From positions 1-58,610 of the forward strand of contig CALHSA010000005.1 of the NCBI GenBank assembly GCA_938038205.1: 58,610 bases of DNA, read 5' to 3'. Both the position numbers and the translations under genes were made by a program. The DNA comes from an uncultured bacterium. GTDB lineage: Bacteria; Bdellovibrionota_C; UBA2361; JANWWW01. Positions within the stretch are counted from its first letter, which is position 1, and the number at the start of each line of letters is the position of its first letter. A model generated the notes under the pieces. It had not been told where the DNA came from. It saw only the letters and a list, made by a program, of their open reading frames with translations, and searched no databases. Shown one piece after another: positions 1 to 58,610 of this stretch.

Positions 1-573
1 TCTCCTTGACTTATCAAAAACTAAGTTGAGTTGTCTTAGACCAGCATGTTCATAAAAAGTCATAACTGTTTTAGGAGTTGATAAATTTTTTATTTTCCTA
101 AAAATATCTAGGTTTACTTCAACATCCATGGATAAAAAAGGGAGTGAGCAGATAATAAAGTCGTACTTCTCATCAACATTAAATGATTGAATAGGATTGT
201 CGAAGAAAAAAACATTAGGGGCGCAAAGATTTTTAGAGAACTTTTCACGCAAAAATTTAATATAAAAAGGATTACATTCACAAATCGTTAATTTTTGACA
301 TTTCTCTGAAACTTTAAACAAATGCCTTGTAATTGATCCAGTGCCTGCTCCTATCTCCAATACTTTAGGAGAGTGTCCTTTTCTAATTGCATCAAAGAGA
401 GGTACGCACATTTCCTTTGCAACTATACCTGATGTTGGGAAGATGGATCCTACCTCTCTTGCATTATTAAGAAATCCTAAAAAAAAACTTCTTAATTCAT
501 ATACAGTTTCCCTGATTCTGCTTTTACCTTGCACAACAAAATTTATATCAAAAAAAGATTTTGTTTGATACAC
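1..573 (-). CDS. PmtA-like SAM-dependent methyltransferase (3' end off window)
   Basis: This frame runs off the left edge, so only the N-terminal 191 codons are present. SAM-binding motif I (VLEIGAGTGSITRHL) lies near residue 71, an acidic ribose-binding position follows in TICECNP, and a motif IV-like YDFIICSLPF comes later. Before motif I, FLNNAREVGSIFPTSGIVAKEM matches the leader typical of phospholipid N-methyltransferases of the PmtA type and rRNA-dimethylase relatives. There is no ATG near the front; GTG at 571-573 is the first possible start after an in-frame stop, and GTG at 532-534 is an alternative. It is divergent from pgi. The fold is sure; the substrate, probably phosphatidylethanolamine, is inferred. 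Confidence 0.75.
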   Translation of the reverse strand, partial: MYQTKSFFDINFVVQGKSRIRETVYELRSFFLGFLNNAREVGSIFPTSGIVAKEMCVPLFDAIRKGHSPKVLEIGAGTGSITRHLFKVSEKCQKLTICECNPFYIKFLREKFSKNLCAPNVFFFDNPIQSFNVDEKYDFIICSLPFLSMDVEVNLDIFRKIKNLSTPKTVMTFYEHAGLRQLNLVFDKSRR

Positions 574-597
574 TGCATTTAATGACGATCTTTAGTG

Positions 598-604
598 AAG
601 GAGG
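598..604 (+). promoter_or_regulatory. Shine-Dalgarno sequence that fixes the pgi start
   Basis: AAGGAGG stands 7 bases before an in-frame TTG at 612-614. Upstream in-frame starts at 561 and 582 have no such sequence, so the TTG is the likely initiator. Confidence 0.75.
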
Positions 605-611
605 TTTTTTA

Positions 612-1892
612 TTGGAGTACTCTTCCTCAACATTTGACCCTCAAGAATACAGTAAAGACTTCAAAAGAATGTTAGAGTTCATGAGAAGTTTAGAGCAAGG
701 AGAGTTTGTGAACACTACAGAAAAAAGACAGGTAGGACATTATTGGTTAAGAAACCCAGATTTGGCGCCTAATTCAGAGATAAGATCTGAAATTCTTTCA
801 GAGTTAGAGAGTTTAAAAAAAATAACCGAGCAGATTAAACATGACTACACTTACATGTTCTACGCAGGAATAGGTGGGAGTGGCCTAGGACCAAACCTAA
901 TCTACGATTGTTTTTCTCATAGATCACCGGAAAAAAAAGTAATAGTTCTTGACAATATCGACCCAGAAGGGTTGGCAAGAAAAACTTCAAATGTTCCTCT
1001 GTCTGACACTATTGCAGCTATTGTTTCTAAAAGTGGAACTACGACAGAAACAAATTTAGTCAAAGAATACCTTAAACACTCCTATGCTATGTTTAATCTG
1101 CCATTTCCTGGAATTGCAATTACGATGCAAAACACCCCATTGTGGAATGAAGCTAATGATTGGCTTGGTAGATTTAAAATTTGGGAGTGGGTCGGTGGTA
1201 GAACAAGCATATTTGGAGCAGTCGGTTTAGTTGTTTTTGGATTTTTAGGTTTGAACATAGATAAATTCTTAGAGGGAGGTAGATTTATGGATGAATTAAC
1301 TAGGAATGATGATATTGGAAAAAATCCAGCTTCGATCCTGGCATTTCAACTCATAGATTCGTTCAAAAACGGCAAAAAGAATTTATGTGTTGTTCCTTAT
1401 AGTGACAGGCTTGAAATGTTTACTAAGTATTTACAGCAGTTATTTATGGAATCCCTAGGAAAAAAAAGGGAGGATGGAGAAAGGTTTGGAGTAACGGTTT
1501 ACGGCAACAAAGGTACAACAGACCAGCACTCATTTTTTCAGCAATTGAGAGAGGGGATTGATGATTTTACCCTTATTCTCATAAGAAGACTTCATCCAGA
1601 GATTGCTATAAATGATTCATTCATTGATGGTGGTTTTGATAGGTATCTGGATGCTTTCTTGCTGGGATCTAGGGAGGCAATCAAATCGGAGAACAGAAGC
1701 TGTTTAACAATAACCATTCCTCAGATCGATGAATTCTGGTTTGGAGCTTTGATTGCTTTATTTGAGAGAGTTGTCGGTTATTTTGCTGCTTACTTTGGAA
1801 TCAATGCTTACGATCAACCAGGAGTGGAGGCTGGTAAAAAGGCTGCAAAAAATTTCCTAGAATCAGGGCAAGATCTAAAGAAAATTCATTAG
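612..1892 (+). CDS. pgi: Glucose-6-phosphate isomerase
   Basis: It interconverts glucose 6-phosphate and fructose 6-phosphate in the cytoplasm. SIS-domain motifs are clear: YAGIGGSGLGPNLI, the phosphate loop VSKSGTTTETN, the C-terminal SIS half with VVPYSDRLEMF, GTTDQHSFFQQLREG carrying the catalytic-site His, and a terminal AYDQPGVEAGKK. At about 426 residues from the TTG start it is of the shorter bacterial class (E. coli Pgi is about 549). The start rests on a strong Shine-Dalgarno sequence at 598-604; the frame is also open from 561. The end overlaps the convergent aminotransferase gene by 4 bases. Confidence 0.93.
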   Translation: MEYSSSTFDPQEYSKDFKRMLEFMRSLEQGEFVNTTEKRQVGHYWLRNPDLAPNSEIRSEILSELESLKKITEQIKHDYTYMFYAGIGGSGLGPNLIYDCFSHRSPEKKVIVLDNIDPEGLARKTSNVPLSDTIAAIVSKSGTTTETNLVKEYLKHSYAMFNLPFPGIAITMQNTPLWNEANDWLGRFKIWEWVGGRTSIFGAVGLVVFGFLGLNIDKFLEGGRFMDELTRNDDIGKNPASILAFQLIDSFKNGKKNLCVVPYSDRLEMFTKYLQQLFMESLGKKREDGERFGVTVYGNKGTTDQHSFFQQLREGIDDFTLILIRRLHPEIAINDSFIDGGFDRYLDAFLLGSREAIKSENRSCLTITIPQIDEFWFGALIALFERVVGYFAAYFGINAYDQPGVEAGKKAAKNFLESGQDLKKIH

Positions 1893-3091
1893 ATTAAATA
1901 TTGACGAACTGCGGTAGCTACCCTTTCCACCTCCTCTTCCGTTTTAAGTGAAGATATATTAATTCGTAGGTCTTTTCCAATAGCAACTGTATAAATGGCA
2001 TTTTCTTCAATTAAGTTTTCCTGAACATCATGTGATGGTCTGTTTAGATAAGATCCTGGTATATACAAAAACATTCCTCTTTGATTAAGTAAAAATGTAA
2101 ATTCCTTGGGTAAAAAATTCACAAAGGTCTGACGCATCTTCTCAATCTCAAGTCGTTTATTATCTACCTGCTCCATCCACTCGTTTACAGATGCTGATAT
2201 CACCTGTGCAACTATTTCAGCTCCAAGAGCTGGTGGTGTTGAGTATTCACCTCTAATTTTAATCTTGAATGCATTTTCTAGTCTCAAAGTTTCATCAGAG
2301 AATTCTTTCCCAAAGTTTACGCATAATGCACCAGTTCTTAATGAGTACAGACCGAAATTTTTTGAGAATGAGTAGCAACAAAAGTGAGGTGCTTCGATGG
2401 TATTTAATCTTTCCTTGCACTCTGAAAATGGGACAAAACCATCATAAGCATGATCAAGTACAAGAGCTGCATTTGGGAAATGCAATTTGAAAAAACTAGA
2501 GATCTCCCTGAGATCTTCAAGACTTAAATCAATACCAGTTGGGTTGTGGCAAGCAATTTGAATGACTCCTATGACTTTTTTTCCTTGGGACAGTAATGAA
2601 TCAATCTCCTCAAGGTAAAGTTTAATGTTCGGTCTTAAATCCTGAGTAAGATACGGAACCTCCTTAAAAGCTAGTCCATTCTTTGAGGCTATTTGGCCGT
2701 AGTTCGGCCATGAAGGGGTGGACACAACAACTATATTTGAATGAAAGTAGGAACGATAGAATTCAAAAGCCAAAAACAAAGCCCCTGTTGAACCTAGAGT
2801 TTGTATAACAGTAAGAGGGCTACCGAGGTAATTTTTTACCCCTTCTCTAAACCCTGAATGGCCTAAAATAGGTAGATAGCTCTGATGATATTTGGAATGA
2901 ATGACCTCTAATAATCTTTCAACTACAGGGGGTTTCCAGACTTTATCGAGTGTATGCCCAGGTATAACTCCAAGTGAACAATCAATTTTTGAGTTTCTGG
3001 GATCATCCCGGTATCTTTGAGCAATCCCCAAGATAGGATCAGAATAATTTAAAGGCAAAGTTTCAAAATTTTTCTTTACTTCTACCAGCAT
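1889..3091 (-). CDS. Aspartate/aromatic aminotransferase (class I, AspC/TyrB type)
   Basis: This PLP enzyme transfers amino groups between aspartate or an aromatic amino acid and 2-oxoglutarate. Visible motifs: a substrate-loop region near residues 40-75 with LGVIPG and ILGHSGFREGV, CHNPTGIDLS (PLP-site Asn), LDHAYDGF (Asp and Tyr contacting PLP), YSFSKNFGLYSLRTGAL with the Schiff-base Lys, and DLRINISSL with the carboxylate-binding Arg. Its 400 residues are normal for the family. It is transcribed away from the ABC exporter at 3178. Subfamily Ialpha fits the sequence; choosing between aspartate and aromatic preference would be a guess. Confidence 0.85.
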   Translation of the reverse strand: MLVEVKKNFETLPLNYSDPILGIAQRYRDDPRNSKIDCSLGVIPGHTLDKVWKPPVVERLLEVIHSKYHQSYLPILGHSGFREGVKNYLGSPLTVIQTLGSTGALFLAFEFYRSYFHSNIVVVSTPSWPNYGQIASKNGLAFKEVPYLTQDLRPNIKLYLEEIDSLLSQGKKVIGVIQIACHNPTGIDLSLEDLREISSFFKLHFPNAALVLDHAYDGFVPFSECKERLNTIEAPHFCCYSFSKNFGLYSLRTGALCVNFGKEFSDETLRLENAFKIKIRGEYSTPPALGAEIVAQVISASVNEWMEQVDNKRLEIEKMRQTFVNFLPKEFTFLLNQRGMFLYIPGSYLNRPSHDVQENLIEENAIYTVAIGKDLRINISSLKTEEEVERVATAVRQYLI

Positions 3092-3138
3092 ATGTTGAAA
3101 CTATTGTTGCTTAGTTCAGAGTAGAAATCAAATCACAC

Positions 3139-3168
3139 TTTACACAAGGGAAAAAAAAAGGTTAGAAT
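3139..3168 (+). promoter_or_regulatory. Promoter of the Gld-type ABC exporter operon
   Basis: TTTACA at 3139-3144 and TAGAAT at 3163-3168 are 18 bases apart. Only 9 bases separate the -10 from the ATG at 3178, so transcription should begin at or just before the start codon. No Shine-Dalgarno sequence fits in that space. Confidence 0.6.
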
Positions 3169-3177
3169 CGGCGATAC

Positions 3178-3891
3178 ATGCTTCGAGTTTCCCAGGTTTC
3201 CAAATGGTTTAATGAATTTCAGGCTTTAAAGGATGTTACTTTTGAGGCAAAGCCGGGGGATGTAGTTGGTTTTTTAGGTCCAAATGGTGCTGGTAAAAGC
3301 ACAACTTTAAAGATTATAACCACTTTTTTGCCACCAGATTCTGGAGATGTTGAAGTTAATGGTTACTCGGTAAAAGTTAACCCTCAGCAGGTTAGAGAAT
3401 ATATAGGATACCTTCCTGAGCAATCTCCTTTATATCCAGATCTTAGGGTTATTGAACAGCTGGAGTTTGCTGCGGGTCTAAGAGGACTTGATGGTGCGAG
3501 GAAGAGGTTAGCTATAGAGGAGGTTATTGAATTATGCGCACTTAATGATGTAACCAAAAAGCTTTGTGGCGTTTTATCTAAAGGTTTCAAGCAGAGGGTT
3601 GGATTAGCTCAAGCTATTTTGGGAAAACCAGAGTTGCTAATTCTAGATGAACCTACGAGCGGCCTTGACCCGATTCAAATAATTCAGATAAGGGAGCTTG
3701 TAAAAAAATTATCGGAAAATAGGGTAATTCTTCTTAGCACTCACATACTTCAAGAGGTCAGTGCAGTTTGCAACAAGGTAGTCATTATTAACAAAGGAAC
3801 AGTTGTATTTTCCTCTCCAATTAAGGATCTAAGTATTCCATTAGAGGAGGTTTTTATCAAAAATATATCTAAAGGTTTACACGAGGAGTAG
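3178..3891 (+). CDS. ABC transporter ATP-binding protein (GldA-like)
   Basis: This is the cytoplasmic ATPase of an ABC-2 type exporter. Walker A is GPNGAGKST (about residues 35-43), the Q-loop region is YLPEQSPLYPD, the signature is LSKGFKQRVGLA, Walker B is LLILDEPTSGLDP and the switch His is in LSTHI. Its 237 residues are one compact nucleotide-binding domain. It opens a four-gene unit with the permease 3 bases downstream, then a GldG-like protein and a DUF4340 protein; GldA in Bacteroidetes and related ATPases in proteobacteria share this order. The exported substrate is unknown. A gliding role cannot be inferred, since the cassette also occurs in non-gliding bacteria. Confidence 0.88.
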   Translation: MLRVSQVSKWFNEFQALKDVTFEAKPGDVVGFLGPNGAGKSTTLKIITTFLPPDSGDVEVNGYSVKVNPQQVREYIGYLPEQSPLYPDLRVIEQLEFAAGLRGLDGARKRLAIEEVIELCALNDVTKKLCGVLSKGFKQRVGLAQAILGKPELLILDEPTSGLDPIQIIQIRELVKKLSENRVILLSTHILQEVSAVCNKVVIINKGTVVFSSPIKDLSIPLEEVFIKNISKGLHEE

Positions 3892-3893
3892 GT

Positions 3894-4694
3894 ATGCGTT
3901 TAAAACTAACAAGACTCACTGCTATAACTGTAAGGGAGTTAATAAATTTTTTTGTATCTCCATTAGCATACTTCATTCTTGCTGGCATAACTTTTTTAGC
4001 ACTGTATTTCTTTATTCAGTATTTAGCTATTTTTAATCAATACTTAATGCAAGTCGCAACCAGCCCGTTGTTGGAACCAAGGGAGGGGGTTTCATTTAAT
4101 TTGCTTGTTCAAGGGTATTATAAGGCTTTATGTTTAATATTTGTGTTCTTTCTTCCGGCTGTCGCTATGAAAACATTTGCAGATGAACGGGTAAACGCTT
4201 CATTTGAGTACCTGCTAACATCACCCATAACCACAGAGAGTATGGTTTTAGGAAAATTCATTGGCTTATGTCTTTACTTAACTTTCATAGTTTTATGGCT
4301 CTCAATAATGCCGCTTTCATTATTCATATTTACTGAATTAGAAAGCTTGGTAGTTCTTGCGAATATCATAGGATTCTGGTTATATACTCTGGCATTAGGA
4401 TCTTTAGCGTTTGCAATATCAGCTGGCAGTAATTCTAGTATCGGGGCAGTTGTAATAAGCATAGTAATACTTTTACTGTATTACGTTGTTGGTTACCTAG
4501 CAGATACTTTATCGAACCAGGGTGTTGATTGGTTAGCAAGTTTGGTTAGATATATCTCTCCTATAGATCAGATTGAAACATTTTTACGTGGTGGTATTAA
4601 ACTAAGCTCGCTGGTATACTTTTTAACGGTCATCCTTTTTGGTTACATTTTAGCTGTCAGACTTATAGACTTAAAAAGAGTTTCAAGGATTTAA
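3894..4694 (+). CDS. ABC-2 type permease (GldF-like)
   Basis: This integral inner-membrane protein of 266 residues has about six hydrophobic segments. It has the GldF/NosY pattern: an N-terminal RELINFFVSPLAYF, then MKTFADERVNASFEYLLTSP (the soluble loop typical of the family), then a run of membrane helices. It starts 3 bases after the ATPase gene and is followed by the GldG-like gene after 3 bases, so the three are translated together. It should form the membrane channel with the ATPase at 3178. Confidence 0.85.
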   Translation: MRLKLTRLTAITVRELINFFVSPLAYFILAGITFLALYFFIQYLAIFNQYLMQVATSPLLEPREGVSFNLLVQGYYKALCLIFVFFLPAVAMKTFADERVNASFEYLLTSPITTESMVLGKFIGLCLYLTFIVLWLSIMPLSLFIFTELESLVVLANIIGFWLYTLALGSLAFAISAGSNSSIGAVVISIVILLLYYVVGYLADTLSNQGVDWLASLVRYISPIDQIETFLRGGIKLSSLVYFLTVILFGYILAVRLIDLKRVSRI

Positions 4695-4697
4695 TCT

Positions 4698-6293
4698 ATG
4701 ATTAAGTTTGTAGGACAATTCGGTTTAATCTGCCTGATAGCAGGTTTGATAGGGGGTTGGCTTGTACAGTGGTATCCTCCTCTATTAGCAGTTCCAATCA
4801 TAAACTTGGCTTTAGGTTTTGCGTTAATTGGGACTTGGATTATTAAAGATTTTATTCCAGCTCTTAGAAGCCGAACCAGAGAAACCCTTATAAAGGGGAC
4901 AAAATTTTTATCTATCTCGGCAGTCTACTCAATTATAGTTTTAGCTGTAATTGTTTATTTAAATTTTTTAGCTGCTAAATCACATTTTGTACTTGATTTA
5001 ACCAGAGAACGCATTCTTAGTATTTCGGAGAAAACAATTGAGATAGCAAAGGGTTTACAAGATAAGTTAAAAATAATAGTTCCAGAGACTCCAGAAACAA
5101 AAGAGTTTGTTTCAAGTTTCAAGGATCTTGTTAAACAGATTCAGCGATACACCGATAAAATCGAATTGATTGTCTTTAACCCATACGCGAAACAAACTTT
5201 AATGAAAGCTTATGAATTACGCCCAGACGATCCAGGTGTTTTAGTACTTGAGAGAGTTGGAGAAAACAATCAAATTTCAACAAAAAAAATTAAACTTAGA
5301 TCATTAAGTGAACCTGATCTCATAAGCTCATATCAAAAGCTTATAAGTGAGCGGTCATCTAAATTAGGTTACCTGATCGGTCATGGTGAACCAGACACGA
5401 GGCTCCCATCAGCTGAAGCTGTATCTGGTTTAATCCAATTTCTAGAACGAAACGGGTTTGAAGTAAAACCTGTAAATTTAATTGCTGAGAAGAAAGTACC
5501 GGAGGATATTGGTGCATTACTTATTATTGGTCCGCAAAAGCCTCTATTGGAAAGTGAGATAAACTTGATAAATAACTATGTTGCAGAGGGAGGAAGGGTT
5601 CTTATAGCTGTAGATTTTCTAGGTGAAATTTCTTCTATTCGTCAAATAACGTCTAAAGTTGGTATTCACGTTGGCGATCATTTAATTGTCGATCCTGTAC
5701 AAATGTTAGCTGGTGTAGCCGATTTGGTAGTTAATAGCTTCTCATCTCATCCTATTACACGTGAATTTGGTCAGAACCGCATGCTTGTTATGCCGTACGC
5801 TGTTCAAGTTTCAGCACAATCAACTGTTAAACTTGGAGATTCGGATAGTGCTGTCATTGGAAATGATATAGTTCATACATCAAAAGCATCGTGGATTGAG
5901 AAATCATTATCAAAAGAGGACTTAAGAAAAGTCTCTCAAATCAAGTATGATTCAGATGTTGATCAAAGGGGTCCAATTCCGGTAGCAGCAGCATTTAATT
6001 ATTATCTTGGAGAAGGTGGCAAGAAGGAAGCTAAAGTAGTTGTTTTTGGCTCATCGAGAATGTTCGTTAATGCTTTTATGCCTCTTTTTCATAACATGGA
6101 CATAATTCTATCTTCCGTAAATTGGCTTCTTGATTATTTTGATTCAGGAGCCGAAATACCGAAAGGTTATGCGCGGACGAGGCTTCCTATCCCCGAGAAC
6201 GTTAGGAGTAAATATATACTTATGTTTTTGTTGATACCCCAGTTAATAATAGCTTTTGGTCTATACATAAAAGCTAAAAGAGCTTCCGCATGA
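4698..6293 (+). CDS. GldG-like ABC transporter auxiliary protein
   Basis: The 531-residue protein has hydrophobic segments in its first 90 residues, a large periplasmic part and a final membrane helix before the C terminus. Just after the third helix, SHFVLDLTRERILSISEKT is the hallmark of the GldG / ABC-transp-aux family. The middle part resembles a sugar-binding or GATase-like fold (LLIIGPQKPL, YVAEGGRVLIAVDF). It overlaps the next gene by 4 bases (ATGA). It probably works in the envelope with the GldA/GldF pair. What it contacts is not known. Confidence 0.82.
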   Translation: MIKFVGQFGLICLIAGLIGGWLVQWYPPLLAVPIINLALGFALIGTWIIKDFIPALRSRTRETLIKGTKFLSISAVYSIIVLAVIVYLNFLAAKSHFVLDLTRERILSISEKTIEIAKGLQDKLKIIVPETPETKEFVSSFKDLVKQIQRYTDKIELIVFNPYAKQTLMKAYELRPDDPGVLVLERVGENNQISTKKIKLRSLSEPDLISSYQKLISERSSKLGYLIGHGEPDTRLPSAEAVSGLIQFLERNGFEVKPVNLIAEKKVPEDIGALLIIGPQKPLLESEINLINNYVAEGGRVLIAVDFLGEISSIRQITSKVGIHVGDHLIVDPVQMLAGVADLVVNSFSSHPITREFGQNRMLVMPYAVQVSAQSTVKLGDSDSAVIGNDIVHTSKASWIEKSLSKEDLRKVSQIKYDSDVDQRGPIPVAAAFNYYLGEGGKKEAKVVVFGSSRMFVNAFMPLFHNMDIILSSVNWLLDYFDSGAEIPKGYARTRLPIPENVRSKYILMFLLIPQLIIAFGLYIKAKRASA

Positions 6294-7675
6294 GCTTGGT
6301 AAAAAAAATTATTATTTGGACCTCTATCTTATTGGTATTGTTAATATTTGATAGGGTTTATTTCAGGCAGAAGCTTGAACTTAAAGAGGTTGAGAACATT
6401 TTGGGAAAAAATCATTTAGCAATAAGGGCTAAACGCATAGTTTTAAAAGATAATTTTTTTGGTAATATAACTTTTGTTAGAACTAAAGAGTATTCCAATG
6501 AGATACTAAAAACCTTTGAGGATGAAAAGCGTAAATCCAATCTTTCAAACTTGATTAAATTTCTTCCAGTTGGTTTTTCTTCATTCTGGACTCTTGAAGG
6601 AAGAGAAGGGGTGCCAATAAAAGAGGCTATACTTTCTGGCATTCTTCAAGGTATTCTTACTTTAAAACTGGAGAATCCCATCACTCCAGAAGAACAAGAA
6701 GATCTATCAAACTATGGCTTATCCGATCCTAGGAATGTACTGCTTGTAGAATTTGATGATAATAAAAGCATAGAGCTTCAAGTTGGATCAAAGAATGATG
6801 ATTTTCGAATCACCTACATCAAAGTAGGGGAAGATCCAAACATATACCCAGTAAATGAGAGCAGGTTAGAGTTTTTGAAGATTGATCCAGAGAGGGTTCA
6901 TGTAGAGAATATCTATTCGTACTCAATAGCAAGTTTAAGGCAGTTAAATATCAAAACGCGCCAAGCTGAGTACAAGATCGATCTTAGTAAGTTTGATGAT
7001 CCGATAATCATGGAGCCTTTTAAAGGGAAAGCAAGTTTCTCGGCAATTCAGAAAATAAATGATGAGTTATTTGGTTTGTTAGTGGAAGACTGGATTGTTC
7101 TAAACGACAATTCTCAACTTAAGGATTTCAACTTATCTGATCCTGAAATTTCTATTCTAGTTAAAACTGTTGACTCGGAAACATCTATATCTTTTACTTA
7201 TGATAAAAATAACAAGCCAATAGGATATATCTCGGATTACAGCAGTGCAGTTTTCAAACCGTCTCTCGATCCAATAAAAAGATTATTGAATTTTCTAACT
7301 GAGATACGGGATAAAAAGCATTTCAGATTTAGTATTTTTGATGTTACTAGGTTTTCAATAGACGGTATTCAAGTGGTTCAAGAATCTGCAACAAAGTGGA
7401 GCAGAAATGGGCAACCTGTCTCTACTGAGCTAGTTGAAAAGCTTCTTAACAAGCTTAAAGAACTAGAGGCTATTAATTTTCTTGAAGAAGCGCCTGAATT
7501 AACTCAAAAGAGAAACCTAAAAATCTTTACAAACTCAGGGAATAATTACGATTGCCAATTTGGAGTATCTAAAAATTTACAGTCTATTGTAGTATGTGAT
7601 GAGATTTTTATCGTTCAAGGCCCTCAGTTTAATGAGATCATGTTATTATTCGAAGAACTTACAAAACTAAATTAG
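6290..7675 (+). CDS. DUF4340 domain protein of the Gld-type exporter
   Basis: A single N-terminal membrane anchor (about residues 7-25) precedes a long polar region of about 430 residues. PITPEEQEDLSNYGLSDPR with the following beta-rich stretch (VEFDDNKSIELQVGSKND) is the repeated pattern of DUF4340 proteins; a second such unit follows at DNSQLKDFNLSDPEISILV. These proteins usually close the GldA-GldF-GldG cassette, as here. The start overlaps the upstream stop by 4 bases. Biochemical function is unknown. The C terminus overlaps the convergent pth gene by 4 bases. Confidence 0.75.
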   Translation: MSLVKKIIIWTSILLVLLIFDRVYFRQKLELKEVENILGKNHLAIRAKRIVLKDNFFGNITFVRTKEYSNEILKTFEDEKRKSNLSNLIKFLPVGFSSFWTLEGREGVPIKEAILSGILQGILTLKLENPITPEEQEDLSNYGLSDPRNVLLVEFDDNKSIELQVGSKNDDFRITYIKVGEDPNIYPVNESRLEFLKIDPERVHVENIYSYSIASLRQLNIKTRQAEYKIDLSKFDDPIIMEPFKGKASFSAIQKINDELFGLLVEDWIVLNDNSQLKDFNLSDPEISILVKTVDSETSISFTYDKNNKPIGYISDYSSAVFKPSLDPIKRLLNFLTEIRDKKHFRFSIFDVTRFSIDGIQVVQESATKWSRNGQPVSTELVEKLLNKLKELEAINFLEEAPELTQKRNLKIFTNSGNNYDCQFGVSKNLQSIVVCDEIFIVQGPQFNEIMLLFEELTKLN

Positions 7676-8241
7676 TTAGAACCGTTAATTAAGTTTTGAG
7701 CTTTCTCCCATTCGCCCGAGCACAAATACACAAGTGAACCTTTAATCTTTACAAAACTGGCATTTAAATTACTTAGTTCATCATCTGTAAGAGGCTGAAG
7801 TAACCACTCTGGTCTATAATCTTTTATAAGCGGCTTACAAATTCCAACTTTTAATCTCCAAAATTTTTGAGTGCCTAAATTAATAGTAATTGAATCAATA
7901 CCCTTATGCCCACCGGATCCTCCATTAAACTTTAACTTTACATGTCCCAATGGCAAATCCATATCATCATGGAAAACGCAGATGTTCCTCGCATCAAGCT
8001 CGGAGTAATTTTCTAGCACCTCTTTTAGAGCATCTCCACTAGTATTCATGTAACCTTTATTAAAAGCAAAAAGAGCTCTATGTCCGTGATAAGAGACAAG
8101 AAAAATTTCTGCATTATTAAGAATGTTGTTTTCCAAAATATGAGCGCTTGATAAGAAATTTCTTAGAAAAATTACTCCAGCATTATGTCTAGTAAGCGAG
8201 TATCTTGCACCATAGTTTCCTATACCATACAGCAAAATCAT
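7672..8241 (-). CDS. pth: Peptidyl-tRNA hydrolase
   Basis: It releases tRNA from prematurely dropped peptidyl-tRNA. The N terminus carries GIGNYGARYSLTRHNAG, containing the conserved Asn and the catalytic His (RHN), and FHDDMDLPLGHVKLK with the catalytic Asp, followed by GGSGGHKGIDSI. The 189 residues match the family length. It overlaps groES by 4 bases, so the two form one minus-strand unit with groES first. Strong assignment. Confidence 0.93.
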   Translation of the reverse strand: MILLYGIGNYGARYSLTRHNAGVIFLRNFLSSAHILENNILNNAEIFLVSYHGHRALFAFNKGYMNTSGDALKEVLENYSELDARNICVFHDDMDLPLGHVKLKFNGGSGGHKGIDSITINLGTQKFWRLKVGICKPLIKDYRPEWLLQPLTDDELSNLNASFVKIKGSLVYLCSGEWEKAQNLINGSN

Positions 8242-8549
8242 GCGTAAGTTTCTAAATCAACTAGTGCAAGAATGTCTTTAACCTCAACCACTCTCACAGA
8301 ATCATCCCAAGGAATTCTGATACCAGAATTTTTTGGGATTAGTACGTAGCTATTTAATGGAACACCTGAAATATTCGCTTCTTGGGATCCATCATATGCA
8401 GTAGCAACACCAATAACAACTCCCAATAAGCTTTCTTGCATACTCTCTTTTGCCCCCTCTGGTAAATATAACCCGGAGGATGTTCGATCACTTAAAGGTA
8501 TAATTTTTACCAAAACCCTCATGCCTAATGGATTAATCTTTTTGTACAT
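8238..8549 (-). CDS. groES: Co-chaperonin GroES
   Basis: It caps the GroEL folding chamber. INPLGMRVLVKI, SGLYLPEGAKE (the end of the mobile loop) and VPLNSYVLIPKNSGIRI are GroES landmarks. I place the start at the ATG at 8547-8549, giving 103 residues, close to the usual 95-105; the frame also opens at a TTG at 8582, which would add 11 residues found in no GroES I know. No groEL follows: the downstream gene is pth. GroEL must be encoded elsewhere, which is unusual. Confidence 0.9.
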   Translation of the reverse strand: MYKKINPLGMRVLVKIIPLSDRTSSGLYLPEGAKESMQESLLGVVIGVATAYDGSQEANISGVPLNSYVLIPKNSGIRIPWDDSVRVVEVKDILALVDLETYA

Positions 8550-8566
8550 AAAACCTAAGCTAAAAA

Positions 8567-8595
8567 TTGAATCTTTAATCAATTTATCATATTCA
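8567..8595 (+). promoter_or_regulatory. Promoter of gltA
   Basis: TTGAAT at 8567-8572 and TATTCA at 8590-8595 are 17 bases apart, with 8 bases from the -10 to the gltA ATG. A leaderless transcript is implied. It overlaps the divergent groES start region, so the two genes share control DNA. The -10 is an imperfect match. Confidence 0.45.
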
Positions 8596-8603
8596 AAATT
8601 GAT

Positions 8604-9920
8604 ATGGAAACAAGGATACTAAACATAGAGGGAATGAATCTAGAGGAGAAAGCTTTTGCTAAACTTATTCTTCCAAATGGTGAATTTTTATTACCTACAA
8701 TAACTGGTACTGAGGGAGAAAATGCAATTGACATAAGAGATTTACGTAAAAACTCTGGTTATGTAACTTACGATCCTGGATTTGGAAATACTGCATCGTG
8801 CCAAAGTTCAATAACATATATCTCAGAGGATGGAATTTTAAGGTATCGAGGTATAGCTATTGAGGAGCTAGCAGGAAAAGCTACATTCTTAGAAGTTGCA
8901 TATTTGCTTCTATATGGAAAACTACCTAGCGATACTGAGCTAAAAAATTTTGAATCTAGTATTCTTAGACGAATGGCTTTACACGAGGATCTAAAAAGAC
9001 AATTTGATGTTTATCCTAGAGATGCTCATCCCATGGCTATTCTGGCTTCCGTGGTCTCCAGTCTTGCTGCTTTTTACACTGATGAGAAAATTGGTGATCC
9101 GGAATCAGTTTATAAAAACGCTACAAGATTAATTGCCAAATTCCCCACAATTGCAGCTTACAGTTATAAGAAAAGTATTGGTCATCCGTACATTTATCCG
9201 CGTCAAGATTTGAATTATTGCGAGAATTTTCTCCACATGATGTTTAATCATCCATCGTGTAGTTACGAGATAATTCCTGAGGTTGTTGAAGCCTTGGATT
9301 TACTTTTTATTCTTCATGCAGACCATGAGCAAAACTGTTCAACTTCAACTGCTCGATTAGTTAGATCAAGTCAATCAAACATTTTTGCTTGTATAACTAG
9401 CGCAATATGTGCTTTGTGGGGTCCTAGGCACGGAGGAGCGAATGAAGCGGTAATTAATATGTTAAATAGTATTAAAAATGAAGGAATTTCACCATCCGAC
9501 TTCGTTGAAAGAGTTAAGAAAAAGCAAACTAGGTTGATGGGATTTGGCCATAGAGTGTACAAAAATTATGATCCGCGGGCAAAAATCATTAAAGATGCAT
9601 GCCACAGACTTTTAAAAAGACTTAATCGTCAGGATCAACTTTTAGATATTGCACTAGAGCTAGAGGAGATCGCTCTTAATGATGAATACTTTATTGAACG
9701 GAAACTTTATCCAAATGTTGATTTTTACTCAGGGATTATGTACCAAGCTATTGGAATTCCAACCAAAGCTTTTACCGTTATGTTCGCTATTGGGCGATTG
9801 CCGGGTTGGCTCTCTCAAATAATTGAGTTTGATTCTGATCCTGATAATAAAATAGGAAGACCAAGACAAATTTATCAGGGACCAAATAAAACAAATTACA
9901 TTCCTATTCTCAGTAGGTAA
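8604..9920 (+). CDS. gltA: Citrate synthase
   Basis: It condenses acetyl-CoA and oxaloacetate, the entry step of the citric acid cycle. The three catalytic residues are in place: His in GPRHGGANEAV, His in GFGHRVYKNYDPRA, and Asp in NVDFYSGIMY. LHADHEQNCSTSTARLV is the family signature. The N-terminal beta domain (LPNGEFLLPTITGTEG, then YVTYDPGFGNTASC) and the length of 438 residues place it with the Gram-negative GltA-type enzymes. It is a single-gene unit, convergent with efp 24 bases downstream. Confidence 0.95.
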   Translation: METRILNIEGMNLEEKAFAKLILPNGEFLLPTITGTEGENAIDIRDLRKNSGYVTYDPGFGNTASCQSSITYISEDGILRYRGIAIEELAGKATFLEVAYLLLYGKLPSDTELKNFESSILRRMALHEDLKRQFDVYPRDAHPMAILASVVSSLAAFYTDEKIGDPESVYKNATRLIAKFPTIAAYSYKKSIGHPYIYPRQDLNYCENFLHMMFNHPSCSYEIIPEVVEALDLLFILHADHEQNCSTSTARLVRSSQSNIFACITSAICALWGPRHGGANEAVINMLNSIKNEGISPSDFVERVKKKQTRLMGFGHRVYKNYDPRAKIIKDACHRLLKRLNRQDQLLDIALELEEIALNDEYFIERKLYPNVDFYSGIMYQAIGIPTKAFTVMFAIGRLPGWLSQIIEFDSDPDNKIGRPRQIYQGPNKTNYIPILSR

Positions 9921-9944
9921 AAAATTAGTGAAAAGCTGACTAAG

Positions 9945-10508
9945 TTATTTTTTTTCTGCTCTCCCTAAGTAAGATCCATCTGATGTGCTTACAATAATTC
10001 TTTCCCCCTGAGAAATAAACGGGGGAACTGTTGTCTGTAATCCTGTTTCTAAAGTTGCAATCTTACCAACATTCGTAACAGATGCACCTTTTATCTCAGG
10101 AGGAGTCTCAATTACCGTTAACTCAACTTTTGGTGGAAGTACAATTCCTATTGGCTGGTCATTAAATTTAATGAGTTGCACTTTTGTGTTTGGCAATAAA
10201 AACAACCTCTCTTGCTCAAGATCTGCTGATTTTATTGTTACAATCTCAGAGGTTGAGGGAATAAAAAAATAACACTCACCTTGCTCATCATATAAAAATT
10301 CAGCATCAATATAAAAAACATCAGCCTCTTCAACATCGGCCATTGAATTGTACCTAACTTCAGTTGATAGTCCGGTTAAAAGATTACGAAGCTTGAGTTG
10401 AACAACGGGCATTCCTTTTCCTGGAGCATAATATTCATAATCTATAACCTTGTGAGGTTGATTATTGTACAAAATAAAAGTTCCTTTTTTACACTCCTTC
10501 GCTTTCAT
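9945..10508 (-). CDS. efp: Translation elongation factor P
   Basis: EF-P relieves ribosome stalling at polyproline. The modifiable loop reads YYAPGKGMPVV, keeping the lysine of PGKG, followed by KLRNLLTGLSTEV and domains II and III (IGIVLPPKVELTVIETPP, then ETGLQTTVPPFISQGERI). I start it at the ATG at 10506-10508, giving 187 residues, the family norm. The frame stays open to 10562, but that stretch is the terminator of the upstream basic-protein gene. No Shine-Dalgarno sequence is present; TACTAT at 10516-10521 could be the -10 of a leaderless message. The modifying enzymes are not in this window. Confidence 0.92.
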   Translation of the reverse strand: MKAKECKKGTFILYNNQPHKVIDYEYYAPGKGMPVVQLKLRNLLTGLSTEVRYNSMADVEEADVFYIDAEFLYDEQGECYFFIPSTSEIVTIKSADLEQERLFLLPNTKVQLIKFNDQPIGIVLPPKVELTVIETPPEIKGASVTNVGKIATLETGLQTTVPPFISQGERIIVSTSDGSYLGRAEKK

Positions 10509-10536
10509 TAATCGAATAGTACTAAATCTGCTAGGT

Positions 10537-10571
10537 AAAAAAAAACCTCCTTGGGCTACCACCCAAGGAGG
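10537..10571 (-). terminator. Rho-independent terminator of the small basic protein gene
   Basis: On the minus strand a perfect 10 bp stem (arms 10546-10555 and 10562-10571, loop 10556-10561) is followed by nine U residues (10545 down to 10537). It lies 29 bases after the stop codon at 10601 and just upstream of efp, isolating the two genes. Confidence 0.9.
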
Positions 10572-10600
10572 CTAAATGAGCATACAGCTCTGAACAGCAA

Positions 10601-10711
10601 TTATCTCCTGCTCGAAGTTCTCTTTTTTGAGGCAGAAGATTTTGCCGCAGTTTTTTTTGCTGGCTTTTTTGCTGCAGTTTTCTTTGCAGCAGGCTTCTTA
10701 CTCGTTGGCAT
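10601..10711 (-). CDS. 36-residue Lys/Ala-rich histone-like protein
   Basis: This very short gene encodes a highly basic peptide made of repeated KKPAAKKTAAKKPAKKTAAK-type units, ending in KKRTSSRR. About 14 of 36 residues are Lys and 3 are Arg, with Ala, Thr, Ser and Pro making most of the rest. The composition matches histone H1-like tails (Chlamydia Hc2, Bordetella BpH1, C-terminal tails of some HU proteins), so DNA binding or nucleoid compaction is the obvious guess. Evidence that it is real: a good Shine-Dalgarno sequence (AAGGAGAAG) before the ATG, a strong terminator 29 bases after the stop, and a perfect palindrome upstream. An alternative is binding of RNA or ribosomes. Confidence 0.78.
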   Translation of the reverse strand: MPTSKKPAAKKTAAKKPAKKTAAKSSASKKRTSSRR

Positions 10712-10734
10712 ATTTTCTTCTCCTTTTTTTATTC

Positions 10735-10759
10735 ATTGTGAAGCATAACGCTTCACAAT
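10735..10759. promoter_or_regulatory. Perfect palindrome upstream of the histone-like gene
   Basis: ATTGTGAAGC and GCTTCACAAT, perfect 10-base arms separated by ATAAC, start 24 bases upstream of the basic-protein start codon and 69 bases upstream of the divergent gene at 10828. It could be a repressor operator or a hairpin in the 5' leader of the basic-protein mRNA. There is no U-tract on either side, so a terminator is unlikely. Confidence 0.6.
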
Positions 10760-10827
10760 ATTTAGATTGCAAAAATTTTAAAACTTTATCAACAGATTTT
10801 TTTTTATTTTTCGCTTATACTTTTGGA

Positions 10828-11682
10828 ATGAGTATTTCTCTGTCAGATGAATCGTGGGAAGAAGCTGAAAAATTTGTCACTCTGATAGAACCGCTACCAA
10901 AAAGTTTGGTAACGGTTTTTAAACTGCTCTCAAGTGAATCTGATTCAATTTCTGATATTTCTCGAGCCTCTTTTAATCGACTAGTAATCTCTCCTGTTTT
11001 TGCTGAACCAATTGAATCCTTTTCAAAACTTTATTTAGATTTGCTGAATTTTCAAAGAATTAAACAGATAACAGAATTAAGCGCAAATGACCTATTTGGT
11101 ATTCTTTTGGCAATTTACATATATGGTAAGATGAAAACATGTTTAAAACCTGAGGATCTTGCCTATATTCAACCTCGATTTTCTACCGAAGTAGATATTG
11201 CATGTGCTTTATCACTATGTTTTTCAGGATGCACAATACTAGATGGAATCTTTGTTTCTGCAGGCAAATTTTTTGCGTTAAGTCTTGTTGGAGAGAAAGA
11301 TATCAAGCTTTACACCGAATATAGAAGATTTTTAAGAACAAGAAACTTTGTATTTGACAAAGAATATGAGCTTGAAAAATTTGGATGTACATTAGAGCAA
11401 ATTGCTAGTGCCTGCTTTTTAAGCTTAGGAGCAACTAGCAAGCAGTTAGAAGGATATGTAAATTGGTGTCTAAGTCCTTCTGCACCAATTGAAAAATCAG
11501 CATATAAATTTTGGATTATCAATAAATGGATAAACTCACTAATACTTCAAAAATCACCTCCCGATATGGAGCACAAAGTTGAATTCTATCCCCCAACCGA
11601 ACTTCAGAGTGTTTTCTTTGAAGTGATTGAGAAAATTTTAAGCAACCAAACGGGACTTAGTTTGTGGCTTGAAAAGAATTAA
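10828..11682 (+). CDS. Hypothetical protein, possibly a diverged HDOD domain
   Basis: I do not recognise this 284-residue protein with certainty. It has EPLPKSLVTVFKLLSSESDSI near the front, which resembles the opening of HDOD signalling domains, and FDKEYELEKFGCTLEQIASA in its second half, where HDOD proteins have a similar E-x-E-x-FG stretch. The metal-binding HD residues of true HD domains are absent, as in HDOD. The start is placed at the ATG at 10828; TATACT at 10816-10821 lies 6 bases before it and would give a leaderless message. The frame is open from 10627 but that part lies opposite the small basic-protein gene. The 3' end overlaps the convergent patatin gene by 26 bases. Confidence 0.6.
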   Translation: MSISLSDESWEEAEKFVTLIEPLPKSLVTVFKLLSSESDSISDISRASFNRLVISPVFAEPIESFSKLYLDLLNFQRIKQITELSANDLFGILLAIYIYGKMKTCLKPEDLAYIQPRFSTEVDIACALSLCFSGCTILDGIFVSAGKFFALSLVGEKDIKLYTEYRRFLRTRNFVFDKEYELEKFGCTLEQIASACFLSLGATSKQLEGYVNWCLSPSAPIEKSAYKFWIINKWINSLILQKSPPDMEHKVEFYPPTELQSVFFEVIEKILSNQTGLSLWLEKN

Positions 11683-12796
11683 TCTTTTGACAAATTTGGT
11701 GCGCTTTTGATCTACCTGAATCAATTCCTCTTCGGATAAGCTCTCTGACAAAATCTGGGTTTAAGGTCACATAGGTTGCAGCCTCAAAAGCCAAATCCTC
11801 CCCAAGTTTTGATTCAAGAAATTTGAAGAGAGGATAAATTGGACCGAACTCTTTAAGTCTTCTTCCAATTACCAAATCTTTAAGAATCGGACCTAGTGGC
11901 TCTGAAACTTCTTCATATACAAGAACCTTAGGTGAAACACAGTAATCCTTTTCAAAATTCGCTAACTCCCATGAAGGCTTTGAATCTGGCGATAGACCTA
12001 ATGATTTTTTCCAAAAATTACGACCCGAGACATCAATAACTAGAACACAATCAGCACCTAATCTAACAGCTGGATCTATTGGGATATTTTGAACGAAACC
12101 ACCATCAATAAAAATAGCATCATTTGACTCGAAATCGAGCTTAAATGGAGGCATTATTGTTGGAAGAGCAGCAGAGGCTAAACAATGCGATGCAGTTAAT
12201 TCATTTACGAAACGTACAGTATACAATTTTGAGTGGTTAAAAAATTTTTTAACATCCTCAGTACATTGAACAAAAAAAACACCTCTACGATCAGTTTGCT
12301 CAACCATCGTAGTCATTAAACCTACCCCTTTTAAATTAGCTTCATTAGTTTTTATTCCACCGTATTCAAGGCGGAGTCTCTCAAGCAGCTCATAAAGAGG
12401 CTTCGGATTCAATATTGAACTTTTCGGGACCGGTATTGAATTAAGCCGCCTAAGTTTTATTGCCCAAAAAAGACCCTTTACAAAATCTAAGACTTTAAAA
12501 GGTTCAAAAGTATTATCAAATCTTCGAGCTAGCCAAAGGTTTACTAAATTCTCAACAGCTGACTTAATACCATGTTTCACCATAAGACTTAATAGGAACG
12601 CGTTAATTGAGCCAACGCTTGAGCCTACCATAACGTGAAAATTAACATCTAATTTACTAGTTAATCCTTTTAAAAACCCAGCCTGGTAAGCAGCTCTAAC
12701 ACCTCCTCCAGACAGTACTAACCCAAGTGGAGAAAATATTCTGTCTCTCCCGCCAAAATGAAAAATAAAATCTCGAGGATTTCGAAAACCTGGCAC
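11657..12796 (-). CDS. Patatin-like phospholipase
   Basis: This is a lipid acyl hydrolase with a Ser-Asp dyad. The oxyanion motif GGGVRAAYQAGF, the nucleophile elbow GSSVGS (catalytic Ser) and the Asp motif DGGFVQ are all in place, followed by NIPIDPAVRLGADCVLVIDV. Length is 379 residues with no clear signal peptide, so it may act at the cytoplasmic face of the membrane. It is divergent from cmk by 47 bases. Substrate is not predictable. Confidence 0.88.
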   Translation of the reverse strand: MPGFRNPRDFIFHFGGRDRIFSPLGLVLSGGGVRAAYQAGFLKGLTSKLDVNFHVMVGSSVGSINAFLLSLMVKHGIKSAVENLVNLWLARRFDNTFEPFKVLDFVKGLFWAIKLRRLNSIPVPKSSILNPKPLYELLERLRLEYGGIKTNEANLKGVGLMTTMVEQTDRRGVFFVQCTEDVKKFFNHSKLYTVRFVNELTASHCLASAALPTIMPPFKLDFESNDAIFIDGGFVQNIPIDPAVRLGADCVLVIDVSGRNFWKKSLGLSPDSKPSWELANFEKDYCVSPKVLVYEEVSEPLGPILKDLVIGRRLKEFGPIYPLFKFLESKLGEDLAFEAATYVTLNPDFVRELIRRGIDSGRSKAHQICQKINSFQATN

Positions 12797-12843
12797 TTTA
12801 TCTCTCTTTATTTTTGATTATTTAAGTATACTAATGGATTTAA

Positions 12844-13503
12844 GTGATTGTAACAGTTGATGGTCCATCTGGAGTAGGTAAATCAAGTTTAACAAATCGT
12901 GTAGCAACTGAGCTTAATTTTAAGGTTTTGTATAGTGGCTTAATTTATAGAAAATTTGCTCAGATAGTTAGAAATACAGTGGGTGATATAAGGCTGTTAG
13001 ATAATAATTTAATTAGAGATTTAACCGATGAACATCGGGTAGATTTACTTATGGCAGCAAGAGGGGAGATAGATAGGTCTGAGCTTGCTCAGTTCGCTGA
13101 GCTAGCGTCTATAATCTCAGCTATACCAGAGGTAAGGCGACGATTGCTGCCTATTCAAAGAGATTGCTACATAGGAATTGATTTTATTGCAGAGGGCAGG
13201 GATATGGGTTCAATAGTTTTCCCGAATGCAGATTTAAAGATATTTATTGATTGTACTTTGACAACCAAGATTAGTAGGCGTCTAAAATCAATAAGCTGTG
13301 ATACAAATCAGATTAATTTCAATGTGAACCAGCATCAGATTAATATTGCCATGAAATTTGTTTCAAGAGATTTAAGGGACTTACATAGAGAAATTGCTCC
13401 CACTAAAAAACCCGAGGGTGCTGTCTTCATCCTTAATGAGAACAGTTTTGAAAAATTGGTGAAAAAGGTTGTTAGATTGATTAAATTAAAAAAGCTTGAT
13501 TAA
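12844..13503 (+). CDS. cmk: Cytidylate kinase
   Basis: It phosphorylates CMP and dCMP. The P-loop VDGPSGVGKSS opens the protein at residue 5; DFIAEGRDMGSIVFPNADLKIFID is the second signature and RDLRDLHREIAPTKKPEGAVFI matches the C-terminal CMP-binding and Arg region. Start is GTG at 12844, two residues before the usual core; TATACT 11 bases before it is a possible -10. Length 219 residues is normal. It precedes rpsA by 38 bases, a pairing conserved in many proteobacteria. Confidence 0.92.
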   Translation: MIVTVDGPSGVGKSSLTNRVATELNFKVLYSGLIYRKFAQIVRNTVGDIRLLDNNLIRDLTDEHRVDLLMAARGEIDRSELAQFAELASIISAIPEVRRRLLPIQRDCYIGIDFIAEGRDMGSIVFPNADLKIFIDCTLTTKISRRLKSISCDTNQINFNVNQHQINIAMKFVSRDLRDLHREIAPTKKPEGAVFILNENSFEKLVKKVVRLIKLKKLD

Positions 13504-13541
13504 TTTGAATTTAAACAGTTTTCATAATAAACTTAACTTCA

Positions 13542-15212
13542 ATGGTTGAAGATGCAGAATCAATAAGTTTTCAGCAGCTTTTTAAGAAAATAAACCTTAC
13601 AAAAATAATAGGGGAGATATTTCAAGCGAAAGTAATAGAAATTACAAGAGATTACATCTACCTTGACATAGGATTTAAAAGTATAGCTGTATGTGAATCA
13701 AGAGAGATTTTAGATCCTTATGGAAATCCAACCCTCAAGAAGGGTGATGAAGTGGAAGTGTTAATTACTGGAATTAACGAATCAACTGGTCAAGCCATGG
13801 CCTCAATAACTCAAGCAACCCAATTAAAGGCATGGAGAAAGGCGCTCGAAGCTTACAAAAATGGAACTCCCGTGGTTGGTAAAGTTGTAATGAAAGTTAA
13901 GGGAGGTCTACAAGTTGATATAGGAATTCCCGCTTTTTTACCGCAAAGTCAGGTAGATGTGGTGCCAACCAAAAATCTTGATAAGTTTATTGGTCAACAA
14001 TTAGAGTTTTTAATTACCAAAATAAATGAAAATCAAGGTAATGTGGTTGTTAGTAGGAAAGGATTCTTATTAGCTAAGAGACAGGAGCTTCGATCTGAAA
14101 CATTAAAGCTTATTCAAGAGGGACTTATAATTGAGGGTACAGTTAAGGGATTTACGGATTATGGGGCTTTTGTAGATATAGGAGGTGTAGAAGGGTTTCT
14201 ACACATTTCAGACATCTCTTGGGGTCGTTGTAACCATCCCTCAGAAAAGTTACAAGTAGGACAAAAGATTGTTGTTGTAGTTTTAAAATTTGATCCAGAG
14301 AAAGAAAGGATTTCTTTGGGTCTTAAGCAGCTTCAACCAGATCCATGGCTTTCTGTCCATGAGAAATATTTCATCGGATCAAGGGCTCAAGGAAGGGCTG
14401 TAGAAGTTACACCTGATGGAGGAATAATCGTCGAGGTAGAAGAAGGTATAGAGGCTTTTATTCCCTCCACAGAACTAAGCTGGACTAAAAAAGTTCCAAA
14501 CGTGAGTCGTATAGTAGCAGATAGAGAGAGAGTTGAATTTTTAATAACAGAGATTGATGAGAGTATAAATATGTTACGGGGCTCTATCAAACAGCTGTAT
14601 CCAAGTCCTTGGGAAGAGCTCACAAAAAAAATTCAAGTTGGTTCTAGGTTAAAAGCGCCAATAACTTCGGTTACAGATTTTGGAATATTTGTCAGATTAA
14701 CCCCGGAAATTGATGGCCTTGTTCATTCTTCTGATTTCTCATGGACAAAGAAAATCACAAACCCAAAACAAATTCATTCAATGTTTAAAAAAGGGCAAGA
14801 AGTTGAAGTGATTGTACTAGATATAGACCCAGTCGCGGAGAAAGTTTCTTTGGGAATAAAACAGTTAACACCTGATCCATGGCCTGACATAGCTTCTCGC
14901 TATCCAAAAGGTAGAAGAGTTAAAGCAAAGGTAAAACAGATTCTTGATTTTGGAATAATTGTTGAACTCGAGGAAGATTTAGATGGTTTAATTCATTTAT
15001 CCGAATTAGACATTCAAAAAGGAGAGGATTTAAAATCCAAGTATCCTGAAGGAACTGAGATTGAATGTGAGGTAATTAAGGTAGACCATGCTCAGAGAAG
15101 ATTAGGTCTAAGTGAAAAAGCGTGCAAGAGGAAAGAGGTTCAAGGTGCAACGACCCACAGTGGTGCTGTAACTTTCCTTGACATTCTTAAGCAAAAATTG
15201 CAAAAAGAGTAA
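13542..15212 (+). CDS. rpsA: 30S ribosomal protein S1
   Basis: S1 binds mRNA on the 30S subunit and helps initiation on structured or weak leaders. Six S1 (OB-fold) repeats can be counted in 556 residues, starting near residues 25, 110, 195, 280, 365 and 455; the third (GTVKGFTDYGAFVDIGGVEG) and the fifth and sixth are closest to the family consensus. Length equals that of E. coli S1. CATAAT 13 bases before the ATG may be a -10. A full-length S1 is notable next to the many genes here without Shine-Dalgarno sequences. Confidence 0.95.
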   Translation: MVEDAESISFQQLFKKINLTKIIGEIFQAKVIEITRDYIYLDIGFKSIAVCESREILDPYGNPTLKKGDEVEVLITGINESTGQAMASITQATQLKAWRKALEAYKNGTPVVGKVVMKVKGGLQVDIGIPAFLPQSQVDVVPTKNLDKFIGQQLEFLITKINENQGNVVVSRKGFLLAKRQELRSETLKLIQEGLIIEGTVKGFTDYGAFVDIGGVEGFLHISDISWGRCNHPSEKLQVGQKIVVVVLKFDPEKERISLGLKQLQPDPWLSVHEKYFIGSRAQGRAVEVTPDGGIIVEVEEGIEAFIPSTELSWTKKVPNVSRIVADRERVEFLITEIDESINMLRGSIKQLYPSPWEELTKKIQVGSRLKAPITSVTDFGIFVRLTPEIDGLVHSSDFSWTKKITNPKQIHSMFKKGQEVEVIVLDIDPVAEKVSLGIKQLTPDPWPDIASRYPKGRRVKAKVKQILDFGIIVELEEDLDGLIHLSELDIQKGEDLKSKYPEGTEIECEVIKVDHAQRRLGLSEKACKRKEVQGATTHSGAVTFLDILKQKLQKE

Positions 15213-15215
15213 GCA

Positions 15216-15506
15216 TTAAATTTTAATACGAGAAATAAAATCCAATGAGAACAAAAAATTTATAGTTTTAGCTTTTTTCTCTTCAAAGAACTTCTCTTTG
15301 AAAAATCGAAATTTAACCTGCCAAACTAAAAATGAGATGAGTGATTTAAAGAAGTTTTTTGCGCTAGAAAATTCAATTAAACTCACATCAGGTGAAAGTA
15401 AACTTGTATTTAAACCCCGAAGAAAGAACTGATAGTCCCTTGTTTTACCCAACATTTCATCTATCATTGCCTCCAGTTTGCTTGCTTTCTCTAAGATATC
15501 TTTCAT
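15216..15506 (-). CDS. Hypothetical protein, 96 residues
   Basis: Unrecognised. The N-terminal half is helical and charged (DILEKASKLEAMIDEMLGKTRD), followed by a hydrophobic-aromatic part rich in Phe and Lys. It overlaps the upstream gene by 4 bases and so is probably co-translated with the BtuF-like protein. It is convergent with rpsA with 3 bases between. Confidence 0.55.
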   Translation of the reverse strand: MKDILEKASKLEAMIDEMLGKTRDYQFFLRGLNTSLLSPDVSLIEFSSAKNFFKSLISFLVWQVKFRFFKEKFFEEKKAKTINFLFSLDFISRIKI

Positions 15507-16294
15507 AATTTATGCCTAAACATCTGAAGATACGAAAGTTTATAAAAAGAGCCTTTTGGGGTCAAGTAGCCAGAGTCAAGATCAGCTAAAGCTGAAACTA
15601 TAATTCCGCCAGCTAAAAATAGCGAATCAGGGGATACGTCTAGAAATGAAACAACCTCTGGTTTAACGATGTAAACACATCCTCTTTTAACAGCCGAAAC
15701 ATTAGGAAAACTTTCTTCGTCAAAAAAACTTAAAATTACTCCAGAATCAGACTCTGAATTGACAATAATAACATCTGGATTAAAATCCGATAAATCTTTA
15801 AAACTGGTAACAGAATCAAACTCCACATCAAAATTTCGGCATGAGGCTAACCTGATAATATCATTTAGGTAAGCTCCGAAACAAACTATCGGATTCAAAT
15901 TTATAATAATGACAACTCTCTTTAATCTTATTCTATCGGGAAAATTGATCAGCCACGTTTTTATTTGGCTTTCGAATTTTTTAAAAACTTCATTACCAAA
16001 AGTATTTGAGTTTAGTGACTTGGAAATTAGATCATAAAAATTTTTAATACTGTCTAACTGATTGGGCCAACAAAAAATCCCGTTAAACAAACTTTTTCTA
16101 AACTGTTCTTCATCCTTCGAGGTTTTTAAAACTGCAACAGCTAAATCATCACACGGAATCAAATCTTTTGGGTTACCAAAAAACTCTGAACCAATAAGGG
16201 TAGCTTCTTGATGGCCTAGTCTTGTTGCAAAATAGTTATAGGTTCTAAGAGCACTTATTCCAAAAGCAATAGCCACTTTAAAAAATTTTCGCAC
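15503..16294 (-). CDS. Periplasmic-binding-protein-like protein related to BtuF
   Basis: The second half carries GAYLNDIIRLASCRNF followed by SFKDLSDFNPDVIIVNSES, the second-lobe signature of BtuF/FhuD-type binding proteins of vitamin B12 and siderophore importers, and ends with VKRGCVYIVKPEVVSF as those do. The first lobe is poorly conserved. Unlike true periplasmic members it has no convincing signal peptide or lipobox in the first 25 residues, and no BtuC/BtuD genes are near. It may be a cytoplasmic or decayed member. Length is 263 residues. The start is 19 bases from the divergent lipoprotein gene. Confidence 0.65.
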   Translation of the reverse strand: MRKFFKVAIAFGISALRTYNYFATRLGHQEATLIGSEFFGNPKDLIPCDDLAVAVLKTSKDEEQFRKSLFNGIFCWPNQLDSIKNFYDLISKSLNSNTFGNEVFKKFESQIKTWLINFPDRIRLKRVVIIINLNPIVCFGAYLNDIIRLASCRNFDVEFDSVTSFKDLSDFNPDVIIVNSESDSGVILSFFDEESFPNVSAVKRGCVYIVKPEVVSFLDVSPDSLFLAGGIIVSALADLDSGYLTPKGSFYKLSYLQMFRHKL

Positions 16295-16313
16295 AACCGA
16301 ATATTTTTTAAAG

Positions 16314-17042
16314 GTGTTTTGGTTTTTACTTTTGTTAACAGCTCTGATATCCTGTACAAAGAGTTTAACGTCGTCAGTAGAGGATAAATCATCTCATATT
16401 TTTGAGACGGACAAAATTGATTTTACATTAGATGAACTTCGGCCTTTTTACCCGTATATTCTCGAGTTAAAACCAAAATACATAAGTTTTATGCTTGGAA
16501 AAGAAACCTCCAGCCTGAAGGCGTATCTCCCCGATCAGGGAATTTTTGTAGAGTTGCGAAAAAAGGGAGCAATGATACAAAAATTACCCCCTAAAAAATT
16601 AAGTCGAAATGAAATGTTATTTTTTGCAAACATCATTCCAACTCCAACTCCAACTTTTATTTACATCTTAACACCTACTCCTCCAGAAATTAAAAAGCCA
16701 AAGAGAAACAAAGTTACTCAGAAACAGCAAACTCCGCGAATTCAATCAACAGTACCAACTGTTACACCCGGCCCAAGTCAGATAGTCTGGAGTGATGATA
16801 AGATTGCATTGGAAATTCTAAAAGGTAATGCTCCTAGAGATAGGTACGGGAATATTTTACATAAAGCATCTGGGGATGAAACTTTAACAGAGATAGTTGA
16901 GTGGTATTGCGGTAACACTGAACACCTAGAGGAAATATCAAAATTTAATGACGATCTACCAGTCGATGCAAAATTAGTTGAGGGGGTGGAGGTAAAAATT
17001 CCCTCTAAGTATGTGGTGAACACAAAAAAATATAAGAAGTAG
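16314..17042 (+). CDS. LysM-containing lipoprotein with Pro/Thr linker
   Basis: The first 14 residues form a short signal ending in the lipobox TALISC, so it should be lipidated and exported. A globular segment (about 35-105) leads into two proline/threonine-rich linkers (PTPTPTFIYILTPTPPE and TVPTVTPGPS) and a C-terminal LysM-like domain (GDETLTEIVEWYCGNTEHLE, ending VEVKIPSKYV) for peptidoglycan binding. A GTG at 16314 is the likely start. The architecture suggests an outer-membrane lipoprotein that reaches to the cell wall. Divergent from the BtuF-like gene; the tRNA-Ser gene follows. Confidence 0.75.
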   Translation: MFWFLLLLTALISCTKSLTSSVEDKSSHIFETDKIDFTLDELRPFYPYILELKPKYISFMLGKETSSLKAYLPDQGIFVELRKKGAMIQKLPPKKLSRNEMLFFANIIPTPTPTFIYILTPTPPEIKKPKRNKVTQKQQTPRIQSTVPTVTPGPSQIVWSDDKIALEILKGNAPRDRYGNILHKASGDETLTEIVEWYCGNTEHLEEISKFNDDLPVDAKLVEGVEVKIPSKYVVNTKKYKK

Positions 17043-17093
17043 CAGTTTAGTTGATATTTAATACATTAAATCTTTTTATTAAAATACCGTCAG

Positions 17094-17186
17094 GGAGAGG
17101 TGGCCGAGTGGTTGAAGGCGCGCGCTTGGAAAGCGCGTATGCGGCTAAAAACCGCATCGAGGGTTCGAATCCCTCTCTCTCCGCCA
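17094..17186 (+). tRNA. tRNA-Ser(GGA)
   Basis: The acceptor stem GGAGAGG pairs with TCTCTCC (last pair G-U), the anticodon loop is TTGGAAA giving anticodon GGA, the long variable arm folds as ATGCGG / CCGCAT, and the T-arm is GAGGG-TTCGAAT-CCCTC. Discriminator G is followed by an encoded CCA. The long variable arm is typical of serine tRNAs. Confidence 0.97.
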
Positions 17187-17252
17187 TCAAAATATTCATC
17201 ACCAAAAAATGTAACTTACACTATACTCTTAACATCTTAAGTGTACTAGGCT

Positions 17253-18623
17253 TTGGAAATTATCCTTGAGGCACGTTATGCTTTAAACCAAAAAAAAATT
17301 AAATTCACAGAGATATACGAGTTACAAAATGAGGAACTGGATAGCATTCGTTTTATTTTAAACTCTAAATCAGAGAAGCGAATTATCTTTGATTTAGTAA
17401 AGCAAATTTATCGAGTTCTTAAACCAGAGGGCTCTTTGATTATTTCATATACTGATATCTTTTTTAATCAGGAGAGAGGTGAGTTAGCTCCAATAGAATT
17501 GTTTGAGGCTGAATTGTTAGATTGGAAGCAAAACGTAATAACTTTATCATGGTTAAAGAAGTGTTTGAATATCGCCGGGTTTTTAATACTAAAACAAAAA
17601 GGTTCTACGATTATTGAAGCCAAAAAAGAATCATCTAGGTTAACAGACATGCTACCACTGGTTTCAATAGTAATTCCTGCATATAAAAGTAAATATTTTG
17701 AGGAATCACTCATATCCGCCATGGGGCAAGATTATTTGAACAAGGAAATAGTAGTTGCTGATGAAGGAGTAGACAAAGATATATTTCAGATAGTTCAATA
17801 TTACAAAGCTCGTTTCCCAAAGATTAATTTGAGATACTTCAAACATCAGTACCCCCTTGGTGAAATAAAAAATTTTGAGTTTTGCCGTAATGTTGCAAAA
17901 GGTAAGTACCTAAAGTATTTAAATGATGATGATATTCTAGATCCAGAGTGCGTAAAAACTTACGTGAATTATTTTGAAGCTTTCTCAAACTCAGTTACTC
18001 TTATTTCCTCAATTAGACTACCTATTGATAGACAAAATAATCGTATAACTTGCAACGCACCAGCTTATGATCCTCTTTTTAAATCTAACACCTATGCTTT
18101 CGGTAAAGAGATTATCAAACAAAATCTTAATTTTGGTTTAAACCAGATTGGAGAACCAACTGCGGTGATGTTTCGTAAAACGGATACCGACGAAAATTTA
18201 ACTAAATTTAAAAGTGAGCTATATGAGTGTACTTACGATATGGTGCTGAACTTTAAGCTTTTACTTAAAGGTAACTTTTTGTACATTTCAAGGCCACTCT
18301 CTTTTTTCCGTGTGCACGAATCTCAAGCCAGTAGAGAGGAGGAGGCGCTTTTACATGCGGCATCTACTTGGTGTAATATGGTTTTAGCAGCAAAGTATCA
18401 TTGGAATATCTTTGATGACCTAAGTGAGTATAAAATGGCTTTAATTACTGTTAAAAAAATAATATTGGGAATCTCGAGTAAAGTATCTGGTTCAAATGTA
18501 TTTAAATTAGAAAATTATTTAAAAAAAATTTTCCAAGAACTTACTCAATTAGACAAAGACATTCAGGAGAAATTTGTAAGAATTAAGCATTTTTTCGAGT
18601 TAAATTTCGATCAGCTTAGCTAA
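17253..18623 (+). CDS. Family 2 glycosyltransferase with an N-terminal methyltransferase remnant
   Basis: From about residue 137 this is a GT2 enzyme: LVSIVIPAYKSKYFEESL, then KGKYLKYLNDDDILDPEC with the DxD-type metal site, and a later acceptor region. The first 130 residues look like the second half of a SAM methyltransferase (RVLKPEGSLIISYTD). Motif I is missing from this frame, but ILSVLGFGN lies just upstream in another frame (17233-17260), so the N terminus may be frame-shifted; see findings. A TTG at 17253 is the only evident start. The 3' end overlaps the convergent propeller gene by 24 bases. It probably acts in surface glycan assembly with the next three genes. Confidence 0.75.
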   Translation: MEIILEARYALNQKKIKFTEIYELQNEELDSIRFILNSKSEKRIIFDLVKQIYRVLKPEGSLIISYTDIFFNQERGELAPIELFEAELLDWKQNVITLSWLKKCLNIAGFLILKQKGSTIIEAKKESSRLTDMLPLVSIVIPAYKSKYFEESLISAMGQDYLNKEIVVADEGVDKDIFQIVQYYKARFPKINLRYFKHQYPLGEIKNFEFCRNVAKGKYLKYLNDDDILDPECVKTYVNYFEAFSNSVTLISSIRLPIDRQNNRITCNAPAYDPLFKSNTYAFGKEIIKQNLNFGLNQIGEPTAVMFRKTDTDENLTKFKSELYECTYDMVLNFKLLLKGNFLYISRPLSFFRVHESQASREEEALLHAASTWCNMVLAAKYHWNIFDDLSEYKMALITVKKIILGISSKVSGSNVFKLENYLKKIFQELTQLDKDIQEKFVRIKHFFELNFDQLS

Positions 18624-19532
18624 ACCAATTCCGGACTTACCAAAACCATCACCGTTATACAAACCATACCACTCATCATTAAGGTTAAAACAGTAAAAAT
18701 ACTCGGCCATAATAGAATCAAAACCAGATCCCGAGGGTTGCAATCCTTCAACTAGTTTTGGCTCTGACCACGAAATTAAATCAGTTGAAACCATGTAGTA
18801 AATCTTGTAAGCATCTTCAAAATTAGCTCTAAAATTGAAGGTGCCTCGCCCACTCAAGAAGAGATAATAATTAGAGTTTATTTGAACAATGCACGAAGGT
18901 GCAAAACAGTGCTTCTGATCAGTTTTTAGAATATGCCTAGCCTCAGAGCACCAGAAATTTGGATTATTTGATGTTCGAAGTTTTACATCATAATGTATCT
19001 CAAACCGGTCATTGTATTTTATCCAAGCATCTCCACTGAAGTAAAATAAGTAAAATGTGTTATTAAACAAAGCTACATTAGGCAATCCAACGAGGATTAT
19101 ATCTTGTTGGTTTTTGCTAAGAACCGGCCCTAAAAAAACTCTACTAAATGATACTCCATCTCTACTTTTAGCTAACCCTATACTTGTTTCATATGGTACG
19201 TTTTTTTTTAAACTGAAGCCATTGTAATACATCAGTATCCCTTCGTTAGTCTGTATCCATGATGAAAATATTATTCCCGAGTCATCAAACGTCCCATCTT
19301 CTCCTAACTCCATCAAAGGAGTTTCATGAAGATAAGTTACCTCAAATCGATTTCCTGAAATAACGGCTTCAAAAAAAAAAGGTCGGCTTCTGTTAAATTC
19401 ATCCCTTGAGGAAAAATAAACTCTAACTCTATCCTTATCTAAAGGTATAACCACTGGGCGCTGTGCATGGGTTCTCATAAGGGGATTTTTGCCAGGGATA
19501 TTAAAAACCAACCCTAATTTTTCCCAAATCAT
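18600..19532 (-). CDS. Five-bladed propeller glycosidase-like protein (GH43/GH32-like)
   Basis: The 310-residue protein is a chain of repeated beta-blades, with family-like landmarks such as FDDSGIIFSSWIQTNEG, LMYYNGF, GLAKSRDGVSFSR and MVSTDLISWSEPK. This pattern (FxxDSGI, YYNGF, S.DGxxF) belongs to the GH43/GH62/GH32/GH68/GH130 propeller clan and its uncharacterised cousins in polysaccharide gene clusters. No signal peptide is visible, so it is probably cytoplasmic and not a secreted hydrolase. Catalytic acids cannot be assigned by eye. It is divergent from the NeuD-like gene by 27 bases. Confidence 0.65.
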   Translation of the reverse strand: MIWEKLGLVFNIPGKNPLMRTHAQRPVVIPLDKDRVRVYFSSRDEFNRSRPFFFEAVISGNRFEVTYLHETPLMELGEDGTFDDSGIIFSSWIQTNEGILMYYNGFSLKKNVPYETSIGLAKSRDGVSFSRVFLGPVLSKNQQDIILVGLPNVALFNNTFYLFYFSGDAWIKYNDRFEIHYDVKLRTSNNPNFWCSEARHILKTDQKHCFAPSCIVQINSNYYLFLSGRGTFNFRANFEDAYKIYYMVSTDLISWSEPKLVEGLQPSGSGFDSIMAEYFYCFNLNDEWYGLYNGDGFGKSGIGLAKLIEI

Positions 19533-19559
19533 CTAAATGTTAGAATACCGGTTTACAGT

Positions 19560-20216
19560 ATGAAACGAAAGATCATTATATTTGGTACGCGAGATTTAGC
19601 TGAAATTGCCTACAAATATATTACAGAGCATACCAACTACACTGTTGAAGGATTCACTGTCACAGCTGATTACAAAGACAGAGATTTTTTTTATGAATTA
19701 CCAGTTATCACTTTTGATAACATAGAGGAGCGTTACCCTCCAAAAGATTTTCTTCTATTTGCTCCCATTTCTCCAAAAAAAATGAATCAGGAGCGAACAA
19801 AAATTTACATCGAGGGGAAAAGAAAAGGATATGAGTTTTTCACTTACATTAGTCCTTTCGCCACAGTGTTATCAAAAAAAATAGGTGAGAACTGTTTCAT
19901 TTTTGAAAATAACACTATTCAACCTTTTGTTGAGATAGGCTCAAATTGTATATTCTGGAGTGGCAATCATATTGGTCACCATTCAAAAATAGAAGATCAT
20001 GTTTTTTTTACCTCCCATGTAGTTTTATCTGGTCATTGTGTCGTTAAACCCTATTGTTATTTTGGTGTTAACTCGACAATTCGTGATGGTTTAATTCTAG
20101 CAGAAGGAACACTAGTTGGAATGTCTGCGTGTATAACAAAAAATACAGATTGCTGGACTGTATATATGGGTGTCCCTGCCAAACCAGCTGGCTCAAGTCT
20201 GGACGTCAATTTGTAG
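19560..20216 (+). CDS. NeuD-like acyltransferase (hexapeptide repeat)
   Basis: The N-terminal Rossmann-like part (KIIIFGTRDLAEIAYKYI) and the C-terminal left-handed beta-helix (repeated [LIV]-GxxxxI units such as VVLSGHCVVKPYCYFGVNSTI) are the PglD/NeuD architecture. NHIGHHSKIEDHVF contains the conserved His pair near the active site and MGVPAKPAG closes the domain. Such enzymes O- or N-acetylate nucleotide-linked amino sugars and sialic acids. It abuts the next gene directly (stop at 20216, start at 20217). Confidence 0.82.
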   Translation: MKRKIIIFGTRDLAEIAYKYITEHTNYTVEGFTVTADYKDRDFFYELPVITFDNIEERYPPKDFLLFAPISPKKMNQERTKIYIEGKRKGYEFFTYISPFATVLSKKIGENCFIFENNTIQPFVEIGSNCIFWSGNHIGHHSKIEDHVFFTSHVVLSGHCVVKPYCYFGVNSTIRDGLILAEGTLVGMSACITKNTDCWTVYMGVPAKPAGSSLDVNL

Positions 20217-21128
20217 ATGAGTTACAACTCCAAGATTTATGCTGAGTGTTTCTCAGAATTAGGGGAGATATATGCTTTAAAAAGAAGTGGTGTTTTTTGC
20301 TTAAAGCTACCTAATCAATTTACGCCTTATTATGACTTATCTTATTGTTATCCTTTTATCACGCCAAATAATTGTAATAACCTGATACAGGACTTAATCG
20401 AAGAGACTGAATTTCAATGTTTTTATGGAGTCTTAAATCCATGGATAGAGTTTAATAACAGTTATGAATTTTTTGATAGAGCCTTTAGGTATAAATTCCA
20501 CTATTTTGTGGAACTAGATGAAAAAAATATTTGGGATAAGCTTCACTCAACTCATAAAAGAAAAATTAAAAGCTCTTTAAAACACATCAAGGTAACGATT
20601 GAGAAACCAGAGAATGTAGCTGAAAAATGGGTAGAACTATATGAGAATTTAATAAAGAAACATAACGTAAAAGGTCTAACTAAATTCTCGCCCTCAATTC
20701 TAAAAAAATTTTTACTAGTGCCAGGAAGTAAGATATACTCAGCCTACGTACAAGGAGATTTATCTGGACTAGCGGTATTTTACGAACTGAATAGTATTGT
20801 ATACTACCATTTAGCAGCATACTCAGATAAGGCATATCAAGTTAGCGCATCATATGGACTTTTTTGGGAGGCGATAAATAATTTTAGAGAGAAATTTTCA
20901 ATTCTTCATCTAGGTGGAGTTTCAGATTCTGGGAATACTGATGGTTTAAAATTTTTCAAAGCTGGGTGGGGATCCAATACAATTCCAGTTTATTTCCTGG
21001 CAAAGATTCTTAACAGGGCAAAATTCACAGAAACTGTTTGTATCTCAAAATCAGAGCACATCAAAGACTTTTTCCCACCCTACAGAGCAAATTACCTTAC
21101 TGAGCAATCGCGTAACGCAACCTATTGA
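20217..21128 (+). CDS. FemAB/GNAT-like acyltransferase
   Basis: The 303-residue protein has the double-GNAT look of FemAB and Acetyltransf_6 (BioF2-like) proteins: STHKRKIKSSLKHI in the first lobe, SAYVQGDLSGLAVFYEL in the second, and the family ending FLHLGG-like / GLKFFKAGWGSNTIPVYFL (here ILHLGGVSDSGNTDGLKFFK). Relatives add aminoacyl or acyl groups to peptidoglycan or sugar precursors. With the NeuD-like gene and GT2 it suggests a modified surface sugar pathway. Its last 32 bases overlap a convergent gene. Confidence 0.75.
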   Translation: MSYNSKIYAECFSELGEIYALKRSGVFCLKLPNQFTPYYDLSYCYPFITPNNCNNLIQDLIEETEFQCFYGVLNPWIEFNNSYEFFDRAFRYKFHYFVELDEKNIWDKLHSTHKRKIKSSLKHIKVTIEKPENVAEKWVELYENLIKKHNVKGLTKFSPSILKKFLLVPGSKIYSAYVQGDLSGLAVFYELNSIVYYHLAAYSDKAYQVSASYGLFWEAINNFREKFSILHLGGVSDSGNTDGLKFFKAGWGSNTIPVYFLAKILNRAKFTETVCISKSEHIKDFFPPYRANYLTEQSRNATY

Positions 21129-21594
21129 AGAAGTTGTCACATACCCCTGGTCTCAAAAATAGTAAGTATTTGGAAAATTCTGTAATCCTAACTATTAAGC
21201 CATGCCAAAATTCTCCGTTGAATTTCAATAAAAATCTAATTGCATCTCTAGTCTTGGTTTTTAAAAACTCTACTACAACGGTAGCAAACTCAAACTTTAT
21301 CAAAAGAAAATTGTTTATTTGTCTAACTCCATGATTCCGACAAAAAGAATTTAATATGTCACCCAAAAAGTCTTTTATTTTTTGGGCATTAAGCTGTGAG
21401 TTCTTCTCACTTTGAATTTTAACCTGATTGTTACAAGCCAAGTCCGTAGACATAAATATTTGTGCCAGTGCTCTAGCTAGTGCTTCAGGTATCAAAAATC
21501 TAGGTGAATAAACACAATATGAACTTGGGGGATTTCTTAATTTCCTCAAAAACCACGTTTCAAGTAGAGGTGAAAGATCCGAATGTTTGATCAT
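21097..21594 (-). CDS. Hypothetical protein, 165 residues
   Basis: I do not recognise it. It contains TWFLRKLRNPPSSYCVYSPR near the front and an aromatic, hydrophobic C-terminal half (FKLLFLRPGVCDNFF-like, here SKYLLFLRPGVCDNFFN), with no obvious membrane helices or motifs. The gene is credible because AGGAG stands 8 bases before the ATG. The 3' end overlaps the FemAB-like gene by 32 bases. Confidence 0.5.
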   Translation of the reverse strand: MIKHSDLSPLLETWFLRKLRNPPSSYCVYSPRFLIPEALARALAQIFMSTDLACNNQVKIQSEKNSQLNAQKIKDFLGDILNSFCRNHGVRQINNFLLIKFEFATVVVEFLKTKTRDAIRFLLKFNGEFWHGLIVRITEFSKYLLFLRPGVCDNFFNRLRYAIAQ

Positions 21595-21673
21595 TCTTTA
21601 ATCTCCTACTATTAATTTAGATGTTAATTGAAAAGCTTTTACTCTATTAATTAAATTACTTATAGTTAAGAGT

Positions 21674-22204
21674 CTAAATTTGATGTTTAGTTTCACCTAA
21701 TAAGTGCTCCAATCTTGGCTTTGGTTGTAAACCACCATGAGCTGGTAGAATAGCAGGCTTTTCGTTCTGAATTTTGTTCTGTAATTTTATTAAAGCATCT
21801 AGGTATGTTTCCGGTCGAGGTGGACAACCTGGAACATACACATCAACTGGAATTATTTTATCTATGCCATTTACAGTTGCGTAGTTATCATAAAAGCCGC
21901 CTGAGCTTGCACAAGCTCCAAAAGCAATAACCCACTTCGGCTCTAGCATTTGTTCATAAATACGTAGAAGTACAGGAGCCAGTTTATGGTTGACAGTGCC
22001 AACTACCAAAAGAAGATCCGACTGTCTAGGGCTAAACCTTGGGAGTGCTGCACCAAATCTGTCTGTATCATAATGAGCACAACTAACAGACATAAATTCC
22101 ATTCCACAACAAGCAGTAACAAAAGGATAAGTAAAGAGCGAATATTTCCTAGCCCACGCTATAGCTTTCTCAAGCTGGGTTGTTAAAATCCCAGTCTTTT
22201 CCAT
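21674..22204 (-). CDS. nuoB: NADH-quinone oxidoreductase subunit B
   Basis: NuoB carries the N2 iron-sulfur cluster that hands electrons to quinone in complex I. All four cluster cysteines are visible: the CC pair in TACCGMEFM, one in FGACASSGG, and one in VPGCPPRPE. SCAHYDTDRFGAA and RQSDLLLVVGTVNHKLAP are strongly conserved. Its 176 residues are normal. Neither nuoA nor nuoC lies beside it, though they normally flank it, so the operon is split in this genome. A consensus TATAAT 6 bases before the ATG points to a leaderless message. Confidence 0.95.
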   Translation of the reverse strand: MEKTGILTTQLEKAIAWARKYSLFTYPFVTACCGMEFMSVSCAHYDTDRFGAALPRFSPRQSDLLLVVGTVNHKLAPVLLRIYEQMLEPKWVIAFGACASSGGFYDNYATVNGIDKIIPVDVYVPGCPPRPETYLDALIKLQNKIQNEKPAILPAHGGLQPKPRLEHLLGETKHQI

Positions 22205-22210
22205 ACGATC

Positions 22211-22216
22211 ATTATA
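22211..22216 (-). promoter_or_regulatory. -10 element of nuoB
   Basis: A perfect TATAAT on the minus strand is followed by 6 bases and then the nuoB ATG. The -35 is weak (GGTTTA at 17 bases). Transcription should begin at or within a base or two of the start codon. Confidence 0.55.
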
Positions 22217-22278
22217 ACATCGTCAACTACTAGTAAACCACAGAAAAACAGCCTTAACTTAACAAATGTCAATATATG

Positions 22279-22307
22279 TTGAAATTCCTAATAATCGTGA
22301 TTATGAA
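22279..22307 (+). promoter_or_regulatory. Promoter of hsp20
   Basis: TTGAAA (22279-22284) and TATGAA (22302-22307) are separated by 17 bases. Unlike most promoters here, the gene also has a strong Shine-Dalgarno sequence, AGGAGG at 22314-22319, 6 bases from the ATG, so this message keeps a short leader. I do not see a clear heat-shock sigma-32 element. Confidence 0.5.
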
Positions 22308-22325
22308 AAAAGTAGGAGGTAAAAA

Positions 22326-22850
22326 ATGAGAAGACTAAGAAGTTTATTGCCTTGGAGTTGGAGTGAAAGAGAGCAAGCTGGGTCCAACAGACCTATGCCT
22401 ACAACTCGAAGCATTCCATCTCTGTTAAATTGGTTCGATGAGCAGTTTGAACAACTGAATAGATCAATGCAAAGCTTCTTTGAGGAAATGGGAGGTATGC
22501 GAGAATTCAATTGGAGACCCTCAAGTTTAATTCAAGAGACTGAAAATGAATATATTGTGAAAGTTGATCTTCCAGGTGTAAATGAAAAGAACCTAAAAGT
22601 TGAATTAAGAGAGGATAACCTGTTACACATTTTTGCTGAGAGAAGGTTTGAGCAGGAATCAAATCCAAATGCTCAAACACATTTAAGTGAGATTGCTTAT
22701 GGGGTTTACTCTCGCACATTTAGTTTACCCCCTGATGCAGACCCTCAATCTATTTCTGCTGAACTGAGTAATGGGGTTTTGACAATCAGAATACCTCGCT
22801 CCAAAGTATCATCTCAAGTTAAGCAAATTCAGGTTCAAACAAGGTCTTAA
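22326..22850 (+). CDS. Small heat shock protein, Hsp20/alpha-crystallin family
   Basis: This ATP-independent holdase binds unfolding proteins. The alpha-crystallin domain runs from about residue 67: SLIQETENEYIVKVDLPGVNEKNLKVEL, then a beta-strand GVYSRTFSLPPDADPQSI and GVLTIRIPR with the conserved A/G-x-L motif. The N-terminal 65 residues are polar and variable. The C-terminal tail lacks an obvious I-x-I motif except the IPR following GVLTIR. A 14 bp hairpin terminator follows the stop. Confidence 0.9.
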   Translation: MRRLRSLLPWSWSEREQAGSNRPMPTTRSIPSLLNWFDEQFEQLNRSMQSFFEEMGGMREFNWRPSSLIQETENEYIVKVDLPGVNEKNLKVELREDNLLHIFAERRFEQESNPNAQTHLSEIAYGVYSRTFSLPPDADPQSISAELSNGVLTIRIPRSKVSSQVKQIQVQTRS

Positions 22851-22861
22851 TAGATCTTAAT

Positions 22862-22895
22862 CAAGAATCCCTGGCGTTTAAGCCAGGGATTCTTG
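22862..22895. terminator. Hairpin terminator shared by hsp20 and the HMG-CoA lyase gene
   Basis: A perfect 14 bp stem (22862-22875 with 22882-22895) encloses a 6-base loop. It is symmetric, so it can end transcription from both sides. The stop codon of the minus-strand lyase gene (TAA at 22880-22878) lies in the loop. There is no long U-tract on either strand. Confidence 0.75.
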
Positions 22896-23777
22896 TATCC
22901 ACTTTTTAGCAAGTTTGGAATGACACTCGTTTGTAAATTTTTTAGCAATATCAATAACTAAAGGCTTAAGCAGCTCAATTTTTAAACCACATTCAACCCC
23001 TAGACTGTTCAGCATTAAAACAAACTCTTCCGTAGCAAGGTTGCCTGAGGCATTTTTTAAAAATGGACACCCGCCTAAACCGGCTAAAGAGGTTTCAAAA
23101 ATTTTTACTCCTGATTCCAAACCTTGAAAAGCATTAATTAATCCGAGTCCTTGAGTATCATGAAGATGAAGTGCTAAATTTTTAAACTCCATAGAGAGCC
23201 CACGTACAAATAATCTGATCTGATCTGGTGTTGCTATTCCACTAGTGTCAGCAAGACATATCTCTGAAATACCTAATTTGATATGGGAAATTATCTGATC
23301 AAGCCTTTTTTTGAAACTCTCATAACTTAATTTACTCTTTAAACCAAAAGCAGTAGAGATCAAAATTCTTACCTCTCTAAAACCTGAACTTAAGAAGATG
23401 TCCTGCATTTCTGAGAAGTAAGATAACTCTTTGTTATAGTCTCGTGAGACATTTTTAATTAAAAACTCTTCATCAGCGGCTGTATACAAGAGGGGATAAA
23501 CATCTAGTTTGCTTTTTTGAAGTATTTCAAAACCTTTTTTGTTCAAATAAAGGGCTGAGAACTTTTTTGGATTCTCGAAGTTAGAAATTTTGTTCAGGAT
23601 AATATCAAAATCGGAATGATTAGGGACTAAATCTTTTCTAACAATACTTGTGGCCTCAATACTTGAAAAACCCAGTTTTTGCATTCTTTCAAGGATTTTA
23701 AGCTTCCAGGCTGTTGAAATTTTCTTTTTTGAGATTTGAACTCCTTCTCTTAAACCAACCTCCCTTACTTCAATCAC
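22878..23777 (-). CDS. Hydroxymethylglutaryl-CoA lyase
   Basis: It cleaves HMG-CoA into acetoacetate and acetyl-CoA, in leucine and ketone-body breakdown. The TIM-barrel start VREVGLREGVQ carries the catalytic Arg, LHLHDTQGLG holds the metal-binding His residues, and AGLGGCPFLKNASGNLATEE contains the catalytic Cys in the family signature. Its 299 residues match the bacterial enzyme. Start is GTG at 23777. The stop lies inside a shared terminator. Confidence 0.9.
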   Translation of the reverse strand: MIEVREVGLREGVQISKKKISTAWKLKILERMQKLGFSSIEATSIVRKDLVPNHSDFDIILNKISNFENPKKFSALYLNKKGFEILQKSKLDVYPLLYTAADEEFLIKNVSRDYNKELSYFSEMQDIFLSSGFREVRILISTAFGLKSKLSYESFKKRLDQIISHIKLGISEICLADTSGIATPDQIRLFVRGLSMEFKNLALHLHDTQGLGLINAFQGLESGVKIFETSLAGLGGCPFLKNASGNLATEEFVLMLNSLGVECGLKIELLKPLVIDIAKKFTNECHSKLAKKWIQESLA

Positions 23778-23823
23778 AACTTTAATTCTAGAAAAAATTT
23801 AACTCAAGTTTTATAAAAACTTT

Positions 23824-24999
23824 GTGCTCAATTTAATTGAACAAGCCTCAAGGATATATTCATTTTTTAAACCTTTAAAAGCAGAACTGGCGCTGGGTCT
23901 ATCCTCAAAGTTTAAAAATAGGATCTATTGCAAGTTTGAGAGCCGAAACATAACTGGATCATTTAAAGAAAGAGGGGCTCTAAATGCTCTTCTTTCATTG
24001 CAGAAGAAAAAAAAAGAGGTTATAACCGCAAGCGCTGGAAATCATGCTCTTGCTCTAAGCTACTACGCTAAGAAATTGGGAATAAAATGCACAGTTGTTT
24101 GCCCTGAATCAGCCCCGGTCACAAAAATCTCTAGGATCAAATCATTGGGAGCGAATGTAATCCTACATGGTGAGAATTTTGATCAAGCAATAAGCTTTGC
24201 AAAAACTATTCAGTCCCGATCAAGTGCATTTTTCGTGCATCCTTATGATCAGCTTGAAGTGATAGCTGGACAAGGAACGATCGGTTTAGAACTTCATAAA
24301 GAGGTACCGGATGTAAAATCAATCATAGTTCCAATTGGAGGAGGAGGATTAATATCAGGGATAGCAACATTTATGAAATCTGTAAATCCCAAAATTAAGG
24401 TTATTGGGGTTAGAAGTTTGTGGACGAAATCAAAATCTCAACTAAAGGGTAATAGCCTTGCAGATGGTATAGCTGTTAAAAATATTGGTGCTTTGACAAA
24501 AAATTACGTAAAAAAATACGTGGATGATATTATTTACGTTTCAGAGGAAGAAATTGCAGATTCAATTTTAACATTACTAAATTATGAAAAAATACTTGTT
24601 GAGGGAGCAGGCGCTGTGAGTTTGGTGCCAGTGATTAGGGGTGATTTAAAGAGTACTGATTATCCTACCTGTTTACTAATCTGTGGATCAAATATTGATA
24701 TCTCAGTACTTTCACGATTAATTCTACGTAAATTAAGGCAAGAAGGCAGACTAGTCAAAATTCGAGTAGGAGTTCCAGATAAACCTGGCATGCTTGGATT
24801 AGCCGCCTCAGTCATAGGTGCTCAACGTGGCCAAATAATTCAAACTTACCATGACAGACTCGACGCTCCAAGCCCTATTTCAGTAGGTATAACTTTCTTA
24901 ATTGAGGTTTTTGACTTTGAACACGCACAAAAAATTGTGAAAGAGCTTAGTAAAAATTTTGAATTTGCTGAGATTTTAGAATCATCAATGTTTGGAGAT

Positions 25000-25002
<3 letters not shown>
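23824..25002 (+). CDS. Threonine ammonia-lyase (biosynthetic/catabolic type with ACT-like domain)
   Basis: It deaminates threonine to 2-oxobutyrate. The PLP-binding Lys is in SFKERGALNAL, then SAGNHALALSYYAKKLGI, and the phosphate-binding glycines are in VPIGGGGLISG. After about residue 318 there is a short ACT-like regulatory domain (IRVGVPDKPGMLGLAASV). The 392-residue length is that of the short IlvA/TdcB-like enzymes with one regulatory domain. Start is GTG at 23824. Its stop codon overlaps the 3' end of the opposite-strand tRNA-Lys gene. Confidence 0.88.
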
Positions 25003-25072
<70 letters not shown>

Positions 25073-25080
25073 TTGATCAT

Positions 25081-25109
25081 ACTGTAACAAAAATTTGGTT
25101 ACTTAACAA
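25081..25109 (-). promoter_or_regulatory. Promoter of tRNA-Lys
   Basis: On the minus strand TTGTTA (25109-25104) and TACAGT (25086-25081) are 17 bases apart, and 8 bases separate the -10 from the first tRNA base. Its spacing matches the standard promoter-to-start distance. Confidence 0.6.
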
Positions 25110-25148
25110 CTTTGGGTTTGACAAATTTTATGAAATATCGAGTAAACT

Positions 25149-25568
25149 ATGAGCGTGAGTAACCACACATTAACTGCATATGTTGCTAGTTTTTCATATC
25201 ATTTGGATGGAATCCCTACTGACCCATTCGGCCATGGTGGTGGTTTTGTTTTCGATTGTAGAATTCTTCATAATCCTGGGAAGTTGGAACCATACAAAGA
25301 TTACACTGGATTACAGAGTAATGTTAAACAATGGATGGAAAGTAACCCACCCACTGAAAATTTTTGGCAAAGTGTGGTAAAAGTTGTTGATTTTGCTTTA
25401 AAAATGGCTAGTGAAAAAAGACACCATGAGATTAGTTTTTGTTTTGGCTGTACTGGGGGAAGACACCGAAGTGTTTACATGGCAAACCGACTAGCAGATT
25501 ACCTAAGAGATCAGGGACATACGGTCATATTAGAGCATATCCAATTAAAAAAATTAGGTCTTATCTAG
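25149..25568 (+). CDS. Stand-alone RapZ C-terminal domain protein
   Basis: RapZ normally has an N-terminal P-loop domain and a C-terminal domain that binds GlmY/GlmZ small RNAs and UDP-GlcNAc pathway sugars. Only the C-terminal domain is here: YVASFSYHLDGIPTDPFG, FVFDCRILHNPGK, then GCTGGRHRSVYMANRLADYL, with the GCTGG(R/Q)HRS signature intact. There is no P-loop and only 139 residues. It abuts the nucleotidyltransferase at 25569 (stop followed immediately by a GTG), a pairing also seen with cell-wall sugar recycling in other phyla. A role in amino-sugar control is inferred. Confidence 0.85.
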   Translation: MSVSNHTLTAYVASFSYHLDGIPTDPFGHGGGFVFDCRILHNPGKLEPYKDYTGLQSNVKQWMESNPPTENFWQSVVKVVDFALKMASEKRHHEISFCFGCTGGRHRSVYMANRLADYLRDQGHTVILEHIQLKKLGLI

Positions 25569-26285
25569 GTGAAAGTTTGCTGTTATGTTTTAGCCGCAGG
25601 GGTAGGTAGCAGATTACGCCCATTAACTGAGACTACCCCCAAACCTTTGGTTGAAATATCCGGCAGAGCTTGTATTGACTGGATTTTATTGCGATTACGA
25701 AAAGAAGGATTCAAGAACATATTTGTAAACGTCTGTTACCTAAAAGATAAGTTAATCAATCACTTGAAAAAAAATTGGCCAGAGGTGACTATTATTGAAG
25801 AAGAAAATCCCTCTGAAACTGGAGGAGCAATCAAAGCTAATCCTTATCTAGTAGATTTTGATCTTACATTAGTTCATAATGGAGACACGCTCACTGGTAT
25901 AAGCTTTCAAAATTTAATTAAATATCATATTAACCAGAGTAACGATGTTACTCTTGCTTGCAATTATAATTTTCATGACAGATTTGTTTCTTTTTACGAG
26001 GAAAAACTAAGTGGCTGGGGTAGCCTAAAAAACAGGAGATACTATGGTTTTATTTCAAACATTAAGAAACATTACCTTGGAATAAATGTTATGAACAAAG
26101 AAGTCTTAAACCTTTTTTATACTTGCAAGGAGACAAAGTTCTCAATTTTTTTAGTATATTCAAATCCTAGAGTAAAGGTTGGAAGCTTTGATGACGAATC
26201 TTTTTGGTTGGATGTTGGCACGAATGAAAGTTTACAATTAATTAATTCAATCTCTGACCTCGACAGTAAACTTGGTTTGACTTGA
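25569..26285 (+). CDS. MurU-like nucleotidyltransferase
   Basis: A sugar-1-phosphate nucleotidyltransferase of the NTP_transferase family. The N-terminal signature VLAAGVGSRLRPLTETTPKPLVEI binds the nucleotide, with LVHNGDTLTGI and IGGGAIKANPYL-like (here ETGGAIKANPYL) as later motifs. MurU, which makes UDP-MurNAc from MurNAc-1-phosphate in recycling, is the closest type I can name. Start is GTG directly after the upstream stop. Its partner kinase AmgK is not nearby. Convergent with LptG 11 bases downstream. Confidence 0.78.
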   Translation: MKVCCYVLAAGVGSRLRPLTETTPKPLVEISGRACIDWILLRLRKEGFKNIFVNVCYLKDKLINHLKKNWPEVTIIEEENPSETGGAIKANPYLVDFDLTLVHNGDTLTGISFQNLIKYHINQSNDVTLACNYNFHDRFVSFYEEKLSGWGSLKNRRYYGFISNIKKHYLGINVMNKEVLNLFYTCKETKFSIFLVYSNPRVKVGSFDDESFWLDVGTNESLQLINSISDLDSKLGLT

Positions 26286-26295
26286 TTTGCCGATA

Positions 26296-27375
26296 TTACG
26301 CTTTCGAGTACAGTATTGGCAAAAAAAGTGTTACAATAAACAAGCCAAGAAAGGCCATTTTGAGATTTAATCCAAGGATTGTAAAAAAAATAGAGAAAAA
26401 AACAGTAAATACCACAAAAAGTATTGGGGAAACTAAACCTAATATAAGATATAGAATTATATTTGCTTTATTAAGCCAATTTAAAAAAAGATGTATAATA
26501 CTTACTGATAATACTGGGCCTAATATAAAAATACCAAGTTTTTGGTAAATTTTACTCTCTAGGATTTCAAAAGACTGATTCTCAAATTTTCTAAACTCCA
26601 CCTCCCTAGCTATTTTCTTAATCGAAAACAAAAATTCTTCACCTTTTAAATACAAAATCTGATCAAATGCAAATGGAAGTTCCCAGTAAAAATTCTTCCC
26701 GGAAAAGCCAACAGAATTAAGTTCTACATTATTTTCCTTGAACTCTATTACTCTTAGTCTACTTGGCATGATGATTATAGTGTTAGATTCTCTTCTTAAA
26801 AGAGCTTTTTGCGCTCGTAAAACGAGTTTAGGCTTTTGCTCCTTAACCATAAAAGCATAAACCCCCTTAAACTTGCCAGTGTTTGGATTAAATTCTTTTG
26901 CAAAGAAAAACCAATTTTGTCTAAAAAAAGTGACATCTTTGTAAATTAACTGCTCGCCCTTAAATTTTTTCCATAGTTTAGTCCCAAACACACTAGCTCG
27001 AATTTGAGTTGCATCTAAGGCAAAGAAAAACATAAAAGATAGGATTAGGAAAAAAATTAACACAAAAATTTGTAACACTCTTTTCTGGTATCCTAACGCC
27101 TTAAAAGCTGTAAGTTCGTTATTTGAACTAATAACAAAATAAAAAAAACTACAGCTGAGGCTTACTCCTATTAAAAAAATGAAATGAAAGTTTGACCATA
27201 ATTCGCTAACCGCTACTAAAATCAACTGCCAAAAAGTTCCTTTATACTTAACCAGTGAATCCAACTTTTCAAACAAAAAAATCAATGAAAAAACCATAGA
27301 TAGAGCAAAAAGTGTTAACAGAAAGTAGAGAAGTAATTTCTTTAAGAAATACCTAAAGATTTTAAATCTAACCAC
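26296..27375 (-). CDS. lptG: LptF/LptG-family permease (second of the pair)
   Basis: LptF and LptG form the membrane part of the LPS exporter. This 359-residue protein has three membrane helices before a periplasmic beta-jellyroll (FAKEFNPNTGKFKGVYAF, then LRVIEFKENNVEL) and three helices after it, the YjgP/YjgQ layout. It follows its twin with a one-base overlap (stop and GTG share a G). Which copy is LptF and which LptG is inferred from order. The ATPase LptB is not in this window. Confidence 0.82.
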   Translation of the reverse strand: MVRFKIFRYFLKKLLLYFLLTLFALSMVFSLIFLFEKLDSLVKYKGTFWQLILVAVSELWSNFHFIFLIGVSLSCSFFYFVISSNNELTAFKALGYQKRVLQIFVLIFFLILSFMFFFALDATQIRASVFGTKLWKKFKGEQLIYKDVTFFRQNWFFFAKEFNPNTGKFKGVYAFMVKEQKPKLVLRAQKALLRRESNTIIIMPSRLRVIEFKENNVELNSVGFSGKNFYWELPFAFDQILYLKGEEFLFSIKKIAREVEFRKFENQSFEILESKIYQKLGIFILGPVLSVSIIHLFLNWLNKANIILYLILGLVSPILFVVFTVFFSIFFTILGLNLKMAFLGLFIVTLFLPILYSKA

Positions 27376-28589
27376 TATTTAAATCCAAAAATAGCTGACA
27401 TTCCCGTAAATGCCCGTTCTCGTGATAAAGTAAAGATTCCTTTAAAAGTTAATATTCCCAAAATTAAACACAAAGTTAGATACCCTTCCGACAAGATGAT
27501 TGCTGGATTAAAAATTTTTTCTGAAAAAAAATCAGCACTCAAACTTACAAGAACAACTAACAACACCGAAAAAATATAGGCAGTAGGGTAATAGTAAAAA
27601 TGAACTTTAGGCCACAGGTTTATACCAAGAAGAAACCCAAGTAAAGACAGTAAAATATCAAAAATTGGAAAAAAAAATCTCCTTGTGAATTCCTTTTTTA
27701 TGTTAATGGCTTTAGCTTTAACACTCTCAGGGGTTACATACTTCACCATTAAAACTTCAGATAAATTTTGATCAAGATTTTTTCCTGTTGTAAAAACTTC
27801 CTTAATTTTAAAGTAAAGATCAATCAATTCTCTATTCTTGAGCTCAGAGGTTAGTTTAAACTCTTTATTAATTTTTAAATTCAACGGTATCGAAATCGAG
27901 TTATCCCGAAATTCTGTTAGGTCAAAATCAAGGTTAGAGCTTATACTTAACGAATAACCATCTTTGAGATTTAGTTGAGCGAAACTTAAGTCCTTTAGCA
28001 CTCTAATCTGAACTTTGTCAGCTGAGAAAAAATGGGCTCCAGAATCATCTAGTATAAAAATTTTTGCATCCGAGAAATCTTCTGATCCTCTTGAACCAAC
28101 GTATACTTTAGCTGAGCCCAGATCTGTCAAAGTAGCAGGCTTGATTAATTCCGTTAAATTCATCTCTATGAATTTAGTTACAGTTACGTTGAGAACACTA
28201 TTTGAAATAGGTCTTAAAAAATTCAAGTTCAAAAAATGAATAACTCCGAATATCATTGACGACAGAAGGATTGGGAGGAGCAGACTTGAGACACTAAAAC
28301 CCATGGTTCTCATAGCTAAAATTGCCTTTTCTACACTTAATTTATGCATTGTTGCACAGGATGATAAAACTAAGCTTATAGGGATAGCAAAATCGAGCAC
28401 TGTTGGAATCATAACAAAAATTAATTCGCTAATTTCAGTAAACCCTAAAACAGATAGATCAAGAATATAGTTAATCCTAAAAAGTTTAAGAGATATGAAG
28501 CTAATTATTATAATTGCGAGGCCTACCAGTGTAAAAATAATATGTTCTAATAGTAAAAATTGAAAAATTTTTTTAGGCAAAAGTCTCAT
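27375..28589 (-). CDS. lptF: LptF/LptG-family permease (first of the pair)
   Basis: Same fold as the next gene: helices at the N terminus, a region of EKAILAMRTMGFSVSSLLLP (the family's conserved coupling helix), a jellyroll, then three C-terminal helices. It is 404 residues, with a longer jellyroll than its partner. Together the two should form the LptFG translocator that extracts lipopolysaccharide from the inner membrane. The start is 34 bases from divergent rlmN; TAATCT 8 bases before the ATG is a possible -10. Confidence 0.83.
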   Translation of the reverse strand: MRLLPKKIFQFLLLEHIIFTLVGLAIIIISFISLKLFRINYILDLSVLGFTEISELIFVMIPTVLDFAIPISLVLSSCATMHKLSVEKAILAMRTMGFSVSSLLLPILLSSMIFGVIHFLNLNFLRPISNSVLNVTVTKFIEMNLTELIKPATLTDLGSAKVYVGSRGSEDFSDAKIFILDDSGAHFFSADKVQIRVLKDLSFAQLNLKDGYSLSISSNLDFDLTEFRDNSISIPLNLKINKEFKLTSELKNRELIDLYFKIKEVFTTGKNLDQNLSEVLMVKYVTPESVKAKAINIKKEFTRRFFFPIFDILLSLLGFLLGINLWPKVHFYYYPTAYIFSVLLVVLVSLSADFFSEKIFNPAIILSEGYLTLCLILGILTFKGIFTLSRERAFTGMSAIFGFK

Positions 28590-28623
28590 ACAAAAAAAGA
28601 TTATTTCTAAGATAATATTAACT

Positions 28624-29661
28624 ATGCAAAGAAGCCAGCAACCTAGTTTTTTCGATTTTACCCTTGATGAAATGAGGAAAATCTTATTTGAAAAGTTTCA
28701 AAAGAAGTTTAGAGCTGATCAAATATTCGACTGGATATATAAAAAATTCGAATTTAATCCTGCAAATATGCATAATATTTCATTGGCTGATCGAACAACT
28801 TTAGCCGAGATGTTTGATTTCTCTGTATTTAAACCTACCTTGGTTAAAGAGTCACAAGATGGCACCAAGAAAATTCTTTTTACTCTTGCTGATAAAAAAC
28901 AAATAGAAACAGTCTTTATGCCGTCAAATGATAGGTGGACAGTTTGTGTTAGTTCTCAAGCTGGCTGTGGCATGGGATGTAAATTTTGTAAAACTGCCAC
29001 TATGGGATTTCAAAGAAACTTATCAACTTCAGAGATAATTCAACAAGTTTTGAGAGTTATACTGGACTTTAAAAGGCCAGATAATATCGTATTCATGGGG
29101 ATGGGTGAACCTCTTGCCAATTATGATAACGTAGTCAAAGCAATACAAATATTAGTTCACCAGAAAGCCTTGAATTTCTCTTGGAGGTCTATCACTGTCT
29201 CTACCGTGGGGTTAGAACCTAAAATTAGACTTTTCTTTGAAGAAAAAGTACCAGCTCAGTTGGCAATATCACTTAATGCCTCAAACCAGCAGGTGCGATC
29301 ATTTTTAATGCCAGTATCAAATAAATTCAGTTTTGAAAAGATCATCGAGACAGTTAAGAATCTACCTTTAAGAAGGAGGCAAAAAATTTTTATAGAGTAT
29401 GTATTAATCGATGAAATGAATGCGGATGATATCCACTTGAATGAGCTTATTGAAGCCCTAAAAGTTGTTAGAGAAAGAATAAAAATTAATTTAATTCCTT
29501 TTAATGAGTTTGCGGAATCGGAGTTTAGGAGGCCAAGCCTTAAAATCATTAACAGATGGCATAAAAAGCTGAAAGAAAATAGGTTTATATCAACAGTTAG
29601 ATGGTCAAAAGGAGTAGATATTTTGGGAGGTTGTGGGCAGCTTGCTACTAAGAGAATTTGA
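28624..29661 (+). CDS. rlmN: Dual-specificity RNA methyltransferase RlmN
   Basis: A radical-SAM enzyme that methylates C2 of an adenine in 23S rRNA and in tRNA. The [4Fe-4S] motif is CGMGCKFCKT (CxxxCxxC), NIVFMGMGEPLANYDNV is the family's second motif, and the C-terminal GGCGQL holds the Cys that completes methyl transfer. The helical N-terminal domain (RADQIFDWIYKKFE) is also typical. Length 345 residues. GATAAT 7 bases before the ATG suggests a leaderless message. Confidence 0.95.
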   Translation: MQRSQQPSFFDFTLDEMRKILFEKFQKKFRADQIFDWIYKKFEFNPANMHNISLADRTTLAEMFDFSVFKPTLVKESQDGTKKILFTLADKKQIETVFMPSNDRWTVCVSSQAGCGMGCKFCKTATMGFQRNLSTSEIIQQVLRVILDFKRPDNIVFMGMGEPLANYDNVVKAIQILVHQKALNFSWRSITVSTVGLEPKIRLFFEEKVPAQLAISLNASNQQVRSFLMPVSNKFSFEKIIETVKNLPLRRRQKIFIEYVLIDEMNADDIHLNELIEALKVVRERIKINLIPFNEFAESEFRRPSLKIINRWHKKLKENRFISTVRWSKGVDILGGCGQLATKRI

Positions 29662-29686
29662 ATTTAAAAACTCAAGATAGTAAAAT
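29658..29686 (+). promoter_or_regulatory. Promoter of rplM-rpsI
   Basis: TTGAAT (29658-29663) and TAAAAT (29681-29686) are exactly 17 bases apart and the GTG start of rplM is 6 bases beyond. The -35 overlaps the stop codon of rlmN. The message should be leaderless, starting with the GTG. Confidence 0.7.
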
Positions 29687-29692
29687 TGTCGC

Positions 29693-30118
29693 GTGGCGTG
29701 TAGTTTTAAAACTCCTTTCAAAAAGCGCACAAAACCCACTTACTATTTAGTTGATCTGCGGGGCAAGACCTTGGGTAGAGCTGCAAGCAGAATAGCTTCA
29801 ATATTAATGGGCAAAAATTCCCCAGATTTTACGAAATTTTGGCTAATGGATCATTACGTTTTAGGAATTAACTGTAAGTATCTAGCTTTAACGGGTAACA
29901 AAATTAAAGAAATAGTTAGATCTCACTCAGGGTATATTGGAGGCTTAAGGGAGAGATCGAGAGAAAACATTCCAATGACTGAGCTTTTAAGAATGGCCGT
30001 ATCAAAAATGCTTCCGAAAAATAGACTTAGAAAACGCATTTTAAAAAGATTGAAGCTGGCGTTAGACGAAAGTCTTCCATTAAACATAAAAAACGTAGTC
30101 AGGGTAGAAAATCTATGA
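29693..30118 (+). CDS. rplM: 50S ribosomal protein L13
   Basis: YYLVDLRGKTLGRAASRIASIL and the later RRGMLPKN-like region (MAVSKMLPKNRLRKRIL) are L13 landmarks, along with DHYVLGINC. Its 141 residues are usual. Start is GTG at 29693, which also sits right behind a promoter. rpsI follows with a 4-base overlap, as in most bacteria. Confidence 0.93.
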   Translation: MACSFKTPFKKRTKPTYYLVDLRGKTLGRAASRIASILMGKNSPDFTKFWLMDHYVLGINCKYLALTGNKIKEIVRSHSGYIGGLRERSRENIPMTELLRMAVSKMLPKNRLRKRILKRLKLALDESLPLNIKNVVRVENL

Positions 30119-30525
30119 CAGTTACTGGCAGAGTTTTAGGTGGTTGGATTCATACGGTAGGACGTCGTAAAACTTCTGTTGCTCGAGTTTTTTTAAAAGA
30201 GGGTAGTGGCAATATAACTGTAAATAATCACTCTCCTTTAAGATACTTTGGTAGTGAAACAGTTGTACATCATGCCTTATATCCTTTAAAGCTACTTCAC
30301 TTACAAGAATCAGTGGATATAAAGATAACTGTTTCTGGAGGTGGTAAATCTGGACAAGCAGGAGCTGTTAGGTTAGGAATTGCTAGGGCCATTTTGCAGT
30401 GGAAGCCTGAAACAAAGAGAACATTACGGGAAGCTGGACTACTGACTAGAGATGCAAGAGAGGTTGAAAGGAAAAAACCAGGATTACACAAAGCGCGAAA
30501 AGCAACACAATACTCCAAACGATAA
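30115..30525 (+). CDS. rpsI: 30S ribosomal protein S9
   Basis: TVGRRKTSVARVFLKEGSG opens the conserved core, GGGKSGQAGAVRLGIARAIL is the family signature, and the C-terminal tail ends KARKATQYSKR, the arginine that reaches the P-site tRNA. The ATG overlaps the rplM stop (ATGA). Length is 136 residues. Confidence 0.95.
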   Translation: MTVTGRVLGGWIHTVGRRKTSVARVFLKEGSGNITVNNHSPLRYFGSETVVHHALYPLKLLHLQESVDIKITVSGGGKSGQAGAVRLGIARAILQWKPETKRTLREAGLLTRDAREVERKKPGLHKARKATQYSKR

Positions 30526-30546
30526 ATATTTGATTAGTTAACCCAG

Positions 30547-31581
30547 CTAAGAAACGTGTATCAAAAGCTTACCGAAGTGTTTGCCTTGTTCCATTAGTTT
30601 TATCGCTTTAATAGCATCCTTCAGTTCATATATGTCATGAATTGCTGGACGTATAGAATTTGTGTGAATAAAATTTTGACTTTCGATTAAATCCAATTCG
30701 CTCCCCATCGTGGACCCAATAATCGAGATTTGCTTGGCAAAAATATATCTGTTATCAATATTAAGATCCCATCCTGTGGTATTTCCTACTGTGACAATCC
30801 TGCCACCCCTTTTTACTGCTAGTATACTCTGATTCATTGTTAACTTACCAACATTATCTATAACAAGATCTACTCCCCTACTTTTAGTTTGCTCTAAAAT
30901 CTGAACCCCCCAACTTTTATACTTCTTATAATCAAGCACGAGGTCTGCACCAAGCTCATAGGCTTTCTCAACTTTTTCTTTACCTCCAGCAACACAAAGA
31001 ACAATACATCCTATTCTTTTTAAAATTTGGATCGAAAGGGAATTAACACCACCTCCCGCACCAACAACTAAAACTGTTTCCCCAGGTTTTACATTTGCAC
31101 GTGCAAATAACATGCGCCAGCAAGTGATTCCTGTAAGTATAGTAGCAGCAATATATTTCATATCTCTTCCTTCCGGTACTTTAAGGACATTCTGGATTGG
31201 TACAACAACATACTCAGCCAAGCCTCCTTTAAATTGTTCTCCTAGTATTCTATAGTGAGGACTTACAGAAGGTTCTCCTCTAGCGACCCACTCATCATAG
31301 CTTGTAATAATACCTGGATTTATAAAAACATCGTCTCCCACAGATAACGTTTTTGAGTGTCCATTTATTTCAACTAATTTTCCCACCACATCACTACCAG
31401 TAATATGAGGAAAATTTAGTTTCAGCCCTTTCCAACCTTCTCTTACCCAAATATCCAAACGATTAAGGGCGCAAAATTTTACTTTGACTAATGCTTCGCC
31501 CGGAGCGACAGTAGGATCATCAACCTCACCATATCTCAAGTTAGAAACTGGTCCATGTTCCTGAAAAAAAACTGCCTTCAT
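30547..31581 (-). CDS. Medium-chain dehydrogenase/reductase (quinone oxidoreductase-like)
   Basis: This NAD(P)H-dependent oxidoreductase has the MDR layout: a GroES-like N-terminal domain (KFCALNRLDIWVREG, HITGSDVVGKLVEI) and a Rossmann domain with VLVVGAGGGVNSLSIQ. The four-cysteine structural zinc lobe of alcohol dehydrogenases is missing, which fits the zinc-free quinone-oxidoreductase or crotonyl-reductase branches. Length 344 residues. It is followed 6 bases away by prmA upstream on the same strand. Substrate unknown. Confidence 0.8.
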   Translation of the reverse strand: MKAVFFQEHGPVSNLRYGEVDDPTVAPGEALVKVKFCALNRLDIWVREGWKGLKLNFPHITGSDVVGKLVEINGHSKTLSVGDDVFINPGIITSYDEWVARGEPSVSPHYRILGEQFKGGLAEYVVVPIQNVLKVPEGRDMKYIAATILTGITCWRMLFARANVKPGETVLVVGAGGGVNSLSIQILKRIGCIVLCVAGGKEKVEKAYELGADLVLDYKKYKSWGVQILEQTKSRGVDLVIDNVGKLTMNQSILAVKRGGRIVTVGNTTGWDLNIDNRYIFAKQISIIGSTMGSELDLIESQNFIHTNSIRPAIHDIYELKDAIKAIKLMEQGKHFGKLLIHVS

Positions 31582-31587
31582 ACTATT

Positions 31588-32358
31588 TTATAATCTAAAC
31601 TTTGCAACGCACGAAATCCAGTTTTTATCAGTAATCAGTTTATAGATTTCAAACCTTTGATGCAGAAACTCTAAATCATCAGAAACTCGTAATCCTGAAA
31701 TTAGTATTAATTTCGAAGCTTTTGATCTAAGAATCTCATAATTATTAAAAAGGGTAGAGAAGTAAACATTTGCAAAAATTACATCTATCTTATCTATGTC
31801 ACCAATACTCACTATTTTTCCCTTACTGGAGTTTAATTTTAGATTTAGCCTTAAATTTTCAAGAGCTAGCTCATCATTCTCAACAAAGTAAACTGATCCT
31901 CTAAATAACTTTTCAAAAGCTAAACCAAGAATCCCAGAGCCTGCACCAAAATCTAAAGCCGTATTATATTTTAGATTTAACCTACTTATTAAGTGTAACA
32001 ACCGTCTAGTCGTGACGTGTTCTCCAGTTCCAAACGCCGATCCTCTAATGATATTAAGTCTGGTTTTTCTCAATAGAAGACGCGCTTCCTTAACATTATT
32101 AATAACTCTGATACGAAGCCGGGGATGAATACACACTATTTTTCTAGCAGGATAAACAAACTCAGGGTTGAAACTCTCACATTTAAATTCAGAATTTTGT
32201 ATAAAATCATCAGGAATACTTGAGTAGTAAAAATCAAAAGTCTCATCATTCTCAGAAACCCCTACTGGGCCTAATTTGATTAACTCGAGAATTTTTTCAT
32301 TCAGTTCACTTCGGTTTACCTTTATTACATAATTTTTTTTTAAGCTATCTGTCGACAA
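31588..32358 (-). CDS. prmA: Ribosomal protein L11 methyltransferase
   Basis: PrmA trimethylates lysines and the N terminus of L11. The substrate-recognition part (VSENDETFDFYYSSI) is followed by SAFGTGEHVTTRRLL, DFGAGSGILGLAFEKL with SAM motif I, and IFANVYFSTLF (the NPPY-like motif IV). At 256 residues it is shorter than E. coli PrmA (about 293), having a trimmed N-terminal domain. It overlaps no neighbour; the large gap 32359-32868 lies upstream. Confidence 0.88.
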   Translation of the reverse strand: MSTDSLKKNYVIKVNRSELNEKILELIKLGPVGVSENDETFDFYYSSIPDDFIQNSEFKCESFNPEFVYPARKIVCIHPRLRIRVINNVKEARLLLRKTRLNIIRGSAFGTGEHVTTRRLLHLISRLNLKYNTALDFGAGSGILGLAFEKLFRGSVYFVENDELALENLRLNLKLNSSKGKIVSIGDIDKIDVIFANVYFSTLFNNYEILRSKASKLILISGLRVSDDLEFLHQRFEIYKLITDKNWISCVAKFRL

Positions 32359-32868
32359 CTTTTTAAACTGCTAAGCATAAAAAATTTTTAAATTCATTTG
32401 AACAAAATTTATTTAAAAACTGTTAGCACAGTCTTTGTAGGGGTGAATATACTTAACTTAGACTTAATATACTCATAAAGTTAAAAACATTAAGTTTTTA
32501 CTTATTTTAAAGAGAGGTAGCAAGCCCCACTCACAAGTCAAAAGTTATTAAATGTAAAATAAACTCTCGCTACCCTTGGAGAATAATAACCCTTACATTG
32601 ATACCAATTTATGCAAACTTCTCAGAGTTAGAAGTGTACTCTAAAACCTTGGATTAAGGGTAACAATTTAAAATCATAGAACCAGATTTGTATATTCCGC
32701 ATTGTTCAAAAATGTTTAACTGAGAGTACCTTTAACCAGTCAAACTACAGTCTTAATGGTATGATTTACTGATTTAAGTATAAAAATAAGAGTTGTATCA
32801 ACCAAAGCTAAGAATAAAGAATTTCTTCAAAAAGTCCTTATTGAAAGTTATTTGATCCGTAGATAAAT
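32359..32868. other. 510 bp gap with RNA-like pairing elements
   Basis: No credible protein gene is visible. The DNA is AT-rich and holds a loose hairpin (around 32478-32503) and, from 32516 on, a set of arms that can pair in more than one way; details are given in the next entry. The two flanking genes point away from or out of it (prmA and trxA are both on the minus strand). It may hold an untranslated RNA, the long upstream region of prmA, or nothing functional. Confidence 0.4.
32516..32662. other. Candidate structured RNA or switch
   Basis: GGTAGC (32516-32521) can pair with GCTACC (32569-32574), while TACCCTT (32571-32577) can instead pair with AAGGGTA (32656-32662). The two helices exclude each other. 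A second copy, ACCCTTA (32589-32595), can also pair with 32655-32661, enclosing a perfect hairpin, ACTTCT/AGAAGT (32617-32635). Strand is unknown, because such pairing exists on both. Assignment is by eye only. Confidence 0.25.
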
Positions 32869-33201
32869 CTAGCTACTAATTAGCTGCTCAACCAAATCCT
32901 TAAGTGAGGATTTTGGCATGTATCCACTAATCCTATTTTTTAACACTCCATCCTTAAAGAATAAAAAAGTTGGAATACTAACCACATCAAACCGAGATGC
33001 CCAATGATGATTGTCATCTACGTTTATCTTATAGAAATCAACTTTGCCAGCATATTCAGAGGCTAGTTCTTGAAAAATTGGAGCAACCTGGTTGCATGGT
33101 CCACACCAAACAGCATAAAAATCAACTACCACAGGTCTCTGATTGTTTTTTATTACCCTCTCCTCAAAAAGATCGTCAGTTAACTCCTCAACTTGTTTCA
33201 T
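32869..33201 (-). CDS. trxA: Thioredoxin
   Basis: VVDFYAVWCGPCNQVAPIFQEL holds the redox-active WCGPC, followed by FYKINVDDNHHWA and the cis-proline in SIPTFLFFKDG. Length is 110 residues. It keeps cytoplasmic thiols reduced. The promoter at 33208-33236 sits directly before it with no room for a leader. Confidence 0.95.
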   Translation of the reverse strand: MKQVEELTDDLFEERVIKNNQRPVVVDFYAVWCGPCNQVAPIFQELASEYAGKVDFYKINVDDNHHWASRFDVVSIPTFLFFKDGVLKNRISGYMPKSSLKDLVEQLISS

Positions 33202-33207
33202 AATGTC

Positions 33208-33236
33208 ACTTTACTTAAATTACAGAAATTTTTCAA
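33208..33236 (-). promoter_or_regulatory. Promoter of trxA
   Basis: On the minus strand TTGAAA (33236-33231), 17 bases, TAAAGT (33213-33208), then 6 bases to the ATG. A near-ideal spacing and a leaderless start. Confidence 0.7.
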
Positions 33237-33267
33237 TCCCCATTTTAGCCTTTGAATCATAAATTAT

Positions 33268-33717
33268 GTGAGGTGTTTTTTACGAAACTGTTTCAATGAC
33301 TATCAAAGTTTTGAAATACATCAGGATATTTTAGTTTCTGAAGCCTGTTTGACAGCTTTTGACAGCTTGGTTTCTTTTAATTCTGTTACCGAAAATCCCG
33401 TTAGTAGCGTGGTCTTCTGGAATATTAAAAGAGCTACTTCGGATGAAACTGAAGTAGACCTTTACAGACTACTGAAAGCTAATAACCTTATTTTTGCAAG
33501 CATAGAGAATTTTAGCCTTCTTTTTTTAGCAGAGAAATTTCTAAAGCATCGGTCGGAAATAATCTTTTACTTAGGTCCCTCACTCAAAAAAAATACTTTA
33601 ATCAGTTTAGCTAAGTTTTTTAATAAACACAGACTAAATTTTGTTACATTCAACTCTCAAGTTCCTTTATTTTATTTTCCTATATTCCGCCAAAAGAAGT
33701 TGGTATATGCTTGTTAA
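33268..33717 (+). CDS. Hypothetical protein before the thiolase
   Basis: I do not recognise it. The 149 residues include an ordered stretch, LLKANNLIFASIENFSLLFLAEKF, whose shape recalls the ASNTSSL region of 3-hydroxyacyl-CoA dehydrogenases, and then ISLAKFFNKHRLNFVTFNSQ, whose place there is the end of the Rossmann domain. The likeness is faint, and the dinucleotide glycine motif is absent. Start is GTG at 33268. It overlaps the thiolase gene by 7 bases, so the two are probably co-translated, as a multifunctional partner would be. Confidence 0.5.
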   Translation: MRCFLRNCFNDYQSFEIHQDILVSEACLTAFDSLVSFNSVTENPVSSVVFWNIKRATSDETEVDLYRLLKANNLIFASIENFSLLFLAEKFLKHRSEIIFYLGPSLKKNTLISLAKFFNKHRLNFVTFNSQVPLFYFPIFRQKKLVYAC

Positions 33718-34970
33718 ATAGCTTATATATGAGAGTATTCTTTTTAAGGTTAGCTAGAACACCTTTTTTAAGAATCTTCACTGGTTTTCACGATGAAACA
33801 CCATTAAGCCTAGCAACAAAGTTAGTTAATACGTTTATTGAGAATTTAAAACCTAAAAATCCAGACCTTCTACTGGCATCATCTGTACTCCCAGATCCTG
33901 AAATCCCCAATCTTGCCAGGGAAATAGTATTAAGATCAACCTTGCCAAAAACCATTCCAGGAATATTTGTTTCTAATTATTGTATAAGCAGCTTAGTATC
34001 TACGAGCATGGCTTTTGATTTAATAAAGGCAGCAAGTTTTAACTCAATTTTACTAGTAGGTGTAGAAGTTATGTCTAATCCAAAACTTTTTTTATCACAA
34101 GATGCTTCTAAAAAACTTGTCAGGGTTAAAAGGGCAAAAACATGGTTCGAGAAAATTCAAGGATTTCTATCATTAAGAATTAGAGATTTTAAGCTTATAG
34201 CCCCGAGCCCAAAAGAGCCATCCACGAATCTCAGTATGGGAGAAAGCTGTGAATTAATGAATCAAGTTCATAAAATATCAAGATCAGATCAGGATGAGTT
34301 TGCCTTAGCATCCCATACGAAAGCTACTCGTGCGATAGAGGCTGGATACCTTAAAGATCAAATTATCGAAATTGACGGAATCAAAGAGGATAATATACCG
34401 CGAAAAGATTCGTCATTAGAAAAGTTAAGAAAATTACCCACAATTTTCGCCAAAGATGGTTCATTAACGGCAGGTAATTCCTCATCATTAACAGATGGAG
34501 CAAGTGTAGGGCTATTGGTATCCGAGTCTGAGCTAAAAAATTATCAAACAGAGCCTGAGTGTGAAATTTTAGGCTATACTTACTCCTCTGTTGATTTATC
34601 CGATGGACTACTTATGGCACCAGTGGTAGCGATTCATAACTTACTACACCAACATAAACTGACACCTGAAGATATAGATGTCTTCGAGCTCCACGAGGCA
34701 TTTGCTTGTCAGGTACTAATTAATTTAAGAGTTTTGATGACGGGATGGAGCAAGTATTCGGTAAATCCAACTAAAATTCCTATTGAAAAAGTTAATATTT
34801 GGGGAGGAAGTTTAGCATTTGGTCATCCATTTGCTGCCACCGGATTGAGATTATTAAAAAATGCTTCCGATATTTTAAAAGCTACGAAAGGCCGATTAGG
34901 GATTGTAGCATCCTGTGCTGCAGGTGGCGGTGGAGCAGCTATTCTTATTAAAAATCCTAACAGTAATTAA
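33711..34970 (+). CDS. Acetyl-CoA acyltransferase (thiolase)
   Basis: A thiolase of 419 residues from the FadA/FadI-like group, cleaving or joining acyl-CoA and acetyl-CoA. Catalytic residues: nucleophilic Cys in VSNYCISSLVS, His in FELHEAFACQV, His in LAFGHPFAATG, and Cys in ASCAAGGGGAA. The region after the Cys (SMGESCELMNQVHKISRSDQDE) is the FadI-like loop. Its frame opens at 33711 (TTG); ATG at 33729 is an alternative start. It is translated with the unknown gene before it. Confidence 0.87.
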   Translation: MLNSLYMRVFFLRLARTPFLRIFTGFHDETPLSLATKLVNTFIENLKPKNPDLLLASSVLPDPEIPNLAREIVLRSTLPKTIPGIFVSNYCISSLVSTSMAFDLIKAASFNSILLVGVEVMSNPKLFLSQDASKKLVRVKRAKTWFEKIQGFLSLRIRDFKLIAPSPKEPSTNLSMGESCELMNQVHKISRSDQDEFALASHTKATRAIEAGYLKDQIIEIDGIKEDNIPRKDSSLEKLRKLPTIFAKDGSLTAGNSSSLTDGASVGLLVSESELKNYQTEPECEILGYTYSSVDLSDGLLMAPVVAIHNLLHQHKLTPEDIDVFELHEAFACQVLINLRVLMTGWSKYSVNPTKIPIEKVNIWGGSLAFGHPFAATGLRLLKNASDILKATKGRLGIVASCAAGGGGAAILIKNPNSN

Positions 34971-35377
34971 GGTAAATATGCTTCCAGTTTATCCTTATTG
35001 TATACTTTTATTGCCTTCTTTGATACAAAACCAGATAATCCTAAGTGACCTAACGATATTCTTAAATCCCCAATAAAATTTTTTGGTGGGGTACAAACAA
35101 TCATCAAGTTATCATCTCTTGTTTTAGAAACTTTTGCATCTTCAACTAATTCGTACTCCTTGTTGGAGTAATGACACTTAGCAGCATCCACATTGTAAAC
35201 CTCTTTGTTATTAAGTTGGTAAACGGGGAGCTTGACAGAAATATAGACATTTTGCACATCTGTCCAGACCTCCAAAAAAGCAAACTCTGATATTTTAAAG
35301 TAATCTGGGCTTATTGGCGGAGAGTACTTTCCGCAAGCTATAAAAAAAATTGAAAAAATTAAGAATTCTCTTTTCAT
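34967..35377 (-). CDS. LptM-like lipoprotein
   Basis: A lipobox (FFIACGK) follows a short signal (MKREFLIFS...), so the mature protein starts at Cys 15. CGKYSPPISPD resembles the CGxKGPL-x-P start of the small LPS-assembly lipoprotein LptM/YifL, but here a further domain of about 110 residues follows. Gene ends overlap the thiolase stop by 4 bases. Function in outer-membrane assembly is inferred. Confidence 0.65.
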   Translation of the reverse strand: MKREFLIFSIFFIACGKYSPPISPDYFKISEFAFLEVWTDVQNVYISVKLPVYQLNNKEVYNVDAAKCHYSNKEYELVEDAKVSKTRDDNLMIVCTPPKNFIGDLRISLGHLGLSGFVSKKAIKVYNKDKLEAYLP

Positions 35378-35415
35378 TAAGCAAAATTAATATACTATGA
35401 TATTAAAGTATTTTC

Positions 35416-35688
35416 ATGAGAAAAGTTTTTTGTAGAAAGTTCAAAAAAGAGTTAGAGGGGTTAGAGTCCCAACCTTTCCCTGGCCCCCTTGGAGAGTTGA
35501 TATACAATTCGGTATCCAAGCAAGCGTGGGAGGAATGGCAGGATCTACAAATTAAAATCATAAATGAATACAGATTAAACTTATCAATAAAGGAGGATTA
35601 TGAGGCCTTAAAGCAACAGATGCTGATTTTTTTAGGTTTTGAGGAAGGGCAAAATATTAAGGTTGGGGATCCGGAGCAAGGTAACTAG
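35416..35688 (+). CDS. yggX: Fe(II)-trafficking / oxidative damage protection protein YggX
   Basis: VFCRKFKKELEGL, then PFPGPLGELIYNSVSKQAWEEW and KIINEYRLNLS are unmistakable YggX motifs; the conserved Cys is in place. YggX limits superoxide damage to iron-sulfur clusters. Its 90 residues match the family, which is found mostly in beta- and gammaproteobacteria, a useful clue to origin. The end overlaps the convergent kinase gene by 32 bases. Confidence 0.92.
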   Translation: MRKVFCRKFKKELEGLESQPFPGPLGELIYNSVSKQAWEEWQDLQIKIINEYRLNLSIKEDYEALKQQMLIFLGFEEGQNIKVGDPEQGN

Positions 35689-37219
35689 TTGAAGATAAAT
35701 TAAGTGCCAGACGTGTACTGTAGGCTAGAAAACAAATAGTTATAAAGCCTAAAGTCGCCCCTTCTAAGTGAATTAATAAGTTAAGTAAATTTACCAATAA
35801 GATAAAAATTAGAGAGAAACAAAAAAAGAGTGACCAAAAACCTTTCACACGTTTATGAGTAATAAAAGAGGCGAGTATCATTAAGACAAATAAAATTAAA
35901 TAATTAAAAAAGCTTGAGGCATTAACAATTGGAGAAAAATTTTCAAAAAAGCCATAAAAAAAATTTTTGCTTACTATACTTAGTGAATAAATATATGAGG
36001 GATAATCCGGTGCAAGAAGCTCAACACTTAATGATTTAGACAGGCTAGGCAGACTAAAAATTAAAATACCAAGAGAGAAGGCAACAAAGTGTAGAACAGA
36101 TACTTTTAAAAGAAAAACTGCCCCAAAAGCCAGCGCTAGCATGACTGCAAGACTTGCCATTAAAACTGGCAAATTTTCTCCTAAATTCAAAAATAGAGTT
36201 GCCGAAACAATATTAGGGTAACCAGTAAGTAAAACAAACCCAAAAAGTAAACAAAACGCAAAAAGTGTACTTAATTTGTATACGACCGAGAGTGGTGAGT
36301 TGCTGCTGTCTAGATTTTTAGTTGTTATTAATATCTCATCCTTTTTAAAAAGGGCTTTGTTTCTTATTTTAGATTTTAAAGCAGGTGCTGGTAGCTCGAA
36401 GTAAGTTTTCTCCCTGAGCTCAAGCCTGTGTAATCTTAAAAAGATTTGTCTTGCCGTTGGTCTTAATTCGGGAGTTTTTGCCAAACACTCAGATACAATA
36501 TCATCTAAAAGAGAGAGTGATGGATTTTTCCCAAAAGTGCTTAATTTTGGAGGAGTTACATTTACATGAAAATTTATTACTTTCGACAAATTAGATTTGT
36601 CAAAAGGTAAATCTTCTACAAATAACTCAAAGGCTAGGATACCTAGCGCGTAAATATCCAGACTCGAGGTGGGCTCTTGTCCTTTCCATAGCTCGGGCGC
36701 CATATGTGTTGGCGAGCCTATAAAATCATCTTTCTTTGTTATATTACCGCCTACAAACTTTACAATCCCTAAATCCCCAATTTTGGGAATTCCCTCTTTA
36801 GTGCTATAAAGAATGTTTGATAACTTTATATCTCTGTGAATTATATTCTCTGAGTGAATATCTATGAGTCCTGCTACAATACCTTTAAAAATTTCAATTT
36901 TCTCAAACAAACTTAGACTTGAATTAACCAAGTAGCTTTTAAGATCGCCCCCTTCTACATACTCAGTTACTATGTAAAAGTTGTTAGATTCATAACCACA
37001 CTCAAAAGTTTTAACTACATACTTAGAGGATATTTTTCTAGCTGCTAATACTTCTTGTTGAAATCTTCTGTAATCGAAATCTTCTTCGCATTTAATTATT
37101 TTTAGAGCAACATCTTGTTCTAAAATCAGATCTCTAGCTAGGAAAACAGTTCCCATCCCTCCTGAACCTAGCTTTTTAATAATTGAGTATCGATTTACAA
37201 AGACAGAGTTACTCTCCAC
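35657..37219 (-). CDS. Membrane-anchored Ser/Thr protein kinase
   Basis: An N-terminal Hanks-type kinase domain (about residues 10-275): GSGGMGTVFLARD glycine loop, VALKII with the ATP-binding Lys, HRDIKLSNIL with the catalytic Asp, and GDLGIVK, where the usual DFG is DLG, then SPTHMAPELW. The second half is hydrophobic with several membrane helices (from about 318), so the kinase sits at the cytoplasmic face. There is no extracellular PASTA or other sensor domain. Start is GTG at 37219. Targets unknown. Confidence 0.85.
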   Translation of the reverse strand: MESNSVFVNRYSIIKKLGSGGMGTVFLARDLILEQDVALKIIKCEEDFDYRRFQQEVLAARKISSKYVVKTFECGYESNNFYIVTEYVEGGDLKSYLVNSSLSLFEKIEIFKGIVAGLIDIHSENIIHRDIKLSNILYSTKEGIPKIGDLGIVKFVGGNITKKDDFIGSPTHMAPELWKGQEPTSSLDIYALGILAFELFVEDLPFDKSNLSKVINFHVNVTPPKLSTFGKNPSLSLLDDIVSECLAKTPELRPTARQIFLRLHRLELREKTYFELPAPALKSKIRNKALFKKDEILITTKNLDSSNSPLSVVYKLSTLFAFCLLFGFVLLTGYPNIVSATLFLNLGENLPVLMASLAVMLALAFGAVFLLKVSVLHFVAFSLGILIFSLPSLSKSLSVELLAPDYPSYIYSLSIVSKNFFYGFFENFSPIVNASSFFNYLILFVLMILASFITHKRVKGFWSLFFCFSLIFILLVNLLNLLIHLEGATLGFITICFLAYSTRLALNLSSTSYLAPDPQP

Positions 37220-37275
37220 ACATTTTTTCTCGGTACTGAAAAGAAATTTTTAAACTGTTATATTCAAGGTTTGAA

Positions 37276-38664
37276 ATGCATGAAACTGTTCTAGCCGTTG
37301 ATCTTGATGGAACGTTAATTAAAGGCGATGTAACTGAGGAGGGATTTATACAATTACTAAAATCAAAGCCTCAAAGAGCACTCAAAGCGATTTTTTTATT
37401 TCTATTTCGCGGTAACGCGAAATTTAAAGAGTATTTAGCAAAAAATACTTCAATAGACCCTAAGCTTCAGTTGTACTCTGAGGAGTTCATTCAGTTTTTA
37501 ACTGAACAAAAAAAACAGGGACGAAAACTTGTTTTAATCTCAGCTTCCCATCAAGATATGGTCGAGAAATTTAAGGGAGAGTTGTTCGATGAGGCATTTG
37601 GCACTACTAGATTAAATTTAGTGGGTATTCGAAAAGCAAGGTTACTAAAAAGAAAGTATGACAAGTTCGATTACGCCGGTAATGCATGGGTCGATTTCCA
37701 AGTTTTTAAGGAATCCCAGCAGCCAATACTTGTTAACCCAACGCCAAGGATGCGAAAAATTTTTGAGAAAAAGTACCCCTCAGGACTTATTTTTGGAGAA
37801 AAATTGCCTTTTATTAAGGCATTATTAAAAGCTATTCGTCCAATTCACTGGTTTAAAAACCTTTTAATTTTTGTACCTGCAGTTTTATCTCATTCAGTAA
37901 ATCTTCCGAATTTGATTAATTTGCTATCGGCTTTCTTTCTGTTCAGCTTAACTTGTTCAGCCACTTACTTAATTAATGATCTTTTTGATATAGATTCAGA
38001 CCGAATGCACTCAGAGAAAAAGAATCGACCTATCGCCTCTGGAGATTTAAGCTCTTTCCATGCTTTGTTTGTAGCTTTCACCTTAATATTTATCAGTATG
38101 TTCATGTCTTTTATTTATTATCCAACCGTCTTTTTGCTTCAGATTTTTTACTTGCTCTTAAATTACCTGTACTCAACCGTAATTAAAAAAGTCTTAATCT
38201 TAGATATTTTTACTCTCAGTATTTTTTACTTGATAAGGATTTTTTTAGGAGCCTCTTTAACAGAGGTTGAGTTAAGTGGTTGGTTTATGGCATTCTCACT
38301 ATTTGGATTTTTGAGCTTAGCAAGCTTAAAAAGATACTCAGAGTTGTTCACTCAAAGTGCCAGCTTTGGACGACAGTACCTTAGCTCCGACTCATCGTTT
38401 TTTAGAATTTTTGGAATTTCATGCGGTTTACTTAGTTCCTTGGTTTATTTACTGTATCTAAACTCCTACTCGGTAGATGCTTTGTACTCAAACACTTTTT
38501 TTCTTTGGCTCGTATTTCCAATTCTGCTATATTGGTACTCAAAAACTTGGCTTCTCGTATGTCGTGGAGAAAACTTAGAAGATCCTGTGTTGTCAGTTTT
38601 ATCCTCAAGAGAAAATTTAGGACTTTTCCTATTGTGTCTTGCTTTCTTCTTACTTGCTTTGTGA
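37276..38664 (+). CDS. HAD-UbiA fusion (prenyltransferase with phosphatase domain)
   Basis: The first 180 residues form a HAD phosphatase (AVDLDGTLIKGDV, with the nucleophilic Asp; ISASHQDMV). From residue 190 it is a UbiA membrane enzyme: RPIHWFKNLLIF, then NDLFDIDSDRMHSEKKNRP, the Asp-rich motif that holds Mg-prenyl diphosphate, and a string of eight or so helices. This fusion occurs in enzymes that attach phosphoribose to decaprenyl phosphate and make arabinosyl-type lipid donors; here the product is unknown. It opens the run that continues into the Mrp operon. Confidence 0.82.
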   Translation: MHETVLAVDLDGTLIKGDVTEEGFIQLLKSKPQRALKAIFLFLFRGNAKFKEYLAKNTSIDPKLQLYSEEFIQFLTEQKKQGRKLVLISASHQDMVEKFKGELFDEAFGTTRLNLVGIRKARLLKRKYDKFDYAGNAWVDFQVFKESQQPILVNPTPRMRKIFEKKYPSGLIFGEKLPFIKALLKAIRPIHWFKNLLIFVPAVLSHSVNLPNLINLLSAFFLFSLTCSATYLINDLFDIDSDRMHSEKKNRPIASGDLSSFHALFVAFTLIFISMFMSFIYYPTVFLLQIFYLLLNYLYSTVIKKVLILDIFTLSIFYLIRIFLGASLTEVELSGWFMAFSLFGFLSLASLKRYSELFTQSASFGRQYLSSDSSFFRIFGISCGLLSSLVYLLYLNSYSVDALYSNTFFLWLVFPILLYWYSKTWLLVCRGENLEDPVLSVLSSRENLGLFLLCLAFFLLAL

Positions 38665-39230
38665 TTCTGAGCTGCGCGAAACCTCAACAATCGTTGGATG
38701 GCGATCTGATGTTAAAAAATTTTTTAGCAGGAAGTTTGAAAAATCTTAATGTAGGGAATTTTGCTGAAGCTGAGATATTTTTGCTTAAAGCCTCTTTGAT
38801 CAGTAACGACCCAGTTATAGAAATGATGAGAGCCAAAGTCATGGAACTCTCAGAATTTGATCCAGAGCAGCAGATATATGAAGCTTTAAACGATTGTTAC
38901 TCCAAAAATAGCTGTTTGGAGAAGCTTAATAATTTACAAAAATCTTATTGCTTAGGACAAAATTTAAGTGACATAGATTACAAATTATTCATTCTATTAG
39001 GAGGTAAAGCCTTGGAAAAATCATCTTGCAAGAATGAAGCTTTATTGAATGCCATATATATTTTAAAATCTGACATAGATTACTATCACTTCCTCAAGCC
39101 TAAAATTCTCAAAAACTTGAATACTAATCAAGAAAAGATATTAAATTTAACGGAAAGGTATTTAAACAAAGGTAATACAATCTACATTAATTTAATTCCA
39201 GCAGATGTAATTTTCCTACTTTCTCAATGA
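38634..39230 (+). CDS. Lipoprotein, unknown function
   Basis: The signal ends in the lipobox VILSC, so it is lipidated and exported. Residues after it (LDGDLMLKNFLAGSLKNLNVGNFAEAEIFLLKASL) suggest a helical, TPR-like repeat region. GTG at 38634 is chosen because it is the nearest start to the lipobox with an AGGA 11 bases before it; the frame is open from 38559, which would give a long N terminus with an Arg/Lys patch. It overlaps the UbiA gene end and shares its final ATGA with mrpA. Confidence 0.6.
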   Translation: MSCFLLTCFVILSCAKPQQSLDGDLMLKNFLAGSLKNLNVGNFAEAEIFLLKASLISNDPVIEMMRAKVMELSEFDPEQQIYEALNDCYSKNSCLEKLNNLQKSYCLGQNLSDIDYKLFILLGGKALEKSSCKNEALLNAIYILKSDIDYYHFLKPKILKNLNTNQEKILNLTERYLNKGNTIYINLIPADVIFLLSQ

Positions 39231-41236
39231 GAACGCTAATCACGCTGTTTTTTATTTTATTTTCGCTGCTGATTCTTCTGCTGTCGCAAACTGACTTATC
39301 TTTCACTATTTTTAGGTATAATAACTTCTGGCTCGATATTTCAATCTGGGAAAAAAATAGATACTTTGTATTTTTACTTGGACTATGCTCTTTACCTGTA
39401 AGCCTTTTCTCTCATTTTTACTTCCAGAAGAAAAATTTTCATTGGATATCTAACCTGTTACTTTTATTGTTTGGTTTGGTATGCTTTTTTGTTTTTGCAA
39501 CCACTAACCTATTTAGTTTTTTATTATTTTTCGAGCTTACATCGATATTCTCTTTTGCGCTGATTGTTCTTGCGAGGCACCAAGATAAAATGGAATCAGC
39601 TAAATTGGTTTTTTTAGTAACAACAATAGGGGGTGCTTTTGGCTTAATTTTCGGAGCAGCTGTATACACGGAAACTAATTCGGTAGATCTAACGTCGATT
39701 AGCTCGAGATCTATATATGATGCATCTTATTTACCGTGGCTTGCTGTTTTGTGTGTTATTTCAAAGAGTGCAATTTTGCCATTTGGATTTTGGCTTGTAA
39801 AAGCCATGGCTGCTGAAACACCTGTTAGCGCGTATCTTCACTCTGCCACATTGGTAAAATTAGGTTTATATCTGGGATTCCTTTTCTCCGACATGATTTC
39901 AGAGTCTAGTGCCGGGACGGCACTCGCAATTCTAGGTTGTGTATCATCATTATTGTATAGTTATAAATCTTTTTACTCAGAAAATTTAAAATTAGCTCTT
40001 GCTTACTCAACTTTAGCCTCATTAGGAATTCTTGCCTATTTTATAGGAAACAACAATCTTGATGAATTTCTGTTTTTTCTTATCAATCATGGTGTTTACA
40101 AGTCAGCTTTATTTATCGTTTTTGGTGTAATGCTGATTCGAACCAGATTATCATCTGTGATTAATCTTGGTAAAAGTTTTAATCTTTTAGAAAAGCTTTT
40201 AATTTTAATACCCGTGTTTTGTGTTTTGGGATTAGAACCAGCGGTAACATCAAAAATTAAAAATAATTTAGTTTCAGAGGCTTTTACAGATGCTAGATTA
40301 TTTATTTACAGCGTAAGCATATTAGGGTCCATTTTTTTTACATCTGGGTTTGGAGCAAGACTATTGATTAGCCTGATCTCAAAAACACCAGAAAAAAAAA
40401 GTTTGCATGGGATTAGTGTAATTATTCTGACTTCGACAGTTGTCATATTCACACAAGTTTTCTCCGCAAACCTTTTAAGCGAAATAAAAATACCTGACCT
40501 GCCATACTTGCTTTCAAAACTGCTACTTTTAGGAAGCTTCTTTGCGGCTTATTTTCAACCAGTTTACAGCTACGATCAGAAGAAAAAGCTCCCGGGCGTC
40601 GAATTTTTGAGAACAGTCGCTCTCTCATTGTTTAATTTTCTGCAACCCCAAAAACTTTCTAGTTATTTATTCAGTTTTTTCCTATTTTTAATACTTCTTT
40701 TTCTTTTATCAAAATCTAGCTTAATAATAAAAGAACTTGATTTTTCGCTATCTCCAGTTCTTTTAGTTTTTTTAAGTTTTGTTGCTGTGGGTGGATTTCT
40801 TGCTGTTAGATCTCAAAGCCGGATAATGACAGTGCTATCATTTGCGCTAATTGGACTTATCGTCAATTTAACATTTTTAATGTTTGGAGCTCCAGATTTA
40901 GCACTCACATCATTTTTTGTCGATATATTATGGTTAGCCTTATTGGTTCAAGCTCTTGATAAACTTCCACCTTTCCAGAAAATCCCTCAAGCTTGGTATC
41001 AAACTAGGAATGTGGTGCTATCTATTGGGATAGGGTTATTGATCTTTATATTAATCATGGAACCGACCGTAGAATCTCAAGTAAAGAAGCTGTACTATGA
41101 TCTAACTTACCCTATGCTACATGGAGAAAATATTGTTAATGCCATAGTTGTTGGATTTAGAAGTTTTGATACGATAGTCGAAATTTCAGTTTTATCTGTA
41201 TGTTCTTACGGCTTTATTCGAGTGTTAAAGAGATGA
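39227..41236 (+). CDS. mrpA: Mrp cation/proton antiporter subunit A
   Basis: The largest subunit of the Na+/H+ (or K+/H+) antiporter, related to NuoL. LLFFELTSIFSFALIVLARH contains the key Glu, and MAAETPVSAYLHSATLVKLGLYL and GVYKSALFIVF contain the proton-path Lys residues. The C-terminal part (LIGLIVNLTFLMFGAPDLALTSF) is the MrpB-like region found at the end of MrpA. At 669 residues it is shorter than the usual 750-800. It overlaps the lipoprotein gene by 4 bases and MrpB by 4. Confidence 0.88.
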   Translation: MRTLITLFFILFSLLILLLSQTDLSFTIFRYNNFWLDISIWEKNRYFVFLLGLCSLPVSLFSHFYFQKKNFHWISNLLLLLFGLVCFFVFATTNLFSFLLFFELTSIFSFALIVLARHQDKMESAKLVFLVTTIGGAFGLIFGAAVYTETNSVDLTSISSRSIYDASYLPWLAVLCVISKSAILPFGFWLVKAMAAETPVSAYLHSATLVKLGLYLGFLFSDMISESSAGTALAILGCVSSLLYSYKSFYSENLKLALAYSTLASLGILAYFIGNNNLDEFLFFLINHGVYKSALFIVFGVMLIRTRLSSVINLGKSFNLLEKLLILIPVFCVLGLEPAVTSKIKNNLVSEAFTDARLFIYSVSILGSIFFTSGFGARLLISLISKTPEKKSLHGISVIILTSTVVIFTQVFSANLLSEIKIPDLPYLLSKLLLLGSFFAAYFQPVYSYDQKKKLPGVEFLRTVALSLFNFLQPQKLSSYLFSFFLFLILLFLLSKSSLIIKELDFSLSPVLLVFLSFVAVGGFLAVRSQSRIMTVLSFALIGLIVNLTFLMFGAPDLALTSFFVDILWLALLVQALDKLPPFQKIPQAWYQTRNVVLSIGIGLLIFILIMEPTVESQVKKLYYDLTYPMLHGENIVNAIVVGFRSFDTIVEISVLSVCSYGFIRVLKR

Positions 41237-41631
41237 CTAGAGTATTTAAAGAAGGAATTTTTGTTCTCATGTTTGCGTTTATTCCAGCAGCTTTTTGGAT
41301 CTTTTTAAGAGGTCATAATCTTCCAGGAGGCGGTTTTATAGCTGGTAGTCTTGGTGTTGTAGTTATATTCCTAAATAAGTTAGCGGTTAATCGTAGCGAC
41401 AGATACCCTTATTTTGAAAGGGTTTTGGCAGGTTTTGCTAATCTTGGGGTGATTATATCAATTATTAGTGGGTTTATTGGGCTTATGCAAAATGGCTATC
41501 TTTTCTCTTCAGTTGAAATCATCGAAATTTTTGGGTTTAAAATTACCACAGAATTTATTTTTGATTTAGGAGTTTTTTTAATGGTCCTTGGAGCTGGCTC
41601 ACGGATTTTTAGTGTTGATTATGGAGAGTAA
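41233..41631 (+). CDS. mrpB: Mrp antiporter subunit B
   Basis: A four-helix membrane subunit of about 132 residues. LRGHNLPGGGFIAG is the MrpB/MnhB signature. The ATG at 41233 overlaps the mrpA stop (ATGA); the frame is open from 41200, but starting there would place 11 extra residues inside mrpA. It overlaps MrpC at the other end. Confidence 0.85.
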   Translation: MTRVFKEGIFVLMFAFIPAAFWIFLRGHNLPGGGFIAGSLGVVVIFLNKLAVNRSDRYPYFERVLAGFANLGVIISIISGFIGLMQNGYLFSSVEIIEIFGFKITTEFIFDLGVFLMVLGAGSRIFSVDYGE

Positions 41632-41962
41632 CTTCTTTTTTGCGGTTTTGATAGGATCCATCTGTGGAATTAGTTGCTATCTAATATTACAGGCAAGTTT
41701 AATAAGAATATTGCTAGGATTAGCTATATTAAGTAATGGTATTAACCTCTTCATCTTTGCCTCCTCAACGATAGGAACCAAAGCCCCATTAGGGAAATCT
41801 TTTCATAGTATTTCTGATTATGCAGACCCTTTGCCAGCTGCACTTATCCTAACTGCTCTGGTCATTGGTTTTGGTACTATATCTTGGATTTTCAGTCTTA
41901 TATTAAGAATTAACTCTAGAATTAGGTGCGATGATATAAGATTAATTGACTCAGAAGAGTGA
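41621..41962 (+). CDS. mrpC: Mrp antiporter subunit C
   Basis: A NuoK-like three-helix protein of 113 residues: YLILQASLIRILLGLAILSNGINLFIFAS, then DPLPAALILTALVIGFG, both typical for MrpC. The ATG at 41621 overlaps the mrpB stop region; the frame opens at 41588 but the shorter form fits the family better. Confidence 0.87.
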   Translation: MESNFFFAVLIGSICGISCYLILQASLIRILLGLAILSNGINLFIFASSTIGTKAPLGKSFHSISDYADPLPAALILTALVIGFGTISWIFSLILRINSRIRCDDIRLIDSEE

Positions 41963-43182
41963 TAGTAGCTTATATAGTATTACCGATTCTTCTTGGTTTT
42001 ATCTCACAATTTTTTTTAAAAGCACAAAAAATTATCGCTTACTTTTGCGTTGGAGTTTTAATATTCTCTTGGTTTTTTTTACCTCAGGGCTGTGAAGTAG
42101 TAGGGAACTACGATCCAATCCTGGGAATTGAAGTATGTCTAGATTGGAGTAATAAAATTTTCATCTTACCAGTGCTAGGAATCTTTTTATCCTTGATTAA
42201 TAATAAAAATCTTAATTCAATTCTTCTTCTCAACTTAGCATCAATTCTTGGTATTCTTCTAACTAACGACTTTTTCAATCTATTTGTTTGGTTTGAGCTA
42301 CTAATAATAACATCAATGATTTTACCGCTTAACCAAAAGATTGAATTTAAAGCTCTTTTTAAGTACGCAATTTTCAACATTTTAAGTGGTTCGATTTTTT
42401 TAATATCAATAGGATTATGTTACAAATATTTTGGATTACTAAACCTCGATGCAATGAGGGTTTATCGACCAGTCCCTGATTTAGAGGTAATTTTTGTACT
42501 AATGTTTTTTCTTGCTATGGCAATTAAATCTGGAATTGTTCCTTTCCACTATTGGCTTGGAGCGAGCTATCATAACTTCAATACCGAAATCTTACCTCTC
42601 TACCTAAGCTTATTTTCAAAAATTGCAGTAGTTGCTTTTGCTAAGGTAATTAACTCAATAAATTTTGAGTTTAACAACGTGGCTGGTATTATAATTCAAA
42701 TATTATCTTTTTTATCTTTACACGCTGGCTTTTTCTTATCAAGTATTGAGGTAAATCCTCTTCGTTCTTTTGCATTTTTCTCAATCTCAAAGAGCGGTTT
42801 TCTTTTTTTTATAAGTACTCTAGTTCCGTATGAAACCCTATTAATTTATCAAGCTTTTGATACTTTGATAGGATATTTTTTTATCCAAGCTCTTTTTAAT
42901 AGAGCAAACAAAATACTCCTTTATTTTTACGCGTTCACTTGGTTTGGATTACCTTTATCTGGATTTTTTTTCGCTAATCTAAATCTTTTTATCGCCACCG
43001 ATAAACCTTTACTTCTAGCTATTGTTTTTATATTTCAAAAACTGTACTTAATAATTTTTGCATTCAAACAAATTCACAATAAATTCCCGACTAATCAATC
43101 CTCGGTAAAAATTCAAGTTTTGATATTTACGGTCTTGATAATTTACCTATCTGTGATAGCATTTTTGAAGTTTGATGGTTAA
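41959..43182 (+). CDS. mrpD: Mrp antiporter subunit D
   Basis: A NuoM/NuoN-like membrane subunit. FFNLFVWFELLIITSMIL has the essential Glu and MAIKSGIVPFHYWLGASYHN the Lys and His of the proton path, with LFSKIAVVAF holding another Lys. Length is 407 residues instead of about 490-500, missing C-terminal helices. Start is GTG at 41959, overlapping the mrpC stop by 4 bases. Confidence 0.83.
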   Translation: MIVAYIVLPILLGFISQFFLKAQKIIAYFCVGVLIFSWFFLPQGCEVVGNYDPILGIEVCLDWSNKIFILPVLGIFLSLINNKNLNSILLLNLASILGILLTNDFFNLFVWFELLIITSMILPLNQKIEFKALFKYAIFNILSGSIFLISIGLCYKYFGLLNLDAMRVYRPVPDLEVIFVLMFFLAMAIKSGIVPFHYWLGASYHNFNTEILPLYLSLFSKIAVVAFAKVINSINFEFNNVAGIIIQILSFLSLHAGFFLSSIEVNPLRSFAFFSISKSGFLFFISTLVPYETLLIYQAFDTLIGYFFIQALFNRANKILLYFYAFTWFGLPLSGFFFANLNLFIATDKPLLLAIVFIFQKLYLIIFAFKQIHNKFPTNQSSVKIQVLIFTVLIIYLSVIAFLKFDG

Positions 43183-43483
43183 GATACTGAGAGTGATTTG
43201 GCTAATTATCTGGTATTGGTTCCCTCGATATTTATTAAGTCCTTTTATCTTTGCAAAGAAAATCTTGCTCAGAAAAAAAGTAAAACCAGCGTTTATCAGA
43301 TACACTTTTAAAGAGTGTCACTCTGATTTTAGTTATTGGTTAGCTTGCACACTTATATCATTCACTCCAGGAACAATTGGTGTTAATTATGACGAAACTC
43401 ATTTACTTGTCCACTTATTTGATTCAGATGATGAGAAGGACGTCACTGACTTTTTAACCAAATTTCAATCGGTATTATCATGA
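43175..43483 (+). CDS. mrpE: Mrp antiporter subunit E (short)
   Basis: Two helices at the front, then LACTLISFTPGTIGVNYDETHLLVHLFD, the MrpE signature (the SxTLTPGTxxV motif). At 102 residues it is well short of the usual 160. It uses ATG at 43175 (a TTG at 43172 is possible). It overlaps mrpD by 8 bases. Confidence 0.8.
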   Translation: MVKILRVIWLIIWYWFPRYLLSPFIFAKKILLRKKVKPAFIRYTFKECHSDFSYWLACTLISFTPGTIGVNYDETHLLVHLFDSDDEKDVTDFLTKFQSVLS

Positions 43484-43734
43484 AACTTGCCCTTTCTATA
43501 ACACTTTTAAACATGTTTTTGGCTCTAATAAGTTTCGCTAGAGCAAAAAATGTTGTTGAGAGAACCATAAATTTTGACCTATGTTTTTTATCAGCTCTTG
43601 GTTTTTTAACCCTCTCGGGTTTAGAGAGCAAAAACAGTTATTATTTTGATTTTCTTATAGTTGGAATCCTTTTATCCTTTGTGGGCTCTGTATTAATAAT
43701 ACGATATCAGCTATCAGATCAGGGTTTGGAATGA
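43480..43734 (+). CDS. mrpF: Mrp antiporter subunit F
   Basis: An 84-residue protein with three hydrophobic helices, ordered between MrpE and MrpG as in all Mrp operons. Start ATG overlaps the mrpE stop (ATGA). Residues resembling RAKNVVERTINFDLC correspond to the MrpF DR-x-x-A/LD region. Function: accessory membrane subunit. Confidence 0.78.
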   Translation: MKLALSITLLNMFLALISFARAKNVVERTINFDLCFLSALGFLTLSGLESKNSYYFDFLIVGILLSFVGSVLIIRYQLSDQGLE

Positions 43735-44015
43735 TTTTATCAAGTTTTCTTATATATCTTGGACTCATTTTAATTTTAATAGCCATACTTGGAATTAATC
43801 TGTATGTAAATCCAATGAAAAAAGCGCACTGCTTTTCATTGGCTTCAAATTGTGGTTTCGTCTTCTTTGTATTTGGAATAGCAATTCACTTGGATAAAAT
43901 AAGCATGGCAGTTTTATCATCTATATTTCTGTTCTCAACGACTCCTATGTTAAGTTCTTTGTTGGGCGATTTTATTAGTAAAGAAGAGAACATTAAAGAA
44001 GTCTTGTTGCAATAA
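43731..44015 (+). CDS. mrpG: Mrp antiporter subunit G
   Basis: A 94-residue three-helix protein with the MrpG shape: GLILILIAILGINLYVNPMKKAH in the first half and a SSIFLFSTTPMLSSLL in the second, where the family has TxPVxAHxL. It closes the seven-gene set (A to G complete). Its 3' end overlaps the convergent oxidoreductase gene by 23 bases. Confidence 0.78.
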   Translation: MILSSFLIYLGLILILIAILGINLYVNPMKKAHCFSLASNCGFVFFVFGIAIHLDKISMAVLSSIFLFSTTPMLSSLLGDFISKEENIKEVLLQ

Positions 44016-44913
44016 GACGACCAGTGTTAATAAATGTTGTGAATTTACTGGCATAAATAACCCAGATATTTTTCTTTAACTGTATTATTCTCGTCTTATC
44101 GATTGGTTCTTTCCCATTTATTGAAGGTAAAACTCCTAACTCGAGAGTAAAATTCTCAACATTTTTTCCAAACACGTTTTTAATATCACTTAAGGATAAG
44201 GTTATATCCTCCTGATTAGGTTTGTTGTTTGAGTACCAAGTTCCGAAAACATACCGACCCTCTCTACATGTTGCAAAAAAATACCTATTCTCTTTTTTTA
44301 ATCCCACACAAATGTCCTTCTCTGGTCTCAAATCAGAGATAATGTTCCAAGCATATAAAGTTTTAAAGTTGCAATAATTGAAGCTTGGGAAAGAGCATAT
44401 AACGGCCTTTTTAAAATAGTATCTTTTTTTACCCACATTAACATAATCTTCATGCACCTCTGTAACCTCTGTATCTAGTCGTAAATTTTCAATCAAAGCG
44501 TCTTTAAGTTTTGCCCTAAGACTATCCAAGTTCTCTAAAAAGCCATCCTTCCAATGTAAATAAATACCCTTTTGTGAAAAAAAAGAATCCTTCTTCAGAG
44601 AAAATAAATTTAAATCAATATCAAAAGGGAGAATATCTCTGGACAAGATTAAAGCATAACATTCTAGAGGTCGAATACTCTCTCTAAATCTAAACTTTAG
44701 CTCCTTACTCGATTTTAAGGAATTGAAAAACTCAAATAACTGAAAACGACTTAAAAATCTAATCCCAGAGTGGATTATTCTCAATGAACTAGCACTGGTT
44801 TCCATCAGAATGTCAGAATTTTTCTCAAGGATACAAAAATCTTTGTACCCTCTTTCCAACAAAGCTAGGCCAACACCAAGCCCCGTAAAACCACCTCCAA
44901 TTATTAAAATCAC
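43993..44913 (-). CDS. FAD-dependent oxidoreductase (DAO family)
   Basis: The N-terminal dinucleotide fold is ILIIGGGFTGLGVGLALLERG, followed by CILEKNSDI. Later, SSLRIIHSGIRFLSR matches the second motif of DAO-family dehydrogenases (glycerol-3-phosphate, L-2-hydroxyglutarate, glycine oxidase), and KNIWVIYASKFTTFI the last. At 306 residues it is short for the family (usually 350-500). Substrate cannot be told. Confidence 0.8.
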   Translation of the reverse strand: MILIIGGGFTGLGVGLALLERGYKDFCILEKNSDILMETSASSLRIIHSGIRFLSRFQLFEFFNSLKSSKELKFRFRESIRPLECYALILSRDILPFDIDLNLFSLKKDSFFSQKGIYLHWKDGFLENLDSLRAKLKDALIENLRLDTEVTEVHEDYVNVGKKRYYFKKAVICSFPSFNYCNFKTLYAWNIISDLRPEKDICVGLKKENRYFFATCREGRYVFGTWYSNNKPNQEDITLSLSDIKNVFGKNVENFTLELGVLPSINGKEPIDKTRIIQLKKNIWVIYASKFTTFINTGRLIATRLL

Positions 44914-45058
44914 TGATTACATATTAAACAACATGGAAAAAATTTTTACATCAGAAATAGCTATCTTTAAATAACTAATTTAAAAAACGTATGTATTTAA
45001 ATTTTACTTTCTTAAACTACTGGCACTTATTTTGATTTGAAACAGATGTAGAAATTTT

Positions 45059-45409
45059 ATGAGAAATAGAATAGAAATGTCTAAGATGAAAATGTTAGAA
45101 GAGCTTCAAGCATCTTTGAATGAGTTAGAGAGAGCGGTAATATTAGCTAGACAAAGTTTAAGTGAACAAAAGAATTTACCAAAACATATTTTAGACAGAT
45201 TGGAGCAGTATATTAAGATAATTGAAACTCAAAAGCAATTAGCTAAAAAATTAACCGAGGCAGGGAATATAAATGAAGTTTTTATGCTAGCAGAAAAAAT
45301 AAATGTCTTATCAAAAATGATTGCCGATGATTCATCAGAGCTTGTATTTTCATTGATGAAATCAGAATCTCAGGCAGTTTCTCTACGAAAAACTTATATA
45401 TCTTGTTAA
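45059..45409 (+). CDS. Hypothetical coiled-coil protein
   Basis: 116 residues, helical and heptad-rich (MLEELQASLNELERAVILAR, then LEQYIKIIETQKQLAKKLTEA). No recognised family. Probably forms a helical bundle or oligomer. TAGAAA just upstream is a possible -10. It stands between the Mrp operon region and the MgtC gene. Confidence 0.55.
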   Translation: MRNRIEMSKMKMLEELQASLNELERAVILARQSLSEQKNLPKHILDRLEQYIKIIETQKQLAKKLTEAGNINEVFMLAEKINVLSKMIADDSSELVFSLMKSESQAVSLRKTYISC

Positions 45410-45431
45410 GAAGAGGTATTATATTTGATTA

Positions 45432-45893
45432 GTGCTTGAGATACTTTATGAATTTTCTCAAAATAGCTACTTTGCAAGAATACTTTTAGCGGGATTACTT
45501 GGAGCAGTAATTGGGCTCGAGAGAGAATTTGCTCGTAGAGATCCTAGTTTAAAAACTTTTACAGTTATATGTATTGCCTCATGTATTTTTGGAATTCTGG
45601 GTGAGCATTTTTCTTATACTTCTAATTCAGATCCCTCACGAATAGCTGGCCAGGTCGCAACTGGTATTGGGTTCCTAGGGGCTGGAGTAATATTTAAACA
45701 TGATAGCAAAGTTTTAGGTCTAACCTCTGCAGCCTTAGTCTGGCTCGCTGCAGCAGTAGGAGTGGCAATAGGATCTGGCATGATCTATCTTGCATTAGAG
45801 GGTACAATTGTAACAATTCTACTGATCTCAATTTTTCGAATCTTACACTTCAGCATAAGTAGTGCATCTAAGAGAGAATCAAGAAATACCTAA
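45432..45893 (+). CDS. MgtC/SapB-family membrane protein
   Basis: GLLGAVIGLEREFARRDPSLKTFT is the conserved MgtC/SapB stretch, and GQVATGIGFLGAGVIFK with the family's conserved glycines follows. Four or five helices, 153 residues. Only the membrane part is present, not the C-terminal ACT-like domain found in virulence MgtC. Start is GTG at 45432. Role in Mg or membrane potential control is inferred from the family. Confidence 0.85.
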   Translation: MLEILYEFSQNSYFARILLAGLLGAVIGLEREFARRDPSLKTFTVICIASCIFGILGEHFSYTSNSDPSRIAGQVATGIGFLGAGVIFKHDSKVLGLTSAALVWLAAAVGVAIGSGMIYLALEGTIVTILLISIFRILHFSISSASKRESRNT

Positions 45894-45926
45894 AAAAAAT
45901 CTCTATTCGACCGAAAAAAAACATGG

Positions 45927-48107
45927 GTGGTTTGGTACATTATCCTAGCCGGCTTAAGTATTTTATTTAAAAACTGGTTTGCTTTAACAGTAACCGGAAT
46001 CCTACTAACTTTAAATTTATACGAAAAGAGAGTAAGGTTACCAGAAAAAATACTAAAAGAACTTTCAAGAGTAATAACTAAAATGCCTATTCCTGTAGCA
46101 GTAATGGATAAAAACCATAACTATGTATCAGTATCTGATTCTTGGATAACTTTTTTTAAGTTTAATTTCAACCCAACAGGTAAAAACCACTTCAAGGTTT
46201 TTCCTAAGTTAACGGATAAATGTAAAAGTTTACATGATGCAATATTGGATGGTGGGTTTGTTAGCGAAAATGATTATGAGTTTGTGCATGCTGATGGTAC
46301 AAAAGATGTATTTGATTACTCTTTAGTCTCCTTAGTCTTGGATGGGGATGTTGTAGGAAGTGTTACCTCAATCATTCCAAAAACTGAGTTAGTTAAGCTT
46401 AAACAAAAAATTACAGATCTCGAGGATGACAGAAAAGCTTGGGAAAATAAAAAGCACCACTCGGAGGTCTATCAGGAGGCCTTGGGACTAATTGATTCGA
46501 TTTACCAAATCGATTGTCAGTATCCTACCCTTGAGGAAAAACTGAATTTAGCCTTAGAGCAAATAGCTTCATTATCGGTTTTATCTAAAGATCTTGGTTT
46601 TGCTTGCTTTGTAAATGATGGCTCCGATAATTTTGAGCTAAGAGCAACTAAATCTATTAGTGATGATTTAGTGCAGGAGTTAAACAACAAAGAGTTTCAA
46701 AAATGGTTATTTTGGAGAGCATTAACCTCACTTGAAGTAGACTATAAGTGTTGCATTCCTCAGGTAAAGCAAAAAAGGTTAAAAATATGTGATTCATTTG
46801 AGCAAACCACTTTTTACATAGTTCCATTGTTAAGGCAAACTGAAGTCATGGGCGTTCTAATTGTAACTAAACAAACTTGTGAAGAGCAAAATTATCTTGA
46901 AACAAAGCTTTACTCATACTTGGGGAGGGCATTAGGAAGATTGATTAAAAGACATTATCTTCTTCAAAAATTAGAGATTGAAAGAAAAGAGAAAGAGGAA
47001 ATAATGAAAAAGCAAAAACTACTGTTTGCCTCAATCTCCCACGATATCAGAGGGTACACTCAGAATATCGTAAGCTTGGCCGAAGCTCTTACTTACTCTG
47101 GAAACAAAAACTACAACACAGAGGATGAAAGTATGGAAATAGCACAGAACATTTTAAACGTTTCCATTAGTCTTAATGAACTGATAAGCGACCTGTTAGA
47201 TTTGATCAAGTATCAACAAAAAAATCTGACAATTAGAAATGAAACTTTTTCAATAACGGAAATGATCGAAAGTTTAGTCAAACAGTTCAAAGTCAAACTT
47301 AAAGGAGATGTTCATTTAGATTTTTACATAGATGCTAATATAAAACCATTTTATTACGGCCCCAAAGTTAGAATTCAGCAAGTTTTGAGTAATTTACTCT
47401 CAAACGCAGTTAAATTTACTAACAGAGGTAGCATTAAGATTCAAGTTAATCTTCTATCATCTAGCGACTCAGATACTATTGAATTCAGAGTCTCTGACAC
47501 AGGTATTGGAATACCTGAGGGTAAAATAAATAAAATTTTTGATCCCTTTGAACAGGTTGAAGATAGCCTATCAACTCATTTAGGAGGAACAGGTTTAGGG
47601 TTATGGATATGTAAAAAAACAATAAATGCCTTGGGAGGCGAGTTGTTTGTTAAATCCTCACTTGGAGTTGGCACGGAATTCTGGTTTAACGTCAAATTAA
47701 ATCCTATTGAACCCGTTTCAGTCTGTGAGAAAAATACTGAGATTTTTAATCAAAGAATTAAAATTTTACTTGCTGATGATGATCAAATATCTCTTAAGAT
47801 GATGCAAAAGTTACTAGAAAACGAGGGTCACACGGTTATTACTGCCACTAATGGATTAGAAGCAGTTAATTTAGTTTTGTCTAACCCTGATACAGCATTA
47901 GCGATTCTTGACTTTAACATGCCAATGTTAAATGGAGTAGAGGCAGCAAAAAAGATAAGGGAATCAAACAAAAATATCAAACTTATTGCTTTAACAGGTT
48001 CAATTTCAGTAGATTCTAGTGATCCCAAGCCGTTCGACCTAATTCTTGAGAAGCCTGTTCGCAGAGATGTTATTATTGAAAAAATTAACCTTACCCTGAA
48101 TAACTAG
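45927..48107 (+). CDS. Hybrid sensor histidine kinase/response regulator
   Basis: Order of parts: a hydrophobic anchor (about 1-30), a PAS domain (about 45-150), a GAF-like domain (about 200-345), the dimerisation helix with FASISHDIRGYTQNIV (phospho-His), an HATPase (N-box LSNLLSNAVKFTNRG, G1 VSDTGIGIPEGK, G2 STHLGGTGLGLWI), and a receiver domain with DDD, the phosphorylated Asp in LAILDFNMPMLNG, Thr and Lys (LEKP). 726 residues. There is no separate regulator gene next to it. The signal sensed is unknown. A GTG at 45927 is the likely start. Confidence 0.88.
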   Translation: MVWYIILAGLSILFKNWFALTVTGILLTLNLYEKRVRLPEKILKELSRVITKMPIPVAVMDKNHNYVSVSDSWITFFKFNFNPTGKNHFKVFPKLTDKCKSLHDAILDGGFVSENDYEFVHADGTKDVFDYSLVSLVLDGDVVGSVTSIIPKTELVKLKQKITDLEDDRKAWENKKHHSEVYQEALGLIDSIYQIDCQYPTLEEKLNLALEQIASLSVLSKDLGFACFVNDGSDNFELRATKSISDDLVQELNNKEFQKWLFWRALTSLEVDYKCCIPQVKQKRLKICDSFEQTTFYIVPLLRQTEVMGVLIVTKQTCEEQNYLETKLYSYLGRALGRLIKRHYLLQKLEIERKEKEEIMKKQKLLFASISHDIRGYTQNIVSLAEALTYSGNKNYNTEDESMEIAQNILNVSISLNELISDLLDLIKYQQKNLTIRNETFSITEMIESLVKQFKVKLKGDVHLDFYIDANIKPFYYGPKVRIQQVLSNLLSNAVKFTNRGSIKIQVNLLSSSDSDTIEFRVSDTGIGIPEGKINKIFDPFEQVEDSLSTHLGGTGLGLWICKKTINALGGELFVKSSLGVGTEFWFNVKLNPIEPVSVCEKNTEIFNQRIKILLADDDQISLKMMQKLLENEGHTVITATNGLEAVNLVLSNPDTALAILDFNMPMLNGVEAAKKIRESNKNIKLIALTGSISVDSSDPKPFDLILEKPVRRDVIIEKINLTLNN

Positions 48108-48664
48108 CTCTTAGATTTTGAGTTATTTTTTGAAGTTTTGGCACTTGTCTTTCCTTGATCTTTAGTGTTCTTTTTCTTCTCTGTGCCCATTTTTCTTACC
48201 TTAGTTACTGATTTTTCCTCCTCTGGCAATACATTAACATTCAAATTTGCAACTACTTCAGTATGCAATCTAACCTGAACAGTGTGCTTGCCAAGAGTTT
48301 TTATAGGTTCAAAAAGCCTGATCATAGATAACTCAACCTCTAGCCCCCTTGCTCTAAGCTCATTAAAAATATCATTTGCTGTCACTGATCCAAAAAGTTT
48401 TCCTTCAGGATTAATACCTCTCTTAAAGGTCAATTCATTTGAGGATATTATTTTCTCAAGTGCTTTAGCTTTTGATATTGCCTCCTGTCTTTCAAGGGCT
48501 ATTTTTTCCTTTAGCTTTTTAAATCTGTTTGCCAACACCTCTTCAATAGCTATTCTGTTTGGTATAAGAAAGTTCCTCGCATAGCCAGCACGAACCTCGA
48601 TTACATCACCCACATTACCAAAATTTTTAAAATCCTTAGTTAGAACAACCCTAACTTTCTTCAT
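48104..48664 (-). CDS. rplI: 50S ribosomal protein L9 with a Lys/Ser-rich tail
   Basis: VVLTKDFKNFGNVGDVIEVRAGYARNFLIP is the L9 N-terminal domain, with the long helix and the C-terminal domain (FGSVTANDIFNELRA, KTLGKHTVQVRLH). About 148 residues are normal L9; then an extra tail of about 38 residues follows, made of K, S, T, G and N. The tail is low-complexity and basic. It overlaps rpsF by 4 bases. Confidence 0.92.
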   Translation of the reverse strand: MKKVRVVLTKDFKNFGNVGDVIEVRAGYARNFLIPNRIAIEEVLANRFKKLKEKIALERQEAISKAKALEKIISSNELTFKRGINPEGKLFGSVTANDIFNELRARGLEVELSMIRLFEPIKTLGKHTVQVRLHTEVVANLNVNVLPEEEKSVTKVRKMGTEKKKNTKDQGKTSAKTSKNNSKSKS

Positions 48665-49044
48665 GCCTGATCGATTTGATAATAAACTTTGGCAAGCCCC
48701 AGTATCTTGTCAGATATATCTTGATAATCTGGGATTTTCTTTGCATCTTTCGCAGATAATTTTATGATCATAAACCTTAATATCCTATTGTTAAGCAAAA
48801 AGTCTCGTTTCAGTTCCTGTATGACTGAGCCTAAAAAGGTATAGATTTTAAAACAAATCCAATGAGCTGTTTTCCTACCCCTGACTTCGTAAGCCAACTC
48901 GTGTTTTAATTTCTTTTCCACATGAGCGACTATACCCACTTTCAAAAGTTTCTCGGAAATAACTGATATTAAATTATCAATTTCGGAATTCGAGGTGCTG
49001 GGGTCTAAGAGTAGATTAACGTCGTATACGCGAAGAATCTTCAT
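48661..49044 (-). CDS. rpsF: 30S ribosomal protein S6
   Basis: The ferredoxin-like S6 fold: LRVYDVNLLLDPSTSNSEID, then KKLKHELAYEVRGRKTAHWICF and RIFMIIKL-like FMIIKLSAKD. 127 residues. rpsF normally precedes rpsR (S18) and then rplI; here rplI follows directly, so rpsR must be elsewhere. Promoter at 49054-49082 lies right before the ATG. Confidence 0.88.
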   Translation of the reverse strand: MKILRVYDVNLLLDPSTSNSEIDNLISVISEKLLKVGIVAHVEKKLKHELAYEVRGRKTAHWICFKIYTFLGSVIQELKRDFLLNNRILRFMIIKLSAKDAKKIPDYQDISDKILGLAKVYYQIDQA

Positions 49045-49053
49045 TACCGCAAA

Positions 49054-49082
49054 ATTCTACTAAACCCTATGACGTTTGTAAA
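49054..49082 (-). promoter_or_regulatory. Promoter of rpsF-rplI
   Basis: On the minus strand TTTACA (49082-49077), 17 bases, TAGAAT (49059-49054), then 9 bases to the rpsF ATG. The same pattern as other leaderless starts in this window. Confidence 0.65.
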
Positions 49083-49088
49083 TTTTTA

Positions 49089-49478
49089 CTAATGGAAAAA
49101 AGTTGAAGGTTTAATAAATTGCAATAACTTAAAAAGTCCGGTGCCCAGAGCTAGGCGAGCATCCAACCCCTTAGCTTGAATCACATTTCCCTGGTATCCA
49201 ATTTCAACATCGTAACCAATAGACACCTCCTCTTGAATCCAACCAAGCCTTAAAATTACAGCCTGTCTTGCTTCAATCTGTTCAATTAGTTGCTCCATTC
49301 TAGGCAACCAGAGAAAAATTTTTCTCAACTCTGATGGTGGCAAACCAAAATTATCAGTAAGTATCATTATCCTGTTTGAGTATCGATCTAGGACTTCATC
49401 CCCGATCTCCGGTCTCCACACAAGACCTGCCATTTCAAGAGCCAGAGATAACGTAACAACCTCTGTTGTTGAATTCAC
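49089..49478 (-). CDS. Hypothetical protein, 129 residues
   Basis: No family recognised. It has LALEMAGLVWRPEIGDEVLDR near the N terminus, GLPPSELRKIFLWLPRMEQLIEQI in the middle, and a small beta-hairpin-like end (GYDVEIGYQGNVIQAKGLD). AGGAG stands 3 bases before the GTG at 49478, so a real gene. It lies between glyA and rpsF. Confidence 0.6.
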   Translation of the reverse strand: MNSTTEVVTLSLALEMAGLVWRPEIGDEVLDRYSNRIMILTDNFGLPPSELRKIFLWLPRMEQLIEQIEARQAVILRLGWIQEEVSIGYDVEIGYQGNVIQAKGLDARLALGTGLFKLLQFIKPSTFFH

Positions 49479-49522
49479 AAGCTCCTAATTTTAGGCTAAC
49501 ATCAGATTTATAAAACGCGCAA

Positions 49523-50761
49523 CTAAAAAATTTTTTTAAAATTCTGAATACAGAACTGCCTTACCTCTTCTCTTAAATTATCTGGAGCTTGCCTTTCCTT
49601 TAGCACTTTTACGATGAACTCAGCAACCTGAGCCATATGGGACACTTCAAGGCCAAGACTAGTGATCATAGGAGTTCCTATCCTTATACCTGAGCAAACT
49701 GCTGGTGGATTTTTATCATACGGAATTGTGTTTTTATTTACATATATGCCTGCTTCCTCTAAAAGACTCTGAGCTTCAATTCCCGTCAATCCTATACTAA
49801 CTACATCTACTAAGAACATATGTGAGGACGTACCACCAGTAATAACATTTAAATCATTTAAAATTAAGTGCCTCGCCAACTCCTCGGCATTTAAAACCAC
49901 CTTCTCTGCATACTGTTTAAATTCCGTAGTTTGACAAATTTCAAAACAAACAGCTTTTGCAAGAATTGAATTCATGTGGGGGCCGCCCTGAAGAAATGGA
50001 AATACGGCTCTGTTTATGGAATTTGCAAAAGAGGATTGACTTAAAATTATACCGCCTCTTGGCCCCCTAAGCGTTTTATGGGTTGTACTAGTTACAAAGT
50101 GAGCCCTCTTGGGGCTCGGATAAATCCCAGCCACTATTAGGCCTGCATAGTGGGCAACATCTGCTAATAGATATGCTCCTACGCTATCTGCAATATCCCG
50201 AAAAGCATCAAAATCAATCTCTCTAGAATAAGCTGAAGCGCCTGCTATTATTAATCGGGGTTTTTCCTTTTTAGCTATCTCCTCAACCAAATTTAAATCG
50301 ATTAGGTAAGTTTTAGGATCTAAAGGATAAAAAACGACATTATATCTTTTTCCTGAAAAATTAACTTTATGCCCGTGTGTTAAATGACCCCCGTGATCTA
50401 AACTTAGGGATAAGATTTTATCTCCATCCTTAAGAATAGACTCAAATACCGCTTGATTCGCTTGAGCACCAGAGTGCGGCTGAACGTTTGCAAACTCCAT
50501 GTCAAAAAGTTTTTTTGCCAGCTCTATCGCCTGCGTTTCAACCCTATCAACAAATTCACAACCTCCGTAGTATCTGTTTCCAGGATAACCCTCAGCGTAC
50601 TTGACACTAAAAACACTTCCTACAGCCTCCAAAACAGCTTTTGAGGGAAGATTTTCGCTAGCTATAAGGTTAATACTCTCAAAAAGCCTCTTTTTTTCTA
50701 AATTTAAAAGACTGTTTAAATACTCAAAAGCACTATAGATAGGTTCTTCAAAAATAGACAT
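49523..50761 (-). CDS. glyA: Serine hydroxymethyltransferase
   Basis: It moves a one-carbon unit between serine and tetrahydrofolate. INLIASENLPSKAVLEAVGS, YAEGYPGNRYYGGCEFVDRVE, then STTHKTLRGPRGGIIL with the PLP-Lys, and IRIGTPMITSLGL are all conserved. Length 412 residues. TAAACT 8 bases before the ATG is a possible -10. Divergent from rplB. Confidence 0.95.
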   Translation of the reverse strand: MSIFEEPIYSAFEYLNSLLNLEKKRLFESINLIASENLPSKAVLEAVGSVFSVKYAEGYPGNRYYGGCEFVDRVETQAIELAKKLFDMEFANVQPHSGAQANQAVFESILKDGDKILSLSLDHGGHLTHGHKVNFSGKRYNVVFYPLDPKTYLIDLNLVEEIAKKEKPRLIIAGASAYSREIDFDAFRDIADSVGAYLLADVAHYAGLIVAGIYPSPKRAHFVTSTTHKTLRGPRGGIILSQSSFANSINRAVFPFLQGGPHMNSILAKAVCFEICQTTEFKQYAEKVVLNAEELARHLILNDLNVITGGTSSHMFLVDVVSIGLTGIEAQSLLEEAGIYVNKNTIPYDKNPPAVCSGIRIGTPMITSLGLEVSHMAQVAEFIVKVLKERQAPDNLREEVRQFCIQNFKKIF

Positions 50762-50811
50762 AAACTTATAGTTTACTTTTTAATGACGAAGATAACATCA
50801 CAAACCAAAGT

Positions 50812-50841
50812 TTGAAAAGGGGGAGTAAAAAAAAGTAGAAT
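50812..50841 (+). promoter_or_regulatory. Promoter of rplB
   Basis: TTGAAA (50812-50817), 18 bases, TAGAAT (50836-50841), then 8 bases to the ATG at 50850. A leaderless start, and proof that rplB here has its own promoter. Confidence 0.65.
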
Positions 50842-50849
50842 TCTTATTT

Positions 50850-51689
50850 ATGACTATAAAGAGGTTCAAACCAACCCCTCTCTCTCGGCGTTTTTTCACC
50901 GTTATTGATTACTCTAGTCTCTCAAAGGTAAAACCCTTTAAAAAACTGTTAAAGCCTAAAAAGAGAAGTGGAGGAAGGAATAATCAAGGTATTGAAACAA
51001 ACATAAATATTGGCGGAGGAGCCAAAAGAAAAATTAGAATCATCGATTTTAAGAGGTACGACAAAGCTAATATTCCTGCAAAGGTTGAAACCATAGAGTA
51101 TGATCCAAATAGAACAGCATTTATTGCAAGAGTTTGTTATAGAGACGGAGAAAGAAGGTATATTCTCTGTCCTGAGGGTCTTAAGGTTGGAGACACTATA
51201 GTTGCTGGAGAGAACGTTGACTTCAAAGTTGGAAATGCATTGCCATTGAAAAATATTCCCGTTGGTTTATTGGTTCATAACGTGGAACTTAAAAGAGGAA
51301 AAGGAGGAGCTTTAGGTAGATCAGCTGGAGTGGCTTTGCAGATTGTGGCTAAAGATGGTAATTACGCTTTGCTTAAAATGCCGAGTGGAGAACTGAGAAA
51401 GGTGCATCAAGAGTGTTATGCAACTTTAGGAAGGGTATCTAATGTAGACTGGAATAACATATCTTTAGGCAAAGCCGGTAGAAGTAGATGGTTAGGAAGA
51501 AGACCTCATACTAGAGGCATAGCTAAAAATCCGGTTGATCATCCAATGGGAGGTAGAACACCGGGTGGCAAGCATCCAAGCACCCCAACAGGTAAACCTA
51601 CTAAAGGACTCAAAACTAGGAAAAATAAGAGAACTCAAAAGTTCATTGTAAGAGACAGAAGAAGTACGGCTGAATTGGTTATCGCCTAA
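50850..51689 (+). CDS. rplB: 50S ribosomal protein L2, isolated from the S10 operon
   Basis: [27 protein letters not shown] (shown in part), [24 protein letters not shown] and [24 protein letters not shown] are L2 landmarks. The peptidyl-transferase His is kept in NPVDHP, but the normal HPHGGGEG stretch is [10 protein letters not shown] and the end is [17 protein letters not shown]. 279 residues. It stands alone with its own promoter; neighbours are glyA and an unrelated secreted protein, not rplW and rpsS. Confidence 0.95.
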
Positions 51690-51728
51690 TTATTAGTTTT
51701 TCTTACATATTAAGGTACTGTTAAATTA

Positions 51729-51842
51729 AATCTAATAAATTTAATCTAAATATTTAGCATTAAGACTTTGGTCTAAATAACTCCCTGTTAATAGTTTTAT
51801 AACGCTACTCCAACAGTAGATTAAAATCTAATTAAAATCTAA
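51729..51842 (+). repeat. Four AATCTAA repeats between rplB and the dockerin gene
   Basis: AATCTAA occurs at 51729-51735, 51743-51749, 51825-51831 and 51836-51842, all on the plus strand, with a near-copy, GGTCTAAA, at 51770-51777. The last pair is 11 bases apart, one helical turn. The region 51690-51923 has no gene and is very AT-rich. It might be a binding array or simply low-complexity DNA. Confidence 0.4.
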
Positions 51843-51923
51843 ATGTTGCATTGTTCTTAGGTTTTACAAGATACCAAAGGTTTAGAATAATGCAAGTTAC
51901 TAGTAAGTATATGCAAGAACATT

Positions 51924-51955
51924 TATATTGAAATTTCCTTTAATTTCAATATACT
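51924..51955 (+). promoter_or_regulatory. Promoter with an overlapping operator-like palindrome
   Basis: TTGAAA (51928-51933), 16 bases and TATACT (51950-51955) form a promoter, 11 bases before the ATG at 51967. A perfect 12 bp palindrome (51924-51935 with 51942-51953) covers the -35 and reaches the -10. A protein bound there would block RNA polymerase. As RNA it would be an AT-rich hairpin, but it lies upstream of the start of transcription. Confidence 0.65.
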
Positions 51956-51966
51956 GTATTGACAAT

Positions 51967-52518
51967 ATGATCAGATTTCTAATCATCCTTTCTGTTGGGA
52001 TTTGTTTTGCTGAGTGTATTTTGCCCGCCGCTTGTGGAATTTCTGGCGAGAGGACTATTCAAGTACCAAGAGCGAGACCAGGAAAAAAATTTACTGTACG
52101 AGTTGAAGAAATTAAAGGTTACTCAGGTAGCATCAGAGTGCGAGGAGTCAACAAAAAAGAAAGAACGATACAAGCATTTATCAGAAACTCACCCTTAACT
52201 ATAAAGGGTGTAGTACCGAAATCTGGTACTCCAAAAATTTTAGTTGATGAAGTTTACAATTTAAAAGGAGCCCGTTTGAATTATAAATGTGCAGGTAAAA
52301 TTGATATTGAGGATTTAGTTAAGGTTAGATCCAAGTTGGGGGATACTTCACGCTCAGAAGCTTGTAGGGAGGAAGGAAAGAGATTTTTCGCCGATATAAA
52401 CTCAGACGGCACAGTAAACATAACCGATATTATAGAGTTATTGTATGGATTTGCTGAACAACCTGTTTGTGAGGCAATTGAATGCAATGCTACTATAAAA
52501 CTTGAATTTGTTAGGTAG
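51967..52518 (+). CDS. Secreted protein with a dockerin-like domain
   Basis: A signal peptide (MIRFLIILSVGICFAECILP) starts the protein. A beta-rich part (about 35-105) is followed by a dockerin-like end: GKIDIEDLVKVRSKLGD, then ADINSDGTVNITDIIELLYG. The second unit has the D-x-N-x-D-G-x-V-x-x-x-D calcium loop; the first has lost its N-terminal loop. Two Cys (CxxxEC-like) near the end may form a disulfide. 183 residues. It has its own promoter, palindrome and terminator. No cohesin is seen, so the domain may be a Ca-binding fold without a cellulosome role. Confidence 0.72.
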   Translation: MIRFLIILSVGICFAECILPAACGISGERTIQVPRARPGKKFTVRVEEIKGYSGSIRVRGVNKKERTIQAFIRNSPLTIKGVVPKSGTPKILVDEVYNLKGARLNYKCAGKIDIEDLVKVRSKLGDTSRSEACREEGKRFFADINSDGTVNITDIIELLYGFAEQPVCEAIECNATIKLEFVR

Positions 52519-52549
52519 GGTATTTTAACTAATCTACTAACCTATTGGT

Positions 52550-52591
52550 AAAAAAGGCAACATCGTAAGTAACTCCGTGGTTGCCTTTTTT
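52550..52591. terminator. Terminator after the dockerin-like gene
   Basis: AAAAAAGGCAAC (52550-52561) pairs with GTTGCCTTTTTT (52580-52591), an 18-base loop between. Both strands end in U-tracts, so it can act both ways. Confidence 0.85.
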
Positions 52592-52624
52592 CGGTTATTT
52601 TTTTTTATACTTTAGGATTAGCAA

Positions 52625-53392
52625 GTGTTACTTTTTGCCCTATTAGAGATACAAAGACAGCTGGCTTATCCTAAGAATTTTATCGTAAGGTTAACTTTAC
52701 CGGTTTTTTTTAAAGTTCTGGCTGTACATCTTCTTTGGAAAGTAATAGTTAACTCTGGGGCTGAGTGGATTGACTCTAACAATATCTTAAAATACTCAGT
52801 TTTAGCACCGGTATTCTATTTACTTTTAAGACCAGAACCAGCTTTTATAATGAGAGAGGTTTATGATGGAACTATTCAGAGATACTTTACATACCCCAAA
52901 AATTTCTTTGCAATAATATTTTTCAGACATATTGGTTATCTTCTTACCAGAGTTTTAGAGTTCCTCCTAATGCTCTTAATTACACTCTATTTTTTCAATC
53001 ACACTCTCTCCTTAAATAATTTTCTCTGGTTCCTTATCCTTGGATCGGTAGCCTCTATCAACTTGTTTTTAATTTTTGCCAGTTTAGAGTTAATAACACT
53101 TACTCTGGAGGAAGGATGGTCTCTAAGTTTGATACTTGATAGGCTGATTTTCCTATGTAGTGGGGTCATAATGCCATTACACTTTTTTCCTGAACAATTT
53201 CAGACTTTTTTATACTTTACTCCATTCCCCTACTTAGTATATTTACCGGTATCTGCATTCTTAGAAGGAATATCTATTGAGAAAGGAATTAAATGCTTTG
53301 TAGCAGGTTTGGCCTGGATGGTAATTTTTATTTTTACCAGTAGTTTCCTTTACAAAATAGGTAGAGAGCGATTTACTGCGTATGGCACGTAA
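52625..53392 (+). CDS. ABC-2 type permease (first)
   Basis: A 255-residue membrane protein with six helices, in the DUF990/ABC2_membrane_6 group. VYDGTIQRYFTYPKNFFAIIFF and the loop before it are the family's usual start. GTG at 52625 is preceded by TAGGA. It overlaps the next permease by 11 bases, so the two are translated together. Confidence 0.72.
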   Translation: MLLFALLEIQRQLAYPKNFIVRLTLPVFFKVLAVHLLWKVIVNSGAEWIDSNNILKYSVLAPVFYLLLRPEPAFIMREVYDGTIQRYFTYPKNFFAIIFFRHIGYLLTRVLEFLLMLLITLYFFNHTLSLNNFLWFLILGSVASINLFLIFASLELITLTLEEGWSLSLILDRLIFLCSGVIMPLHFFPEQFQTFLYFTPFPYLVYLPVSAFLEGISIEKGIKCFVAGLAWMVIFIFTSSFLYKIGRERFTAYGT

Positions 53393-54173
53393 AATTTATA
53401 TATACCTCAAGTACATTCTACTTTTCGCAAAATACTCGTTTATCAGAAGTGCAAGTTTTAAATTTGATTTTCTTGCCAGATTTTTGATGGATTTCTTTTA
53501 TTATGCGGTATCATTAGCAGTTATCTTGATTATTTACTCAAAAACTGAAAACATAAATGGTTGGGAAAAACCTCATTTCTTACTTCTCTTAGCCGTTTTC
53601 TTCACTATTGATTCATTTCAAATGACTTTTTTGTCTACCAATGCTTGGAACATAAATCATCTCATAAACACTGGAAAACTTGACTATTTCATCATAAAAC
53701 CAATCTCTAGCTTTTTTTTTACTTTTTTTCAAACAGTCGAGTCGAGCTCACTTATAAATTTTTTATTTGTGATACCTTTCTGCTGCTACGTTTTTTACCT
53801 GAATAACTTTACCGTACCTGATTTTTTGATGTTTAAATTTGTTTCAGTTCTGGGAGCTATCGTTTTTTTCTGCCTTAGAATTTTAATAGCGATTGCAAAT
53901 TTCTGGTCCGAATCACCATTTGGTCTGGAGAGGGTTTGGTTAAGCTTAACCGATTTCATGAAACTTCCAAAAGATTTCATTCCAAGTACCTTGAGGTTTA
54001 TTTTTCTAACCTTTTTGCCAGTGCTTTTTGTAGCATCAATTCCCGCAGAAATTTTAATTACTTTTTCGATCGAACTAATATTAAGCTTAATATTTATCAC
54101 TATAATCCTAATTCACATTACTAGGAAAGCCTGGGAACTAGGTCTTTTAAGATATACTTCAGCAAGCTCTTAA
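53382..54173 (+). CDS. ABC-2 type permease (second)
   Basis: A 263-residue, six-helix partner to the permease before it, with SFKFDFLARFLMDFFYY at the N terminus and FLTFLPVLFVASIPAEIL near the end, both seen in paired ABC-2 permeases of this family. It overlaps the convergent ATPase gene by 4 bases. Confidence 0.72.
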   Translation: MARKIYIYLKYILLFAKYSFIRSASFKFDFLARFLMDFFYYAVSLAVILIIYSKTENINGWEKPHFLLLLAVFFTIDSFQMTFLSTNAWNINHLINTGKLDYFIIKPISSFFFTFFQTVESSSLINFLFVIPFCCYVFYLNNFTVPDFLMFKFVSVLGAIVFFCLRILIAIANFWSESPFGLERVWLSLTDFMKLPKDFIPSTLRFIFLTFLPVLFVASIPAEILITFSIELILSLIFITIILIHITRKAWELGLLRYTSASS

Positions 54174-55096
54174 AATTTTCTTGATTCTTGGAAAAGCCTT
54201 GTCATAACATCCGTGAAATCCTCTACCTCAATTTTTTCGATCTGAGCTTGCTCTAATAAAAGCCTCTCTATCACAGAGGGAAGCTCAACCTCCTTTACCT
54301 GAAGCTGCTGATTTTGGCCATTAAGTTTGTTTATGTATGTGATTCGAGCTGTTTTACCAAATTTATTAACTATTTTTTCCTTAGAATCATCCAGGATTAA
54401 CCTCCCTTTATGAAGAAAAATTATTCTCTCACAAATCTCCTCAATATCTCTCATATAATGAGATGTAATAATCGCCGTAGCATTATGCTTAGAAACATAC
54501 TCTTTTACAAATTTTCTAATCTCGGCCTGACTTGTTATGTCAAGGCCTAAGGTCGGCTCATCTAAAAAAATAACCTTTGGGCTATGGATAAACGATCCTA
54601 TTAATTCCATCTTCATTCTCTCGCCCAAGGATAATTTTCTCAACTGAGTGTTTAACTTGTGTTCAACTGACAAACGCTCTGCTAAATTTAAAACAATCTT
54701 TTTATAATTTTTTACCTCGTAAATTGCTGACAGCAAAGAAAATGAATCAAGTGGAGTTAAATCCCACCACAATTGAAACCTGTTACCAGATACTAAGCAA
54801 ATCTGCCTGTAGAATGAACTATCCCTGCTAAAAGGTTTATACCCTAAACACGTAACCTCTCCAGTGTCAGGTGGAATAATTCCACATAAAATTTTTAAAA
54901 GCGTCGTTTTACCTGCTCCATTCTCTCCCACCAAACCAACTATTTGGCCCTCTGGAACAACAAAACTCAAATCGTTTAATGATTCCACATATCGTGCATT
55001 AACCTTGAACAAGGATTTTATACTCTGCCAGAACCCTTCCTCCTTCTCAATAACCTTAAACTTTTTTGATACCTTATGGACCCTAATTACCTCCAC
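54170..55096 (-). CDS. ABC transporter ATP-binding protein (partner of the two permeases)
   Basis: Walker A is GENGAGKTT, the Q-loop is LVSGNRFQLWWDL, signature LSLGERMKMELI, Walker B VIFLDEPTLGLD and switch His in ITSHYM. GTG at 55096 is the likely start, giving 308 residues that begin MEVIRVHKVSKKF-like; the frame is open back to 55297 but overlaps metK there. It overlaps the metK stop by 14 bases. The natural permease partners are on the opposite strand, convergent. Substrate unknown; the LxWW loop is typical of ATPases that pair with DUF990-type permeases. Confidence 0.82.
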   Translation of the reverse strand: MEVIRVHKVSKKFKVIEKEEGFWQSIKSLFKVNARYVESLNDLSFVVPEGQIVGLVGENGAGKTTLLKILCGIIPPDTGEVTCLGYKPFSRDSSFYRQICLVSGNRFQLWWDLTPLDSFSLLSAIYEVKNYKKIVLNLAERLSVEHKLNTQLRKLSLGERMKMELIGSFIHSPKVIFLDEPTLGLDITSQAEIRKFVKEYVSKHNATAIITSHYMRDIEEICERIIFLHKGRLILDDSKEKIVNKFGKTARITYINKLNGQNQQLQVKEVELPSVIERLLLEQAQIEKIEVEDFTDVMTRLFQESRKF

Positions 55097-56216
55097 CGGT
55101 ATCCGTTCTCTCCCAGCTAAAAGATCCTGTCTGAATTCTTCCAAAATGCCCGAAGCAAGCTGTCGGTAAATATTTTTGATTAAAAAGATCAAGAGTTTCA
55201 ATGATCCCTTTAGGCGTAAGATCAAAATTCGTGTTAATAAAATTAATGATATCTTGAACTGGAATTTTTTCTGTGTTGAAGCAATCAACATAAACACTCA
55301 TAGGTTCAGATCTACCAATGCAATAAGAAAGTTGAACTTCACATCGCTCAGCCAGACCTCTTTTAACTACTGTTTTTGCTAAGAAACGAGCCATGTAAGC
55401 TCCAGATCTATCTACTTTTGTAGGATCTTTTCCCGAAAAAGCTCCTCCACCATGTCTTGCATACCCGCCATACGTGTCAACAATTATTTTTCTTCCAGTA
55501 AGACCGCAATCTGCAATAGGTCCACCTAGAACAAAACGACCCGTTTGATTAATTAGGAATTCAGTACCATCTAAGTACTCTTTTGGGATAACTTTTTTCA
55601 CTATGTCCTCAACTATAATCTCTTTTACATCTTCCATATCAATTGACTCTGAGTGCTGAGAAGAAAAAACCAATCTAACAATTTTTAGAGGGACAAAACC
55701 TTCGTATAAAACTGTTAATTGACACTTCGCATCTGGCTTCAAGTAATTATTAACTTTCACAACTTCTTTATGTTTTTCCATTAATCTATGAGCATAATGA
55801 ATGCCAAAAGGCATCATGGCTTCTGTTTCAGAACACGCAAAACCAAACATTAAACCCTGATCTCCAGCCCCCAAGTCTAACTCTCGATCAACACCCTGAG
55901 ATATATCTGGACTTTGGCGAGTTAACAAACTAAGAATGTTAATATCCTCAAAATTAAATCCAAGAGATTCTGGTTCATAATTTGACTCTTTTAAAACACC
56001 TAAAATCAAATCCCTTAGTGCATCCTCATTTAAATTTGCCTCACTACTTATTTCTCCACCAACAACTACTGTTTTTCCCTTAAAAAAAGCTTCACACGCT
56101 ACTCTTGAGCCTTTGTCCTTATTTAAACAAAAATCAAGAACAGCATCACTAATCTGATCGCAAAGCTTATCTGGATGTCCACAAGAAACTGACTCGGAAG
56201 TAAATAAGTAAGCCAC
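55083..56216 (-). CDS. metK: S-adenosylmethionine synthase
   Basis: It makes SAM from methionine and ATP. GHPDKLCDQISDAVLD, GAGDQGLMFGFAC, GGGAFSGKDPTKVDRSGAYMAR and the terminal FGHFGR are conserved. 377 residues. Start is GTG at 56216, with a promoter directly before it. Downstream the ABC ATPase overlaps by 14 bases. Confidence 0.95.
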   Translation of the reverse strand: MAYLFTSESVSCGHPDKLCDQISDAVLDFCLNKDKGSRVACEAFFKGKTVVVGGEISSEANLNEDALRDLILGVLKESNYEPESLGFNFEDINILSLLTRQSPDISQGVDRELDLGAGDQGLMFGFACSETEAMMPFGIHYAHRLMEKHKEVVKVNNYLKPDAKCQLTVLYEGFVPLKIVRLVFSSQHSESIDMEDVKEIIVEDIVKKVIPKEYLDGTEFLINQTGRFVLGGPIADCGLTGRKIIVDTYGGYARHGGGAFSGKDPTKVDRSGAYMARFLAKTVVKRGLAERCEVQLSYCIGRSEPMSVYVDCFNTEKIPVQDIINFINTNFDLTPKGIIETLDLFNQKYLPTACFGHFGRIQTGSFSWERTDTGGGN

Positions 56217-56222
56217 CTGAGT

Positions 56223-56252
56223 ATTGTATATTGTTCATAAAAATACTTACAA
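56223..56252 (-). promoter_or_regulatory. Promoter of metK
   Basis: On the minus strand TTGTAA (56252-56247), 18 bases, TACAAT (56228-56223), then 6 bases to the GTG of metK. No SAM riboswitch is present in the 76 bases before the gene. Confidence 0.6.
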
Positions 56253-56292
56253 AGTTTCATGGATTAATTTTTTAATTTAAACTACAACCGTT

Positions 56293-57177
56293 ATGAAAAT
56301 TTTACTAATCCTTGATTCGATGAGTATAATTTTTAGAGCTTTCTATGGTACCCCCCGATTATCAACAAAAGAAGGCTTCCCAACTAACTCAATATACACT
56401 TTTACTAGGTTAGTGCTACAACTTAATGATAAGTTTAACTGTCCTTACTTTCTATTCACGTTTGACTCAGGCCGAGAAACTTTCAGACTTAAAATATCAA
56501 GTGATTACAAAGCGAATAGAGCAGAAATACCAGAGGATCTAAAAATTCAGATACCTGAGTGCTTAAAAATGATAAACTCACTTGGTTGTACAGTGTTACA
56601 AGTCTCAGGATACGAAGCTGATGATCTAATAGCTGAAGCCCTAAATCTAATTTATGATGAATTTGATTTGATCGTAATAGTAACCCTTGACAAAGATCTA
56701 ATGCAACTTGTAACAGGTTCAAAAGTTATTTTGTATGATCCATTCAAGGTTATTACTTACTCTGAACAAGATGTTATCAGGAAATACAATCTTAGTCCTA
56801 AACAGTTCCCAATTCTTCTTGCTTTGACAGGGGATGCCTCTGATAATGTAAAAGGTGTTCCCGGAATTGGGTTAAAACTCGGGTCAAAAATTGCCAAATC
56901 CTTTGAAAGTATTGAAGAGTTAATATCTGAGCTTGAGAACCCCTCGGGTAAACTAGATTCTAAAATTTATGAAAACAAGGAACTACTTCTAAAGAACATT
57001 GAACTGGTATATTTGACTCCAAAAGGTAATCTTTTAAAAAAAGAGGATGTACTTAGTGCTGCAAATAAGTTAAGTCTAACCACTGAATTTTTCCAGTTTT
57101 GTGAATTTTTTGAATTTAAGTCAATATTGAGAAAATATGAGACTAAATCAGCTTCTCCAAGCATTACAAGAGGATAA
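56293..57177 (+). CDS. DNA polymerase I, 5'-3' exonuclease part (separate gene)
   Basis: The N-terminal third of PolA stands alone here. All nuclease residues are seen: FDSGRETFRLK (near 60-70), GYEADDLIAEAL, VTLDKDLMQLV and LTGDASDNVKGVPGIGLK with its helix-hairpin-helix. It ends with FCEFFEFKSILRKYE, which is where this domain ends in normal PolA. 294 residues. The stop comes 41 bases into the polymerase gene. TAAACT 9 bases before the ATG is a likely -10. Confidence 0.9.
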   Translation: MKILLILDSMSIIFRAFYGTPRLSTKEGFPTNSIYTFTRLVLQLNDKFNCPYFLFTFDSGRETFRLKISSDYKANRAEIPEDLKIQIPECLKMINSLGCTVLQVSGYEADDLIAEALNLIYDEFDLIVIVTLDKDLMQLVTGSKVILYDPFKVITYSEQDVIRKYNLSPKQFPILLALTGDASDNVKGVPGIGLKLGSKIAKSFESIEELISELENPSGKLDSKIYENKELLLKNIELVYLTPKGNLLKKEDVLSAANKLSLTTEFFQFCEFFEFKSILRKYETKSASPSITRG

Positions 57178-58600
57178 TTTTGATCTTGAGACAATTAGAT
57201 CTAATAGAATAGTTTTTTTCCCTACACTTAAACAGATATACAAGAATTTCTCAACTCCTTCGAATAATTTTTACGATATAAATTTAGCCAAAATTCTAAT
57301 TAACTCAGAGGAAAGATCTTCAAAAACACACTTTTCAAGGGATGAGATCAGAAGGATTTTCGCTGATATTTTCAGCTTAGGATTAGAATCAGTATATGAA
57401 CTAGAAAATCACCTTACTTTTACGATAGCAAAAATGGAGGAGAAAGGTATTTTGATTGATTTGAAAAAACTTAAAGCTTTACAAAAAACAGCTAATGAAA
57501 AAATTCAAGAGATTGAAAGGGAGGTTTTCTCAAAAATTGGATCATACATCAACCTTAATTCCCCGAAACAAGTAGCTAAACTCCTCTTTGAAGATTTAAA
57601 CCTCCCTACAAAAGATTTGAAACGTGGAAAAACAGGCTATTCAACTGATTACGATACATTAGTTTACCTAAGCCAGTTTAGTGAGTTACCTAATTTAATT
57701 CTTCAACATAGATTATACGGAAAAGCAAAAAGCGCCTTTATAGATCCCCTAATAAAAAAAAGTAAGAACGAAATCATATACCCCAGAATAAACCAGATTG
57801 GTACAGCCACAGGGAGAATAACCTACGAGAATCCAAACATTCAAGCTCTACCCATAAAAGATGAGTTCATGTCGAAAATAAGGGACTGTATTCTGGCCGG
57901 CAAAAATAGAGTATTTATTCGAGCCGACTATAGTCAAATTGAGCTTAGAATCTTAGCACATTTATCTAAAGACCCATACCTAATTAACGCTTTTAATACG
58001 GACAAGGACATACACTCAGAGACTGCTCGGTTAATTTTCAATCTTAAAAAAGATTCAATTGTACAGCCCTGGCAGAGATCCGTCGGCAAAACTGTAAATT
58101 TTAGTATTCTATATGGAACAACCATTTTTGGTTTAGCAAAGGCTCTCTCAACTACTGAGGATCAAGCCTCTTTAATTTTGAAGAACTTTTTCCTTAAACT
58201 ATCCGGGGTAGATGATTACTTTAAAAATTTAACTAAAAAGGCACTTAAAGAGAAAAAAGTTAACTCTATTCTAGGAAGAATTCGATGGATAAATAATTTT
58301 AAGGGGTCAGAGCGAATAAGGGTGATTCGAAACTCACCAATTCAAGCAAGTGCATCCGATTTAATCAAAATTGCTATGAAAAATATAACTGATCAAATCT
58401 TACAACAGAAATTAGATTCGCATATACAAATACAGATTCATGATGAGCTGATAATAAATACGGCAAAGGATTCCTCTGAAATTGTTGCTAGCATTGTAAA
58501 AAATTGTATGGAAACTGCTTATAAACTTGATGTTCCTTTAAAAGTTGAAATATCTAAGGGAGAAACCTGGTATGAAACTACCATAAAGGGACATACTTAG
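57137..58600 (+). CDS. polA: DNA polymerase I, polymerase part without 3'-5' exonuclease
   Basis: Motif A is RADYSQIELRILAHLS, motif B RSVGKTVNFSILYGTTIFGLA, motif C QIHDELII, and QASASDLIKIAM is the last conserved helix, so the active site is intact. Only about 85 residues precede the thumb region (LENHLTFTIAKMEEKGILID). They resemble the end of the proofreading domain (DINLAKILIN), but its catalytic D-x-E is absent. 487 residues. The ATG at 57137 overlaps the first gene; the frame is +1 relative to it. Complete to its stop at 58600. Confidence 0.92.
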   Translation: MRLNQLLQALQEDNFDLETIRSNRIVFFPTLKQIYKNFSTPSNNFYDINLAKILINSEERSSKTHFSRDEIRRIFADIFSLGLESVYELENHLTFTIAKMEEKGILIDLKKLKALQKTANEKIQEIEREVFSKIGSYINLNSPKQVAKLLFEDLNLPTKDLKRGKTGYSTDYDTLVYLSQFSELPNLILQHRLYGKAKSAFIDPLIKKSKNEIIYPRINQIGTATGRITYENPNIQALPIKDEFMSKIRDCILAGKNRVFIRADYSQIELRILAHLSKDPYLINAFNTDKDIHSETARLIFNLKKDSIVQPWQRSVGKTVNFSILYGTTIFGLAKALSTTEDQASLILKNFFLKLSGVDDYFKNLTKKALKEKKVNSILGRIRWINNFKGSERIRVIRNSPIQASASDLIKIAMKNITDQILQQKLDSHIQIQIHDELIINTAKDSSEIVASIVKNCMETAYKLDVPLKVEISKGETWYETTIKGHT

Positions 58601-58610
58601 AGGGTTCACC

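Follow-up and report, generated by a model that had tools for sequence, protein, structure and literature searches.

DNA polymerase I (Pol I) is usually regarded as a single chain, within which a flap nuclease and a polymerase must hand over one nick. About half of the bacterial PolA1 enzymes have active-site substitutions in the 3′–5′ exonuclease, with the inactive domain kept in the single chain, and the 5′-nuclease is nearly universal in bacteria, either within one chain or encoded alone; solo forms are described chiefly in the absence of Pol I (PMC12926913). The same study reported PolA2 as the first case of a QxxLF clamp-binding consensus in a bacterial family A polymerase (PMC12926913). 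PolA-SSB primases, encoded on mobile elements together with an OB-fold SSB and a helicase and without a FEN gene, contain a family A polymerase with a truncated 3′–5′ exonuclease domain (PMC10061031), and HoLaMa—an engineered Klenow fragment lacking the 3′–5′ domain—still folds and retains polymerase activity, at roughly a tenth of the efficiency (PMC6457538). Our search of the open-access literature turned up no account of a chromosomal polA being split.

Here, we analysed a 58,610-nucleotide stretch of DNA (the window; contig C5) from the draft genome of an uncultured bacterium (G000; 1.22 Mb, 46 contigs, 81% complete), whose assembly was found to contain no 16S rRNA. Two overlapping frames of 294 and 487 residues, sharing 41 bases, had been reported there in a sequence-only reading and were borne out by the ORF coordinates. 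The locus comprises the following features:

56293–57177, + strand: 5′–3′ exonuclease/FEN gene (N-terminal third of Pol I), 294 aa; ORF, PF02739, PF01367
57137–58600, + strand: family A DNA polymerase gene (C-terminal part of Pol I), 487 aa; ORF, PF00476, Foldseek
57137–57177, + strand: overlap of the nuclease and polymerase genes, 41 nt, with the polymerase in the +1 frame and its ATG directly after the nuclease K-Y codons
57128–57130, + strand: polymerase-frame TGA, two codons 5′ of the ATG at 57137; three-frame translation
57137–57388, + strand: stretch replacing the 3′–5′ exonuclease domain, ~84 residues; alignment, length comparison, pLDDT
57926–57949, + strand: polymerase motif A, DYSQIELR; alignments
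58439–58447, + strand: polymerase motif C, HDE; alignments

Because of the in-frame TGA, the polymerase start, or any frameshift, is confined to positions 57131–57177. The polymerase gene is complete within the window and lies near the contig end, with the junction 1.4 kb from that end. A whole-genome search of G000 returned a single family A polymerase gene and a single 5′-nuclease gene, arguing that both parts of Pol I are likely in use. A short polymerase match on contig C41, considered as a second polA gene, was rejected as a contig overlap, since the last 141 nt of C5 (window positions 58470–58610) are an exact copy of C41:1–141. Leftover exact overlaps between contig ends are a possible product of short-read assemblers, and C5 and C41 are probably neighbours in the genome.

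The nuclease matched PF02739 (E=3.6e-42) and PF01367 (E=4.6e-15) in a Pfam search, had residues 22–266 of M. smegmatis Pol I as its best PDB match, and keeps the acidic metal-ligand set (LILDSMS, FTFDSG, YEADD, LDKD, GDASDN). The FEN-type 5′–3′ exonuclease domain of PolA1 is therefore present, but it sits on a separate protein. The polymerase (PF00476, E=2.1e-109, Pfam search) has the family A core with motifs A, B and C, its catalytic residues being kept in alignments (DYSQIELR, the R314/K318/F322/Y326 set, and HDE), so that the visible catalytic motifs of both proteins are indeed intact, as had been noted from the letters alone. Each protein covers its own section of NF004397, a full-length PolA model (positions 2–285 for the nuclease, 484–888 for the polymerase); together with the Pfam matches, this shows that the frames are not chance ORFs. 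The cut had been placed at a domain border in the earlier reading. Compared with single-chain PolA1, the pair has matching catalytic domains in equal order, making up two parts of NF004397/TIGR00593; however, it forms two chains, each of which scores under the whole-protein cut-offs of these models, and has ~84 residues in place of the 3′–5′ exonuclease domain. An AlphaFold model of the polymerase was modest (mean pLDDT 69.8, four sequences), with no confident fold for residues 1–68 (pLDDT <50); in a Foldseek search, the remainder matched the large fragment of Bacillus Pol I best (E about 1e-29; TM-score 0.75–0.78 by query length among the top ten matches).

The family comparison covered two draft genomes, G000 and G001, the latter from another genus and the only other genome available for the family and order. 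On G001 contig L033 (3.2 kb, minus strand), the nuclease stop at 2807 and the polymerase ATG at 2838 define an overlap of 32 nt, again in the +1 frame and with the ATG directly after the matching K-Y codons; this nuclease gene is cut by the contig end, leaving only the gene's end on L033. Alignment of the two polymerases runs from residue 1 practically to the end, with 45% identity and 65% similarity across 488 columns (using the ATG-started form, alongside which a TTG-started 503-aa reading of the L033 frame is also open), and the nuclease tails past K-Y are dissimilar (ETKSASPSITRG in G000, GLFEANNFS in G001). Beyond the ATG, the polymerase frame thus appears to be the one under selection. 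The comparison with related genomes that the sequence-only reading had proposed therefore uncovered the identical break—same junction, same frame, same ATG site—in an independently sequenced relative, supporting its option of a true two-gene PolA across these two genomes. Rather than residing on one polypeptide, as in PolA1, the two catalytic domains occupy two frames with a +1 shift in both genera.

The split coincides with a reduced interdomain region: from the end of the nuclease to the start of the thumb, the two family members have 117 and 122 aa, compared with 236–261 in fused relatives. PF01612 was absent from both split polymerases of the family (Pfam search), whereas it was present in the PolA of all eight class relatives tested, and alignment revealed neither the ExoII nor the ExoIII motif in the family polymerases. 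With no PF01612 and the region halved, the DnaQ-like 3′–5′ exonuclease domain of PolA1 is missing here. The D-x-E motif had been called absent; taken literally this does not hold, as the window polymerase reads D16-L17-E18, but the sister polymerase has D-L-D at that site and the tripeptide is probably due to chance or a relic, so the broader claim of absent proofreading stands, given the missing ExoII and ExoIII. By position and length, the 84-residue remnant would descend from the exonuclease domain, without significant sequence likeness: when its profile was compared with those of the exonuclease domain in fused relatives, the match probability was 3.8–8.5%, which is not significant. The PF01612 matches of both family members fall on other proteins; in G000, the match lies in a 316-aa frame on C16 (L055), which from its size and content we take to be RNase D-like.

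Set against the described systems, the window polymerase shares with Pol I enzymes carrying an inactive exonuclease (PMC12926913) the absence of proofreading alongside an intact polymerase core, yet these enzymes retain the domain in a single chain, whereas the window protein has lost most of it and is only one of two chains. Like HoLaMa, it is a polymerase domain without either nuclease; HoLaMa, however, is a laboratory construct (PMC6457538), and the window polymerase is natural and has a short N-terminal remnant. The nuclease resembles the solo 5′–3′ exonucleases (PMC12926913) in being a FEN-like enzyme as its own protein, but adjoins its own polymerase half. A QxxLF clamp-binding motif of the PolA2/APEX type was not found when we read the N-terminal region of either family polymerase.

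We consider it highly probable that the locus reflects a polA fission that has been inherited and yields a bicistronic FEN/polymerase pair, with independent initiation and loss of proofreading. A single-chain polA would have split in the common ancestor of the family, at the border between the 5′-nuclease and 3′–5′ exonuclease domains, and a +1 change of reading frame would have left an ATG—formed by the Tyr codon TAT and a following G—as the polymerase start; the order of events is presumptive. One two-gene message, presumably co-transcribed, would then give rise to separate proteins by independent initiation, that of the polymerase putatively at this ATG. The predicted products are a flap endonuclease acting as its own protein and a small polymerase that does not proofread, which together may accomplish the RNA primer removal and gap filling of Pol I. 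Because both proteins carry the catalytic residues for flap cleavage and gap filling, the pair most likely fulfils the role of Pol I in repair and in the removal of primers, with no proofreading.

Alternatively, ribosomes might undergo a programmed +1 frameshift in the overlap and so join the frames into one Pol I chain, perhaps beside the separate proteins. This option, too, had been raised beforehand, and the frame relation permits it: the +1 relative frame is common to both genomes, and in G000 a shift could take place within ~46 nt. We found no positive evidence in its favour, however, as by inspection the two overlaps have no slippery site or stop context in common. Their codons read TAT GAG ACT AAA TCA GCT TCT CCA AGC ATT ACA AGA GGA TAA in G000 and TAT GGA CTT TTC GAG GCT AAT AAC TTT AGT TGA in G001; a prfB-like CTT TGA occurs at neither stop, and CTT T in G001 only. 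The ATG at a matching place in both genomes and the strongly reduced interdomain region likewise speak against a frameshift, which we regard as very unlikely. Independent initiation is favoured because the ATG is shared, the polymerase is homologous from this ATG on, and a common slippery sequence is lacking. The shared position partly follows from the conserved Tyr codon and so, taken alone, supports initiation only weakly. Any likeness to a Shine-Dalgarno sequence 5′ of the polymerase ATG is slight, which means little because most gene starts in the window are likewise without one (a match of at most 3 nt in 32 of 41).

To place the split in its phylum, we considered 46 genomes, 44 of them from outside the family. 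A fused polA with a single polymerase frame of 901–1044 codons was present in 33 of the 44, and shorter frames in another nine, by their coordinates at or near a contig end (G025 and G031 were read directly). Seemingly short polymerase frames in G404, G367, G031 and G025 proved to be contig ends. G043 (60% complete) gave no polA match and G044 is a confused assembly, making both uninformative; in the latter, the polA match at C128:7365–8242 lies in two pieces on opposite strands, probably reflecting a local assembly inversion. Given the unbroken polA of 33 more distant relatives, the fused gene is likely the ancestral state. The sequence-only reading had held that close relatives with an uninterrupted polA would count against a split; unbroken genes do occur, in more distant genomes of the phylum, but the sister genus has the split and the split therefore stands.

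In a polymerase tree, the two family members formed one clade (100/100), whose position relative to 22 phylum sequences was not resolved owing to long branches. Such a placement would also suit a scenario in which the native polA was replaced by a ready-made gene pair acquired from some other lineage or from a mobile element, such as one with a PolA-SSB-like A-family polymerase, and mobile-element family A polymerases with truncated 3′–5′ exonuclease domains do exist (PMC10061031). Yet a tree joining the family to the phylum is no worse a fit (AU p=0.517), the genome has no other family A polymerase or 5′-nuclease, and mobile polymerases of the PolA-SSB kind are paired with an SSB rather than a FEN. 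The gene upstream of the pair, presumably a metK-like housekeeping gene as named by reading its sequence, points the same way. PolA-SSB primases are marked by an adjacent OB-fold SSB and D5-type helicase; read by eye, the first frames downstream of the pair, on L034, appear unrelated. A scan of viral contigs found no relative, and among genome contigs only three distant Bacillota MAG contigs matched. Acquisition is very unlikely in our view, and vertical descent of the family's polA within the phylum is the simpler reading.

Lastly, the idea that one intact polA merely looks divided, through faulty sequencing or assembly or through a frameshift mutation of recent date, can practically be ruled out, because two separate, distant assemblies share the split: although one +1 change would account for the frames of one genome alone and the gene is at a contig end, junction, frame and exonuclease loss recur at 45% identity in a separately assembled genome of the other genus, the junction is 1.4 kb away from the contig end, and base-calling cannot account for 120 missing residues.

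Besides the inherited fission proposed for the window's family, a survey of 388 genomes brought up, among the matches listed, the one-contig genome G281 of family f213, with a polymerase frame of 612 codons. Frames of 603–621 codons were present in all six f213 genomes sampled (G281, G421, G433, G443, G453 and G463; split-polA loci L052, L062, L066, L065, L063 and L064, respectively), and in the other families of f213's order polA is fused, fragments aside. As in the window, the 5′-nuclease gene lies directly upstream of a separate polymerase gene, with spacings that range from a 7-nt gap to a 4-nt overlap. In contrast to the window, the f213 polymerases, of Klenow type, keep the 3′–5′ exonuclease with its D-x-E (SFDIEATG), and begin, in all six cases, with M[KER]Q[FYA]SLF; this sliding-clamp-motif-like QxSLF agrees with the QxxLF clamp-binding consensus. 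The f213 split probably occurred independently of that in the window's family, the two families being unrelated and from different orders. Splitting of nuclease and polymerase is hence not unique to the window's family, and among the genomes examined it is combined with loss of the exonuclease domain only there. Whether polA fission occurred at least twice in bacteria and freed the new polymerase N-terminus to be remodelled in different ways—the window's family losing the proofreading domain, f213 gaining QxSLF while retaining proofreading—seems to us evenly balanced; if true, separate co-encoded subunits could replace the single-chain design of Pol I.

No Y-family polymerase (PF00817) was found in G000 or G001, both incomplete genomes; PF00817 was found in three of six class relatives tested. 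Given this observation in the two incomplete genomes, the non-proofreading Pol I could be the family's main error-prone polymerase. Its 487-aa polymerase resembles a natural counterpart of the proofreading-domain deletion in Klenow. More generally, the two-gene Pol I, known from the sequences of two draft genomes, constitutes a natural experiment on the need for domain linkage, and a lineage stably maintaining it would show that the covalent link between flap nuclease and polymerase is not essential.
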